NCBI GenBank assembly: GCA_948146395.1
Contig: OX411551.1
Span: 50,464,997-50,528,996 of the forward strand
DNA from: Fragum whitleyi
Taxonomy: Eukaryota; Mollusca; Bivalvia; Cardiida; Cardiidae
DNA: 64,000 nucleotides
Reading direction: 5' to 3'
Of the stretch, positions 1 to 64,000 are shown piece after piece (within the stretch, counting starts at the first letter, position 1; each line of letters opens with the position of its first letter). Both the position numbers and the translations under genes were made by a program. A model generated the notes under the pieces. The model searched no databases. It was not told the DNA's origin and worked only from the letters and a program-made list of their open reading frames with translations.

Positions 1-2
1 GC

Positions 3-824
3 TTAGATGGCTGTGACGCATACATTGATGATGTCATCATCTATACAGATACATGGAGTGACCACCTTCAAAGAATCAAACAATTCTTCGACCGTCTCAG
101 TGATGCAAAATTGACTATTAATCTTGGAAAAACAGAATTTTGTCATGCTACTGTTACTTTCTTAGGACATCTTGTGGGACAGGGTCAAGTTAAACCTTTA
201 GAATCTAAGGTCAATGCTATCTCTGAGTTTCCTGTGCCTGCTACTAAAAAGCAACTGATGCGATTTCTTGGTATGGCTGGCTACTATAGAAAGTTTTGTA
301 AGAATTTTTCTATAATAGCTGAACCTTTAACAAACTTATTAAAGAAAAACGTTAAGTTCAAATGGAATGATAACTGTCAAGTTGCCTTTGATCGCTTAAA
401 AGCCATACTAAAGAGCACACCAGTTCTTTCAGCACCTGATTTTGACAAATGTTTCAAATTAGCTGTTGATGCAAGTGATGTTGGTATTGGTGCTGTTCTT
501 TTGCAAGAAGACGATGATGGTATTGATCATCCAGTTTGTTATTATTCTAAAAAATTAAACAAACATCAGAGAAACTACTCCACCATTGAAAAGGAATGTC
601 TTGCTCTGATTTTTGCAATCCAACATTTTGAAGTTTATTTAACATCTGCAACTTCTCCTATAGTTGTATTCAGAGACCACAATCCCTTAAGTTTTCTTCA
701 CAAACTTAAGAGTAAAGACCAAAGATTATTGAGGTGGAGTTTGTCACTTCAAGAATTTGATCTTGATGTAAGACACATTAAAGGAAAAGACAACATTATA
801 CCAGATGCTCTGTCAAGAGTCTAA
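3..824 (+). CDS. Ty3/gypsy-type pol fragment: reverse transcriptase end plus RNase H
   Basis: The frame is open from the left window edge, so the N-terminal part of pol lies outside. A YIDD box (frame of position 3, near 24-36) is the RT catalytic motif. A thumb/connection region with FLGMAGYYRKF follows, then RNase H with its acidic residues: LAVDASD near 462-479, the STIEKE glutamate near 582-596, and the terminal KGKDNIIPDALSR near 783-821. The usual T-D-H-x-P-L box reads FRDHNPL here. Translation stops one residue after the DALSR motif. No integrase follows; about 275 noncoding bases lead to a polypurine tract and LTR. The product would copy element RNA to DNA and degrade the RNA strand. 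The visible part has no stop or frameshift, so it may be a young copy. The family call is secure; the clade is inferred (see findings). Confidence 0.92.
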   Translation, partial: LDGCDAYIDDVIIYTDTWSDHLQRIKQFFDRLSDAKLTINLGKTEFCHATVTFLGHLVGQGQVKPLESKVNAISEFPVPATKKQLMRFLGMAGYYRKFCKNFSIIAEPLTNLLKKNVKFKWNDNCQVAFDRLKAILKSTPVLSAPDFDKCFKLAVDASDVGIGAVLLQEDDDGIDHPVCYYSKKLNKHQRNYSTIEKECLALIFAIQHFEVYLTSATSPIVVFRDHNPLSFLHKLKSKDQRLLRWSLSLQEFDLDVRHIKGKDNIIPDALSRV

Positions 825-1087
825 AATTTTGAATTGTCATATCTTTAATAAAACATTGAATTTAACAGTTACATTTTACTATATTTTTTGTATATATGTA
901 TGTATGTTTGCATATATAACTCTTTTCCAATTCTTTTGATGAAAATTGTTTGTATTTTCATGCTAGATGTGCTGAAATGTTGCAACGAATCATGATATTA
1001 ACAATTATGTGATGTATATTATCATTGTAAATGCTAATGATAATTCAAAAAGAAATATTTATTTCATAAACCTTTCTTTTTTTCTTT

Positions 1088-1099
1088 CAAGGGGGAAAG
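1088..1099 (+). promoter_or_regulatory. Polypurine tract (plus-strand primer)
   Basis: CAAGGGGGAAAG immediately precedes the TGTTATG that starts the LTR, the usual place and composition of the primer for plus-strand DNA synthesis in LTR elements. Confidence 0.75.
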
Positions 1100-1648
1100 T
1101 GTTATGTATAATCTATAAATAAACCTAATGGTATTTACCATGTCTATTTTTAGAATTAGTCTGGGGATTTTCCAATATCTCTTGACACTTTAAGGTAATA
1201 GATGTAGAAGATTTTAGATCTTTCTAGAAAGGCCTTTTGGAAGATGATTCAGACTCTAGAGTATTCTTATGTTCTATACTATTCCAGATTGTTCTATAGT
1301 ATTATATAAAGGGGTTCCTACAGCATTCTTGGTTCACTTGATTTAGACTTATGGTTTCATTTAGTAGTACTGTGTTAAACTAAAAGGGGATTTCTTGTTA
1401 TCTTAAAAGTGTGTTTGAAAGCGTGTTTAATTTTAAATTCAGATATTATTGGACTTATTATTTATGGACCAGGAACTTAAATAAATTGAATCTAAAATTA
1501 AAACTCTAGGATTAAACATTCAAGGTATTGTAAATTGTTTTTGTATTAATTTCATATTGTCAATAATTCTGGTATTATTGTCAATAAATATTGTTAATTG
1601 TAAAGTTTGTTGCTGGCTTCTTTGTTCGTGTTACATTGGCACGTAACA
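1100..1648 (+). repeat. 3' LTR, 549 bp
   Basis: It begins TGTTATG and ends CGTAACA, giving the inverted TGTTA/TAACA termini typical of gypsy-type LTRs. Inside are a TATA-like ATTATATAAAGG near 1301-1312 and AATAAA signals near 1478 and 1583, consistent with U3-R-U5 promoter and polyadenylation functions. Boundaries come from the polypurine tract and the terminal inverted pentamers; only one LTR is visible. Confidence 0.75.
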
Positions 1649-1782
1649 ATATATTTATTAGTAATGTTTTTATATTTGAAATTGAGCTTTTCTCAATGTG
1701 TTACTTCAGTAAAGTTAACATGATGATCATATGCGGCGGTATCAAGTCATGTTTTTAAATGTTAAATGCAAGATTTCTTTCA

Positions 1783-1930
1783 ACTGGTCGAGTGGTTAGC
1801 ATGCTTGACTTGTAACCTGGTGGTTGGGGGTTCAAGCCCCTGGGGATGCAGTTAGTGTTTTTGGGCATGGCACTTTACAAACAGGGCCCCACCCAGCTGT
1901 AAAAGTGTACACATGTACATGTCCTCTTAG
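1783..1930 (+). mobile_element. tRNA-headed SINE (Thr-like head), partial
   Basis: The head resembles a tRNA gene: A-box-like TGGTCGAGTGGTTAGC, an anticodon region TTGACTTGTAACC and a B box GGTTCAAGCCC. It is followed by a body GTGTTTTTGGGCATGGCAC. The same head and body occur on the minus strand at 17860-18042, so this is a dispersed SINE rather than a tRNA gene. Confidence 0.7.
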
Positions 1931-2957
1931 TCCAAATATTTTAGACGTTTACACGAGCATCATTCTAAAATCTTTAAGTTTTTCATGCAACTATCGTGTA
2001 TATCTGTATTTTCTCTGTTTCCACTAAAGTGATTGCTTGGAAACTTTGAACATGCCTCTGTGACCATCATATCAGCTGCTAGACAATTCATTACTCAGTT
2101 CATGTTGAATTTATAGGTTTTCCAATGTTGACATTGGTCTGCTTTTACTATCAAGCCCTGGGATAGGTGGAGTTTCTATGTCCTCAGACAGCTCTTGTTG
2201 ATAAATGAAGCAGTCTTTTTGCAGGGGTGTGGAATTCCTTGGGACTGAATTCCTATGCCCGACTTGCAAAACATTATCTTTGTTGGCAGAATTAAATACC
2301 AGGGCAAATCTGGGTTTACAACAACAACAACAAAAAAATCAGGGGCATAGCTGCTTTTATGCGAGTACGCAGCTGAATCCACATTATTTTGAAATTCAGC
2401 CGCGTTCGCCAAATCTGATATTTACCACACATAAATAATTTATAAAGCATATAGCCAAAATCTGCTAGCAAAGGCCGCAAGTAAGACCTGCTGTGAAATG
2501 AAGACTAGTTGAAATAAACGAAAGGAAAGCTATTCATCTCCATATTCATGCTAAAATTAATGGATTTTCGTTGGTCAAGAAAGCTCTCTGTAGACCCCAA
2601 AACGCAACATGCACCATTTATTTCAAAATTTTCAGGGGGGGGGGGGGGGAGAGCATACCCCCTGAATCCCCTAGATTATTTTGAATCCACATCCTTAATA
2701 GGCTATCCATGCGCCTGACAATTGGTGATCATGAAAAGGGTTCATTTATGCATGCATATCAATACCATGAAGATATTGTTTGAGAGCCTAGTTTTTATTC
2801 AAGTTTTTTTCAATAATTTGAAACGTGAGTCTATTATTTTTTAAATTTCAAAGAAATATCACTTTAAGACAGTGTGACACTCATATGTATAAAGAGCATA
2901 TGATTATTAGATTTATGTAATTCACAAACATTGTTATTTTGTATTTGGTTTTAAGTT
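1931..2957. other. No gene seen; low-complexity landmarks only
   Basis: Short open frames on both strands (about 2176-2438) have no recognisable domain. The block holds a CAA-rich run near 2320 and a poly-G tract near 2635-2649. Nothing else is supported. Confidence 0.6.
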
Positions 2958-3030
2958 ACCCTTGTAGTTTAAGGTAAAATGCCTGGGTGCAAGGTACCCA
3001 GGAGTTCTGAGTTCAAATCTCAGCAGGGGT
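2958..3030 (+). tRNA. tRNA-like sequence, probably a pseudogene or SINE head
   Basis: The 73 bases fold with a complete 7-bp acceptor stem (ACCCTTG with CAGGGGT, including one G-T pair), a perfect 5-bp T stem (CTGAG/CTCAG) with loop TTCAAAT, and an anticodon stem CTGGG/CCCAG. The anticodon loop is abnormal (TGCAAGGTA, 9 bases, unless the stem is extended) and the D loop is short. No clear identity, so a functional tRNA is doubtful. Confidence 0.35.
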
Positions 3031-3999
3031 CAAATTGTAACCAATTAGATATCAATTTTGTGAAATATATGAATTTAATATAATCAATAGTATTGATATT
3101 TTCACCCTTTCCATACTGTTCAGAGCAGTGTTGTGGAAATGTGGATCTTTTCTACATGTCCCTGGACAAGGTAGAGATGATTTATAACTTGCCCAGGATC
3201 AAAAGGAACTTGTCCATAAAAAAGTGAGAAGATGGATATTTAGAAAACAATGCTTTACTGAAAAAATGCTGGAACATTGCAAAAACATTGAGTACTTTAT
3301 CTGTTACATCTTTTTAGAACAATTCCAAGATTTGCTCTGATATTCAATTGTCCACTGACATGTCGAATGATTGTGGGAAGAGCTGATACCAAACTGGTTG
3401 AAATGTCCCAAAAATTATTAGAATAATTCTGCATTATAGTGATTTTAGGTGGATGTGGACATCTATTTGGGACAGAGCTCTCATTTGCAAAAATAGGTAC
3501 CCCCAAACCCTAGTCCATTGACTACAAAATTTGAAAATACTGTCAAATTCACCACTTGTTTTTATGGAGAAATTTGAGATTCAATGCTTTGAAGAAAATA
3601 ATTACTGGACACTCATTCTAGTGTCGAGAGGCCAGGGTTCAATTACCTGCAGAAAGGATGTTTGATTTGTTTGAGGTATTTAACTTTCTGTAGCTGATTT
3701 TGTTGGTTAATTTGAACAGGGTTTTATGCTGCTTTCAACATTCTTTCAGATCCATTGCAGTGACTGAAGTACCTTAAAACGAATTCCCACAAGTACTTTC
3801 ATTATATCTTTTCATAGCCTCCAGCTCCAAGGCCTTTTTTAAAAAGATTGTTGAAAGCCCCATAAACCCAATTCAAACAAAAAAAACAAACAAACCAAGG
3901 CCTTTTTTGTTCATGATCTTAAAAAGTGAAATATCAATGTATATGAATTATTGTATTGTAAATAATGCAGTGATATGTTTCATCATCATGATAATTTTA
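3031..3999. other. No gene or clear repeat seen
   Basis: AT-rich sequence. A minus-strand frame at 3297-3506 shows no domain or coding bias and is not supported. Confidence 0.55.
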
Positions 4000-4188
4000 T
4001 TCATTTACTTTAAGGTTGTGGACCGGTAATAGTTACTCAACGTTTGAAACTTTCGAGAGTAGTAAACAATGTTAGGTTTCCTAATTGGTTTTACTATATC
4101 AATATATATGGTCAATATTGTGAATGATCATGAGTTCTGAAATGTTGCGGAACTATTATGGGTCCACGATCTTAAAGCAAATGAGTAA
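4000..4188. mobile_element. Foldback MITE, GGACCCGTAAT family, copy 1
   Basis: The arms TTACTTTAAGGTTGTGGACC (left) and GGGTCCACGATCTTAAAGC (right) are inverted, and the interior is also roughly palindromic. Related copies lie at 7208-7400 and 26998-27166. Confidence 0.7.
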
Positions 4189-5849
4189 AATTATCTAAAA
4201 CCTCTGATGAGCACAACATGCTCAAAGTGATCTGATAGGATCACCTTGAATCCGTCGTCACCTTTGCTGACCCTTTTAAAAGTGTTCTCAAAAGTCTGAT
4301 TGGCCATTGAATATGGGTGTGACCTGTCCGTCCTATTAATGCCCCTCATGGAAAGATGGGCGGGCATATTGTTTTAGAGTTGTCCCTCTGTCTGTCCGAC
4401 TACAAAACTTAATAAAACACTAAATGTTTCCAATTACTTCATGGCTATTCAAGTGCAAACACATCTTGCTTCACTATGAAATCTTTGGGCAATATTACCT
4501 CCTTAACCTCTGGGCCAGTTTCAATGAATTTGGCCAGAACATATCTTGAGTGACATTTTTCTACAAATGCTCTAGCCGCCGTGATATAAGTGAAAGATTG
4601 TAAAAAATATTATGTTGACCCTTGAAAGAAATTGCTTGTAAAATTTTGATTGGCCCATAAATATGGTTGTGGTATTTTTATTATGCTCCATATCAAAAGA
4701 TCAATTTTCTTGTGGCATTTTTTTTTACCATTGTCTGTCTGTCAATCTGTCAGTCTGCCTTCAAAATTTAACCAAAAACCTTAGTATTGCCAATATCTTC
4801 AAGCCTATTTAAGCTACAAGTCTAATATCTGGCATGAGGATATATCTAGATGAAACACATTTGCTGAGACCAAATCATGGTCATGTGACAATGGCAAGGT
4901 CATCTGTCAAGGTCAAATCATTATTAAAAACTTGACCAAAAAACTCAAGATTGCCATTATTTCAAGCCTATTCAAGATACAAGCCTCATTTTTAGCATGA
5001 TGATAGATCTCAAAGATCTGCATCTGCTAATACTATTGCTAAGGTCATACCACATTTTCAAGGTCATCTATCAAGATCAACCTTCTCAAAAACTTAACCA
5101 AAAAACTTTAATTACCAATATCTTCAAGCCTAATTAAGGTACAAACCTCATAAATGACATGATGTTACATCTCAATAATGTGCATCTCTAGATACCAAGG
5201 TCAAGGTCATGTTTCAGGTCAATGTCATCTATCAAAGGTGACATATTGCAAAAAAATGTGGTTATGGGGGCATTTGTTTTTCACAAACTCTTCTTGTTTC
5301 GCTATAAAATATTTGACAGACATTGCCTCCTCAACCTTTGGGTCAATTTGAAGGAAATTTTACCAGAATATCCTTTGGGTGATCCTTCTCAGATTTTTTT
5401 TGCAAAAACTTGATAAACAAAAAATTCTGGGGTGGCGGGATGGAGGCTTTTTCAGTAAGAAGTCTTAAAACACTATCTCCCTTTAAACCATTTGACTAAT
5501 TTCAATGAAACTTTGCCCCAAGTTGTACTTAGATGACATCAACTGGACCAATGAAATACAGATGAGTTATTTAGGCCCATTCTGTACCTTATGTTTTGCA
5601 AACAAAATCCATAATGTTCATAAGAGAAGATAAGAAAATGAATGAGTTACTGGTATAGTTTCAAAACATTGGGATTGGATATAAAGTTAAGCCTGAAGAT
5701 GAAATTCCTTCTGCAAATAAATAAAGTACTTAATTAAAAAAAAAAAAGTCATTCATTCAAAAGAGTGGCAAGCATTTCAAATTACTTTGTCAAAAGACAA
5801 CAATTGAAGACTGCGATCGTTTTGAGGCTTTGCCTTTTTCATATTAAAC
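4189..5849. repeat. Degenerate mollusc-type repeats including a 3-unit tandem block
   Basis: Near 4205-4260 is a GAGCACAACATGCTCAAAG motif like that at 53700. Near 4345-4400 a short hairpin (GCCCCTCATGG..GATGGGCGGGC) is followed by GTCTGTCCG. At about 4760-5240 three units start with a-CTT(a/g)ACCAAAAAAC-like sequence at 4768, 4929 and 5092, a period near 162 bp. A SINE tail fragment (GCTCTAGCCGCCGTGATATA) lies near 4569. No coding potential. Confidence 0.55.
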
Positions 5850-6170
5850 GTTCCACATCACTCAACAAAGATACGATCAACAACTATATTCAAAATAAAT
5901 AAAATGAGAAAAAATCGCAATTTTACTGACATCATTAATATTATAAGCGTCTGATTGGTTCTTGGTAAAATGAGAAGCTATCTATAGACTTTGTATCCCT
6001 TTTTATTTAAAGGGGGGAGGTAAATGTCGTTAATTTTGTTCATCCGAAACAAAATTAGCGATATTGGTTTAGCTCCCTTTAATTTCACTAAAATATCGCT
6101 TTACGCACTAATTTCATTCTATAATCGTTCCGAAATCATTCATTTGGTCAATTCAACGATGCTCTTAACC
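5850..6170 (-). mobile_element. ACATCGTG-family MITE, left-truncated
   Basis: The interior (AAGATACGATCAACAACT), the central GTTAATTTTGTTCATCC hairpin and the right end (TCAATTCAACGATGCTCTTAAC) are recognisable. The left TIR is missing. Confidence 0.65.
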
Positions 6171-6749
6171 CATCCCTGTAAGGCATATTACTTCTCATCC
6201 TCCCAATGGTGGCAGACAATTACTGCTAAGTGTCTATTTTAGCTTTTATGACGGGGGGGGGGGGAGATTTCAGCACAAAATTAAAGCAATTGAAAAAAAA
6301 CCGGTATTCCATACTCTTGGTTCACAGTAAAAAATCACCCACAAATCAGAAAAATATGGTGTATCTTTGAAAACAGTGGGACAATTCCCCAATCCCCCTG
6401 CCTAAAATGAACTCTGACCGCTTGTCACATTGAATGTTGGCCGGGCTGGGACTAGAACGCACGATTCCAGGATAGGAAGCCCAAGCATGTTGCCGACTGA
6501 TTTGGTCTGGCTCGACACAAGACACGAGCAAACCTTTCTTTACCCTGATGAACAGGATGGAACCTTTTCGTACGACTGTCCAAATTGATTGACAAATTAA
6601 GTGCAAATAAGTCACTGGTCAAGCATAATAATAAACGTACTTTTTTTCTCCCACGACCGACCTGAGATCAAGGACACAAGCTGTTTCCCTAATCCTTATC
6701 CCGTAGAATTCAAATTTTGTTTCAAACTACAGTAAGTAACGTCGTGTAA
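6171..6749. other. No gene; poly-G tract and a tRNA-like SINE fragment on the minus strand
   Basis: A poly-G run lies near 6252-6263. At 6440-6510 the complement reads like a decayed tRNA head: A-box-like ATCAGTCGGCAACATG and B-box-like GCGTTCTAGTCCC. The frame at 6346-6615 minus overlaps this and is not credible as a gene. Confidence 0.4.
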
Positions 6750-7088
6750 TTTTAAAAACATTCCACATCACTTAAAAAAGATACGATCTACAACATTATT
6801 CAAAACAAAAGTTAGAAAAAAATCGCATTTTTACTTACAATTAAAATTATAAGCGTCTCATTGGTTCTTGGTAAAATTGGAAGCTATCTAAAGACTTTGT
6901 ATGCATAATCAATTAAAAGGGGGGGGGGGTTAAATATCTCTAATTTTGTTCATCCTGAACAAAACTAGCGATATTGGTTTACCTCCCTTTGATTTCACCC
7001 AGAACTCACTCATCGCACTGGTTCAGTTTCATTCCATCACCGTTCCAAGATCATTCAACTTGTCAATTTCACGATGTAATTAACTGTA
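6750..7088 (-). mobile_element. ACATCGTG-family MITE, left-truncated
   Basis: The right TIR is complete (TGTCAATTTCACGATGTAAT..AACTGTA). The central hairpin is interrupted by a poly-G run at 6918-6929. It is very similar to the copy at 5850-6170, including the truncation point. Confidence 0.7.
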
Positions 7089-7207
7089 TATACCTGCAAA
7101 TTTTGGGAAAATTCCGACCAATCTCGCTTAAGCTTTTCCAAAAAACCGATTTAGTAAAAAGCAGACATATTTGACTTAGATCAGACTGTATGTACGTGCA
7201 GACTGAT

Positions 7208-7400
7208 CTTTATCTTTAATGTCTGCCATACTTAAGGTTGTGGACCCGTAAAAAAGTTCTGCAATGTTTTCTGAAGTAAATACTTTAACAAGGCTAACTG
7301 AAGTTTCCCAATGATTTTCATAAGGAAACCTCAGTTAACACTGAGAAAGATCATGTGTTCCGATATGTTGCGGAATTATTGCGGTTCCACTACCATAAGG
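7208..7400. mobile_element. Foldback MITE, GGACCCGTAAT family, copy 2
   Basis: Left arm CTTAAGGTTGTGGACCCGTA and right arm GCGGTTCCACTACCATAAGG are inverted. The centre has CCCAATGATTTTCATAAGG, also near-palindromic. Confidence 0.7.
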
Positions 7401-7448
7401 ACACAGCAGGAATATTTACTGAACATCACTAGAAGAGTTTTAGAGAGA

Positions 7449-7625
7449 ATACGGCTCGGTGGCCTCATGGTTCAGGCGCTCGAGTCCTGACTCGAAGGTC
7501 CGAGGTTCGAGCCCCATCGTCGCCAGGTGTGTTTATGGGCAAAACACTTAACAGTCAGCCCCAGTTCTTCTAGCTGCAAAATTGGGTAGCTGCTGGAAGC
7601 ATTTGCAGCAATCGAACTATGATAT
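7449..7625 (+). mobile_element. tRNA-headed SINE
   Basis: Head GGCTCGGTGGCCTCATGG with B box GAGGTTCGAGCCC (7503-7515), then GTGTTTATGGGCAAAACAC, the same kind of body start as the SINE at 1783. Probably a different subfamily. Confidence 0.65.
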
Positions 7626-8681
7626 ATAAATAAGTAGAAACTAAGTCTGAGAGCTTATATTTTTGAATTTGTTAATTGTTTCACAGTTCTCACAAAAAGA
7701 GGCACATATGACCTTGGATCAAGAACACAAGCTGTTACTTCGAGTCTACGTCAGAATTACCAACGAGTTTGTCGTTTATTTGAACAGTCTAGAAAAAATG
7801 GGGATAGATTTTAGCCATTTAGCGATGGCTCGCATGAGCTTAAATGTTAATACCACAGGCAACTGTTTCATTATCAATTGTTTTGGTCTTAAAACATTTT
7901 TTTCGACAACTGACCGGGGTTCACGGACACAAGGTGTTACCACGTTTTGACCAGTAGAACTAACTATTTTAATTTCATCTTCTTTATTTACAAAACTAGC
8001 AAAAAGGAGCCACATTAGACCCACGAAAACTAAAGATTTTTAGCCAGACGGCTGAAACGCAGACGGGGCTCATTCTTTAATGTTTAGGAAGGTCTTCCAG
8101 ATGGAAATATTTTGTTGATCTCCTTTCACATGTTGATTTTCATAATCACATTTGACCCGTCATACGAAAAAAGACCATCTTGAAACACCGTAAAGTAAAT
8201 ATTTGGAACAGGATTAGATCATTCATAGGTCATTCAGAAGGCAAATAATTACATAAGTGGAAAGAATCATCACTCTAGATTCACAAATATATTTTTTGCG
8301 AAACGTTTCGATCCCGGTCAGTCCGCAATAACCGCACAGTCTGACCAGGGTCGCGTGTCAGGTCAGATGTATTCTTTGATCGCCGAGTAAAGTCTAGTCA
8401 AGTTAGCCTATGGTAGGACCCAAAACAAATTGTAACAAAAGCGATTTTTTTTCATCAAAAGACATGCCCTTTTTACATACTAGTATAAAAAGGAGAACAA
8501 AATCGGAAGTTGCGCATTTTATTTTTCGAGACGTTCTCTAACATGTATTTTAAACTATAAAGATGACTATTTTGAGTTTGACTAAAATACGTTAATATCA
8601 AAAGGAAAGGTTTGTGTTTGTCAAAAGCTATACAGTACCTTGTTATAAGGAACAATGTTTTTGCTAAATGAAAAAAAAGGC
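7626..8681. other. No gene seen; one half of a palindromic repeat
   Basis: At 8149-8190 GACCCGTCATACGAAAAAAG.. matches the left arm of the palindrome at 32831-32914. The frames at 7663-7950 (+) and 7776-8024 (-) overlap each other and carry no recognisable domain. Confidence 0.5.
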
Positions 8682-8996
8682 TTTTGTTTTGTTTTTGTCC
8701 GGTTTTCATTATAATACGTTTTACCCCAACCACACAGTTTAACCTTGCAAAATAGTAGAAAAAAGTTGGTTTGTCAAAGGCAACGGTTTATAGAGAAATG
8801 TCCGAAACACTTCAAAAGGCCCCCATCAGCTAAGCAGGGTTTTTGTTTTGTTTTTGTCCGGTTTTCATTATAATACGGTTTACCCCAACCACACAGTTTA
8901 ACCTTGCAAAATAGTAGAAAAAAGTTGGTTTGTCATAGGCAACGGTTTATAGAGAAAGGTCCGAAACACTTTAAAATGCCCCCATCAGCTAAGCAG
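8682..8996 (+). repeat. Tandem duplication, 159-bp period
   Basis: 8682-8837 is repeated at 8841-8996 with only a handful of changes (for example AATACGTTTT/AATACGGTTT, GTCAAAGGC/GTCATAGGC). Near-identity implies a recent duplication. Confidence 0.9.
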
Positions 8997-9098
8997 ACAG
9001 AGGGCTACGTTATAGCAGCTAGCATTAACCCGACCTGCAGATGAGTGATGGGGTAACTCTCCACAAAATTACATTTTTTTCTAATCATTATTTTCTAT

Positions 9099-9410
9099 AT
9101 TATAACTATACAAATAACCGTGTGATAACATCCCATATGATATTTTTTTACGATATCATATAGTTATTTTTAGAACAATGATATAATCTGGTTATTTTTA
9201 GAAACTTGCATTTCTGTTAGAAACATCTACGAAAACAATGCAAATAGAGGTTATAAGATGAATATGATACGTACTTAGTGTATTGTATGAAAACATATCT
9301 AACTCGGTTGTGGGAATTGATAATTGTCTCGGCAGAGCCTCGACAATGATCAATTCTTCCAACCTCGTTAGATATTTTTTCTCATATAATACATCACGTA
9401 CGTATTATGT
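9099..9410 (+). mobile_element. Palindrome-cored repeat, copy 1
   Basis: The core 9267-9405 is a long imperfect palindrome: ATACGTACTTAGTG..CACGTACGTAT outside, TATCTAACTCGG../..CCTCGTTAGATA inside, GTCTCGGCAGAGCCTCGAC at the centre. The left flank (CTATACAAATAACCGTGTGA) is shared with an inverted second copy at 44766-45066, so the mobile unit is larger than the palindrome. Confidence 0.7.
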
Positions 9411-9471
9411 ATAATCTAAACTCATACGTGTAGATATACAGTACCAGTATAATATATCTCTTTCGCTAACC

Positions 9472-9530
9472 ATTTACCCCTTTTGCATTACGATGTGCCT
9501 ATGTACATCGTGACGTCAAAAGGGGTAAAC
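9472..9530. repeat. Palindrome with central ACGATGT/ACATCGT
   Basis: TTTACCCCTTTTG at the left is inverted as CAAAAGGGGTAAA at the right, with an inner ACGATGT..ACATCGT and one TGACGTCA octamer (9511-9518). Confidence 0.7.
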
Positions 9531-9900
9531 AATGACGTATTTTCGCATAGGATACGACGCAAAAGATTTCTAGTAGGCTATTTCCTCTTCATTGTGCGAT
9601 TGATATACCGTTTCTGTAAGGTCCCTTTACATATGCCACCTTACAATTAGTCTAAAAGTAATTCTATATCAGTTGCCGGATCTATATAACGTCTACTTGA
9701 AGTCTTTGAATAATTTATGAATCATATTCAATCACTCTGGTTTAGAATAGTTAATGCTTCGAAATGTATTCTGTAACAACAACCTCGCAATCATCACAAC
9801 TATGATGTCTATTGTCTTGTTAATAATACTTAAGAATTACAATATTTTTTTTATCAATTCACTGGGAGAGGGTGAATTAAAATCTAATCAAACTATACAT
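9531..9900. other. No gene or repeat recognised
   Basis: AT-rich sequence between the palindrome and the long-TIR element; no frame above 60 codons with any domain. Confidence 0.55.
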
Positions 9901-10879
9901 TAAGGTTCATGTAAAGTATTTGGGACCAATTTTCGAACACTTCATTTGCAAAGAAAAGGCAATATGTCCAGGCATATTATATATCAAAATGAAGCTATTC
10001 ATAAGCATAAGAAGTAGCGCAACACAAGACTGCCATACCTATATCGGTATAGCCAAAGCATTGTGGAAAAGGGTCATTTTGTACAGAACAAGCAACTGCA
10101 AGACTGTTGGATGAAATTGGCCCAACTTTGAACAAAGTACAGACTAAAATACTACCCAGGTACTACTACAGACATTGTTATAAAACTCGAGCCCTAAACG
10201 TAGTTATGCAAACAATTTATTTTGACTTATTTTATAAACACATATGTCACATATGTCATTCTAATTTTGTAAACGCGTAGATCTTTTTAAGGTATGGTGT
10301 GTTATTACATCATAAATGGACATTAATAGTTTATATACCTGTAAGGTTGTTTAGCATTATATCAATTTCTATTTCACTGAATGATAATACATAGTAATTT
10401 ATTATAGATCATTGAATTCAAAAACTATAATTTGAAATTAATAACAGGAAGTATTTCAGAATATTATGGTGTGCTGTTGCACCATACCTAACATCTATTT
10501 TGAAAACAGATCAAACAGGTTTGACAAGTATGTTGACAAAATAAATGGAAATTGATTGTTTCAAAAGAGCCTTTTGAGACCGAGTCTTATATCTAAGGTT
10601 GTAGTAGTACCTAGGTGGCACTTTAGACTGTACTTTGTTAAAATATGAGCCAATTTTATCCAACCGTCATGCAGTTGCTTGTTCTGTACGAAATGACCCT
10701 TTTCCACAATGTTTTAGCTTTACCGCTTTAGCTAGGGCGGTCTTATGTTGCTCAACTGCTTGTGCTCAAAAATAGCTTCATTTTGATATACAATATACCT
10801 GGACATTCTGCTTTTTCTTAGCTAATGAAGCGCCCTTAATATTGAATCATTAGGTCTCAAACACTTTACATGAACCTTA
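9901..10879. mobile_element. Non-autonomous element with TIRs of about 275 bp
   Basis: Left arm 9901-10176 starts TAAGGTTCATGTAAAGT; right arm 10598-10879 ends ACTTTACATGAACCTTA. Many matched blocks lie between, such as AAGGGTCATTTTGTACAGAAC and its complement GTTCTGTACGAAATGACCC. The unpaired interior (10177-10597) is AT-rich and non-coding. The arms differ at perhaps one base in eight. No clear target duplication. The frame at 9920-10114 is just the arm. Confidence 0.75.
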
Positions 10880-11577
10880 TCGTGCAATGTCGTTTGATAT
10901 ATACATACATTGCGGTTTGTATGTTCATACCAAACAAACTAGATATAGATCTATGTTCTCTTTTTTTTACTAATTGAGAGAGATAAATTAAAAAAAAAAA
11001 AAACGATTTATTTTAGATAATCTAACTTAATTTTTACATAGGCATATGAAATGATTGTGTTTCAAAAAAGTTGTTTATGTGGCAATGAAAAACAATTTTT
11101 ACGCATTTACAGCTACTAATGTAAAACCTCAAGAAAATGAAACAGAAAACTAAACACTTGAAAATACCATAGAATCGTTCACAATTATTTTCACAACTTC
11201 ATTCAAATGGAATAAATCATTTTTGATTAGCTGGTGTTGATTTGGAAGCAAATGCGAAGAGATACGAATTCTTTTAAAGTACAATTTTTTTCTCAAAGGG
11301 AGGTAATAAAATATCGATAATTTCGTCCAGATAAGACGAAATTAGCGTTTTTATACCTTCCCTAGATACAATCTTCTTGTTTCTCGATTGTGTGTTTACA
11401 CGGCGAAATCAGAGAGAGAGGAATAAATTTGGAATTCATTCATTTGTAAAAATGATTATTCGATCTTTTTCAAACAGATCTATCTTGGAGTTTCAATGAC
11501 CAAGGGAGATGAACTTAAAGTAACCAAATTAATTCATACCAACATTTGCCTCCCTTAGGTTTGCCTATAAACTTAAC
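10880..11577. other. No gene; a decayed MITE centre
   Basis: At 11290-11375 AAAGGGAGGTAATAAAATATC.. through ATACCTTCCC is the hairpin centre of the ACATCGTG-family MITE without its ends. A poly-A run lies near 10989. Otherwise nothing. Confidence 0.5.
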
Positions 11578-11892
11578 CATGTGTGTGTGATTGTCGGATT
11601 ATGGTCCCTCCGTGCTCAATGGCTATGGTATATATCATGCGAGAAAGAAGCGGTTAAAAGGAGACCCGGATTCATACGCCCCCAGCTCTTCTACGAACAA
11701 ACCTTCTTGTTTTTTTACGTGCCCAGTGTAAAGCACCGGTACACTGGCGCGAAGCTACCTCTGGGTTTCTTACCAGTTCATTTCTAGTTGGGCGGGGGAT
11801 AGCAAGTATGTCTGAAAATTCCTACCACGTTCGAGTTTCGAACCACGGATAAGTAGTCCGTTGTCTTATCACGAGTCCAACGGGCTGCCCAT
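11578..11892 (-). mobile_element. tRNA-headed SINE, copy 1 of a 315-bp family
   Basis: The tRNA-like head is at the right end (11819-11891, B box complement GAGTTTCGAACC). The body contains CCCAGTGTAAAGCACCGGTA and CCTCTGGGTTTCTTACCAGTTC. A near full-length second copy in the same orientation lies at 22786-23104. The open frame 11581-11787 is SINE body and not a gene. Confidence 0.8.
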
Positions 11893-12002
11893 AAAAATAA
11901 CAAAAAATCAAAATTATAACAGGTACCTTATATTTCTTAAGAAAATTAATGTTTCTCAATTCTAACGTTTTTTGTCTTGTAGTTTCCAGTTTCATGCAGC
12001 TA

Positions 12003-12400
12003 CAGTTAATAATATCGTGAAATTGACAAGATGAATAATTTTGGAATGGTTTTGGAATGAAATTGAATGAGTGTGTGAAGAGAGTTTTAAGTGAAATTAG
12101 AGGGATGTAATCTAATATCGCTAATTTTGTTCAGATGAACAAAATAAGCGATATGTATTTCCTCCCTTTAAAAAAAAATATACGTACTTTACGGGTTGCA
12201 TGGACCTATCATACACTTTCTTCACCAGCCAATAAAATCGTAGAATAATTGATATATTTTAACTAAATTTTGATCGTCCTTAATTGTTTTCTCATGATTT
12301 CGAAGCGTTTGAGATAGATTTGAGTGAGTGTATGGAATAAATGAATGGAGCGCTGAGCGAATGATTTTGAGTGATTTCGAACATCGATTAAGTAACAGTT
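12003..12400 (+). mobile_element. ACATCGTG-family MITE
   Basis: Left TIR CAGTTAATAATATCGTGAAA, hairpin centre near 12117-12170 (CGCTAATTTTGTTCAGATG and complement), 3' part with GAATGAATGGAGCGCTGAGC; the right TIR is decayed. Confidence 0.8.
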
Positions 12401-12431
12401 ATGGAAGTAACTACGGAGATTAAATCTGAAA

Positions 12432-12700
12432 CCGCCGCCAAAGCGCGTCGGACCGTCAATCTAGAGGTCCCGGGTTCGATCCCCGACGGCGGCACTCATT
12501 CTTTCCGATTAATGTCTATAACCAATTGGTTAATAATCGTAGACCTATTTGAGATAGTAGCTGTAGGTAATGAAATGATCTGATGGCTGTACTGGTCAGA
12601 GAAATAACAGGAATCCATTGTTAGGTGCTCCAGCCGCCGCGATATAACTGAAAAAATGCTGAAAGCGGCATTAAACTCCAGTTAATCAATCGAACAATCA
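12432..12700 (+). mobile_element. tRNA-headed SINE, CAGCCGCCGCGATATAA-tail family
   Basis: Head GCCGCCAAAGCGCGTCGG..GTCAATCTAG with B box GGGTTCGATCCC; tail GGTGCTCCAGCCGCCGCG then GCTGAAAGCGGCATTAAAC and an ATCAATC run. Relatives lie at 22276-22498, 41195-41340 and 51598-51876. Confidence 0.8.
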
Positions 12701-13162
12701 AATCTGAAAGTAACACGAAGACTTACCTTCTGGATCAAAACGAAGTAAAATGTCCGGAATCTTGAAGATCAATCTTTTATCCATTATCCTTTAGTGAGTA
12801 ATCAAATGAATCAAATCATGACACAATTCAACAAGACTTTAGAACCGCACGTAATCCATTTCATTCTTATCTTTATCCTTAAAACGCGACAAAAATGATT
12901 TATAACAATTCGATATTTGAGACGAAATTCTTAATCTTAGTTGTACATAGATAACGTTGTTCAAATATTGAGTTTTTTTGAATTTCTATTTTAAACCTTA
13001 ACTTAGGGACTTGATTATCTTTAAATCGTTAAAAAACCAATAGAAGATTAACAAAAGAATGTGTATTTCACCTTTAATATTTTATGTAGCAAGATGTCGA
13101 AAATCATAAATATACATGAAGACTAGTCAATCATTGAAATCTCGAACAGCTTGAGTAAACTT
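12701..13162. other. No gene or repeat recognised
   Basis: AT-rich; no supported frames. Confidence 0.55.
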
Positions 13163-13294
13163 GCCCTGTATTCAGGATATAAGAGCTTTTAGCGAGCGCT
13201 TTAAGATGATACCCCGCTTTGCACAAGCACATACGTGTAAAGCGAGGTATCATTTCGAAAGCGCTTCGCTAACGTTTCATCCTGAACGCAGGGC
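13163..13294. repeat. 132-bp palindrome (foldback)
   Basis: GCCCTGTATTCAGGAT at the left is inverted as ATCCTGAACGCAGGGC at the right. Matched inner blocks are AGCGAGCGCTTT with GAAAGCGCTTCGCT and GATACCCCGCTTTGCAC with GTAAAGCGAGGTATC. A partial relative is at 15249-15345. Confidence 0.85.
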
Positions 13295-13329
13295 AGTTGC
13301 TACGACGGTTTGTTCGACAATTAATAATA

Positions 13330-13733
13330 CAGTGAGTAACACTCTGAAATTGACATTCATCTCAATCAAAATCATTCTAAGTCGTTCACACATCGCTCCA
13401 TTCATTCATTCTAAACTCTCACTGAAACAATTCTAAACGCTCAAAAATTACTTAAAAGATACAAACAACAACTGTATTCAAAATAAAAATAGCTAGACAA
13501 AAATTGCGATTTCAATGACTTTATTGAAACTTTTAGCGTCTACCTGTTTCTTAAAGAAAGAAGAGGCTGTATATAGAACCTGTTTGCATATTCTATCTCA
13601 TACTGAACAAATTGGCGATATTGCATAACCTCCCTTTAATTTCACTCAAAACTCGCTCATCGCACTCATTCAGTTTCATTCAAAAATACTTCCAAAATCA
13701 CTCACCTTGTCAATTTAACGTTGTTGTTGACTG
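13330..13733 (-). mobile_element. ACATCGTG-family MITE, near complete
   Basis: 404 bp from CAGTGAGTAACACTCTGAAA to ..TTGTTGACTG, flanked by TA on both sides (13328-13329 and 13734-13735). The central hairpin is lopsided. Confidence 0.85.
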
Positions 13734-14399
13734 TAACAGGTAAAACCTCGAGTAGAGCGTTGAACAAACGATTAAGCTTAGTCTAGCGATTGAAGAAATT
13801 AAGTTCACTTTTTTATGAATAGTAACAAAACAATCCCTTACAAGCGGCAAACTATAGGCGATCTACCCATATAGTTAAATTTTGTCTACGGCCAGATATC
13901 TTGAATCTTGGGATAATGCATAATATAACTGGATTTGTTTTCGCCAAATATTCAAACCTTACGTTCAAGAGGAAACATTTCGAAAGCGTTTGAGAAATAG
14001 CACACCGTTTTGCAAGAGGCTTCTCGTGTTACAATAGGAACTTCGTGAGATTGATAAGTTGAAAGAGCTCAGAATGATTTAGGAATGAAACCGAATGAGT
14101 TAAATGAGCGGAATTTTGAATGGTTTTCAAGGGAGGTAAAAGACTATCGATAATTCCATCCAATGGACGAAAAAGCGAATCAACGGGAGGAACTGTCCGA
14201 GAACTACGTGCCTTCGACACTACATATGCATAGTCTATGACAGTAAACAGCATCTTATAATTCACAAGTTGAATGATATTGGAAAGATTTCGGAATGAAA
14301 TTGACTGAGTGCGACGAGCCAGTTTTGAATGAAATGATGAACAGAATTAGTGACAATTATTACCCCTTAATAAAACGTATATACAAGTTCTATAAATAC
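13734..14399. other. No gene; two decayed MITE left halves
   Basis: 14028-14170 and 14238-14375 retain CTTCGTGAGATTGATAAG or ATCTTATAATTCACAAG followed by GAATGAAA-C/T-CGAATGAG-like and GGGAGGTAA-like blocks of the ACATCGTG family. Confidence 0.5.
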
Positions 14400-14805
14400 A
14401 TTTATAATATGACCGACGTCGCCGGAGTGAAATATCCCCGTTGAATATTTTTGATATTACACGGGTGTTATTACACTAGTGGAATAACTATGCCAATGAG
14501 CTAAAAACGAAGAACAACGTCATATTTTTGTTAAGAAAATGACGTCATAATGGATATGATGACGTCATTTTGCGAACGGCGTTATATGTTTCGCGGAATG
14601 AAATAAATAGATAAATATCATAATTTTCTCGTTTTATCACCAAATTTCGGGCTTTATTGTAAATAGCATATAAAATTTGTGCTCATCAAATACCGAATTT
14701 ATTAAACTTGTCATCTATAAACAGATAAAAACTCGGCACAGCCTCGTTTTCATTTGTTTATAGATGACTCGTTTAATAAATTTGGTATTCCATGAGCACT
14801 CATTC
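14400..14805 (+). mobile_element. TGACGTCA-bearing palindrome-tailed element, copy 1
   Basis: Starts ATATGACCGACGTCGCCGG. It carries two TGACGTCA octamers (14540, 14560) and ends in a palindrome (about 14690-14800: GAATTTATTAAAC..GTTTAATAAATT around ACTCGGCACAGCCTCGTTTT). A copy of very similar sequence lies inverted at 43886-44290. Confidence 0.8.
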
Positions 14806-15248
14806 AATATCCTCTATTTCTTTGTCTCTACGAACCAACCAGACGCTTTTAATTTTTCATGATGTTGTTGATCTAATCATTTCAGTGATTTCGGACCGTT
14901 TTTTTGAATGGTTGAGTTAGTGTTTGAAATGAATGGATGTAGCGCTGAGAGAGCGATTAAGAACAACTTTGATCTGTTTACGATGTTCCTATCTTCACCC
15001 AGCCCCCCTCACATTATATTATACTTATTATTATATTATATGTTTTATAAGTATTTGTATGCACCACAATTATTTGTCAATATTGTGAATTCGGGAAGGT
15101 CCACATTCTCCATTGAAACCATGTACACGAAGAATGTTCTGGTCCGAATTTCTGCCTATGTACATGAGTTTGAAGCAATCGAACAAGAAACACAACTTAA
15201 AAAAGATATCGGAACACTTGAATGACTTACCTCCCTTACATTTCGTCA
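14806..15248. other. No gene; MITE 3' fragment
   Basis: 14860-14970 matches the GTTTGAAATGAATGGATG..AGCGCTGAGAGAGCG region of the ACATCGTG family. The frame at 14908-15225 starts inside this fragment and shows no domain; not supported. Confidence 0.5.
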
Positions 15249-15345
15249 GCGCAAACAGCCCTGCGTTCAGGATGTCAACTCGGTGAAAACGGTTTCCAAA
15301 TTATACCCCGCTTTGCACGTGAACGTGCAAATCGGGGCATAATTT
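15249..15345. repeat. Partial copy of the 132-bp palindrome family
   Basis: It shares GCCCTGCGTTCAGGAT and TACCCCGCTTTGCACGTG with 13163-13294. The arm ATTATACCCCGCTTTGCACG pairs with CGTGCAAATCGGGGCATAAT; the outer right arm is lost. Confidence 0.7.
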
Positions 15346-16288
15346 GCATATGGTTTGCACAGTTTTGTTATCCAGAAAGTAGGGAGGGCTTCGAAGACCC
15401 ATATTAAAGAGAGTAAAACCTTTCTATTTTCCAAAAAGTTAGAAGGCGAAACGATTTGTGATCCGTTAGATAACAACTGTCCGGACAGAATCGACCCTAG
15501 TCAAGGGCGTAACTCTAATTACGCAACTTACGCAAGTGCGTAAATGAAATAATCCCCTGTTGGAAAACATCGTTGATGAATGATCATTACATCGAAACTA
15601 CAGCTTATTCAAGTTGTAGGTTCGATGTTTTGATAATTCAGCAACGCTTAAATCATAAAAAAGCTGTAGACGGAGGGCATTCATATTTTGTCATAGTTCT
15701 CAAAACGCTATTATCCTACATTTTATTAAGTTGTCGCCTTCTGAGTGCGTATAATTTCAAAGTCCTAAATACGCATATGTTAGAGAGACTGTGCGAACTT
15801 CACAGGCTGACAGGGTAGAATGTTTGCGAACCTTCTTTATGTTCTGAATCTAGAATGATCTTACTAACTTCTTGTCTTAGAAATGTTTAAATGCGATCTC
15901 TGGTTGAACTCTTAATGGAACGAATCTCTTTTTCAATTATAAATTCCACGGAGTTCCCAGACTCTTCTTTGCGTCTTAATCGTTGAAATAATTGAATGAT
16001 TTAATTGGCTGGTGTTGATTTTTAAGCGACTGATTTATCCGTGAAGACAAATAAGTCAGAAATGTAAGTAGATTTTTTAAGGGTTGTACTAAATTACTGT
16101 TTATTTCGTCTTACTCTAAGAAATATCGAATATGTTTATCTCCCTTGAAAATCGATCAAACCCGCTTATCGCCCTTATTCAATTTCATTGCAGAATCATT
16201 TAACTTGTCAATTTCACGATGTTGCCAACTGTAAAGGCTACAGCGGAGGGCAAAATCATCAACGGGACGGGAGAGAGGTGTACATGTG
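15346..16288. other. No gene; MITE fragment at 16130-16231
   Basis: 16130-16231 ends with TTGTCAATTTCACGATGTTG and is the right end of an ACATCGTG MITE ('-' orientation). The frames around 15267-15818 overlap on both strands and have no domain. Confidence 0.5.
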
Positions 16289-17007
16289 CAGTTTAAAATG
16301 ATATCATGAAATTGACATACATCTCAATCAAAATCATTCTGAATCGCTCACTCAGCGATCCATCCATTCATTCCAAAAACTCACTCAAGCTATTAAAACT
16401 CTAAAAAATCACTTAAAAAGGCTAGACCAACTACTACATTCAAAAAAAAAAAATCGTTAGAAACAATCCACGATTTCACTGAATTGTCTGATTTGTTTGT
16501 GAATGCAAGGAAGGTCATTAATAGATCTTGTATGAATATTTCATTAAAGGCAAGTACAAAAATAAATATGGCTGATTGTTGAACTCCCCAAAATTTACGA
16601 TATTGGATCACCTTTCATTAATCTCATTCAAAACCTTCTCATTGCGCTCTTTATGGCCCCCTTCGAAGAAGAGGGGGTAAATTGCTTTGCACCTGTCGGT
16701 CGGTCGATCCGTCCTTAGACCGTTTTTTTGTCCGGAGCATATCTCATAAAGTATGCAAGCTAGAATCATGAAACTTCATAGGTAAATAGGTCTCATTGAG
16801 GAGAAGTGCAGTGCGCAAGAACCATAACTCTACTCACCATATTTTGTGAGTTATTGCCCTTTGTTGATTGACAAAGAATAGGATATTGACCTGCTTTTAT
16901 CGGGGGGGGGGGGGGATATAAATGTTTTACAAACATCTCTTGTTCAATTTTATTCAAAAAGTATACTACTATTATTCAACTTGTCAATTTCGTAATATTC
17001 TTAACTG
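16289..17007 (-). mobile_element. ACATCGTG-family MITE split by a nested repeat
   Basis: Left part 16289-16650 (CAGTTTAAAATGATATCATG..) and right part 16942-17007 (..CAACTTGTCAATTTCGTAATAT..AACTG) belong to one copy interrupted by the insertion at about 16652-16941. Confidence 0.75.
16652..16941 (+). mobile_element. Hairpin-headed repeat nested in a MITE
   Basis: Starts with a hairpin GCCCCCTTCGAAGAAGAGGG, then GGTCGGTCGATCCGTCC and GGAGCATATCTCATAAAG, and near its end a poly-G tract (16903-16914). The repeat at 18127-18400 has the same plan. Confidence 0.6.
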
Positions 17008-17859
17008 TAATCTAGCTTTCATAACGTTGTCTTCTCTCTGATAAGCCGAGGGAAAGATTTTTGACCAGATAACCAGTTAGATGACAACGCTATCGCAGCT
17101 TGGGATAACAACTACAACATGAGCCAGTACGTGATAATTCCAACAATTTCACATGGGGGTAATAGACAGACACATTCGGAACATCACTCGGTCATTTCCG
17201 TAAACTACAACATACCTCGGATGTATGTAAGGCGGATTGGTATGTAACGAAATCGTGCATTTTGTTAGGCGGAAACAGTGTTAGAAAAACTAGCACTGTA
17301 GATTTATATTTTTTACAGTAAACAACGGCTGAAAAATCTTAATTTTTAAGAATGACGAATCATTCTCAAAAATTAAGATTTTTTCATCCGTTATTTAAGA
17401 ATCTAAAGATATTAATATAAGGATTCGATGAATTCACGTCAGTGACTTAAACGAGTGGCGTTGGCGACGCCGAATGTTTACACTCCCAGTTTCGAGGGCT
17501 AACGCCATTTTAACTGACGTCATCGAGTTTTTCCAAGGTTTTCCCGTAATTTTTAAAAATAGTCCGTCTATGTACATCCGAGGTTGATCGTGAGATTGGC
17601 CGAGTGGTGTTCCGGATGAGACAGACACTGGGCGGCCTGGACAGCCACACAATGAAAATATGATATACTCTGACTGCCTGTAGAGGGGATAACACCATAT
17701 CTATCTCAAGAGTGCATAGGAAAGACTCTGGTCAGCCTGTGTGGATGCACAGGCTGTCCAAAGTCTTTACTATGAACATTTTTTTTTTGCTCGAGGATAA
17801 CACGATAAAGGGTCGAATGACTTTTATTTCCATCATGGTCCCAACTCATTCCAGATCTT
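17008..17859. other. No gene; a 70-bp palindrome and one CRE-like octamer
   Basis: 17323-17392 is a palindrome (AACGGCTGAAAAATCTTAAT with ATTAAGATTTTTTCATCCGTT-like complement). TGACGTCA occurs at 17515. The frames at 17434-17698 on the minus strand have no recognisable domain. Confidence 0.55.
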
Positions 17860-18042
17860 ATCCTGTGCACATAGAGAGAGAGGCAATGGTTTCTAACCAC
17901 TGCTACCCACTTTTACAACTGGGTGGACTGGTGCCCTGTCTGTAAAGTGTACTGCCCAAATACACTACCCGTCTCCGGTAGGGCTCGAACCCGCAACCAC
18001 CAGGTTACGAGTCGAGCGCGCTAACCACTCGGCCAACGAGCC
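17860..18042 (-). mobile_element. tRNA-headed SINE (Thr-like head)
   Basis: On the minus strand the head reads GGCTCGTTGGCCGAGTGG..GACTCGTAACCTGG with B box GGGTTCGAGCCC. The body GTATTTGGGCAGTACAC then ACCCAGTTGTAAAAGTG matches the SINE at 1783-1930. Confidence 0.8.
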
Positions 18043-19632
18043 AGAACATTTGATATTGTTGGAAATGTCACGCACAGGCTCATGTGAAGATTTTTGGGGT
18101 TCTCCTTCTGATTTCTTTGTCATTTTTATACGCCCGTGTAAAGACGGGGCGTATTATGTAATCACCCGGGGGGGGGGGGGGATTTCGGCGTCCGCCGGGC
18201 GAGTTGCGTCAATTTCTTAATCTGGAGCATAACTCTATCACCCTATGTTCTTCTGACTTCAAATTTAACAGTTATGTTTCTGTCATGATTACGGAGTGCA
18301 ATGCACAAGATCCGCAATTCTACCTATCTCATATTTTCCGTTATTACTCCTTGTTTTTTATACTTGGACATCTTGCAGTGTCGCGGGCAGAAAGTGAGAA
18401 TTTTTCACCTCGTTCTACTTCAAATTTACGTTTCTAAACTCTCCATGCCAAATTCTTATTTCTGTAGCTCTTTTTTCTACTGATTTTGTTCCACGATGTA
18501 TTAGCAACTACGTTTTTGCTTACAGCTTGTAACGTTAACGGGAAAGCTTTCTCAAATAAAACAATAACAGTCGATGTTATCAGGCCTCAAATATGGACAC
18601 ATAAATCTGGGTTCATTAACCCTAATGGGTTGATTCCTATTGATAGCAGGTGTCTTTCTGATTAGCTTTGTTATGTAAAAGCGTATCATAATTGAAAAAA
18701 AAAATACTCTATTTATTTCACAGATTACCCGATTTATTGACCGAATTTTGGACACAAACATTGACGCCAAAGTATCCATTTATTATTACTATAGTTTCAA
18801 TCGTAATTAACTGGCAAAGTTTTTATACGTATTGTTCAATCGAGTCTAATTTTATTTAGGAAAAAAAATCAAAACTTATCCGACTTACATTTAATAAGGT
18901 AACCATTGGATCCCTCTCACCTAAAGGCGGATTCACTCAGTTACAGGATAACATTGTGAAATTTAAAAAAAAAATGATTAGACGTTACGCAAGATACTGG
19001 TGACCCTTTGCGTTACAAATAGATTTGACGTCGGCGTTAATATAACGCTCCTTTTTTACTTTATAACTATCTTCATACCAACCTTTGCAAACGATACACA
19101 TGTAATTCTTTTATTGGAATGCTGTTAATCTTTGCAAAGATTTAAATACAAAAAGTTTTTTTTTTTTATGACACAAAATGGACACGGATTTCTGAAGATT
19201 CCGGTGCAAATCTAATGATATATGCAGAGTTGGATTGATTCGGTTTGATTTTGAAACACTCAAAGTAAAGATATACGGGCGATATTATACATTTCTAGCC
19301 ATAGACTGTTCAAAAATAAGATTTTGATTTACTAGTAATATGTATTTTCACATTATTGACTAGAAGTTATTATTTATATCTAAGATTTATAAGTGATTCC
19401 GAATAAATCGCGTTTATCTGAATCTCACTATGAATAGAAATTTGATATTTTTTTCATTTTATTCAGTTTGCAAAAAAATGTTTTCTTTTTAGGATGTTCT
19501 CAAACAGATCAGTTTATGACAGTATCATATCTCTTTTATATTTTATCTATTTATTTATTCATTTATCGTTTTGATTTTATTTTATTTTCATATTGATTGA
19601 AGTTTGAATCTCGACCTTCTTTTCAATATATA
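18043..19632. other. No gene; hairpin-headed repeat at 18127-18400
   Basis: The hairpin ACGCCCGTGTAAAGACGGGGCGT (18131-18153) is followed by a poly-G tract (about 18169-18181) and CTGGAGCATAACTCTATCACC, the same architecture as 16652-16941. The rest (18500-19632) is AT-rich without coding or repeat signal. Confidence 0.5.
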
Positions 19633-21523
19633 CTCAGAACAAGAAGTTAAGCGCCACAAGTTTTTAGACAGAAGATTTTTAAAGGCAGGGAGCCTGCATT
19701 AATTCAAAATAACAGAGATGTAAATATTGAGTTCCAATGTTGAAAATGGTATGTTGACTTGACAATTTCACAACAATACACGGATGGTGATACATTTTAT
19801 TGACTTTGTACCTTGAAATGTTAATGATGTATTTTCACCTATTTTAAAAAAATGAAAAACTATTGTCAAAGCCGACGTACGGTGTTGTCTATGACACGAA
19901 ACTTGGTTTTAGAAGTCAGATAACACAAATGCGATTAATTCCAGTCACATCTTAGTCAGTAGCTTGTGTAAGATCCGTGAGCATTGATCACTGCGCGCAC
20001 CCTCCTCGGCATGCCACGAATCAGCCTCTGGATGATGTGTTGAGGGATTTGCTGCCACTCCTGGTGCAGTGCTGCTTCTTACCCAACCACATTTTGTACA
20101 GGAGGCTCTCTCCGACGTATACGGCGCCCTAAAATGTACCACAGGTGCTCGATGGGGTTACGATCGGGACTACAAGCCGGCCATGGAATAGTGGTGATGG
20201 CTTCACGTTGCATAACTTCCGCCACGACTCTTGCTCTGGCGTTTTCATCCATGTAAACTGGTCTTGTGCGAAGAGGGTGATTGTCAAAATGTGGAATTAC
20301 CACAGGAAAAAGGATGTTATCGCGATATTTATCGCCAGTCAATGTTCCTGGAACTGTCACTAGGTCCAGTTTACAGCCGTAGGAGACACAACCCCATATC
20401 ATAACGGAGCCGCCGCCACCCTAATAGGTTGGTTGGACGTACTTTGGTGCAAATCGGGTGTTATGTTGTCTCCAAACATGAATTCGGCCATCGGTGACAT
20501 GCAACAACATCCTGCACTCATCTGACCGATGGATCCGGCGCCATGATGCCAAGTGCCAACGTGCCCTCGCTCTACACCATATTAGACGTTCATTGGTGTT
20601 TCTCTGTTGTAACTTTGGACGTTTCAGGGGTCTTCGTGCCTTATGCCCAGCCATCCGAAGTCGATTTCGCACTGTTGAAATAGAGACCGTCTGTGTGTAT
20701 TCCAGTTGTCCCTTTGTACAGGCGCACTGGTGAAGGGTAGACGTCTGACGTGACGCAAAAGTGCTCTATCCTCTCGAATAGACGTCACTCTAGGGCGTCC
20801 AGATATGACACAGTCCTTAACGTCGTTTGTCTGTGCGTGTTTTTGTACCAAACGTGTTATGATACTGTGGTGATACCCCAGCTGTCTGGCAATGGCTCTA
20901 CAAGACATTCCAGAATGTCGCATTCCAATTAATCGCCATCTTTCATTTGTATACAATCTACGCCTTGTCAAATCGAAATGTAAACAATTGCACGAGCTAC
21001 ACGACGTAAGTATCTCTGACAGAAAAGCTGATTTTCCACTTTGCACGAGCCCAGGTTTTACAGTCATTGCACGAGACTTGCTGAATATGCACGTGCATCC
21101 GAAACGTTTTTAATCAATAGCTATAGGTGTATTTTGTAAACTGAGCTCTGACGTAGGCGCTGAGTCCATTATCATAGGTAAATCGGGTATAATTAAAAAG
21201 CAAATGATAGGAATTTAGCCTGGTCCCTTCACTGCAATTATGAAAGTACATGTTTAAATGAACCTTACGTTTTAAGACAAGCAGTAACGGTGGTTTAAAA
21301 GGTAACTTTTAAACTTTCTCAATGCATTACTTTAACCTGGTTTACTTATTTCGAACAAATGGCACGAGAATCTAACGGTAAAAAGTTTATTTCACGGCTC
21401 ACCGCGCAAAATCTACCTATACAAGGTTGTTCTTACCGTTTGATAACATAGATACGTTATTAAAGTTTTCGATAGAAATGTTATTAACTTAAAACTTAGT
21501 GGCGCTTAACTTTATGTTCTGCG
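19633..21523 (-). mobile_element. Tc1-like DNA transposon with TIRs, inactive
   Basis: 1891 bp between TA dinucleotides (19631-19632 and 21524-21525). Left TIR CTCAGAACAAGAAGTTAAGC and right TIR, read on the minus strand, CGCAGAACATAAAGTTAAGC; both continue GCCAC. It contains the broken transposase at 19956-20977. The TA target and TIR length fit the Tc1/mariner superfamily. Confidence 0.88.
19956..20977 (-). pseudogene. Tc1-like transposase, disrupted
   Basis: About 340 residues' worth of transposase. The N-terminal helix-turn-helix region is at about 20977-20700 (NERWRLIGMRHSGMSCRAIA.. then SGRPRVTS). The first catalytic Asp is in HRSDECR (near 20546), the second region is MDENARARVV (near 20245), and the last acidic residue is in SPDRNPIEHLW (near 20150). 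The C terminus RRVRAVINAH.. ends at 19956. Lesions: a frameshift near 20680 (N-terminal part in another frame), an in-frame TAG at 20421-20423 just before the GGGGSVMIWG segment, and an in-frame TAA at 20079-20081. In addition, the expected second catalytic Asp appears as Glu and about three residues are missing after DENAR, which shortens the spacing to the final Glu to about 31 instead of 34. In life it would cut and paste the element at TA sites. The start is uncertain; the upstream frame extends to 21067. Confidence 0.88.
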
Positions 21524-22275
21524 TATATATCATGCGTAAATTTGGAGTATTTTAATTTATTCACTTATTTATTATTGTGGTAATCATTAACGAGTGACAC
21601 AAAATTCAAAATACAGATACAAATCAAATCAAGCATGTGAAATTCGAATACATTTAATCATATTAATTCTGCTGTTACTTGGTAACGTGGAACAAATCAA
21701 CGTCTCGTTCTGAAAAACAACGTAGGTGGGACATTTTTGGGTGACTTTTGTATTTATTAATAAAATCATTACTATTAGGATGAGAATTGAAAGAGTCATA
21801 TGAAAATCTACATTTTTTTTTATCTCTTTTACCTTTGCGACAAAAAAGGAAGAGGCTTATGCATAATTTGATGTAATTTTCGTTTTTATTAATTACCAAT
21901 TAGTATTTTCAGCGTTTTTTACAAGTTTTTCGGTTGAGTTAAGGAATTTAAATTATCTTCGTGCTGTTCTAATTTGTTGTTCTAAAAACTGTTAAATTTG
22001 ATCAATGTCTGTCCCTGCGGAGGGGATACATTGTAAAAAGGGGAAACAACTTCTTATATTTCATAAAAGAACACCAACAATTTCTTACTTCTCCTTCCTC
22101 TCCGTTTTCCTTCGTCTCGAGTTCTTTCTTCATTTGTCGTCTATTCGAATCGTCTGCTTCTATAGATGACATGGTTTAATCCTAGTCTATTTTAGCACAG
22201 ATTTCTTTGTCATTGCGTTGATTTGAATCGGTTTATTACGGTTAACGCCATTTTCGACTGACGTGGTCATATCAT
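21524..22275. other. No gene seen
   Basis: AT-rich. The frame 21675-21899 (-) is Lys/Asn/Phe-rich, without a domain, and not supported. Confidence 0.55.
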
Positions 22276-22498
22276 GTTGAGCGGCTGGAGCACCTAACCA
22301 TGGATTACTATTGTTTCTTATACCAGTACTATTACAACACCCTTACCCAGCCTCCAGCTGCTCCATCACATAGGTTCGCGATATCAACCATTTATGGACG
22401 AGATTTTTGTCTGAAAGGGTACTTACCGCGGCCGATTATCGAACCCGGGACCTCTCGAACGAGAGGCAGGTGCGTTACAAACTGCGTTAAGGCCTAGG
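22276..22498 (-). mobile_element. SINE of the CAGCCGCCGCGATATAA-tail family, 3' truncated
   Basis: On the plus strand it reads GCGGCTGGAGCACCTAACCA.. to the complement of a tRNA head (GATTATCGAACCCGGGACC..). Homologous to 51598-51876 in the same orientation. Confidence 0.75.
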
Positions 22499-22785
22499 AT
22501 TACCGCTACGTTTTGATAAACCGTCGGTCCTGTTATAAAATATCGTAACTACGGCTTTACTCAAGCCGTAGTTACGAGATTTATAACAACACCTACGAAA
22601 TATTGTTTGTCCGATATTGCGTCATTGTTAACTGGATAAAATCGTTCCCCATTGTGTTCCATATTTAGCTCTTTGCGCGAAAATTGGCTTTTCCAGTCCA
22701 CTGGACCAAGGCTAGATAATTTTGTTGAAATTTCATGTGCAATTTTGGCATCTCTACTGTTACTGTGCCTATACACTGCAGAGAG

Positions 22786-23104
22786 ATGTGTGTGATTGTA
22801 GGATTTAGGTCCCTCCGTGCTCTAGGCATATATGGTATGGACCATGAGAGAGAAAGAAGCGGATACGAGGAGATCCGGGTTCATACGCCCCTAGCTCTTT
22901 TACGAATAGACCTCCTTGGTTTTTTAACTTGCCCAGTGTAAAGCACTGATACACGCGAAGCTACCTCTGGGTTTCTTACCAGTTCACTTCTAGTTGGGCG
23001 GGGGATATCAAGTATCCCTGAAAATTCCTGCCGCGTTCGGGATTCGAACCACGGACCTTAGGATTAGTAGTCCGGTGTCTTACCACTAGACCACCGGGCC
23101 GCCC
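22786..23104 (-). mobile_element. tRNA-headed SINE, copy 2 of the 315-bp family
   Basis: Colinear with 11578-11892 along its length (TGTGTGTGATTGTAGGATT.., CCTCTGGGTTTCTTACCAGTTC). The head at 23025-23104 is better preserved: on the minus strand GGTGGTCTAGTGGTAAGAC and GTGGTTCGAATCCCG. Confidence 0.85.
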
Positions 23105-23203
23105 CACTGCAGAGAGATGACCAGGGTTCGCCATTATCTGCCTCTATATAAATGCTTCCCTCAGGCATCAAATTTAAGCCGGTTCTACCCCCTTGACGCC
23201 TGA

Positions 23204-23375
23204 CCGTATAGCGCAGTTGGTAGCATGTTGGATAATTTATCTTAGTTGAACTGGGTTCAGTCCCAAGTTGAATAGAAATGCTATGTGACATCTCTCAAGT
23301 TGAGTGGATATAATTCTGTAAACTCCAGTTGGTTGAGCTGGCGATATCCTCGAAAAGATCGAGTGTTAAGACAAA
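23204..23375 (+). mobile_element. tRNA-headed SINE-like sequence
   Basis: A box TATAGCGCAGTTGGTAGCA and B box GGGTTCAGTCCC (about 23250-23262), followed by GTAAACTCCAGTTGGTTGAGC. No second copy in the window, so a decayed tRNA gene is an alternative. Confidence 0.5.
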
Positions 23376-23719
23376 AAACCTCACAAATTGTGCAAATATT
23401 TTACCAACTTTTATTGTCCAAATTTGAGCCCTTTTGATTGACGAATTATTGCACTATCCCAGCCTCTCAATGATGCCCGATTTACAGTGCTGACAGCACT
23501 TTGATTACATTATTTTTTAATAGGTTTAGAAGGCAAAATATCATATGCATCTTCAAGATAATACGAATCTTATTAAGTAATTATGTAGAATGTCATATGA
23601 TGCAAAGTTTGGTGTATATTTCATTAATTTCCGATGAAAGTTATGAATTTTATCTAAAAAGCAAGCTAACAATGTCGACGGTTTTTGGTTAAGGGTCACC
23701 AGTATCTTGCGTAAAGTCA

Positions 23720-23852
23720 CAGGCATAATTTCGGATCAAAATTGAAGGAGTGTGTGGGGCGAGTTGTGAGTGGAATTAGAGGGAGTTAATCCAATATCGC
23801 TACTTTTGTTTAAGATAACCAAAATTAACGATATTTTTTTTACATCCCTTAA
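23720..23852 (+). mobile_element. ACATCGTG-family MITE fragment
   Basis: Contains GGAGTGTGTGGGGCGAGTTG and the hairpin region CAATATCGCTACTTTTG..AAAATTAACGATAT; lacks both TIRs. Confidence 0.6.
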
Positions 23853-23863
23853 GTGAAAATTTA

Positions 23864-24275
23864 CAGTTAAGAACATCGTGAAATTGACAAATTGGATGAT
23901 TTAGGAATGATTTTGGAACGAAATTGATTGTGTGGAGCGAGCTTTGAGTGAAATTAAAAGGGGGGGGGGGTAGTCCAAAAATGCTAATTTTGTTCAAGAG
24001 AAAAATATCTATTACATCCCTTTGAGAAATTTGTGCAATTTTATTTTTGTGTGTCTTCGTGGACCAGTCAGACACAAACCAATAAAATCGAGAAATAATT
24101 CGATCGGTTTGAAGTAAATGTTGCTCGATTTGAACGATTTCGAAATGCTTTCTTATACTTTTTGGGCGTTTTTGATTGAACAGATTGAGTGTGGGAATGC
24201 ATGAATGGAGCGCCAAGTGAGTGATATTGAATGAATTGATCGCAGAGAGTGTTAATTTTACGATATTTTTAACTG
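23864..24275 (+). mobile_element. ACATCGTG-family MITE, complete
   Basis: 412 bp from CAGTTAAGAACATCGTGAAA to TTTTACGATATTTTTAACTG, flanked by TA on each side (23862-23863, 24276-24277). The hairpin centre has been partly lost beside a poly-G run (23958-23968). The long minus-strand frame 23800-24297 is simply this element read through. Confidence 0.88.
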
Positions 24276-25923
24276 TATGCCACACAGTGCATATCATTGA
24301 TTAGTGCAGTTCAACGTGAAAGATTGGTTTGTATATTGATTGCGATTCGCCCACAAAAGATAGGTTTTTGAACAAAAAATAAAGCAAATCGTAGATGGGC
24401 AACCTAAATTTGAAGTATGTGCGTGACATTTCCAACAGTTTGAAATGTCCATGACGATCAAACACGGAGAAGCTTAGACAGCAACAAGCTGTAAATATAC
24501 AGGCTAATATAATGTTGAAGTTTTAGCTTGATTAAAGTCGTTGTGCTATTACCCATGACTCGAATCTACAATTAGTTACAACTGCAATTATAAATGGCTA
24601 TATTTATGTATGTTTAATATGTTTGTATTTATGTTTTTGTAATGACAATTACTTTGTTCACGTCTTCTGAATAAAATGATCTGTTCTGTTATGTTCTGTT
24701 CTATTGCAACCAAACTAAATGTTGCCTTTCAAATTACAAAGGTAATTGAAAGAGGGCCGTGATGCCCTTAAATCGCTTACTTAATATATTAACTAAGGCA
24801 TTTGTATGAACATGTAATTGGGAAAGAAAATTTACAAGGCAAATTATCCTGAGCGACTTTAAAAACGCAACGAAGTAAATTTGAATTTAGAGGACGGAAA
24901 AGTTGGTTTGTTTTAACTTAATTAGCTATAATCATGCAAAGAAGATACTCTGTTGAATCGACTTGATATTTATTTGTTCTGTGTGGAAGGTATTTGACGA
25001 TAGACATTTCAAAAACCGTTTAAAGAAATGAAATCAACTCAAACACTTTGAAAAGACTATCCTCTAAATCGAGTATGCCAAAAGGAATTGTTCATAGAAT
25101 CGGAACGTCGGTAACCTCGATTAGACCTATTCTTTTTAATTTATTCCATCAATTTTGGAAAATCTGTAAGGTATAACCTTGCCAAAAAGGCGTTTCGGAA
25201 GACTGTGCGTGTTGAAATGACGTTAGTGTCATGCCGTAACCACGCTCAGTTTGTCTTCTCAGTTCCAAACTACATGTCTGCTAAGTGGTAAAAAGCGTGA
25301 AGAGGCTTTGTGTACACAAACCGCATTCAAATGAACAATATAATTGCAATCCAATAGAATAAAGAATTCCGATTGGTTTAAATCGCATCACGTGGGGAAA
25401 TCCATTGCACTTTATTTCTGTATAAAATGCAATAGGTCTTTCAGGAAACCCCCGACCTTCGATCTGCAAGGCCTGTGTTGTAGGAACTCGAATTCATCTA
25501 GTTCCCGATCATCAACGGAACATTGCTATTTGATCTATTATAAATTAAGATATTTTCGAAAGAATTTACGACCAAAAGCATACAGTTCTGATTCTGAGCC
25601 GACGTAAAAAAACATAGAAAACTGCGAGTCGACGAAGATTTTCAAGCAACCCTCTCAACTAAGACCGGTCATGCCGTTTTCATTTAAAAATACAGAATTA
25701 CTTGGTAGAAACAATTTTTTTGTCATAAGTACCTCTACGAATTTTATAAGTTGTCGTTTATCTGTGTATAATTTGTTTAACTTTATGTCAGTTCACTTCG
25801 ATAGCGAGATGAAAAATACACGATCTAAAAATAGATTGTGAAAATTATACGCGCAGAAAGTAGACTTGAAGCTTTAATGTTTAGCAGAGTTTTAATAGTT
25901 TCTTCGATCTAGATGATTGCAAT
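24276..25923. other. No gene; possible LINE 3' tail near 24660-24710
   Basis: GAATAAAATGATCTGTTCTG followed by short TGTTCTGTTA-type repeats resembles a LINE 3' tail, but no coding part precedes it. The overlapping frames at 25281-25607 have no domain. Confidence 0.4.
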
Positions 25924-26088
25924 TATAAGGGACGAGTGTCTTTTTCACTGCGTTTATTGGGGTATTAAGTGCATTTGTCTTATCACATTGCTTAAACATA
26001 ACGCCCTACGGGCGTTATTTGCCATGTGCTAAGGCAATTGCACTTTATACCCCAATAAACGCAGTGAAAAAGACACTCATCCCTATAG
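25924..26088. repeat. 165-bp long palindrome
   Basis: The left arm GACGAGTGTCTTTTTCACTG, then CGTTTATTGGGGTAT, is inverted nearly perfectly in the right arm (ATACCCCAATAAACG then CAGTGAAAAAGACACTCATC). The centre is AACGCCCTACGGGCGTT. The arms are near identical, so it is young or maintained. Confidence 0.92.
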
Positions 26089-26619
26089 TAAGTGGTTTTA
26101 TGAAAGGAATGGAGAAGCATGTAAGTGACGTCATTTCTGGTCAATAAGACGACGTATTGGTGTCGTCTTTGTACCAAAAGTGCTTAATCACAGCAATGAT
26201 GATTTGTTTGACCTCTTGATTCATCAACTTTTCTCTGAAATTTGTTTGGCTTTTGTTTCATATCAGAAAAAAAAGATCGTTCTAACAGTAGGGCTGTGGA
26301 GAAGTTTCAACTTTCCTGGGTATGTTTAAAATTATCACCGTATTGGGAATACAAGAGAATGTTTCCAAATGACATTGTTGTTGGATTAAAAGTAACCGGT
26401 TAATGTAACAAAATAATTATACTTAAGTCCGAGGCTTTGCATTTATATTTTCATTTTGGTGATGTTTTAGAGTATTGCGTTTTAAAAGTCGCTCAGTATA
26501 TAATTGATCAAGGTCTTTCTACTTTCTACTATTTTACTTGAGCCTTTATATGACATATCCAACCAATTGTTATGAAACAGAGTCAGTTTAAAATTGGTTC
26601 AAGCTAGGGTTAAAACATG
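26089..26619. other. No gene seen
   Basis: One TGACGTCA at 26126; otherwise AT-rich sequence without features. Confidence 0.55.
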
Positions 26620-27290
26620 ATCACATGGTTAGATCTTTAAGAACCTTGTTTGCACTCTAGAGGTCATAATATTGGCCAAAATGTCTGAACATTTGGTCAG
26701 AATGTGTGTCTACTTAATATCTCGGGCGACATCAATATTTTGTAAAAAGCATATGTCATAGCGTTAAATCTTGAAAAAAAAAAAGATAAAACAACTTTTG
26801 TGCACTCTACAGGTCATATATTTTGCCCAAATGTCTATGCCGAATCAAATTTTTGACAATTCGGGTCAAAACTAGATCAAGAAATCAAATCTAAGGAAAA
26901 CCTGTGCGCCAACTGGAAGCCACATTTATAGCCAAAATGTCTTGAAATTTGTCCAGAATGTTTGTCTATGTGATATCTCAGAGGAGTTCGAAATTTGGTT
27001 AAGGTAGTGGACCCGTAATAGTTACGCAACGTTTTGGAAGTAATGAACTATGACATTGTTAACCGAAGTTTCCTAATGATTTTCATTAGGAAACCTCAGT
27101 CAACATCGTGAAAGATCATGAGTTCTGAAATGATGCGAAACTATTACGGGTCCAATACCTTAGGTTGGCTTTAAACTAGGTCACAAGATCAGATCTTAGA
27201 AAAACCCTTTGGGCTATCTAGAGGCGATATCTGTGGCTAAAATGTCTTGAAATTTGATCAGAACGATGTTCAACATAATATTTACGACGG
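26620..27290 (+). repeat. Degenerate tandem mollusc-type repeat, interrupted
   Basis: Units with CACTCTAGAGGTCATA / CACTCTACAGGTCATA / CTATCTAGAGGCGATA and GGCCAAAATGTCT recur at roughly 145-165 bp spacing. The foldback element 26998-27166 is inserted in it. Confidence 0.6.
26998..27166. mobile_element. Foldback MITE, GGACCCGTAAT family, copy 3
   Basis: AAGGTAGTGGACCCGTAATA and its complement TATTACGGGTCCAATACCTT bound a 165-bp imperfect palindrome. The centre GTTTCCTAATGATTTTCATT then AGGAAAC is a clean hairpin. GGTT on both sides may be the target duplication. Confidence 0.8.
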
Positions 27291-27485
27291 GTTCAAAGTA
27301 ATTTAGCGAGTTTTCCTTTTCAATATTTTTTTAAAAGTTATAAAAGCTGATCCACCTTAACTTTAAGTAAATCGACCCGTTTCTTAGGCCACGCCCTGTC
27401 AGGATGAATTAAGATTATTCGAATATCGCATGCTTATGATTACCAACTTCATTTCATGAGGTTGACGACAGACTGTTTATAATTA

Positions 27486-27932
27486 CAGTTAGTTACATCG
27501 TGAAATTGACACTCATCTCAATCAAAACCATTCTTAATCGCTCACTCAGCGCTCCAATCATTCATTCCAAACACTCACTCAAACCATTCAAAAACGCTCA
27601 AACCCATTGAAAAATATAGAATCAATAACGTCATTCCAGATAAATTTCGATGGAGAAAAATCGCGATTTCACTAATATACACGATGTAATTCAAATTTTA
27701 AGCGTCTATTAGGTTCTTGAAATCATACGAATATATTCAAAGAATATTGTTTGCATATCTAATTAAAGGGAGGTAATCAATATCGCTAATTTTGTTCATC
27801 CTGAACAAAATTTGCGACATTGGATTACCTCCCATTATATTCACTCAAAATTCGCTCCTCACACTCATTCAATTTCAATTCTAAATCATTGCAAATTCAT
27901 TCACCTTGTCAATTTCACGATGTTGTTTACTG
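27486..27932 (-). mobile_element. ACATCGTG-family MITE, complete reference copy
   Basis: 447 bp between TA dinucleotides, with both TIRs (CAGTTAGTTACATCGTGAAA / TTTCACGATGTTGTTTACTG) and an intact central hairpin at about 27765-27830 (GGGAGGTAAT, ATATCGCTAATTTTGTTCA and complements). Confidence 0.92.
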
Positions 27933-28238
27933 TATCTTTATTTGGAAAGATTTACCTTTTGACCTTTCAAGGAAAACTTGTCCATAATAGAACTAATTTC
28001 AAAAAACCTCTAACACCTGAATAGGGTCTATCGAAATACTAATTAAACATGTTTACAGTTAATGAAGATTTTTAAGAGAGAAAGAAAAGTCCTTCAAAGG
28101 ATTGATCATCGCAAATAATTTGTTTTCGAAACTTTGTCGGAATAGGTCAAAAGACGACCGATTGTTGGCGTGGTTTATCAAAAGGCATGACAAAGATTAA
28201 TTAGTTCGACTGTTTCAGAAAAAAATGAGGTATTGCCT
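27933..28238. other. No gene seen
   Basis: The frame 27812-28024 begins inside the MITE and is not supported. Confidence 0.5.
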
Positions 28239-28560
28239 AAGTTAAGAACATCGTAAAATCGACAAGATGAACGATTTTGGAATGATTTTGGAATGAAATG
28301 GGATGAGTTTTTGGAGCGAGTTTTGAGTGAATTAAATGAGAGGTAATCCAATATCGCAAATTTTGTTTAGGATGAACAAAATTAGCGATATTAATTACCT
28401 CCCTTTAAAAATGTGCATATATGTTCTATAAATAGCTTCTTTTTTCTTCAAGATTAATCAGACTTGTACAATTTCAATTAATTCAGTGAAATCCCATTTT
28501 TCCCTGGTCTTTCTTTTTGTTTTGAATGTGATGAATGTCAATTTCACGATGTAACTTACT
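28239..28560 (+). mobile_element. ACATCGTG-family MITE with 3' internal deletion
   Basis: The TIRs and the central hairpin (28335-28405) are present; the GAATGAATGGAGCGC block is missing. Confidence 0.8.
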
Positions 28561-28699
28561 TTTTCACCTGGGCGTCGTTGTCGTAGGCGTTTTTGTTGTT
28601 GTAGGCATTGGCGTTTGCGTAACAAACTTTGAAAAGTGGTCACGTAATTTTTCAAATAACTCCCATTGTCGTCTATGACGAATAGAAATCAGCGATACA

Positions 28700-29290
28700 T
28701 TTAATTACATCGTGAAATTGACAATTAACTCAATCAAAACCATTCTAAATCGCTCACTCAGTTAATTACATCGTGAAATTGACAATTAACTCAAACGAAA
28801 CCATTCTAAATCGCTCACTCAGCGCTCCATTTATTCATTCCAGACACTCACTCAAACCATTCAAAATCGCTCCAAACTTACTGAAAAACATACAACAATT
28901 AATTAAATCATTCGTTCATTCGTTCATTCGTTCGTTCATTCAATCATTCGTTCGTTCATTCGTTCATTCATTCATTCATTCATTCATTCATTCATTCATT
29001 CATTCATTCAATCATTCAATCATTCATTCATTCATTCATTCATTCATTCATTCATTCATTCAAACACTCACTCAAACTATTCAAAGCGCTCAAAATTTCT
29101 AAAAAAAGATACAATCTACAAATGAATTCAAAATAAAATAAAGCTAGAAATATCGCTATTTTACTGACATAATCAATTTTGTAAGCGGCTGATTAGTTCT
29201 TTGTGGAATGAGAAGCCACAGTCTTGGTATGCAAAATTTATTAAAGAGAGATAATAAATATCGCTAATTTTGTTCAATCCTGAACAAAAA
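28700..29290 (-). mobile_element. ACATCGTG-family MITE with duplicated start and expanded ATTC tract
   Basis: The first 60 bp (TTAATTACATCGTGAAATTG..) is duplicated in tandem (28700-28760 and 28761-28821). The ATTC motif is expanded at 28905-29063. It reaches the hairpin (29255-29290) and then loses its 3' end. Confidence 0.8.
28905..29063 (+). repeat. ATTC/GTTC microsatellite
   Basis: About 160 bp of CATTCGTTC, CATTCAATC and CATTC repeats. The His-Ser-Phe-Ile repeat 'protein' read from it is an artefact. Confidence 0.95.
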
Positions 29291-30694
29291 TATGAAAAGT
29301 ATCGGTTCTGTTTAGACTGCACGTTAGGGTGAAAACAGTTCGTAATTAATATTTTTGCTTCATTCTTTAAAGATGATTCCAACTTCAATTAAAACTCCTT
29401 TTAAAAGTCGGCGATTTGTTGAGCAATCCTTGTTTTAAATATTAATTTCAGACAAGATTAAATTGAAATAGAACATGTACATGTATTTTCAAAAAGCCAA
29501 GCAGTGGCATAGAATGGCATTTTGTAGTCAGAAATTTTAACAGTTTCGAGCTAGGTCATCAAGTACATTTCTCGCAGTTTTATAAGAATTTTTATTTATT
29601 ATAATGTTTTTTTAATTATCAGATGACCTTTTTTATGTGACAATACATACATCCAACTATATTGATAATGAGATGCTATTCAAAATATGGTAGTGATTTA
29701 TCCTGATTTATAATTGGGATGGAACTAGGCTTAGCTTTAATATAATAGAGGTAAAAAGGTTATTCTTATTTCGAAAAAAGAAAATAATAATGTTTATATT
29801 TAATAGAGTTTTTTTTCTGATTAGGAGAAGATAATGCAATGGACAGTGTTGCTCTACTGGAATTTAGGAAATAGAAGACAGTTTGTATGTTACAGAGTAA
29901 GATGGATTTATTTATTATTGAATGAACAACATAAGCTATATTTTCAAGAATAAAATCTTGAAAATATAGCTTTTGTTGTTCACAGAATGAAGGGTTAATC
30001 GATCATACAAAAAACCATATTAATAAGTTATTTTTAATTAAAGAATGAGAAAAAAAAAACGTAAAATTGAAGGACAAAATCTTTCAAAGCGCGTCATTTT
30101 GCATATTACTACCATGAAACGTCATGACGTCACGTGATTAACGTGTCCAGGATAAAATGAATGAAAGCAAAGTTCGTTAACATTCCAGTAATTTCACTGT
30201 TTTTAGGGGTGAAATTATCAAATTAAAACGACCGAAAATTCTCGGATGAAAATAATAATAATAATAATAAAAATAATAAGAAAATCCGTTAATCGAAGCT
30301 CATCCGGAAGGCAAATATGAACGATTCACCGATACATTCAAAGATTTTAAAACGAATATTGAGTGTTGAAAATATATGCCTGGCCTATGGCGAATGACGC
30401 CAGAACGGCGTTCTGTTTAATGTATATACCAAGGGAATGTCTGTTTACACGAGTTTTTCAATAAAAGAAATCAAAGTCACACTCGAAACTTATAATAGCA
30501 AACCTTTGGATCTACGGAACAATTTAAATACTCGGCTTAATAATTCAAGCTCAAGTAGATCGACCTTTTCGATCACATAGTTTTAAAAGGGTAGGGATAT
30601 GTCCAAAATTTGATCTAATATTTAGTTAATACACGTTTTTGAAGGCGTTAACATTCGCAGAGATTCAAAAAGTGGTTAACTCCCGGGGGCGAAG
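29291..30694. other. No gene; one palindrome and AT-rich sequence
   Basis: 29923-29982 is a hairpin (GAACAACATAAGCTATATTT with AAATATAGCTTTTGTTGTTC). An AAT run lies at 30248-30275 and TGACGTCA at 30125. Confidence 0.6.
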
Positions 30695-31119
30695 CACTCT
30701 TATTCCGATCAAAATCATTCTACATGTAAATGACTCGCACAGCGCCCCATTCATAAATTCAAAACACTCACTAAAAACAACTCAAAATTCTCAAAAATCA
30801 CTTAAAAGGATGAAAAAAACAACTGCATTTAAAATAAAAAAAAATGAAAAAATAACTATTTCACTGTCATAATTGATGTGGTACTGTAAGCGTCTAGTTG
30901 GCTCTTGAAAAAAAGGAAGCTATTTATGGAACTTGTATGCAAATCTTATTAAAGAAAGGTGATATTAAAAGTTAGATATCGCTTATTTCGTTCTTCCTGG
31001 TTAAAATTATAGACATTGGATTCCCTCCCTTTATATCAACCAAAAATTCACACAAACGGCACTCATTCAATCTCATTCCAAAATCATTAAACTTGTCAAT
31101 TTCACGAGGTTGTTTACTA
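30695..31119 (-). mobile_element. ACATCGTG-family MITE, decayed
   Basis: Left TIR lost; ATCAAAATCATTCTAC.., the hairpin centre and the right end TGTCAATTTCACGAGGTTG are present. Confidence 0.75.
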
Positions 31120-31194
31120 AGACCAATAAGATTCTTTTGAACCAACTTTTGTCGATGAAATGGAATAATTTGATTTGATAATTTGATGAAGTTG

Positions 31195-31798
31195 ATGAGC
31201 GTTATGAACGATTTCGGAGCAATTCTGAAATATTTGGAGCGTTATGAACGAGTTTGGAGCAAATCGGTAAGATTTGGAGCGTTTTGAACAACTTTGTACT
31301 ATTTTGAGCGTTTTGAACGATCTTAGTCGGTGGTAGAAATGTCATGAAATGAGCTAAACTAAGCAAGTGATATCGAACGATTTTGAATGGAATGAGCTCC
31401 AATTTTAATGTGTTGTTTACAGTTAACAGTGACAAAGTGCATGATTAGGAATGATCTCCGAATGAAAATGAATGAGGAGGATCGAATTTTGATACGATTG
31501 ACGAAAATTGCGATATTGTACCTCCCTATATGATAATCTTTTTCTCTGCTTATGAGTCTTCACGCACAAATCAGATGCCTAATAACCCACATCAGACAAT
31601 AAAATTGGGAAAATATTCAATCAATTTGAATGTGGTGTCGATCTTTCGAACGATTTCGGAGCGTTTTTGAGTGATTTGAGTGAATGTTTAGACTGGCTGA
31701 ATGAATGAATGGAGTGCTGAGCGAACGATGAAGAATGGTTTTGATTTGGGGTATTGTTAATTTCACAATTTTACTAAATATACGTGTAACTATAACTG
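31195..31798 (+). mobile_element. ACATCGTG-family MITE (31420-31798) with an adjoining fragment
   Basis: 31195-31345 repeats GAGCGTTTTGAAC/GAGCGTTATGAACGA blocks derived from the family's 3' region. The copy from CAGTTAACAGTGACAAAG at 31420 runs to TTTCACAATTTTACTAA..AACTG. Confidence 0.65.
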
Positions 31799-32106
31799 TA
31801 AAGACCAGACGAGCTGCATTTTTCTCCTCAGAGTCTTCTATAAATGATAAAAAATTCCAGATACTCCTTATTGTTTAATTTCATACATTGAATAAGGACA
31901 AACGCAAAACATCTTTATAATTCGTTGAATTTAAAAAAAAGGTAGGTGTTCAAAGTTATATTTCATGAGCTCTTATCAAATTCAGAGTTTTTCAACAAGT
32001 TGCCTTCAAATAGTTATAACCAATGTTTTTCCTAGTTTTTATACTTTTAACTTCGAAATTAAGATATGAAAAAAAAAAATGCTTAAAACAAACTGTAGTT
32101 TTAATA

Positions 32107-32409
32107 CAATTAGACACATCGTGAAATTGATATGGTGAATGATTTTGGATTGAAAATAAATGGGTGTGTGAAGCGAGCGTTAATTGATTTTCAAGGAAGA
32201 TACAACATAATTGATGATTTTGTCCCAAAATAAACGATGATTTAAAATATGGATCATATTGAACAATTTTGAAACTTTTTTGAACTATTAAGAAGCGGTT
32301 TGGAGTGATTGGAGTGAGTATGTTGAATAAATTATTGGAGAGCAAAGCGAGTGATTGTGAACGGTTTTGATCGAGGTGAGTGTCAATTTCACGATCTGAT
32401 TAGTAACTG
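32107..32409 (+). mobile_element. ACATCGTG-family MITE, shortened centre
   Basis: Both ends are recognisable (ACACATCGTGAAATTGATAT / GTCAATTTCACGATCTGATT..CTG); the hairpin is reduced. The frames 31992-32479 (-) read through it. Confidence 0.75.
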
Positions 32410-32649
32410 TATGATCAATTATTACTTCTGGTAATTTCTCTATACTCGTACATTGTTTAATTCTAGTCGTGTTCACCAATATTCATGCATTCTGATCGAC
32501 TGAAAAGCTGGTTTCATTAAACAATGAGAACTTTTGATTACGCAGCTTTTTTGTAAGCTTCCACAGAAAGAAGTCCCATAAACAATTCATGTATTTGAGG
32601 GTAAATCTTTACATGGTTGCGTCAAGAAATTAAATTCTGAGATATCTGT

Positions 32650-32759
32650 CGATTTCATTTAGGTATGAAACTAAAAACCTAATTACATTCATGTATGAAT
32701 CCGCTTTGCGTATTCATACACCGTGATAAGGTTTTTAGTTTTATACCTCAATGAAATCA
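32650..32759. repeat. 110-bp palindrome
   Basis: GATTTCATTTAGGTATGAAA then CTAAAAACCT at the left; AGGTTTTTAGTTTTATACCT then CAATGAAATC at the right; centre GAATCCGCTTTGCGTATTC. Confidence 0.88.
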
Positions 32760-32830
32760 ATAATACTCTTTTCATCTCGTAACTGAAACAGATGTGTCTT
32801 CAGTGGTCTTCATAAATGTATATGTGATCC

Positions 32831-32914
32831 GTCACGCGAAAAGGGACCATATCGTGCGCAACTGACTCGGGTCGACACTTTACGCACTACCCAGATGGTC
32901 CCTTTTCGCGTGAC
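32831..32914. repeat. 84-bp palindrome
   Basis: GTCACGCGAAAAGGGACCAT is inverted as ATGGTCCCTTTTCGCGTGAC, a perfect 20-bp pair. A decayed half-copy is at 8149-8190. Confidence 0.92.
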
Positions 32915-33388
32915 TGGTCAAATATAAATCATAATAATGACAATCGGTTTGTCGAAAAGGAGCCTGAAATCTATGTATATTAAATATTTATAGAGAATTG
33001 CCCGGGTTAATTTGCAAGTATTTCTGGACAGAGGCTTTTTTCTAATAACCATATAATATCATAATCTATATGAGCCGGTGCGTGGTTTGCGCACATGCAA
33101 ATTATTGAAAATGGCCCGATGAAAATTTTTGAAATTTAATTTATTTTTGTCCAGCTTCCTTTTCATATGCTCGTATCTTTTTGTGAGGTTTTACCATACG
33201 GAATTTATACACTTGGGGATCAAAGTTTATTACCCTAACGTCGAAAGTTGGGAAAAGACAAACGCGGTACGTCTGAAAATTCGCTAAATTCTTTTGACAG
33301 ACTTCACAAAAAGTATTTATTTGATTTCTGTGTATAGAGAAATCAAATGTGAAAATGATGTTTCGTTTTTCGTAAATGTGCATACAGG
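32915..33388. other. No gene seen
   Basis: The frame 33141-33383 (-) has no domain; AT-rich. Confidence 0.5.
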
Positions 33389-35019
33389 TAAGGTATTCCT
33401 AGTGTGAAGATCGGAATTAAATCGGCCAATGTCGGCTATTTCCGTCTACTAAAGCGCGTCGTTTTGCACGTACGTTAGATGACGTCATAATCATCGACGC
33501 TCCCGCTTAAAACGACGTTCAGTTTTATAAACTCAATGGATTTTTGATTATATCTATTAAAATATAAATTTTATTACCTTGATTGTTCTGATCGAGTTTT
33601 CGGTCCTGTTACAAGATGTTAATCTGTACAAAAAAGACCTCGACCAATCAAAATTATTTGATGGAAATTGTCTTTCTTTAAGCGTACCGACCAAAGGACT
33701 GCCGGAAGCCACACCCCCGGAAGCCGATTTACCGGAAAAAAAATACAGAAAAAATTCTTACGCTTATACCCGAAACACAGCCTCTCTGCTTATACCAAAT
33801 GCATTTACACAAAACTTTCAATTCATACATGAAACCATTAAAAGAGCAACCCGTATTATCAAGAAAGATGCCTTTATGTATTTTTGCACAGATTATGCCC
33901 ATTTTCTTTCTTTTTTTTAACGGGTCGTAGGTTAATACCAACAGAACCATCCTTTATTAGGCCTAAACAAATTGAGGTTAAAACAACAAATTATTCGACG
34001 TCATGAAGACATCTTGTCAAAACGAGTCCGAATATGTCTATTTTCAAAGTATTCCAGTTATTTAACGAGTATCTAAACAGTCTAACGATCAATTTCATAC
34101 AAACGGAGAGTTTTCATTCATACACCAGTATATGAGTGAAAAATGAAAGCAAGATTCATGCCGAAAAAACACTGCAATAGCAATAGCTATTTTTCTTAAA
34201 ATGAAAAATTTTGCCTTTTCCTTCGGAAAAAAACACACACAAGGATTCTTCTGATTGTTTCAAAGGCAAATAGACATACTTTGTAGTTCCTACACTTGAG
34301 GTTAAGATAAAGTAAATGTAAGTAATATTTTAAAAACGATGGTCATTTTCTTGCATTTTTTGGAAGATAATAATAGGCATTAACAAATCTGATTTACTTA
34401 GTGATTTTGGTAAAGACTTGGGTGCGATTAAAAAGTTAAAAACATAATTGTCATCAAAAATGAAGATTTTTTTATTTCAAGGGCGCATAACTCTTGGTCC
34501 ATTTTCTCTATTTTTCCACGGTGAATTTTTTTCATACTTTTAGCTTGAATTCCCGAAGTATTGTTGTTATTTTTGAAAAAGGAATCTTATTTGCCCAATC
34601 AATACCTTTTGATAAAGAGGACTTTCTTTGATAGGCTCTGCAGCAAGAGTGCATTACAAAATGGCGCCCTATTTTGTTTCCGGCTTGAAATTTTAGCTTA
34701 CTATGCATTATTTGATTAAAATTATTTGTTCAAAACTATCTGTTCGTAATTTACAAGAAATCTGCCAAATATATTACATGAAATTTTCCGCATGGTCAAG
34801 CACAGGTAGTTGCACAATTAACATTTTAAGAGAGACCCCTTCCTATCTGATGGCCGATTTCCCCACCCACTCAAGAAAACGGACTTTTTAAAATATTTTT
34901 TAAACGGGACGGTGAAAGTCGTTTAAAATTCAGATATAATAGGGGAATAACATGAAGTATTCACTTTTAGTATAATTTTCACATTCCTTTCACCCTTGCT
35001 TCACACTAGGAATACCTTA
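33389..35019. mobile_element. 1.63-kb element with perfect 21-bp TIRs
   Basis: Positions 33389-33409 (TAAGGTATTCCTAGTGTGAA then G) and 34999-35019 are exact inverted complements. The interior has no recognised transposase. The frame at 33579-33920 lies inside but shows no domain, so the element is probably non-autonomous. No convincing target duplication. Confidence 0.7.
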
Positions 35020-36849
35020 AGTAACGTCATAACGTCGAGCTTGGGAAATAAACTTACAAAAGTCAATATGCATTTATAGCGACGTCGAGGTAAATCTTAT
35101 TGAAGTCACCGATCGGCAACACTTGTGTTAGCTAAATTCATGTGTACCGCGAAGTTCTCGGTGTATCGGAATAAAATTTTGATGGCCTTTTCTTCAAAGA
35201 CTTATGAAGACGTCTGTGAATTTTTATCATTTTATTCCAATAGATCGCAAAAGAATTCAAATAAACATAGGAAAATAATAGGTGAAATTCAAACGTCAAA
35301 GTCATAGTTTTAACGTCAAAATGACAAACTTTAAATCCGGATTATAAAAAATCAGTACGGTGAAAGCTTTTCAAACTTTTTTCTGTTTATCGAACTAGAG
35401 ATGTAGAAAATAATATAAAAAATTGAACAAATTTCATCGGGCCAATTTTATAAAATTCTGTTAAAAGTGACATTGTTTGAACAGTAAAAAATGCGAATAT
35501 TGATTTCAAGCAACTCATTTGTCTATATTTTTAGTTACAAAAATTTTAATATAACATTTGCGCTTTGACCATTCATTAAGCTTCCTTTTTGTATAATTTT
35601 CGGAACAAAAACGTCTTAAATTAAATCGCACAGCGCATTTAAATGGGGCTAGGGTAGTTTGTAAAAAGCGCGCCAAATCGTCATTTTTACGACGTCATGG
35701 TAACGTAATTTCAAAATTAAAAATGAAAATATATACGCCGTTGAGATCACACTAACTCGGAGTTTAAATATATACCAAAATTTAATCACTTATCTCAAAA
35801 AACGCTTTTGTTCTCTTCCACCTTAAATCTAACGTTGACCGTTTGGAACGTTTTTCAGGAGTTTTCGAGCGATTTTTGAGCAATTTTGAATGGCCTAAAC
35901 TAGTTTTTGGAATGAGTAAATGGAGTGCTGATTGACCGATTTCAAATATTATTTTTTAGATTTCAACGTTCGATTTGTTCATCTATTACGATTATTAACC
36001 ATATGATTGCGTTTATCTCTTCTTAAAAGTAGAAAGTAGTTTAATATCATTTTTTCTTTCTTGATGAATTTGCTGTCGACCTTGTAGTTAACTAGTTTTT
36101 GTCGCATCCTACTTTGTCCGTTAATGAGTGAAAATGTCTTTAGCGACACACTATGCATTCGAGAACTGCAATGTAATTGGATATGCTATAGAAGTGGTTT
36201 GTATTAATGAGATATCTGTGGCATTATGGCCATCAGGTTGTTTGATTAAGCCTTCTTAGGCTTTTCAACAAAAATTAGAGTGTAATCATCTTTAATTGAG
36301 GCTGAAACAAGTTATAAAGATTAATTTTAAATATTGTGACTTGGAATAAACTCTTATTTCAAATAATAAAGGTTTGTTGTATGATTTGATTATTTTCCCT
36401 CTCGAGAACTAATTATGCTCCGCGAAAGTTTCAGTGAGACATAAAGTCTTGTTCGTCCATCCGTCCGAAACATTATTTCTTTTACCCCTATGCCAAATTG
36501 AATGTCACTTTATATTTCTAAACTCGGCGAAAGTTTTATTAGAAATCCTTATCCTCGTCTCCCCTCATTTTCGACTGCGTCACGGAAAATGGAGTCTGAA
36601 ATATAAAAATTATTTTTCTTTAATATCTCGCCATATCTCTTTGTCAAATGGACAGAGTTAAATGATATTTTGAATTTGAGCAAGTCATCAAATTCCTTTG
36701 ACCAAAAAGTATGAAATATACCTTTATGCATTTCAGTAGGATATCGAAAAAAACCCGGTAGATTAGCATTTTTTGACTCACAGCCTGACAGTGAAATTAC
36801 CAATAACTAATACCCCGCTTTTGTTTATTTCAACCTATCTGACGTTATT
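35020..36849. other. No gene; MITE fragment at 35838-35960
   Basis: 35838-35960 carries GGAACGTTTTTCAGGAGTTTTCG.. and GAATGAGTAAATGGAGTGC from the ACATCGTG family 3' half. Around 36420-36660 is a diverged member of the CGTCCATCCGTCCG repeat group. No coding signal. Confidence 0.45.
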
Positions 36850-38800
36850 TAAGGTAACTGCGGACACATAGAGGGCCATTTTATGTCCAAATTTTAAATT
36901 GTCTGCAAATCATGCCTAATGCGATAAAACTGAACGTAAAAGTTCCCGCTTTCGTATTTCGGTCATATAAAGGAATTTCATAATGTAGAATTGACGTCAT
37001 GACGTCATCAAGGGGCCGACCCCTTTTTTTAGGGAGCAAAATCAGTAATTGACCAATTTTTCGGAAAAAATAGACCGATTTTCATTCCGAAAACGCCATT
37101 TGCTTCGTTTAAAGACGCCCGATGTTATGTTTTATTGATATGAAGATATAAATGTAAGAAATAAAATTAAGAGTATTGTATTTAATGTTAATGCCTACTG
37201 CGTTGCTGTTTTCGAGTACAGTCACTGGAAATATTGCCATTTTTCTCGAACATTTGTCCGGTGACCTAGGCTGAAATTTAGATATGTTGCTGGCAAACCA
37301 TTCCGCTGGAGAAATTTGAAATAAAAACCATGTCTCTTCGGTTAGATTTTTTTGTAAAATTCGATTCCGCGAAGATATTGCAAATCAAAGATATTTCAAC
37401 GTCACGTCAAATGTTCACAAAAGCTGTCTTTTTAAATGGATAAAACTTAAGTGAATTTTTGTATTTCTTAAAATCACATTCAGATTTTATATTTTTAAAA
37501 TCTATATTTTACGGAAAAGCTTAATTTCAAATATTTTAGAATACGTTATTGCACGGAGATTGGCGCCAATAAGCATATGGCGATGGTTTTGGTGCGACGT
37601 CGAATTAGACGAAAACTGTTCCAGCAACTTCACAAAATCGAATTTAATAAAAAATCTAACCCGAAGACATATCATTTTTATTTGATTAATACAAAGTATA
37701 TCGTCGGCTACGTTCTATAAGGACGAACCCGGGAAAAGCCTACTTTTCAGGAGAAGGAAAAAACTTAATATCTTTTTACCTATAAACACTAGTACAACAA
37801 TTTTGGTCGAAAACATCTTAGATCGAATCACCATATATATTATCTGCCGTCATAAATATTAATTTTTGTCTCAATAATGAGTTATTTAAGAAAAACAACA
37901 AAAAAATCGTCAAGTACGTCATTTTTTCACTTAATTTTTACGGAACAAAATGCCGTATAGACAAAAAAAGGCATAAAAGATAAATGCATGAAAAAAACTA
38001 ATTTAATTTGATGTTATATAAGATATAGGACAAATCGCCTGTAAAAAAATTCTTTTCGGGTGCAAACGAGACCCCGAAAGCCGTTGAGTGAGACGTTTCT
38101 CAAAAAAAAAATGAAAAACGCATATAACAATTTTTATGTATGTAACTGAGACACATTATATGGCCTGGGTAAAGGCTGTCTTCTTTTTCAAACTGATCTT
38201 TAAAAATAAACTTTTATCATAAGGAAACATGAATAATTATCAAATTTGTCAATACGTCATTTTCGAACTTCACTTTTCGACCACTTCCGGTGCGAAAATG
38301 ACGTATCTTATAAGTTCAAGAAGCTTTTTTGGGGGGATACGATTAGCTATCAGGTCCAGCATTTTCGCAAAAGACGCGGGAATATCATATGTGTGCGAAA
38401 ACGCAATAAAAGAAAAAATGGAATTTTGCATATACGTCCTTATAGAACGGAGCCGACGTTATTCTTTTCGCTACAAAATAACAAAAAATCAGCATAGGTC
38501 ACCGGACGAAATTTCGAGAAATCTCTAAAGATTTTGGCGGGTCAAAAAGGGGTTGGCCCCTTTATGACGTCACAACGTCAAATGAACGAGCTTCAGACCC
38601 TTTCACTGCGTGTTCGCTAATTCCCGCACTTCAAATATAAATCTCAGAAATTATTGTGGGATTTTAAGAAAGTCGAAATTACGACCATAAATGACGTCAT
38701 AATGAACTTTGCAAAGTAAATATGTGGTAAATGACGCGCTTTCAGAATTTGTCCTCAAATTTGTTTATTGTCTCATTTTTGCATTTAAGAAATCGAATAA
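36850..38800. repeat. Zone of nested inverted arms
   Basis: Four inverted pairs: GACGTCATCAAGGGGCCGAC (36998) with GGTTGGCCCCTTTATGACG (about 38552); TCGAACATTTGTCCGGTGAC then CTAGG (37247) with CATAGGTCACCGGACGAAAT (38493); CTTCGGTTAGATTTTTTTG (37335) with AAAAAATCTAACCCGAAG (37645); CGTCGGCTACGTTCTATAAG (37700) with CTTATAGAACGGAGCCGACG (38434). Their centres do not coincide. Probably one or more decayed foldback transposons. No gene. Confidence 0.6.
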
Positions 38801-39466
38801 TCGTTTGTTTTTCAGTGAAACAAATTGACTATTGGTCCTTAAAAAGCTCACCTTAGATATTGCTGACAATGTGACAAAACACCATAACTACTGTCCTGAT
38901 CAAATTCAAAGTAAGTCTGATGATTAAAAGAAGAAAAACTTTCTGATTATTATGACTATTTGAGCCAAAAATATTGCCTCTTAAGTGTAATTTTTTTCAA
39001 GATTTATCCTGTGACCTAGTATTTGACCCCTCTTTCGATTTTGTCAAAGAATTCAAGTACACGATCAAGATTTCACGAAGTTAAACCATGTCAAAAGTTT
39101 AAAGACATTTAAGACACAAATGTGGTCTCTAGAGTGAACAAACTCTTTTTTTTTTCTTTTCTTAAGTTTGACACATTGACCTAATTTTTTTTACCTCACT
39201 TGACTTTTTTTCAACTCGACCGGGATTTCACGAGGACTAACATTCTGAAAGTGTCAAGGCATTTTAGACAAAAATGTTGCCTCTAGTGTGTATATGAGAT
39301 TTTTCTCAAATCTAACCCCCTGAACTCAATTTTGATCACTTTTCTAATTCGACAAAGATTTAATAGAGCAGATTATTTAGAGCAAGTAGCAAGAGCAAAT
39401 AATGTGTTCTCCAGAGTGACCAAATGTACTAGTTGATGACGGTCAACGGACAGCAGCATATCACAA
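38801..39466. repeat. Decayed mollusc-type tandem repeat
   Basis: Units around 38,950-39,420 contain 'TGACCTA..TTTGAC' and 'GCCTCTAGTGTG/GTCTCTAGAGTGAAC' motifs as in the 26.6-kb and 53.7-kb blocks. No coding. Confidence 0.45.
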
Positions 39467-39765
39467 TACTGTTAAGAATAGCGAGAAATTGACAAGGTGA
39501 ATAAATTCGGAACGATTTGTGAATAAAATTGAATGAGTGCGGTGAATGATTTTTGAGTAAAATTAAAGGGAGGTAAACTAATATCGCCAATTTCGTTCAA
39601 GATGAACAAAATAAGCGATATTTGTAACCTCCCTTTATTAAATAAGCATTAAGGTTCGATAAAAAGAATTCTTATTATTCAAGAACGAATCAGACAGTTA
39701 TAATCTCAATTATGCCTGTGAAATCCTGATTTCTTTCTAGCTATATTTATTTTTGGTTTTCGTTC
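39467..39765 (+). mobile_element. ACATCGTG-family MITE, 3' truncated
   Basis: The left TIR is altered (CTGTTAAGAATAGCGAGAAA); the central hairpin is intact (about 39565-39640, GGGAGGTAAAC / GTAACCTCCC). Confidence 0.75.
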
Positions 39766-41194
39766 ACCAGTGTTACTATGTATACTATATATGGAAAACC
39801 CTGTAGGATCTTAATAGCTTCGAAATTAAGTAGCGCCCCTTTAGATTCAATTTAGTATATCTCAAGACTTCTCTCCGCAAAATCACTGTTTAATTCATTA
39901 ATGGCGTGATACTAGAATTCTTCATCAAGTGATAATAATGAACATTACCCTTTAAAACCACAAAATGAGCTTGAAATGTTTAGCCGAGCGTTGTGATGAT
40001 CGGCTAAACATTGTCGAGACTTTAGAGCAAAAACAAAGTCTGTGTCTGTGCACTGTATAGACAGGTACTGTGTTTTTTTATCTAAGCCTTCGCTGTTGCA
40101 ACTTCTAGTAATGTGCCGGAAATGTGTGTATATTTCGGTCGTCATCTCTTGAACTTCTTCACACCTCTGATTGGTCATACCACATAACCTCCTACAATTT
40201 TATCTGCCTTCTTATGAATGAAATCTGTCCTAATGAGTTACGTAAGCTCAAGTTTACAAACGAATGGAATGTTCCTATATTAAGCCTGAATTCTTAGTAA
40301 AACATAAACACGCACCACTTGACAGTGACCAACCTTTACATGAGTAAATCTAACCCATTACCAGACAACTTATTTTCTCAACTGACCAATTAACACCTAA
40401 TGTAAAAATCTTCGGTTACGGGTACTTTTGTGTCATATTACCTGAATCTTTTCCTTAGCTTTTTCGCTTCGAACAAGTACGGAAATCGGGGGATATAGCC
40501 ATCTCGACACGATTTACTGTAAATACATGAATGTCGTTGTTATTTTGTATTAAAAATAAATAAATAAATAAATAAAAGAATAAACAATTATCCCAGCACA
40601 ATAGATCTTATTTAAAATTTTAACATCGAACGGAGACTGAAACGTCGTAACTATAGAATTCTTATCATGTAACTGCGATGTTTAAGTCACCACTGGCATT
40701 TTTTGTCCCCTAATTTTACACTGAAAACAAAATATTCTTCTTCAAAGTACTAATAATAGTAACTCAATCAAATCATTCATGTGTTTGTTTTACCGGAAGT
40801 ACATAGAATATTACAAAAAAACATCATAAATGTATATTGTTCATTTCGTACATCATTTTACTTGAATAAAAATAAAAGCTATGTTTTTCTTCTGTTCCTT
40901 GTAGCATTAGAAAAGCTTACCAGTCTCGTGACATCTGCGGTTTATGCAATCGGGTTTTTTACATAACACTTCAACACGCGACAGTCAATCTCAAGACGCG
41001 TTTTAAGAATTATTCAACACGTGTTTTAAATGTAAAACCTTTCTTGTACCTTTTGTTTGAATAGGGATGAACACCGCTAATAACATTTTTCAGTAAAATC
41101 GCGGTGGCTGAAGTACATGCGATCTTTACATAATCTGAATTTTGCCATATATGTTAATGTAAAATAACGTATAAGGCGAAATTTGGATTGTGAA
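39766..41194. other. No gene; short palindrome and simple repeat
   Basis: 39975-40010 is a short hairpin (GTTTAGCCGAGCGTTGTGAT..CGGCTAAAC). AAAT repeats occur at 40551-40577. The frames are short and without domains. Confidence 0.5.
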
Positions 41195-41340
41195 TCAATC
41201 GCCTGTGGATTGGAGCACCTAAACATGGAATCTGGTATTTCTCGCACCAGAACTATTATTAGCATACACCCTTACATAACTACATTCTTCTTTCCCTTTA
41301 GGTTTACGCTTATCCACCGATTTGTAGTCCTGAGCAATAG
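41195..41340 (-). mobile_element. Degraded SINE of the CAGCCGCCGCGATATAA-tail family
   Basis: GGATTGGAGCACCTAAACAT, CTGGTATTTCTCGCACC and ACACCCTTACATAAC align with 51660-51760; the tRNA head is lost. Confidence 0.6.
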
Positions 41341-42252
41341 AATTTAACTACGACTATATTTGGACAATCCATTAGCTGTACAAAATACTAACCTACATAA
41401 ATAGTAATATTATTCTTTAATTCTTTTTTACGCAATGGCGTAAGATATTCATTCTTTCACTTAACTGCATGATACCGAAAGAGACCAAAACCCTGTAATT
41501 ACAGCATTTTGGTTGAAGACGAAACCTCGGTCTTTTATTTCGGAGGATGGGTGACCCAATTCAGATAGTCAAAGTTCAAGAGCCATAGCGGATGAAGTTT
41601 AATTATAAATTGGAGAAATTATCTGGTAAAATATGTCGAAAATGAAATATTTTTCTGACTGCTTTTTTGAATTCAGAAAGCAATTATTAGTCAAGACACT
41701 ATAGTTGCCTGTTTTCTTTTATCTGTCGTTCTCTGTCTCTCTGTCTGTCTCTGTCTATCTGTCTGTCGCCCTCTCTATCTTTCTTTTCCTCTCTATCTCT
41801 TTCTTTGAATTTACAGACAATTGCAGAACTGCCGAAATTTTGTCGAGACACTTACCCTTAATTATCTTTACATTTATAATTTCTCTTTTCTCAAAGAATT
41901 CAAAATATCACTCTAGAATGGCATCAGATTCGTTCAACATCAGTACTTTCAGTGCTTTGATTCAATATAGCTTCTGCTCTTTTCTTTTTAGTGATTTGGA
42001 GCATTTTTGAATAGTTTGAGTGGGTGTTTTGAATGAATGAATGGAGCGCTGAGTTAGCGATTTGGAACGGTTTCGATCGGAAAGAGAGTAAATTGTACGA
42101 CGTTATTAACTTTGGCACCACCTCAACGCTTCGTGCTCAGGTGGGCTAAAAACTTAGAAGACCGTTCGAATTGTAGAGATGATCATAGCGCTTCGCGAAA
42201 ACATACGTGTATGTAAAAAAGAATTCTTAATCAACGGTGAATAAAGGGTTAA
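41341..42252. other. No gene; TCTG-rich tract and a MITE 3' fragment
   Basis: 41713-41800 is a pyrimidine-rich TCTG/TCTC tract. 41985-42112 is the 3' half of an ACATCGTG MITE (TTTGGAGCATTTTTGAATAG..GAATGGAGCGCTGAGTTAGC). Confidence 0.6.
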
Positions 42253-42679
42253 CAGTTAACAGCATCATTAAATTGACAAGGGAAATGATTTTGGATGAAA
42301 TTTGAATAAACTGGAATGAGTGCGGTTTGTGAGTTTGATTGAAATTAAAGGTATGTAAACCAATATTGCCAATTTTGTTCAGGATGAACAAAAAAAGAGA
42401 TATTTATTACCTCTTCTTTATAAAATATGCAAACAAGTTCCATAAATAGCTTTCAATTTCTTCAATAACCAGTAATGTCTTACAATTTCAATTATGTCAG
42501 TGAAAACCCGATTATTGTTTCTATCAATATATATTTTGAATGAAGTTGTTGATTTTATCGTTTTTTAGTCATTTTGGAGTAATTTTGAATGGTTTGGGTG
42601 TGAGATTGGAATGAATGAATGGAGCGTTGAGTTAGCGATTTAGAATGATTTTAAATGTCAATTTCACAATATTACTAAC
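42253..42679 (+). mobile_element. ACATCGTG-family MITE, near complete
   Basis: 427 bp, both TIRs (CAGTTAACAGCATCATTAAA / GTCAATTTCACAATATTAC), with recognisable 5' half, hairpin and 3' half. A further right-end fragment follows at 42780-42832. Confidence 0.88.
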
Positions 42680-42839
42680 CATAGAAGATGGAATCAGCAT
42701 AATGTACAATTTTGAAATCGATCCAATGACGTTGTGACACTGTGAAATAAATCTTTTTTTCTTGATTCGAAGCTTTTTAGAATATTTTTGATTGAGATGA
42801 ATGTCAATTTTGCTATTTTACTAACTGTTCATATAATAG

Positions 42840-42994
42840 AAGATGCAAAGAATCCAAAAGCTTGTTGTTGTCCGTTCTGCGATATATGTCGCATGCTGTC
42901 ACCCCGAGAAATTAAGCAAGAGATTTATAGAGGAATAGAGGATTTTAAATGTGCGACCGTTAAATTAATTAAACAAGAAATCTTAAAAAAATAA
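42840..42994 (+). CDS. Possible short terminal exon, unrecognised Cys-rich peptide
   Basis: The open frame (phase set by GAT at 42842) reads DAKNPKACCCPFCDICRMLS.. then a Lys/Glu-rich amphipathic stretch and ends ..EILKK at the TAA 42992-42994. It is not repeat sequence, unlike most frames nearby. Immediately upstream, the end of a MITE supplies a perfect TACTAAC branch-like motif (42819-42825) and an AG at 42838-42839 that could serve as a 3' splice site; the short branch-to-AG distance (about 15 bases) is marginal. No partner exon was found upstream, and no family is recognised. It may equally be chance open frame or a decayed exon. Confidence 0.25.
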
Positions 42995-43084
42995 ATATGA
43001 TAATAATATTAATAATAATAATAATGATAAAAAACCCGAGGCATTGTGGTGTTTATATCTGTTTTTGATGTCGAATTCGGTAAT

Positions 43085-43380
43085 TTAGGAGGGCAAATTC
43101 GATATTATGTTAAAGATATGAACCAAACTATTACGATAAATCATGAACACCCTTAAAATTTACCATTGGTATATATCTTTCGCGTAACATATATCGCCAT
43201 TTAAAAATGACGTAATCCCTTATGCATTATGACGTATTTTCACATTCACAAAATACCGTTGCTATATGCTTGTAGCTCATTTACATAGTTATTACACCAG
43301 TAAGTAGATCTAATGCGAAAAAAAAATCAACTGAGTTATTTCCACTCCCGCATTATAGATTGTATTATAAACTGTGGTTA
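43085..43380 (-). mobile_element. Diverged copy of the TGACGTCA-bearing element, upstream of receptor exon 1
   Basis: TTACATAGTTATTACACCAGT.. and ATTGTATTATAAACT align with the end of the copy at 43886-44290 (TTGCATAGTTATTAAACTAG.. ATATTATAAACT). It ends about 15 bases before the splice-like AG that precedes the receptor start codon. Confidence 0.55.
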
Positions 43381-43400
43381 TTATATTTTCAGGCAGAAAC

Positions 43401-43857
43401 ATGAGCAAGTTGATTTTAATCAACTTAACGATACAGCTCTATATCATTTACTGTTCCTGTGTCAGCATGTCAGATCCACCTCTTTCAAATAAAGGGGAGG
43501 AAATGCGCGAGTCAGATAAAGAGGAAGGCAATTCCAATTCAAGTAAAAGGGAGACTACCGTGGCATCGGGGAAAGGTGAAACGGTCGAAGAAGTAACAAC
43601 GCCTGAGAATATGATGGGGCTCAGCCTAACACAGACAACAAGATCTAGCCCAAAGGATATAACACAGGAATTTGAAAGGGAGACTACCGCGCAACTCAAT
43701 ATAGTAGAGAAGCCCATCGCAAAGGACATCAGAGGGAAAATTAGCGAAACGATCGAAACATTTTGCCCATTGGTAGATATATGCGATGCTAATTCTTCTA
43801 ACGCTGAGTTGAACCGAAATGGTATTGTTGTACGAGGCAGTGTCTCTTGTTGTCAAG
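43401..43857 (+). CDS. Receptor-like gene, exon 1 (signal peptide, stalk, first half of Cys module)
   Basis: I chose the ATG at 43401 (AAAC before it, A at -3). The open frame continues upstream only into a TTTTCAG at 43386-43392, which is either a 3' splice site of a 5'UTR intron or chance. Residues 2-22 (SKLILINLTIQLYIIYCSCV) form a hydrophobic signal sequence. The next 110 residues are rich in Ser, Thr, Glu and Lys, as in mucin-like stalks. The exon ends SVSCCQ plus one base; the donor is CAAG|GTAACG, phase 1. Direct repeats ERETTA / KRETTV hint at internal duplication. Confidence 0.75.
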
Positions 43858-46800
43858 GTAACGCAAAGTAAAAAGAGGATCTTGAATGAGTGGTCATGTA
43901 ATACCGGATATATTAAACGAGTCAGCTAAAAATAGATAAAAACGAGACTGCGCCGAGTTTTTATCTGTTCATAGATGACGAGTTTAATAAATTCGTTATT
44001 TGATGAGCACAAATTTGATGTCCTATTTATGATATGCCCCGAATTTTGGTGATAAAACGAGAAAATTACGACATTTATCGAATCATGTTATTCCGCGAAA
44101 CATATAACGCCGTTTGCAAAATGACGTCAGCAGATCCATTATGACGTCATTTTCCAAACAAAAATATAACCTTGTTCTTGATTTTCAGTCCATTTGCATA
44201 GTTATTAAACTAGTGTAATAACACCCGTGTAATATCAAAAATATTCAACGGGGTTATTTCACCCCGGCGCCGTAGGTCATATTATAAACTTGATTATTTC
44301 ATTTATTCTTTCACTACTCCTCCAGTTTGAATAAACAGGCCTACAGTTAATCACATCGTAAAATTGACATTTATTTAGATCAAAACCATTCAAAATCAGT
44401 CGCTCAGCGCCCAAATCATTCATTAATACACTCGCTCCGATCACTTGAAAACGCTCCGAATCCGTCCAAAAACGCTTCAACTTGGTATTTTAACTTCATA
44501 GTTTTGTTGTTTTAAAATCATATCGCAATGGAATGAAAATTGTCTTTTACTGAGGTTAAAATCATTTAGTTAGTTTTCCTGCTTTTTCGTCTTGTAAATG
44601 TTACTTTTCAAATATTTTACAATTCCTTGTACATGTATTCCATGAATCATGTTTACAAACTCACTAACAGTGAAGATCACCATTCAGCTTCTTATCGTCC
44701 TTTTCGTGGCACTTTTGCACGAACAATGGTATTATCAAAAAGAGATATATATATATATATATATATAATACATACTTAGTGTTTTTTTATGAAAAAAATA
44801 TCTAACGAGGTTTGGGGAATTGATTATTGTCGAGGCTCTGCCACAATTCCCACAACCGAGTTAGATATTTTTTCATACAATACACTAAGTATGTATTATA
44901 TTTATCTTATAACGTCTATCTGCCTTGTTTTCATCGATGTTTCTAACCGAAATGCAAGTTTCTAAAAATAACCACATTATATCATTGTTCCAAAAATAAC
45001 TATGTGATATCATTAAAAAATATCATACGGAATGTTATCACACGGATATTTGTATAGTTATAAGATGAATTTAATAAAGATTCGAACAAGTGCCTTATGG
45101 TGTCGGCCTACCTTAAGGCCTGGCTCATGCTTTACTGAGTTATTCAGTTGGTTTCAATTTTATCTTGAGTTAATTATCTTTAATCTAATCCACAGGTTGT
45201 TCATGCCATCCGAACTGTAAAGATCGAATGAACTGTTGCTATCCAGAGGACTACAACACGACAGATAACCCTGTTGAATTTACCACTCCTTACCAATGCC
45301 TCTACAACCGACTAGGAAGGGATGTTCATATTGACGGGACTGTATCGTCCTATAGAACCATCGTATCGGCGCCAAAAGGTGGCTGTGTAAATTCCAGACC
45401 ATTGAGAGTGACTCCAGATGTCCTTCTCTACCCAACCTGCGACGATGTAAATGTTACAGCCCTTGGTCCGTACTTTCCCGTATATTCCAAGGAAACGGGC
45501 AATATCTACAGAAACATTTTATGTGCCCGTTGTCATGGAGTTCGGATAACTGAATTGTTTCAGGCCAATCTAGTCTGTGAAAGGAATGCCGTGATAAGAA
45601 GATCGCAAATTTCGATGTCAGAGAATCTTAATTTTTTGGATTCAGGAAAGCTTTCTCCGAAATGTTATGTAGATTTCAAGTTCAATAAAACAATAGAACT
45701 ACATAATGAACGCTGTTTCAGAGATTTGATTGCAACATGCACGGTGAAAAATTCGACAAGATTACTTGAACGTCTTAAGGAAAGTCCTACAAATTTAGAC
45801 ATAGGCATGGTTCAAGATCTTTGTGAAAATGGCATAGTATCGCCAACGTTACAACGGAAACAGTTGTACAAAAACATATACTGCGCAATGTGTGCTGAAA
45901 ATTCGATCAATCAAGTTCCATTAGTCTGCGATTATAACATGATCGACAGGACGTTTGCTGAATCAATTTATTACGTGCTAGATCACAGAGTCATGCATAC
46001 AATCGAAAACGTACCTTCAAAGAAACCAAGAGGGGTGTGTGTGACTACAGTGACTAACGGAGGCACAAAGGTACAGTAAGTTACATCGTGTAATTGACAT
46101 TCATCTCAATCGAAGCCATTACAAATCGCTCGCTGAGCGCTCCATTCATTCTTTACATTCACTCAAACCGCTCAAAAACGCCTCAAATGACTAAAAATTA
46201 CAAGATCGACAGCTACCTTCAATTTTAATGAAGCAAGATCCAAATCGCGATTAACTGAAAAAATTGAAATTTTTAGTGCCTAGTTGGTTTTTGAAGAAAT
46301 AAGTAGCCATTTATAGAACTTTTATGAATATTTTATTAAAGGGAGGTATTGCATATTGCTTATTTTGTTCAAACTGAACAAAATTTGCGCTAATTGTTTT
46401 CTCCCTTTAATTTCACCCAAAACTCGCTCCACACACCCATTCAAATTCATTCCAAAATCATTCATATTGTCAATTTTACGATGTTGTTTACTGTATGAAA
46501 CAAGAAGTTCAGGTACAGTTGATAACATCGTGAAATTTACAAAGTGGATGATTTTTGAATGGTTTTAAAATAAATTTGAATAAGTGTAACGATCGAGTTC
46601 TGAATTCTTTTCAAGGTAGGTAAACATGATCAATCGATATCTTTGTCAAATTGAACGATATTTTTACCCCCCTTTAATACAATCTACATACTTATCTGGT
46701 TTTGTGTATTCACGAACAACTCAGGAGCCTAAAATCAACACCAGTCAACTTAATCATGCATTTTTTTTATCGATTTGATTGAAATGTTAACCAATTTTAA

Positions 46801-48656
46801 ATGATTTCGAACCGATTTTAAACGATTTCGGAGCATTTTAAATAACTACAGCAATGAGCGAGTGATTTCGAATGGTTTTGATCGGAATGATTGTAAAATT
46901 CACGAAGAATTCTACCTGGTAGTTCAGGAGGAGAGTTTTTTCTATAACTGTTGACGGACGGAGAAACAGTCAGACGCCGAGCATTGATCAAGTACAAAAG
47001 CTCATATCGGGCACGTCGCGTTTAGGTGAGCTTAAATCGCTGATTGTCCTTATTAGCCATGCATTCGTTTTAATTTCTGTAACTTCACCGAAAACTAGAA
47101 AGTACTTATCCTAACCATAGTTCGTGATTCGAAGTCTTGTTACGGACGTTTCTTTAATCACTTTACAGTTAGCAGGGGTGCAGAAAACATCGTAAAATTG
47201 ACATTCATTCCGATCAAATTCATTCTTAAACATTCACTCAGCGCCCCATTCATTCATTCCAAACACTCACTCAAATCGATCGAAAAACTCTCCGAAATCA
47301 TTAGAAAACATTTACAAATCTTTCAAGACTTTTAAATATAAATCAAAATCGATTAATTGATTCTACGGTTTTATAAAGTAAAGTGTTTGATTGGTCAACG
47401 AAGACGAACAAACAGAAAAGTAAGTTTATCTTATTAAAGGGAGGTAATTGATAACGGTATCGCTAATTTTGTTCATCTTGAACAAAATTAGCAATATTGG
47501 ATTACCTCTCTTTAATTTCACTCAAAACTCGCTCTACACATTCATTCAATTTCATTCCGAAATCAATCAAAATTCATTCACCTTGTCAATTTCACGATGT
47601 TCCTTACTGTAAGAGAGGATTACGCAAGTGTAAAATCTTTATTTCACAATGAAACCCTATAATACTGGTACTCGTTTGAATTCAATGAGCACGGCCTATT
47701 GAAGAATTTTAATTTGAATTTCAGAATATTCCCTCTATCTGTAGCTCTACAGAAAGGTTACATTTTCTTTTCAGAATGAGGTTTGCCGAACTATACACTG
47801 TCCTTCAGGAAAGATACACAATGCCAGGGGGGAATGTGTTCTTGTCGGAAGCTTCATAAGTAGCGGAGAAGTCTTTGTGCCGGTAAAACTTACTCCTGAT
47901 GAAACAATCGACTTTAACACACAGGTCACAGATCAAGAAAAAAAACTACTGGTTCAGAACATCCTAATAAGCAAACCATGGTCAAATGCCTGGAGAGTAA
48001 AACTTATCAGGAGAAGAAGACAAGCAAATTGTAGTGAGAAATCCGTCGCTCTCATTCACCTGGAACCCCTAAACAAGGATGAAGATGCTTTCTTCCGCGA
48101 TGTTAACAAGTACATTCAGCTCCCATGGAAACTTAATTGGAAGAATAAAACATACAAACTCTCCCAAGCATTCATCGAATACGAAGTTAAATATTCAAGA
48201 ATGAAAAACCAGCGCACCTTCACATATATCCCAACCTGGCAAGTTAGGCAGAGTATGCTAAATATTTCAACTATCTATTCTGGTTGTGGAAAGATAGAAT
48301 GGGATCCTATTTTTGCCACACCACAGCAACGGTCTAGAGGTGGGGTTGCCATCAGCCGGCTGTATTTCTGTGACCAGATCGAGATGATACACAAAGACTT
48401 TACTTTGGGACCCGACAACACCTATTTGTACAGTAACCTTACAACAAGGGTACTATTTGACATGGAATTCGATCTAATCGAAACTCGAGACGGGCTACAT
48501 GCGCGGGTGTGTCGGGACGATACCATCTTCTACTCAACCAAAGCAAATGGAGCAAGAGTTTTAAAACAGCCAGTCGCGAAGATCTTCGTGCAAGTTCTCT
48601 TGGGCGTTGTTTTCCTCCTGTATGGATGTTTTAATATACAGTTAATAACATCGTGA
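43401..48656 (+). CDS. Adhesion-GPCR-like receptor ectodomain gene, three exons, 737 aa, no visible 7TM
   Basis: Exons 43401-43857, 45196-46070 and 47775-48656 join in phase (intron phases 1 and 0, GT..AG throughout) into one frame of 738 codons with the stop. Order of features: signal peptide (about 1-22), acidic Ser/Thr-rich stalk (to about 130), a CC..CxC..C..CC cysteine module (150-167), two copies of Y-x-N-x-x-C-A-x-C (256-265 and 376-385), a short CPSGKIHNARGEC segment (448-465), an extracellular region with R-V-C-R-D-D near the end, and one hydrophobic helix (about 714-730). Eight N-x-S/T sites support an extracellular fate. By memory of family traits, mollusc adhesion-GPCR-like receptors combine such a cysteine module, NxxCAxC motifs and a class-B 7TM domain. 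Here nothing after the first helix is coding, so the product is a single-pass or truncated form, or more exons lie beyond the window. Two MITEs modify the gene (see exon 2 and exon 3). Family assignment is inference. Confidence 0.7.
43886..44290 (-). mobile_element. TGACGTCA-bearing palindrome-tailed element, copy 2, in receptor intron 1
   Basis: The inverted complement of 14400-14805, aligned over its whole length with a palindrome at 43896-44000 and TGACGTCA at 44122 and 44142. It begins about 28 bases after the exon 1 donor. Confidence 0.8.
44344..44485 (-). mobile_element. ACATCGTG-family MITE, left end only
   Basis: CAGTTAATCACATCGTAAAA followed by ATCAAAACCATTCAAAATC and ..AACGCTCCGAATCC; truncated before the hairpin. 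Confidence 0.75.
44486..44765. other. Intron 1 sequence with an (AT)n run
   Basis: An AT dinucleotide repeat at 44745-44766 abuts the palindrome-cored repeat. Nothing else seen. Confidence 0.6.
44766..45066 (-). mobile_element. Palindrome-cored repeat, copy 2, in receptor intron 1
   Basis: Inverted relative to 9099-9410: palindrome 44766-44900, then AAATGCAAGTTTCTAAAAAT and ..TTATCACACGGATATTTG.. match the left flank of copy 1 in reverse. Confidence 0.75.
45196..46070 (+). CDS. Receptor-like gene, exon 2 (second half of Cys module, two NxxCAxC repeats)
   Basis: The acceptor is AATCCACAG|GT. The split glycine codon joins exon 1 to give CCQ-GCSCHPNCKDRMNCCYP, a spacing close to somatomedin-B-like or mollusc CxC..CC modules. 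Two similar blocks follow: IYRNILCARC then ..NLVCERN, and LYKNIYCAMC then ..PLVCDYN, each about 17-20 residues from Cys pair to the next Cys, so they look like an internal duplication. N-glycosylation sites: NTT, NVT, NKT, NST. The exon ends ..GGTK at 46070; the donor AAG|GTACAG is created in part by a MITE whose TA duplication (46072-46073) overlaps the GT. Any longer reading past the donor stops within three codons. Confidence 0.78.
46074..46493 (-). mobile_element. ACATCGTG-family MITE inserted in the intron 2 splice donor
   Basis: Complete copy, 420 bp: CAGTAAGTTACATCGTGTAA to ..TTTACGATGTTGTTTACTG, with TA at 46072-46073 and 46494-46495. The hairpin centre is at 46340-46400. The left TA shares its T with the donor GT. 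Confidence 0.9.
46516..46910 (+). mobile_element. ACATCGTG-family MITE in receptor intron 2, 3' end decayed
   Basis: Begins CAGTTGATAACATCGTGAAA, with altered hairpin and 3' half (GAGCATTTTAAATAACTACAG); ends near ATTGTAAAATTCACGAAG. It lies 20 bp from the previous copy in opposite orientation. Confidence 0.78.
47166..47609 (-). mobile_element. ACATCGTG-family MITE in receptor intron 2
   Basis: CAGTTAGC then an extra AGGGGTGCAGAA before AACATCGTAAAATTGAC; intact hairpin at 47440-47510; right end TTTCACGATGTTCCTTACTG followed by TA. Confidence 0.85.
47775..48656 (+). CDS. Receptor-like gene, exon 3 (juxtamembrane region and terminal helix)
   Basis: The acceptor is TTTTCTTTTCAG|AA, phase 0, giving NEVCRTIHCPSGKIHNARGE.. 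without a break. The next 250 residues carry four N-glycosylation sites (NCS, NKT, NIS, NLT), a basic RRRRQ stretch and paired cysteines near the end. The hydrophobic IFVQVLLGVVFLLYGCF is followed by NI and then QLITS-stop, the last six codons coming from a MITE (starting 48639). Without the MITE the frame would stop at the TAG now at 49044-49046, also right after NI. Alternatively a weak donor CCT|GTATGG at 48619 could splice inside the helix to an exon outside the window. Candidate poly(A) signals AATAAA: near 48844 and at 49080-49085. Confidence 0.72.
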   Translation, partial: NEVCRTIHCPSGKIHNARGECVLVGSFISSGEVFVPVKLTPDETIDFNTQVTDQEKKLLVQNILISKPWSNAWRVKLIRRRRQANCSEKSVALIHLEPLNKDEDAFFRDVNKYIQLPWKLNWKNKTYKLSQAFIEYEVKYSRMKNQRTFTYIPTWQVRQSMLNISTIYSGCGKIEWDPIFATPQQRSRGGVAISRLYFCDQIEMIHKDFTLGPDNTYLYSNLTTRVLFDMEFDLIETRDGLHARVCRDDTIFYSTKANGARVLKQPVAKIFVQVLLGVVFLLYGCFNIQLITS

Positions 48657-49041
48657 AATTGACAAGATGAATAATTTTGGTGTTACTTTGGAATGAAATT
48701 GAATGAGTGTATGGAGCGAGTTTTGAGAAAATTTAACGGGAGGTAATCCATACCGCTAATTTTGTTCTCTTTAATTAAGCAGCCTTAATTTTCAGTTTAT
48801 GTGTCTTTGTGGACAAGACAGACACATTAATAACCACTGCAGGTAATAAAATCGTAAAATAATTCTATCGATTTGAATTAAATATTGATCGGTTTGAACG
48901 ATTTCGTAATGTTTTCTATTGATTTCGGAGTTTTAATGGTCGTTTTGAGTGAGTGTTCGGAACGAACGAATGGAGCGCTGATTGAGTGATATTGAATGGT
49001 TTTGATCGCTGTGAGTGTCAATTTCACGATGTTTTTAACTG
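48639..49041 (+). mobile_element. ACATCGTG-family MITE at the 3' end of the receptor frame
   Basis: Complete, 403 bp, TA at 48637-48638 and 49042-49043; CAGTTAATAACATCGTGAAA to TTTCACGATGTTTTTAACTG. The hairpin has been reduced to one arm (GGGAGGTAATCC, 48740-48770). Confidence 0.9.
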
Positions 49042-49470
49042 TATATAGTTTAAGGACAAATTGTAGGATGGACATGTGCAATAAACATTTGCCTTTGAAA
49101 TATGGACAAAAAGGGCTTGTAAACAGACTTAACTGAATTAAAACTATCAAACTTGAAAACGTAGTCTTAAGTCGTTATTTAGTAGGTTGACACGCCGTCT
49201 TCTATGGTGAATATGCTCTTGGTTTGACCTAAAGATATTTAACTAAAAGGTCACTGTATGTAAGCTCTGGAGGGATATTTGGAGCAAATGGTAAGGACTA
49301 ATAAGTTAGCTCTTATTACTTAATTCTTTTGTTAAAACTTATTAATTCTAAAATATTTATTTGATATATCTTATTTCGTATAAATTGTTTAGACATCTAC
49401 AACTAAACTAAATGCGCTCCGATGTTAAATCGTTTATTTACATTTGCAGTCAGAACCGCCTACTCTACTA
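49042..49470. other. Possible 3' UTR of the receptor gene, otherwise nothing
   Basis: AATAAA at 49080-49085; AT-rich sequence without repeats or frames. Confidence 0.4.
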
Positions 49471-49538
49471 TAGTTTAGTTAAAGAACATCATGAAATTGA
49501 AATTCACTCAATCAAAACCATTCTAAATTGATCACTGT

Positions 49539-50790
49539 GAGACGTCGCAGTAACGTCGGGCTATTTTAAGAAAATTAGTCATATTTTTGTTTTAATTTGA
49601 AATAAAATCGCTGTACAGCCTAAAACAGCACATCATTGTACATCATTTTAAAGCTTTCGAAAAGCTCCATCTAACAGACACTAAATTCTGATACCCATGG
49701 CTGTGGAAAAAAAATAATATCGAGTAAACTATAGAAAAATCGTCAAAAAGCGCATGTAACGCGTAACATGCTAATCTTTCAATACATGTTTAATATGCCA
49801 TAAAATCGCGGATACGCTCTTTATCGTCGTATAATTTAAGACATAGGTACCTAAAATACTAGTCCTTATACAGTGTGAATTTGAAAGTTTCTAATATAAT
49901 TTTGCGAAAAGCTCTTCACGTAAACAAAATAGCGGAAAGTGTAACGCTGCTAAAAATACAGCAAAAAATGAGGACTAAGAAATTTCAACGTAAAAAAAGA
50001 CACACAAAATGAAGGAAATTGTTAAATCTAAAAACATTTAAGAAAAATGGTCAGATTTTTATTTCTTCAGTTTGAATTTTGTTTATTTGCGTGTCTTAGT
50101 TAAATACAAAATTTTCGCGTGAAAAAGTCTGAAAAAATGTCACGCTTTTTAAAATAACGTCATTTTTTTCGCACCATTTTCACGAGGAGTAACTAAACTC
50201 TTATAAAATGTCCATGAAATGAAATAAAAATTGAACTAGAAAAAATGGTCAGTCCACTATTTTCAAAAATATATAACAATCTATATTTTGTGGATTTAAC
50301 ACTAAATGCGAGAATGCTGAAAAAGTCTGAAAAAAATGTCACACTTTCTCATTTTAATGACGTTTTACTTTGCGAGTTTCGCGTGAGATAAATTATTTCG
50401 AAATTAATGGCAGAAAATGATATACTGACCGGTTTAACTTAAATAAGAAATTTTCCTCGGTTTTGATGAGTTAAAAGAATAGCAAGACCAACAATATTAA
50501 GTCTTAATAATTTTTATAAGCCCTTTTTTAAGTTATTCGGAAATCCAATGATTTTGTTTATACAAAATTGATTTTGTCACGTAAATACAGAGTTTCTACA
50601 TCCTGAAAATAATTGATACAAATCTGAACATGATAGTAATTCACATTTTTTATCACCCCTTTTTATATAATTCAGAATATGGCATATGGTTGTTTCAAAT
50701 GAAACGCGTTTGTTTTTTCTCCAATTTTACGCTGCAAAAATAAAGTCAAATTACGTTACGCTTTGTAGCCTCAGTTCCCTGCGACGTCTC
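49539..50790. mobile_element. 1252-bp element with 12-bp perfect TIRs, nested in a MITE
   Basis: Begins GAGACGTCGCAG and ends CTGCGACGTCTC. The interior is AT-rich, with two similar blocks GAAAAAATGTCACGCTTTTT.. (about 50132) and GAAAAAAATGTCACACTTTC (about 50330). No transposase. The target duplication is unclear. Confidence 0.72.
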
Positions 50791-50835
50791 ATTCATTCAT
50801 TCATTCATTCATTCATTCATTCATTCATTCATTCC
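50791..50835 (+). repeat. ATTC microsatellite inside the MITE
   Basis: About eleven ATTC units at the position where the MITE consensus has two or three. Confidence 0.9.
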
Positions 50836-51178
50836 AAACACTCACTTATACCGTTCACAAACGCTCCAAAATTACTAAACCAGATAAAATCAACAACTAA
50901 ATCCAAAATAGATTTAAGTAAAAAAAATGGAGATTTCACTACCATGAATGTAATCATAAGTGTCTTATTGGTTTATGAAGAAATGGAAAGATATTTATAG
51001 AATTTTAATGAAATTTGTTTTAAAGGGAGGCTATATACATCGCTAATTTTGTTCATCCTGAACATAAATGGAGATATTGGTGTACCTCCCTTTAATTTCA
51101 CTCAAAACTGACTCATTCAAATTCATTCCATTATCATTCCAAAATCATTCACCTTTTCACTTTCTATATTGTTAACTG

Positions 51179-51597
51179 AAATAATATCATGAAATTGTCA
51201 AGATAAATCATATTGACATAGAAATTGATATCTACCGATGGGAGTAAACGTGATTTAAAAAATGCTACAAAATCAATAAGTATGATAGAATGCCTTTATT
51301 CCATTAAAATATTGATAAACATGTGCAAAACACAATGGCAAAGCGAACAAAAAATAATTTCTATCTTATATAAAGAAAGACTAGATTTTTTTGATAATCG
51401 AACTGTTGTGCTATACTTCATGACGTCATTCGGAATCCAAGTAACACCGGTCTGACACGAGATTAAAAGCATCGAGGTCGAAAGGTTAAATTGACGTCAC
51501 TTACGTCAAAATCGATGTCGTTCAATGGGAAACAGGGGTCTGTTTCAAGAAAGTTTCTACGAGCGAAATTTTATTGTATCGCAATCGTAAGATTAAA
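51179..51597. other. No gene; MITE start fragment and two CRE-like octamers
   Basis: AATATCATGAAATTGTCAAG near 51181 is a MITE left end. TGACGTCA occurs at 51421 and 51492. Confidence 0.5.
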
Positions 51598-51876
51598 ATT
51601 GATTGATTGATTGAATGGTATTTAATGCCGCTTTCAATATACTTTCTGTTATATCGCTGCGGCTGGAGCACCTAACAATGTATTCCTGGTATTTCTTTAA
51701 CAAGTATTACCATCACATCCTTTCCTAGCCTCAAGCTACTATCTCACATAGGTCTACGATTATCAACCCATTGTTGTAAGACAAAGAGTCGGCAAGAATG
51801 AGTGCCGCCGTCAGGGATCGAACCCAGGACCTCTAGATTGACAGTCCGACGCGCTACCAACTGCGCTTTGACGGCA
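51598..51876 (-). mobile_element. SINE of the CAGCCGCCGCGATATAA-tail family, best full copy
   Basis: On the minus strand: a tRNA-like head GCCGTCAAAGCGCAGTTGG.. with an anticodon-position GTC and B box GGGTTCGATCCC (51806-51876), a body with TGTGAGATAGTAGCTTGAGG, and tail CAGCCGCAGCGATATAACAG then an ATCAATCAATC run. It is a SINE because three relatives share the body, although the head folds well. Confidence 0.85.
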
Positions 51877-53690
51877 GCAGATTAAAGTTGACTTTTAAGA
51901 ATCTTTTTTTGGTTTAAAGAAACATGTCGTAGCGTGGAATTTACGATAAAATTTGCGAAACCTATAGACTAGCCATAAATTGTGTAATTGACTGTGCAAG
52001 CTTCATATTTTTTTTTTTTTTTACTTCATTTAGTTTTCTCTGATTATTTAGCTTTGTACATGCTAATTTTCCAAGTTCATTATAGTGAAATAAACAAGAT
52101 ATGCCAAAATGAATGGGTGCACCGTCATTTTGTAATTTGATTTAGCTCTGCGATAATAGTACGATTGTCGCAGAATGTTTACAAATTGTCGCAGAATGTT
52201 TACAAATTTTAATTGTTGGCCTGATTTAGCAGGTCGTAGAATACAACCCTGTATCCTGGAAATCGCCCAGGGAAAGGTAATCGAGTAAAAAACCGAACAG
52301 CATGTGTACTACGTAGCTTTTTTGTGCTCATGCGCACCAGCCAAAAAGAGGTCTAGCATACGTCATCAGCTTTTGAGCTACAAATTTTACTAATTTGCCC
52401 ACATATTGTATGTAATCTACAACCCTTTACAAATTGGAACTGTCCAAAAAATGTCTTGTCTTGAAATGGATTAATCTAAATTAGAAAAAAAATAAAAGCC
52501 TTGTCCCATCCTTAAATTCTTAAACAGGCGACAAAATTTTATTCTGGGCCAACTTGGAACAGGTTGCAGACAATAAATCAACATGAGTGTAATTTGATAG
52601 ATATCTACGGTAGAAATTACAATCAGTGATATATAGTGAGCATACCGTTCGACTTTTTCCTTTGTATTGAGTTCGGCTTATGACCCTTATATTGAAATCG
52701 AACCCCTGGTTTCCCTCGCCTTAAAAGCCTTGCTAGAAAGATTAAAAAATTGGAGTGCATGCCTTCAAATGTCACCTTGCCTCTTTACCAGGCCTTCAGC
52801 GCTATTAGCGCTTTGATTTTATCTATCGTTAGAACTGACCGATTTAAGATCATGATCATGAAAACGTTTGCTTAATATTCCTTGTTTTAGGGAGACCAAG
52901 AAGGCGAGGATTCATTAGAAATGTTTCATTATACAAATTTTAAAATTCAAAAAAAAAATCCGTTGTTCTATGCTTCAGGCTACACTTTTATTAAAAGGAA
53001 AATTCTAGTATTTTCAGCCAAAACAACATCATTCTGCAGAGCTGCAAAGTCCCAAGCAAAATAAATGGACGTATCTCCTGTGAAGTAAACGGAAAGTGTA
53101 CACCATTTTTTCCCAATAGAGAAGACATCGACAGTACATGTAATGGAAAGGCGTTTCGCTCGGATGAAAAGGGTTCTAGTTCACCTTGTTCCTTACGAGC
53201 CTTGATCTTTGACAAACTTTAATTGAGTGGATTGGGTTTTTTATAATCTCGCTGTACTAAGACATGTCTTATATGGCAATATAAGGTCATAAGATTTCCA
53301 ATGTGTCACTAAAATGACATCAGATGTTTGTTTCATTTGTGCATTCCTGATAGTAACACTGACAATAATGAACTCAAACACGAGCGGTATGAAATTTCAA
53401 AGTGCACTAGGTGGGTTTGCTGGCAATTTCAATTCTATGTGCAATATCCATTTGTAACACAATTTTTTAATTGTGCTTTATTTGTATTGCATTACAGGAT
53501 AGTACTTATTGCGTGTAATATCTCTTCAACAAGACAATGGATCAGATTTGTGAAGATTTGTCATAGATATTTTTCCGCCTCCAATATTTCCGTTTCAAAC
53601 TACTGTACATCGTCTCAAATACTATTTTCGAATAAATAATATTAGTCGCTGCTAGTTGCTTAAGATGAACTCTTTCAGTTTTTAGCTCAA
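51877..53690. other. No gene or repeat recognised
   Basis: Poly-T near 52008-52022 and a short GTCGCAGAATGTTTACAAAT direct repeat at 52168/52190. The frame at 53328-53639 (103 codons) and others have no domain or signal. This is the longest stretch without a MITE after 42 kb. Confidence 0.55.
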
Positions 53691-54310
53691 CTGAGCACAA
53701 CGTGCTCAAGGTGAGCTTTTTTGATCATTGAATGTCCATCGTCTGTCGTTCGTCGTGCGTCATCACACGTCAACAATTTAAGTGTTTACACTCTAGGGAC
53801 TACAAATATGGTCCAATCTTCGTAAAACATGGTCAGAATGTTGTCAGGTCACAAGGATGCCTTTTAAAAGTGGGTAGGATCCCCGCGATATCACGGGATA
53901 AGGGGCATGAATGACATTTAATAAATTTTCTTTTTAACACTGTACACAGATATGGTCCAATCACAATAGAACTTCGTCAGAATGTTTGTCAGTCACAAAG
54001 AGAACTCTATTGTAAATGGGAATAGTCTATTTGATATCACGGGAAAAGGGGCCTTAGTGGCAGTTTTCTTGTTTATTCTCTGAAGGCCACAAATTTGGTC
54101 CAATCTCCATGAAACTTGGTCAGAATATTTACCATGTCACAAGGATTCCTTACTTAGAGGGGAAAGAATCATTTGATGTCACGGGAAAAGGGGCCTTAAT
54201 GACAATTTTTTCTCACTTTTGGAATTTACGAATTTTCAAAGAAAGATTATCATTTTGCTGGAAAATTTGAAAATTATCAATTGAGACAAAGATACGAATG
54301 TGAGCGATAT
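53691..54310 (+). repeat. Degenerate tandem repeat, about 143-bp period, with GAGCACAACGTGCTCAAGG head
   Basis: The head AGCTCAACTGAGCACAACGT then GCTCAAGGTGAGC is followed by units with GGTCCAATCTTCGTAAAACA / GGTCCAATCACAATAGAACT / GGTCCAATCTCCATGAAACT at about 53810, 53953 and 54098. Confidence 0.8.
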
Positions 54311-54886
54311 AGGGCCCATCACGGTTCTCTTGTTTATTTAAATTCTCACCGGAATTTTACAAGGGCTGTACGGGCCATCGCATCACCGAAAAATGGTCTT
54401 ATATTATGAAATATAACAAAGCGTCTCCTCTCAAACTGCTAATTGGAATTAAACGGAACTACACGTGGAGAAAGCTCAGGGATTTCTCTTTCAGTTTTCG
54501 TAGGTAAATGATCGGGCTGATTATATGGGTTCTACGCACTGCCGTGTATAATGAAATGCAAAACAAACAAACAAACAATACTTATTCTCTTTAACTACTG
54601 ATCAGTAAATAATACCATTAAACAGGATTGATGCTGAAGACATGCTCTTTCACATTTCTTTTATAAAGCTTATTGGGCTAATAACAAGGGTACGTCAGAC
54701 TGTTGTGTTACTGAAAAATGTTCCAATATGATGAAATATGTAAAAAATCTTCTTCTCTTAATCTACTGTTAAGAATTCAACCAAGCTTCATAGGATTGAT
54801 GCTGGGGACATGTTCCACAGCTGTCCTTGTTTTTGGGTGATATAATGCTGCCTCGCTGAAAAAGGACCTTTGTGATTACAACATAC
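54311..54886. repeat. Low-confidence duplicated block
   Basis: CACCGAAAAATGGTCTTATATTATGAAATAT (about 54385, only partly quoted here) resembles CTGAAAAATGTTCCAATATG (54711), each followed by TCTTCTCT/TCTCCTCTC. No gene. Confidence 0.4.
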
Positions 54887-55215
54887 AATTAAAAACATCG
54901 TGAAAGTGACTGTCATTTCGATCAAAACTATCTTAAATCACGCAACGCACTCTCCGTTCATTCATTCCAAACACTCACTCAAATTGATAAAAACGCTCCT
55001 AAATGTTAAGACATGAAGACGCACAAATAGAAACGTACGTAAATTTTTATTAAAGGGGTGTAATAACTATGCTAATTTTGTTCAGAAACAGAAACAAATT
55101 ATCGATATTGGACTATCTTCCTTTAATTTCACTCAAAACCCGATCCACTCACTCATTCAATATCATTCCAAAATCATTCATCTAGTCAATTTGATGACGT
55201 TCTTACATGTAACTG
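54887..55215 (-). mobile_element. ACATCGTG-family MITE, shortened
   Basis: CAATTAAAAACATCGTGAAA at the left, AATCATTCATCTAGTCAATT..AACTG at the right; hairpin near 55060-55120 partly altered. Confidence 0.8.
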
Positions 55216-55632
55216 TACATTATTTATAGATTTTCATGAAATTAATGTTGCTAATCATATGACAACGGGCTCTTTAAAGCTGTTTTGAAATATTATTCTT
55301 TTTCATAGAAAAGGGGAGAGTTGGGGTAAAATTAATGATTATTTGCTTAAAAATTAATTACATCTAAGCTTTATTCTTTTAATGCAATTTGTGTTTAATT
55401 TTCTCTATTTGGAAGGCATCAAAATGCCAGTAGAGTGATAATATCCCTCTTGGGCCCCATGTTCTAAAATTTCACCCACTGACCTCATGTTTTCCCCACT
55501 TGACCAAAAATCGAAATTTCGAACAAACATCCTGATCAAGTGTCAAGACAAATGGGACAACAAGTGGCCTTCAGTGTGTACACAAGATGTTGATGGACCT
55601 CTCACGACAGACGATGAACGACGGACATAGCT
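55216..55632. other. No gene; decayed tandem repeat
   Basis: 55480-55625 has 'TGACCTCATG..CAAGTGTCAAGAC..GTGGCCTTCAGTGTG' like the 39-kb block. Nothing else. Confidence 0.45.
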
Positions 55633-56345
55633 ACAATTTGTAACAACGTGAAATTGACATTCAGCTAAATCAAAAAAATATTCAAACTCGCTTGCTCAGT
55701 CCCCCTTTTATTCATTCTAAATTCTCACTGTAACCATTCAAAAAACGCTCCAAAACCGTGAAAAGAACATTTCGAAATCTTTTCAAAAGATCGATATTTC
55801 ATTCTTATTTTCTGGAGTGGGTTTTAAAGCGTCTTGTTGGTCCACAAAACCTCAGACACACAAAATGCACGCGAGTTTTATTAAAAGGGGGCAATAATTA
55901 ACGCTCATCTTGATACAGATAACAACATCGTGAAATTGACAAGATGACTGATTTGGGAATGATTTAGGAATGAAATTGAATGAGTGTGAGGAGCGAGTTT
56001 TGAGTGAATTTAATTGGAGGTAATCCTATATCGTAAAATTTGTTCAGGATGAACAAAATTTGCGATATTGATTACCTCCCTTTAATAAAAAAATCATTCA
56101 AGTTTTATACATGACTTCCTGTTTCTTCAAGAACCTATGAGACGCTAACAATTTGAATTATTTCAGTGAAATCGCGATTTTTCTCATTCAGAAGTTATTT
56201 TGATTGACGTTGGTTTTTCTATATTTTTGTATTTGCGACATTGTATTACTTCGCTTTAATGTCTCTCAAAACTCGTTCTTCCAAATCGTTTAATTTCATT
56301 CGGATATCATTCGATATCAATCACCTAGTCAAAGTTACGATGTGA
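55633..56345. mobile_element. Cluster of three abutting ACATCGTG-family MITE pieces
   Basis: 55633-55905: '-' copy lacking its right half. 55916-56217: '+' copy with a perfect-looking hairpin (56015-56090) but no 3' half. 56220-56345: right end of a '-' copy (..ACCTAGTCAAAGTTACGATG). Confidence 0.75.
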
Positions 56346-56390
56346 TCACGAAAGGTCAACATGTGCACTTTGTACTCATGTGAGCACTTA

Positions 56391-56625
56391 CAGTTGACAA
56401 CATCGTGAAATTGACAAAATAAATGTTTTTGGAATGGCTTTGGAATGATGTTGAATGAGTGAGTCGAGCTAGATTTGGGTAAAATTTAAGGGCGGTAATC
56501 AAACATCGCAGATTTTGTTCAGGGTGAAATATGCATGAAACGGTTCTTTTAGTAGCTTCCTGTTTCTTCAAGAACAAATCAGACGCCTAAAATTTCAATT
56601 ATGTCAGGGAAATTGCGATTTGGTA
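56391..56625 (+). mobile_element. ACATCGTG-family MITE, 5' half
   Basis: CAGTTGACAACATCGTGAAA through GGGCGGTAATCAAACATCGC, hairpin lost after GTTCAGGGTGAA, then TTCTTCAAGAACAAATCAG. Confidence 0.78.
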
Positions 56626-57084
56626 TTTGCTTTATAAATTTTAACGGTAGTTTCTTAGATTCATAACTGTAGAGCACTGGATAGGGTGAGAAAATGCTTG
56701 TTTCAGGCTGTTTCAAAATTACTATCTTTGAAACTTTACTATCAATAAAGTACATATTAACTGATCTTTGGTGTATTTGCCTGTCAAAGTTTTGTGCTGG
56801 CCAAGCTGATGCATTTGAAACTTTTAGTCTTTTACAATCAATCTGTCATTAATAGGACTCCATTGGAAATAAGCTTCAGAGCTTTTATGGGCTATCCTAG
56901 GTTAAATATCAAACTTTTTAAAGGTCTAAAGACTAATTGAAAACTTTTTTTTAAGCCTGGCTCAATTAAAATTTTGGCTTGAATTTTTATATGCATTTAA
57001 CAAGATATAAAGTTATTGTTAGTGTGGTATTCATTTGTAAATGTTGATATTTGATTTGAATAAATACTACTACTACTGTCGTTG
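56626..57084. other. No gene seen
   Basis: TTGAATAAATACTACTACTACTG near 57056 may be the 3' tail of an old retroelement; no coding. Confidence 0.4.
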
Positions 57085-57400
57085 ATCTTATATTTTTCAG
57101 TCATTTTGAGCGTTTTTGCATGGTTTGAGTGAGTGATTAGGAATGGTTTTGATTGAGATGAATGTCAATTTCACGATGTTACTAACTGTAAAATGTAGGA
57201 TTTTAGAATAAACCCGGGTGAAAGATTGTCAATGACTACCGTAAATTCAATAATCATTGAATGTGAAAATTAATTATTTGGATCAATTTTGGTTGATCTT
57301 TTGTTGTAATACAAAAAGCTTTACGTTTAATGACATCGTGAAATTGACTGGTTCGAAACCATTCAATGTCACTCCAGAAACGTCCCAATCTTGTTCAATT
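57085..57400. mobile_element. Two ACATCGTG-family MITE end fragments
   Basis: 57085-57190 is a '+' right end (GTCAATTTCACGATGTTACT..AACTG); 57320-57400 is a '-' left end (AATGACATCGTGAAATTGAC). A GATT run follows at 57398-57418. Confidence 0.7.
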
Positions 57401-57659
57401 GATTGATTGATTGATTGAGTGCACTTTTAGCACTTTAGCACTTTAGCACTTTTGTAAATTCAATATTTGTGCCCGAAAATCGGTCAATTACTAAGACATC
57501 ATGCGGAATAATAGAATATTTTCAATTACGATGAGATTTTACATAACAAAGCTAATCAGTGTGACACCTGCTATCGCTAGAAATCAAACCATTACGCTTA
57601 ACGAACCTAGATTATTTTCTCTACTACGATTGGATAGCTTTTGTTGGAGCTTACATCAT

Positions 57660-58224
57660 TTTTGATCGCTTTCGGAGCGCTTTAAAAAACAGGAGGCCCA
57701 TGAGGTCCTGAGACCGCGCAGCCCATGTGATAGTGCTACGTGTATTCAAGGTATTACAAAAAATTTCATGAAAATATATCGATAAATGAAGGAGGACTTG
57801 TGTTGACGAGAATATTTACTTAAAGGTCCATTTTCCCATGACGCCGCATAATTGCACCAAATGGCAAAGTTGTGGCCTTGGTCACATGAGAAATATTTTG
57901 TTTAAGTTTTATGACAATCAATGGATAAATGAAGGAGTTGTGAAAACAAGAAATAATAAATATGACATAAAAATGCCTTTTCCCATGACACAGCATTTTA
58001 TAACCAAACATCCGTGAAATGCACATGGTCATTTGATAAGGGACATTCTATGAGAGTTTTTTTTGCAAATGTATCTATAAACAAAGGAGGAGTTGTGCTA
58101 TCAAGGAAGTAAACATTAAAGACCATTTTTACTTGATATTGCATATCACCAAATGGCAAAATAAATGCGGCCATGGTCATATGAGAAATATTCTGTTCAG
58201 TTTTAATGAAAATCTTTGTATAAA
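57660..58224 (+). repeat. Degenerate tandem array, left of the LINE
   Basis: Units carrying GGAGGACTTGTGTTGAC / GAAGGAGTTGTGAAAAC / GGAGGAGTTGTGCTATC at about 57790, 57932 and 58087, with TTTTCCCATGACGCCGCAT-type blocks. Continues after the LINE at 61658. Confidence 0.75.
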
Positions 58225-61200
58225 GACCTGTATATTTGTTTAGTGTATATACCTCCAGAAGAGTCTAGTTTATATAAAACACATTCTTCTAACATTTTTG
58301 AATTTGATTTCTATGAAAAACTTAATACTGATTTACAAAATTATATGGATTCAGGTGAAATTTTTATTTGTGGTGATTTAAACTCACGAGTTGGTAACAA
58401 AGCAGATTTTGTAGAGCGATTAGGATTAGACAGGTTTGTGCATGCAATTAGCCCTGAACTGTCGGTTTCAATCCCCGTTCGCAAATCACGTGACGCACAC
58501 GTTAACGGTTTCGGTAACAAGCTATTGCCTTTTTGTAAGGAGAATAGTTTTCTTATTGTGAATGGTCGATTGGATGATGGAAATAATACATGTTATAAAT
58601 TAACCAATGGTAGAGCTGGTTCAAGCTTAGTTGACTATCTAATTACGGACTATCGGAATTTTGGAATGATAAAGGATTTTGAAGTATTAGACCTGAACGA
58701 ATACTCCGATCACTGTGCATTGCAGTATTCATTCAATTTTAATACGTCGTACTATAGTAGCTTGAAAAATGAAGATGTACATGCAACAAGCACAAACTCG
58801 CATATAGTAGATAAGATTATCTGGGATCCAGAGAAAAAGGATGTTTTTTCACAAGCTTTAATTGATAATACAGATAATTTTGATGAAATTGTCAACAATT
58901 TGACGACAAACAACAGTAATATTGATGAAAGTATAGTATCGGTGAATAATTTAATGTTAAAAATCTCAAAACGAATTTTTGGCAAAACATACGTCGTAAA
59001 AAATGAGTCGAATTATAATAAATGTAAATGGTTCAATGATAAATGTAAGGAAGCCAGATCTGTATTTATGAAAAGTAAACGCATTTTTAAAAAATATCCG
59101 TCGGAGTTCAACAAAACTGAGTTTCTCAAACATAGAAATCATTATGCATATGTTAAGAGGCAAGAAAAACGTAAATACTTTTCGGCAGAAGGTGTGCGAC
59201 TTTCAGAATTAAGCAGAAAGAATAGCAACCAGTTTTGGAAAGGGTTAAAGAAATTTAATGGGGGTAGGCCCCAAGATATACCAATATCAGCCCAGGAGTT
59301 TCTCAATCATTTTGATAATTTATCAAATAATGTCAACGAAAATAATTTTGATACAGATGAGCTGTTGTTAGAGACAGACATTTCTATACAAGATCTGGAT
59401 AAACCTTTTACTTAAGAAGAGATTATCTCAAATATTTCTCAACTAAGCAGAAATAAGAGTCCTGGTACCGATTGTATTAATCCCGAGTTCTTCATTGATA
59501 GTAAACACTTTATAGCGCCATATTTATTAACTATTTTTAATAAAATATATGAAACTGGTACATATCCAGAAATATGGACCAATGGTATCATAATACCTAT
59601 ATTCAAAAAGGGTTCAAGAGATGATCCAGGTAACTATCGGGGCATAACCCTGATAAATACTATGGCAAAACTCTTTTCCTTGTGTCTCCGAAACAGACTG
59701 AATAAGTATTGTGAAGAGAATGATATGTTCTCGGATATGCAATTTGGATTCAGGGATAAAAAGGGAACTATAGATTGTATATTTATTTTACATTGTATTA
59801 TCCAAAATATTTTGTCTCATAATAAAAAACTATATTGTGCTTTCATTGACTATGAAAAATGTTTTGATACCATAAACAGAGACTTTCTAATACATGAGCT
59901 TATAACATCGGGCTTAAGCTCAAAATTTGTAAAAATTATTCAATCATTGTACAAATCAGTAACCTCTTGTATCAGAGTTTCTAGCAAAGATAATCCCTCA
60001 GATTTTGTCAATATTTCAGTCGGTTTGAAGCAAGGCGAGCCACTTTCTCCCATATTGTTTATTTTGTTCGTTAATGACATAAGTGAAACATTTGATTTTG
60101 ATAACTTGACAGAGAATGACATGAATTTGCTATCTATTTACTATCTTTTATTCGCAGATGACATGGTTCTATTCACTACTGATAAATTAAGCTTACAAAA
60201 ACAACTTGATTGCATCGATGAATATGCCCTTAGATGGGGTCTTAAAATCAATGTAAGTAGAAGCAAGATATGCGTTTTTGAAAAAAGGAGTTCACATTGT
60301 GATTTTTGTTGGTCTATCGGTGGAGAAATTTTGGAAAAAGTAGATAGCTTTAGTTATTTAGGTGTTAAATTTACCAAAAACGGATCTTTACGAGATGCTA
60401 TTAAATCTCTTTCAGATCAAGGCCTTAAGGCTATGAATAATTTACTATCACTGTTCCGTAAAGTGCCATTAGATATCAAAGTCAAACTTTCGCTTTTTGA
60501 CCGAATGGTTTCTCCCATTCTTTTGTATGGTGCGGAAGTTTGGGGAATATACGGCATAGGCGACGTTGAAAATACATATTAGATTTTGTAAATTGATATT
60601 AGGGGTTCGTAAACAAACTCCAAATTATGCAGTATACGGAGAACTTGGAAGATATCCTTTAACTACGATAGCCATGGAGAGATCTTTTAATTACTGGTTG
60701 AAAATTAAAAATAATAATGATAACCTAGTATACAAAATATTTAGTGAACAATGCATGAATCAAAAACAATTGCCGTCATTTTGGACGAATAGAATTCAGA
60801 AAAAGTTAGATGATCTAGGACTTACTTATTTTTGGAATAAACAGCTACATTCACCTTCAGACTTTAAAGTAATACAAATGCGTATTAGAGATACCTTCAG
60901 ACAAAATTGGCATGCATATATTACAAATTGTTCTAAACTAAAATATTACTGTAATTACAAACTAAATTTTGAATTTGAAGAATATTTGGTCAACTTGAAA
61001 AACATTTCAATCAGAAAACAGGTAACACAGTTTAGGCTCTCTTCACACAACTTGGCAGTGGAATTTGGAAGATTCGAGAATGTAAATATCCAAAATAGAA
61101 TATGCTTGATGTGCAGCCTTAATCAAATAGAAAACGAGTACCACTTTCTTTTCATATGTCCAAAATACTCTGAAATAAGAAAGAAATATCTTAACGTCAA

Positions 61201-61324
61201 GTGGCCTAACGTTAATAAGTTTAATATTCTCATGTCTACCCAAAAAAGAAAAACCCAGTTTAAAGTTGGAAAATTTCTTAAACAAGCAATGGAATATCGC
61301 AATTCTTGTCTAAACTCTAAATAA
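58225..61324 (+). pseudogene. LINE ORF2: AP endonuclease, reverse transcriptase, C-terminal zinc region; two lesions
   Basis: The endonuclease part (58225-58740) shows VYIPPE, ICGDLNSRVGN, DYLI and YSDHCALQ, the last three being conserved catalytic or structural motifs of APE-type LINEs; its N-terminal third is absent. A linker with many Lys/Asn follows, then the RT domain (about 59450-60560) with NYRGITLI, GFRDKKGT, a CAFIDYEKCFD Asp box, GLKQGEPLSP and FADDMVLF. The C-terminal part has FCKLILGVRK, YGELGRYPL and a C-x2-C..H-x4-C zinc motif (CLMC..HFLFIC, near 61107-61158). Lesions: an in-frame TAA at 59413-59415 and a one-base frameshift around 60568-60575, probably in an A run, after which the frame continues to 61324. 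It would nick target DNA and prime reverse transcription. The clade is not assigned. Confidence 0.88.
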
Positions 61325-61657
61325 CATGTATTTATTATTATTTTTTTTAATACTGATTATTTAAGTAGACCGGTGCAGAACATACACATGGGTTTTTTGT
61401 ATAAAAGCGCAAGTGGTTTTGCACGGGTCTATTTTCAATTGCACTAATGATCGGTTGTCTATTTGACAAAGTTTTTATCATTTTTTGCTGATTACTATGC
61501 AATATGTTGTTTTCATGTCTAAATGTTGAAATTTTGTATATTTGGCATGTTTCATGTATATTTTGTCATGTTTCATGTATGTATGTAATATGTATTTGGC
61601 CAATGGCATATTTATTTGCCGAATGCCTAATAAAGATTATGTTATGTTATGTTATGT
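58225..61657 (+). mobile_element. 5'-truncated APE-type LINE with TTATG tail
   Basis: Starts inside the endonuclease coding region; ends with a TTATG repeat (61638-61657). TATAAA at 58219-58224 and 61658-61663 is a plausible target duplication, and restoring it rejoins one tandem-array unit. Body 3.43 kb. The 3' UTR runs from 61325 and contains GCCTAATAAAGATTATG. Confidence 0.9.
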
Positions 61658-62790
61658 TATAAAAGAAGGAGCTGTCTTAACAAACAATATACATAAATGT
61701 CCCTTTTGTCATGACGCGTCATGTAACTAAACAGCCACAAATGCACATAGTCACTGGAAATGGAATATTCTGTGAAAGTTTAACATGAATGTATCCATTT
61801 ATAAAAGAGGAGTTTTGTAACGTGATGTTTTCATTAAGGCTCCTTTTTCTTTGATGCAGTATAAAAATCAACAGACCACATAAATTTGCACATGGTCACA
61901 TAATGTAAAATACTAAGTGAATTTTTCATTATCATTTAATTTATAAATGGAGGAGTTGTGTCAACAAAAAATATACACAAATGCCCCTTTTGATCTTTGA
62001 TGCGGCATATAAATAAACAGCCACAAATGCACATAGTCACTGGAAATGGGAATATTCTGTGAAAGTATCACAAGAAAGTATCTTTTAATAAAAGAGGAGT
62101 TTTGTTATTGAGGAAATTTACTTTTGGTCCCCTTTTCACATGATGTAAAATACAAGGTGATATGTTAATTAACAAAGAAATTGTGTTAACAAAAACAAAC
62201 ATAATGGCCTTTTTTAGCATGACATGGCATATAAATAGACAGCAGCCAGAAATGCAAAGAGTCACTAGAAATATTCTGTGTGAGTTTTGCATGAATGTGT
62301 CCATTTATGAAAGAGGAGTTTTGTGAACAAGGTAAATTTCACTGAGGCCCCTTTTTCAATGACGCGGTATGAAATAAGTAGACAACATCAATATGCATAT
62401 TGTCACAAGATGGTGAATTCTAAGTGAAATTTTCATTAACTACCATGTATAAATGAAATGAAATGAATAAATGTTATCTTAACAAACAATATACATAAAT
62501 GCCCCTTTTATCATGACGCGGCATATAACTTAAAAGCCACAAATGCACATAGCTACTGGAAAAGCAATATTCAGTGAAAGTTTTAAACGATTGTTTCAGT
62601 GAATAAAGAGGAGTTTTGTTAAAAAAATAATTACGTTTAGGTCTGTTTTTCTATGACACAGTATAAAATTACGGGACCACAGCAATATGCACATGGTCAC
62701 TTGATGTATAATACTTAGTAAAATCTTCATTAACTTCCATGCATATAATGAAGAAGTGTTGAAAATGAATTCTTAAAAATTAATTTCAAA
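61658..62790 (+). repeat. Tandem array of alternating about 143-150-bp units (A/B dimer)
   Basis: A units (GAGGAGTTTTGT, then GGTCACATAATGTAAAATAC) begin near 61807, 62093, 62311 and 62606; B units (GGAGTTGTGTCAACAAA, then CACATAGTCACTGGAAAT) near 61663, 61950, 62170 and 62456. The A unit at 62093 is truncated to about 75 bp. This alternation gives a higher-order period near 290 bp. Confidence 0.8.
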
Positions 62791-63560
62791 TATAGTCCCC
62801 CTTTTTTCCGACGCTCAAATTATTTTAAAAAAGGATTAATCATTATCATGATACCATCATTCTGAACAAGTTTCAAGAAAATCGGATGAAAATGGGGCTT
62901 TAAACGCGTTAAAGAGGATTTTCTCATTAAATTCTCATTTGGTCCCTTTTCCTGTGATGCCTAATAGATCGGGCCCATTTTCGAAAGGAGACATCATTGT
63001 ATAAGTACAATCATTCTGAGCAAGTTTGTAGAGAGTCGGATGAAAACTGTGGATTTCAGAGCGTTAATGAAGATGTTCCTTTTAAATTTTCTTTTAGCTT
63101 CTTTTCACATGACGCTTGTCGGATCTGACCCGTTTTAGAAAGGAACGATCCTTGTGACGATCCAGTTATTCTGACCAAGTGGGAAGACAATCGAATGAAA
63201 ACTGTGGACTCTAGAGCGTTAGCGTGTATTTTCTAATTTAATTCTTCATTTATTTTCATTTGGTACATTTTCCCGTGACGCTTGACGGATCGGGCCCATT
63301 TTCTTAAGGAACCATCCTTGTTATAGTACAATTATTCTGAGCAAGTTAAAGTAAATCGGACAAAAAACTGTGGACTTAAAAGCGTTTACGAAGATTTTCT
63401 AGTTAAATTTTCATAAGGCTACTTTTCTCATTACGCTTGACGGATCTGACCTATTTTTGAATGGTACGATCCTTGTGATGGTCCAATAATTCTTTCCAAG
63501 TTTGAAGACAATCGGACGAAAACTATGGACTTAAGAGCGTTAACGAAGATTTAGACGTAA
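62791..63560 (+). repeat. Second degenerate tandem array, about 152-163-bp period
   Basis: ATTCTGA(a/g/c)CAAGTTT-like starts at 62862, 63014, 63168, 63331 and 63489, each followed by (A)ATCGGA(t/c)GAAAACTGTGGA and GAGCGTTA(a/g)CGAAGATTT-like sequence. Related in style to, but distinct from, the preceding array. Confidence 0.8.
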
Positions 63561-64000
63561 CAGCGAAAGTTGGCGGTCACTTCTGACACACCATGACGTC
63601 CGTTTACAAATAACGTAAAATGGATATTCTTTCATGAAGAATTTTACGAAAAGTAATAACAAAAGTTTATATTCCGTCACTTATTTGTACAAAATAAAAT
63701 AATATGCAATCGCTTCAAAGTCAAAAATGTTTACATGCTACACAGAAATTGGTTATATTACATTCAATTTACAATCAATATGCGAGAGCAGTAAGACGTT
63801 AACTACTAAAAGCAAATTCCGAACCGAAATGAAAATGTATCCGAGTCGAATTTAAATGATAAAAGTTTCAAATGAAACAATGAGAATTTTTTTAAGAAAT
63901 ACTTAAAAAATGACCAGATGTTCAAACGTCGAAAACGCGTCAGTGGGACAATTTCAAGACCAACATTGCGTTGTATATTGCCTTTAGATGACAACATTTT
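63561..64000. other. No gene seen at the right edge
   Basis: The frame 63806-63997 (-) has no domain. AT-rich. Confidence 0.5.

Follow-up and report, generated by a model that had tools for sequence, protein, structure and literature searches.

The window, a 64,000-nucleotide stretch (G000:C9:50464997-50528996) of a 1.22 Gb genome, carries on its + strand a three-exon gene of 737 codons plus stop, hereafter the query gene, with one MITE at the donor of exon 2 and another at its stop codon. The features are listed below, where a slash separates exon from intron.

43401..43857, + strand: coding exon 1 from the ATG, read from the sequence; donor AAG/GTAACG, phase 1, joining exon 2 in frame
45196..46070, + strand: exon 2; acceptor ccacag/GTTG, last codon AAG, phase 0; from the open frame and 21 paralog exon-2 loci
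46041..46058, + strand: 9-nt tandem duplication GTGACTACA/GTGACTAAC, 7/9 identical
46071..46076, + strand: predicted splice donor GTACAG, with GTA ancestral and CAG from the MITE; from sequence, matrix scoring and paralogs
46072..46073, + strand: left TA target-site copy, at donor positions +2/+3; from sequence and TIR scan
46074..46493, + strand: MITE of 420 bp with an inner palindrome at 46335-46411; from TIR scan, alignment and genome search
46076..46081, + strand: MITE-borne consensus donor GTAAGT, phase 2, a competing candidate; from donor scoring
46494..46495, + strand: right TA target-site copy; from sequence and TIR scan
46514..46915, + strand: second family copy in intron 2, more diverged; right end degenerate, coordinates including the left TA, K2P 0.373 from the window consensus
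47165..47611, + strand: third copy of the family, in intron 2; left end approximate
47751..47752, + strand: alternative acceptor AG, ctctacag/AAAGG, in frame with the MITE-borne donor
47773..47774, + strand: acceptor AG of exon 3, ttttcag/AATGAG; paralogs L015 and L026 have the acceptor and the first codon at the same position
47775..48656, + strand: exon 3, with its frame open as far as a stop that lies within another MITE
48639..49041, + strand: MITE of the same family where the coding region ends, with TA at 48637-38 and 49042-43, giving the residues QLITS and the stop

The stop-to-stop frames of exons 2 and 3 span 296 and 303 codons; when the window was shuffled 20 times, no frame was longer than 172 codons. 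Intron 2 (46071-47774) is 1,704 nt long and holds three copies of one MITE family. The N-terminus encoded by exon 1 is hydrophobic and signal-peptide-like by appearance, and the C-terminal tail of the product is hydrophobic as well. Searched with the spliced protein, the genome gave 77 matching stretches, including the query gene's own two, so the gene belongs to a large paralog family; its members are rich in Cys and end in a short hydrophobic tail that looks GPI-anchor-like. In the protein search outside the genome, none of 3,770 candidates reached E <= 0.001. The sole Pfam match for exons 2 and 3 was a sub-threshold Somatomedin_B in exon 2 (E 0.77), exon 1 gave no Pfam match at E <= 0.01, and nothing in Rfam reached its gathering score over 43000-50000.

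A preliminary description of this DNA had placed the AAG that ends exon 2 at 46070, the donor GTA at 46071-46073 and a TA copy on each side of a MITE. The sequence and the TIR scan bear out these coordinates and letters, and the insertion of a MITE into the donor region is borne out by the TSD, the TIRs and the multicopy family. The element runs CAGTAAGTTACATCG...CGATGTTGTTTACTG. It has the TA target-site duplication and the terminal inverted repeats (TIR scan and alignment) of a Tc1/mariner-type MITE and, at 420 bp, is multicopy and too short for a transposase; the family resembles such MITEs in its TA duplication, TIRs starting with CAGT, shortness, AT-richness and copy number. In the window, 41 family termini are recognisable and TA precedes 31 of them, a proportion somewhat favoured by the scan string, which itself contains TA. 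TA stands at both ends in 7/9 aligned genome copies. The search of the 1.22 Gb gave 8,992 first-look candidates, and all 40 that were scored matched, the 39 other than 46074-46493 being 78-82% identical. The inner palindrome (TTAAAGGGAGGTAAT...) is present in many family copies and is perhaps an older nested element. The window also contains a Tc1-like element (19626-21530, - strand), which has 41-nt inverted ends and a transposase (DDE_3, HTH) that is broken up among several frames. Because these ends differ from those of the MITE, it does not appear to be the evident partner of the family. A LINE-like element with a reverse transcriptase (RVT_1) lies at 58210-61324 (+ strand).

With the MITE and one TA removed, the joined flanks read AAGGTATGA, and the insertion thereby changed the donor from AAG/GTATGA (empty) to AAG/GTACAG (filled). 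The preliminary description had stated that GT was kept and that positions +4 to +6 were replaced. The replacement holds, while the retained part has to be corrected to GTA, with TA occupying intron positions +2/+3. It had also overlooked the GTAAGT at 46076, which sits in the MITE end 5 nt downstream of the exon-2 donor and is in frame only with the upstream acceptor (47752/47753). Both ends of this MITE copy read CAGTAA where the nine-copy consensus has CAGTTA, and GTAAGT is present in 3/41 window termini of the family. We rejected a gain of GTAAGT after insertion on these two observations, and the motif was probably inherited from the source copy.

The paralogs of the same genome support the exon-2 donor at 46071, which had previously been inferred from the query gene, although their own donors are likewise placed by homology. 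Residues 282-287 of 292 are where many of the exon-2 matches stop, and those of exon 3 mostly start at 293-296. A phase-0 GT follows the last conserved Cys by exactly seven codons at 19/21 paralog exon-2 loci, the misses being L022 (8 codons) and L035 (9 codons). The spacing is 10 codons in the query gene, for which the tandem duplication at 46041..46058 would account. Among 14 further distant loci, read from the tails of sequences fetched for another purpose, 10 have the Cys, seven residues and a Val codon (GTN). At the other end of the intron, the two nearest paralogs with exon 3 start it at the acceptor position of the query gene (cag/AACGAGGTTTGCCG in L015 and cag/AAGAAGGTTTGTCG in L026), and six more distant paralogs begin exon 3 within a few codons of it. 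No recognisable MITE end faces the exon at the donor GT in any of the 21 paralogs, the nearest being 31 nt downstream. The phase-0 frame, open on both sides, and these homologous donors without a MITE also support the earlier claim that the MITE lies in a pre-existing donor. Since the paralogs share the donor and acceptor positions and have no MITE at the donor, it is well supported from sequence comparison that the MITE entered an already existing donor and that the intron was not made by it.

The strength of the filled donor is a separate question. For a donor matrix we used 15 of the paralog donors and omitted the other six (L022, L024, L027, L034, L035 and L039); several of these are weak, and their omission biases the result to strong sites. 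This matrix gave 6.74 for the empty joined site, 0.35 for the filled site and 2.74 for the MITE-borne GTAAGT; when each of the 15 paralogs was left out in turn, only L023 scored as low as the filled site. A textbook matrix gave 0.54, 3.22 and 2.24 for the filled, empty and MITE-borne sites, respectively, and within 45900-46199 it ranked two GTs above 46071, namely GGG/GTGTGT at 46035 (phase 0) and ACA/GTAAGT at 46076 (phase 2). U1 duplex energies computed without a fixed register point in the opposite direction (-7.9 for the filled, -5.6 for the MITE-borne and -5.7 for the empty site). The matrices thus predict a filled donor weaker than the empty one, and because the duplex energies disagree with them, its strength is not settled. 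RNA folding predicted a partly paired donor in the filled allele and led to no clear conclusion. G is absent from +5 in 9/21 homology-placed paralog donors, and seven of those nine have the exon-side AAG. On this basis, AAG/GTACAG seems weak yet within the range that the gene family tolerates.

The MITE at the donor differs by a K2P of 0.193 from the consensus of 12 window copies, itself among them, and by 0.166 from the consensus of nine genome relatives, with 30/424 sites private relative to those nine. Because the source copies were not identical, the time since insertion is at most what these two values give; the insertion in the donor is apparently old. A divergence of 0.1 substitutions per site would, in the absence of selection, be expected to put about 10 stops into 731 codons, and none is present. 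This stop-free frame, together with the divergence of the MITE, points to a gene that probably remained spliced and under selection after the insertion.

From the observed element, TSD, frame, and donor and acceptor homology with the paralogs, we infer the order of events, the change in donor strength and the splicing. We consider it likely, with a probability of about 0.72, that 46071 is still the main donor and that exon 2 is spliced from 46070 to 47775 after the entry of the MITE into the existing donor. A TA-targeting MITE of the Tc1/mariner type would have inserted at the TA that occupies +2/+3 in the intron-2 donor. The TA duplication would have preserved GTA, while positions +4 to +6 and the remaining intron were pushed downstream and the CAG of the MITE took their place. 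The U1 site, carried by the exon-side AAG and GTA, most likely still works in phase 0, because the gene stayed intact, and the GTAAGT 5 nt downstream would be expected to compete with this donor, which is predicted to be weaker than before. The spliceosome might instead have moved to this MITE-borne ACA/GTAAGT, which matches the consensus at +1 to +6 and outscores the filled donor in both matrices. Combined with the in-frame acceptor 47752/47753, it keeps the frame open into exon 3, and the protein gains nine residues (VQKVTFSFQ). However, the usual acceptor at 47775, the position at which the two nearest paralogs begin exon 3, would then cause a frameshift, the exon-side match (ACA) is poor, the U1 duplex energy is no better, and chance alone may well place an in-frame AG within 30 nt. 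We therefore regard such a shift as unlikely.

The other readings have still less in their favour. If GGG/GTGTGT at 46035 were the donor, the MITE would lie 37 nt inside the intron and be irrelevant to it. This site, likewise overlooked in the preliminary description, is in phase and outscores every other GT between 45900 and 46199 with the textbook matrix, but it scores only 0.45 with the paralog matrix, and the intervening stretch 46035-46070 contains the Cys kept before the paralog donors and is strongly coding. The coding score of this 12-codon tail, which was left out of the training set, exceeds that of 93% of 686 overlapping exon windows and is reached by none of 5,522 overlapping open non-coding windows. 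We rejected 46035 on coding content and paralogs, and its use is very improbable. A decaying gene, in which splicing no longer matters, is compatible with the other readings and would fit the damaged donor, the MITEs at two coding ends and the lack of any scoring homolog in the outside protein search. We find it rather improbable, as all three exons are open over 737 codons despite the divergence of the inserted MITE. Least credible of all is an introner-like origin, with the intron made by the MITE. A transposon end and its TSD make up the predicted donor, as is described for some introners (PMC9860276), but the MITE makes up just 420 nt of the 1,704-nt intron, and the homologous donor and acceptor positions of paralogs without a MITE there refute this origin unless all of them lost a MITE exactly.

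At the other end of the coding region, the exon-3 protein tail of the query gene reads NIQLITS. The flanks of the MITE at 48639-49041 remain open when joined without it; the former protein end is accordingly uncertain, and we dropped the idea that removal of this MITE gives a stop right at its site. We surveyed exon 3 in 33 stretches taken from 39 non-query rows, leaving out the stops of C17:1474163, two at C1:81402 and C3:68282723; one further row is known only as L026 and another lies in the same stretch as L056. Within these 33 stretches and the query gene, a MITE end contains the stop in the query gene, in L043, in L045 and in a C17 cluster, whose seven loci we took as a single event; in L058 a MITE end begins directly past the stop. 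The MITE-derived C-termini at the exon-3 ends of L043, L045, L049-L054, L067 and L058 read IQLVASRN, IQLVTSYN and FYS/FYC. L044 is 62% identical to L045 and has no MITE at its stop, from which L045 most simply gained its MITE after their split. Identity between L043 and L045 is 35% for the proteins and 67% for the MITEs, and the copy in the query gene is oriented opposite to both of theirs. The cases in the query gene, L043, L045 and the C17 cluster appear to be independent of each other.

We then asked how often MITE ends lie at exon edges, covering the exon-2 edges and, at exon 3, the stop side. At 27 exon-3 loci, after seven were set aside (six of the C17 cluster and one near-duplicate), 5/9 gene-facing MITE ends lie <=30 nt from the stop (0.43 expected under uniform placement, P 2.6e-5). 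At 22 exon-2 loci, 7/17 facing ends lie <=100 nt from an exon edge (1.15 expected, P 7e-5). When the query's own ends are excluded but its flank stays in the denominator, the counts are 4/8 (P 3e-4) and 6/15 (P 2.8e-4), respectively. No such MITE end is nearby at 15/22 exon-2 loci and 22/27 exon-3 ends. A second set of 14 distant paralogs is suggestive only (2/6, 0.41 expected, P 0.059), with both matches at the detection limit (20/28) and the end of the open frame as a stand-in for the donor. MITE ends are also found 7 and 22 nt upstream of the exon-2 acceptors of L032 and L034. The one in L032 (gatgttactaactgta), which stops 7 nt short of exon 2, contains CTAAC, which we take to be branch-point-like, and the MITE may supply a branch point or pyrimidine tract in both loci. 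The clustering at exon edges exceeds the uniform expectation in these tests, which are post hoc, confined to one gene family and a uniform null, and some of the events counted may be shared (L032/L034, L018/L024). The same pattern could arise if MITE ends were better preserved near exons. Only tentatively, and with more doubt than confidence, do we suggest that the family lodges preferentially at exon edges, its ends being pre-adapted or targeted to exon borders and lending signals to genes without making introns. Under this reading, the signals lent would be donor bases in the query gene, branch-point or acceptor-side sequence in L032 and L034, and C-termini with stops in the query gene, L043, L045 and the C17 cluster.

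Insertions of transposons in or beside host splice sites, such as Tc1 in C. elegans and Ds in maize, alter splice choice. The query gene resembles them in having an insertion near a splice site and differs in that the insertion is apparently old, the gene intact and GTA exactly retained. No case of a MITE's TA duplication at donor +2/+3 was found in the literature on transposon splice sites, stop codons, introners and mollusc MITEs, covered at the level of titles and abstract openings with most subscription papers outside. In introners, a DNA transposon with TIRs and a TSD supplies a splice site, and some 5' splice sites come from the TSD, according to Gozashti et al. (2022; PMC9860276). In the query sequence, the TSD TA lies at positions +2/+3 and the TIR at +4 to +6 of the predicted donor, so that this MITE may likewise contribute a splice site. 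In contrast to an introner, which creates a whole intron at an intronless site, paralogs without the MITE share the donor and acceptor; only +4 to +6 and the following intron were replaced, and the TSD is the 2-bp TA. As the intron is older than the MITE, we do not regard the query donor as an introner case.

Transposon-supplied splice-site sequence is already known, and the query case is ordinary as a kind. The 32 merged family stretches compared with 5,109 TA dinucleotides correspond to about 0.6% of the TA in the window being occupied, from which, as a rough estimate, MITE insertions at GTA donors would be rare per gene and expected many times per genome. An exact MAG-GTA adjoins the MITE left end in 53 of the 100 places listed, out of 3,315 with <=2 mismatches, regardless of exon context. 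In the query gene, which is intact, a transposon inside a splice signal can be followed base by base, and homologous donors left unoccupied elsewhere in the genome serve as the reference. RNA data on it would reveal to what extent positions +4 to +6 can be exchanged and whether splicing tolerates a tandem donor (GTACAGTAAGT). The recurrence of MITEs at exon ends and stops would, if other genes confirm it, bear on the choice or survival of MITEs at exon borders, where their settling is a suspected step in intron gain.
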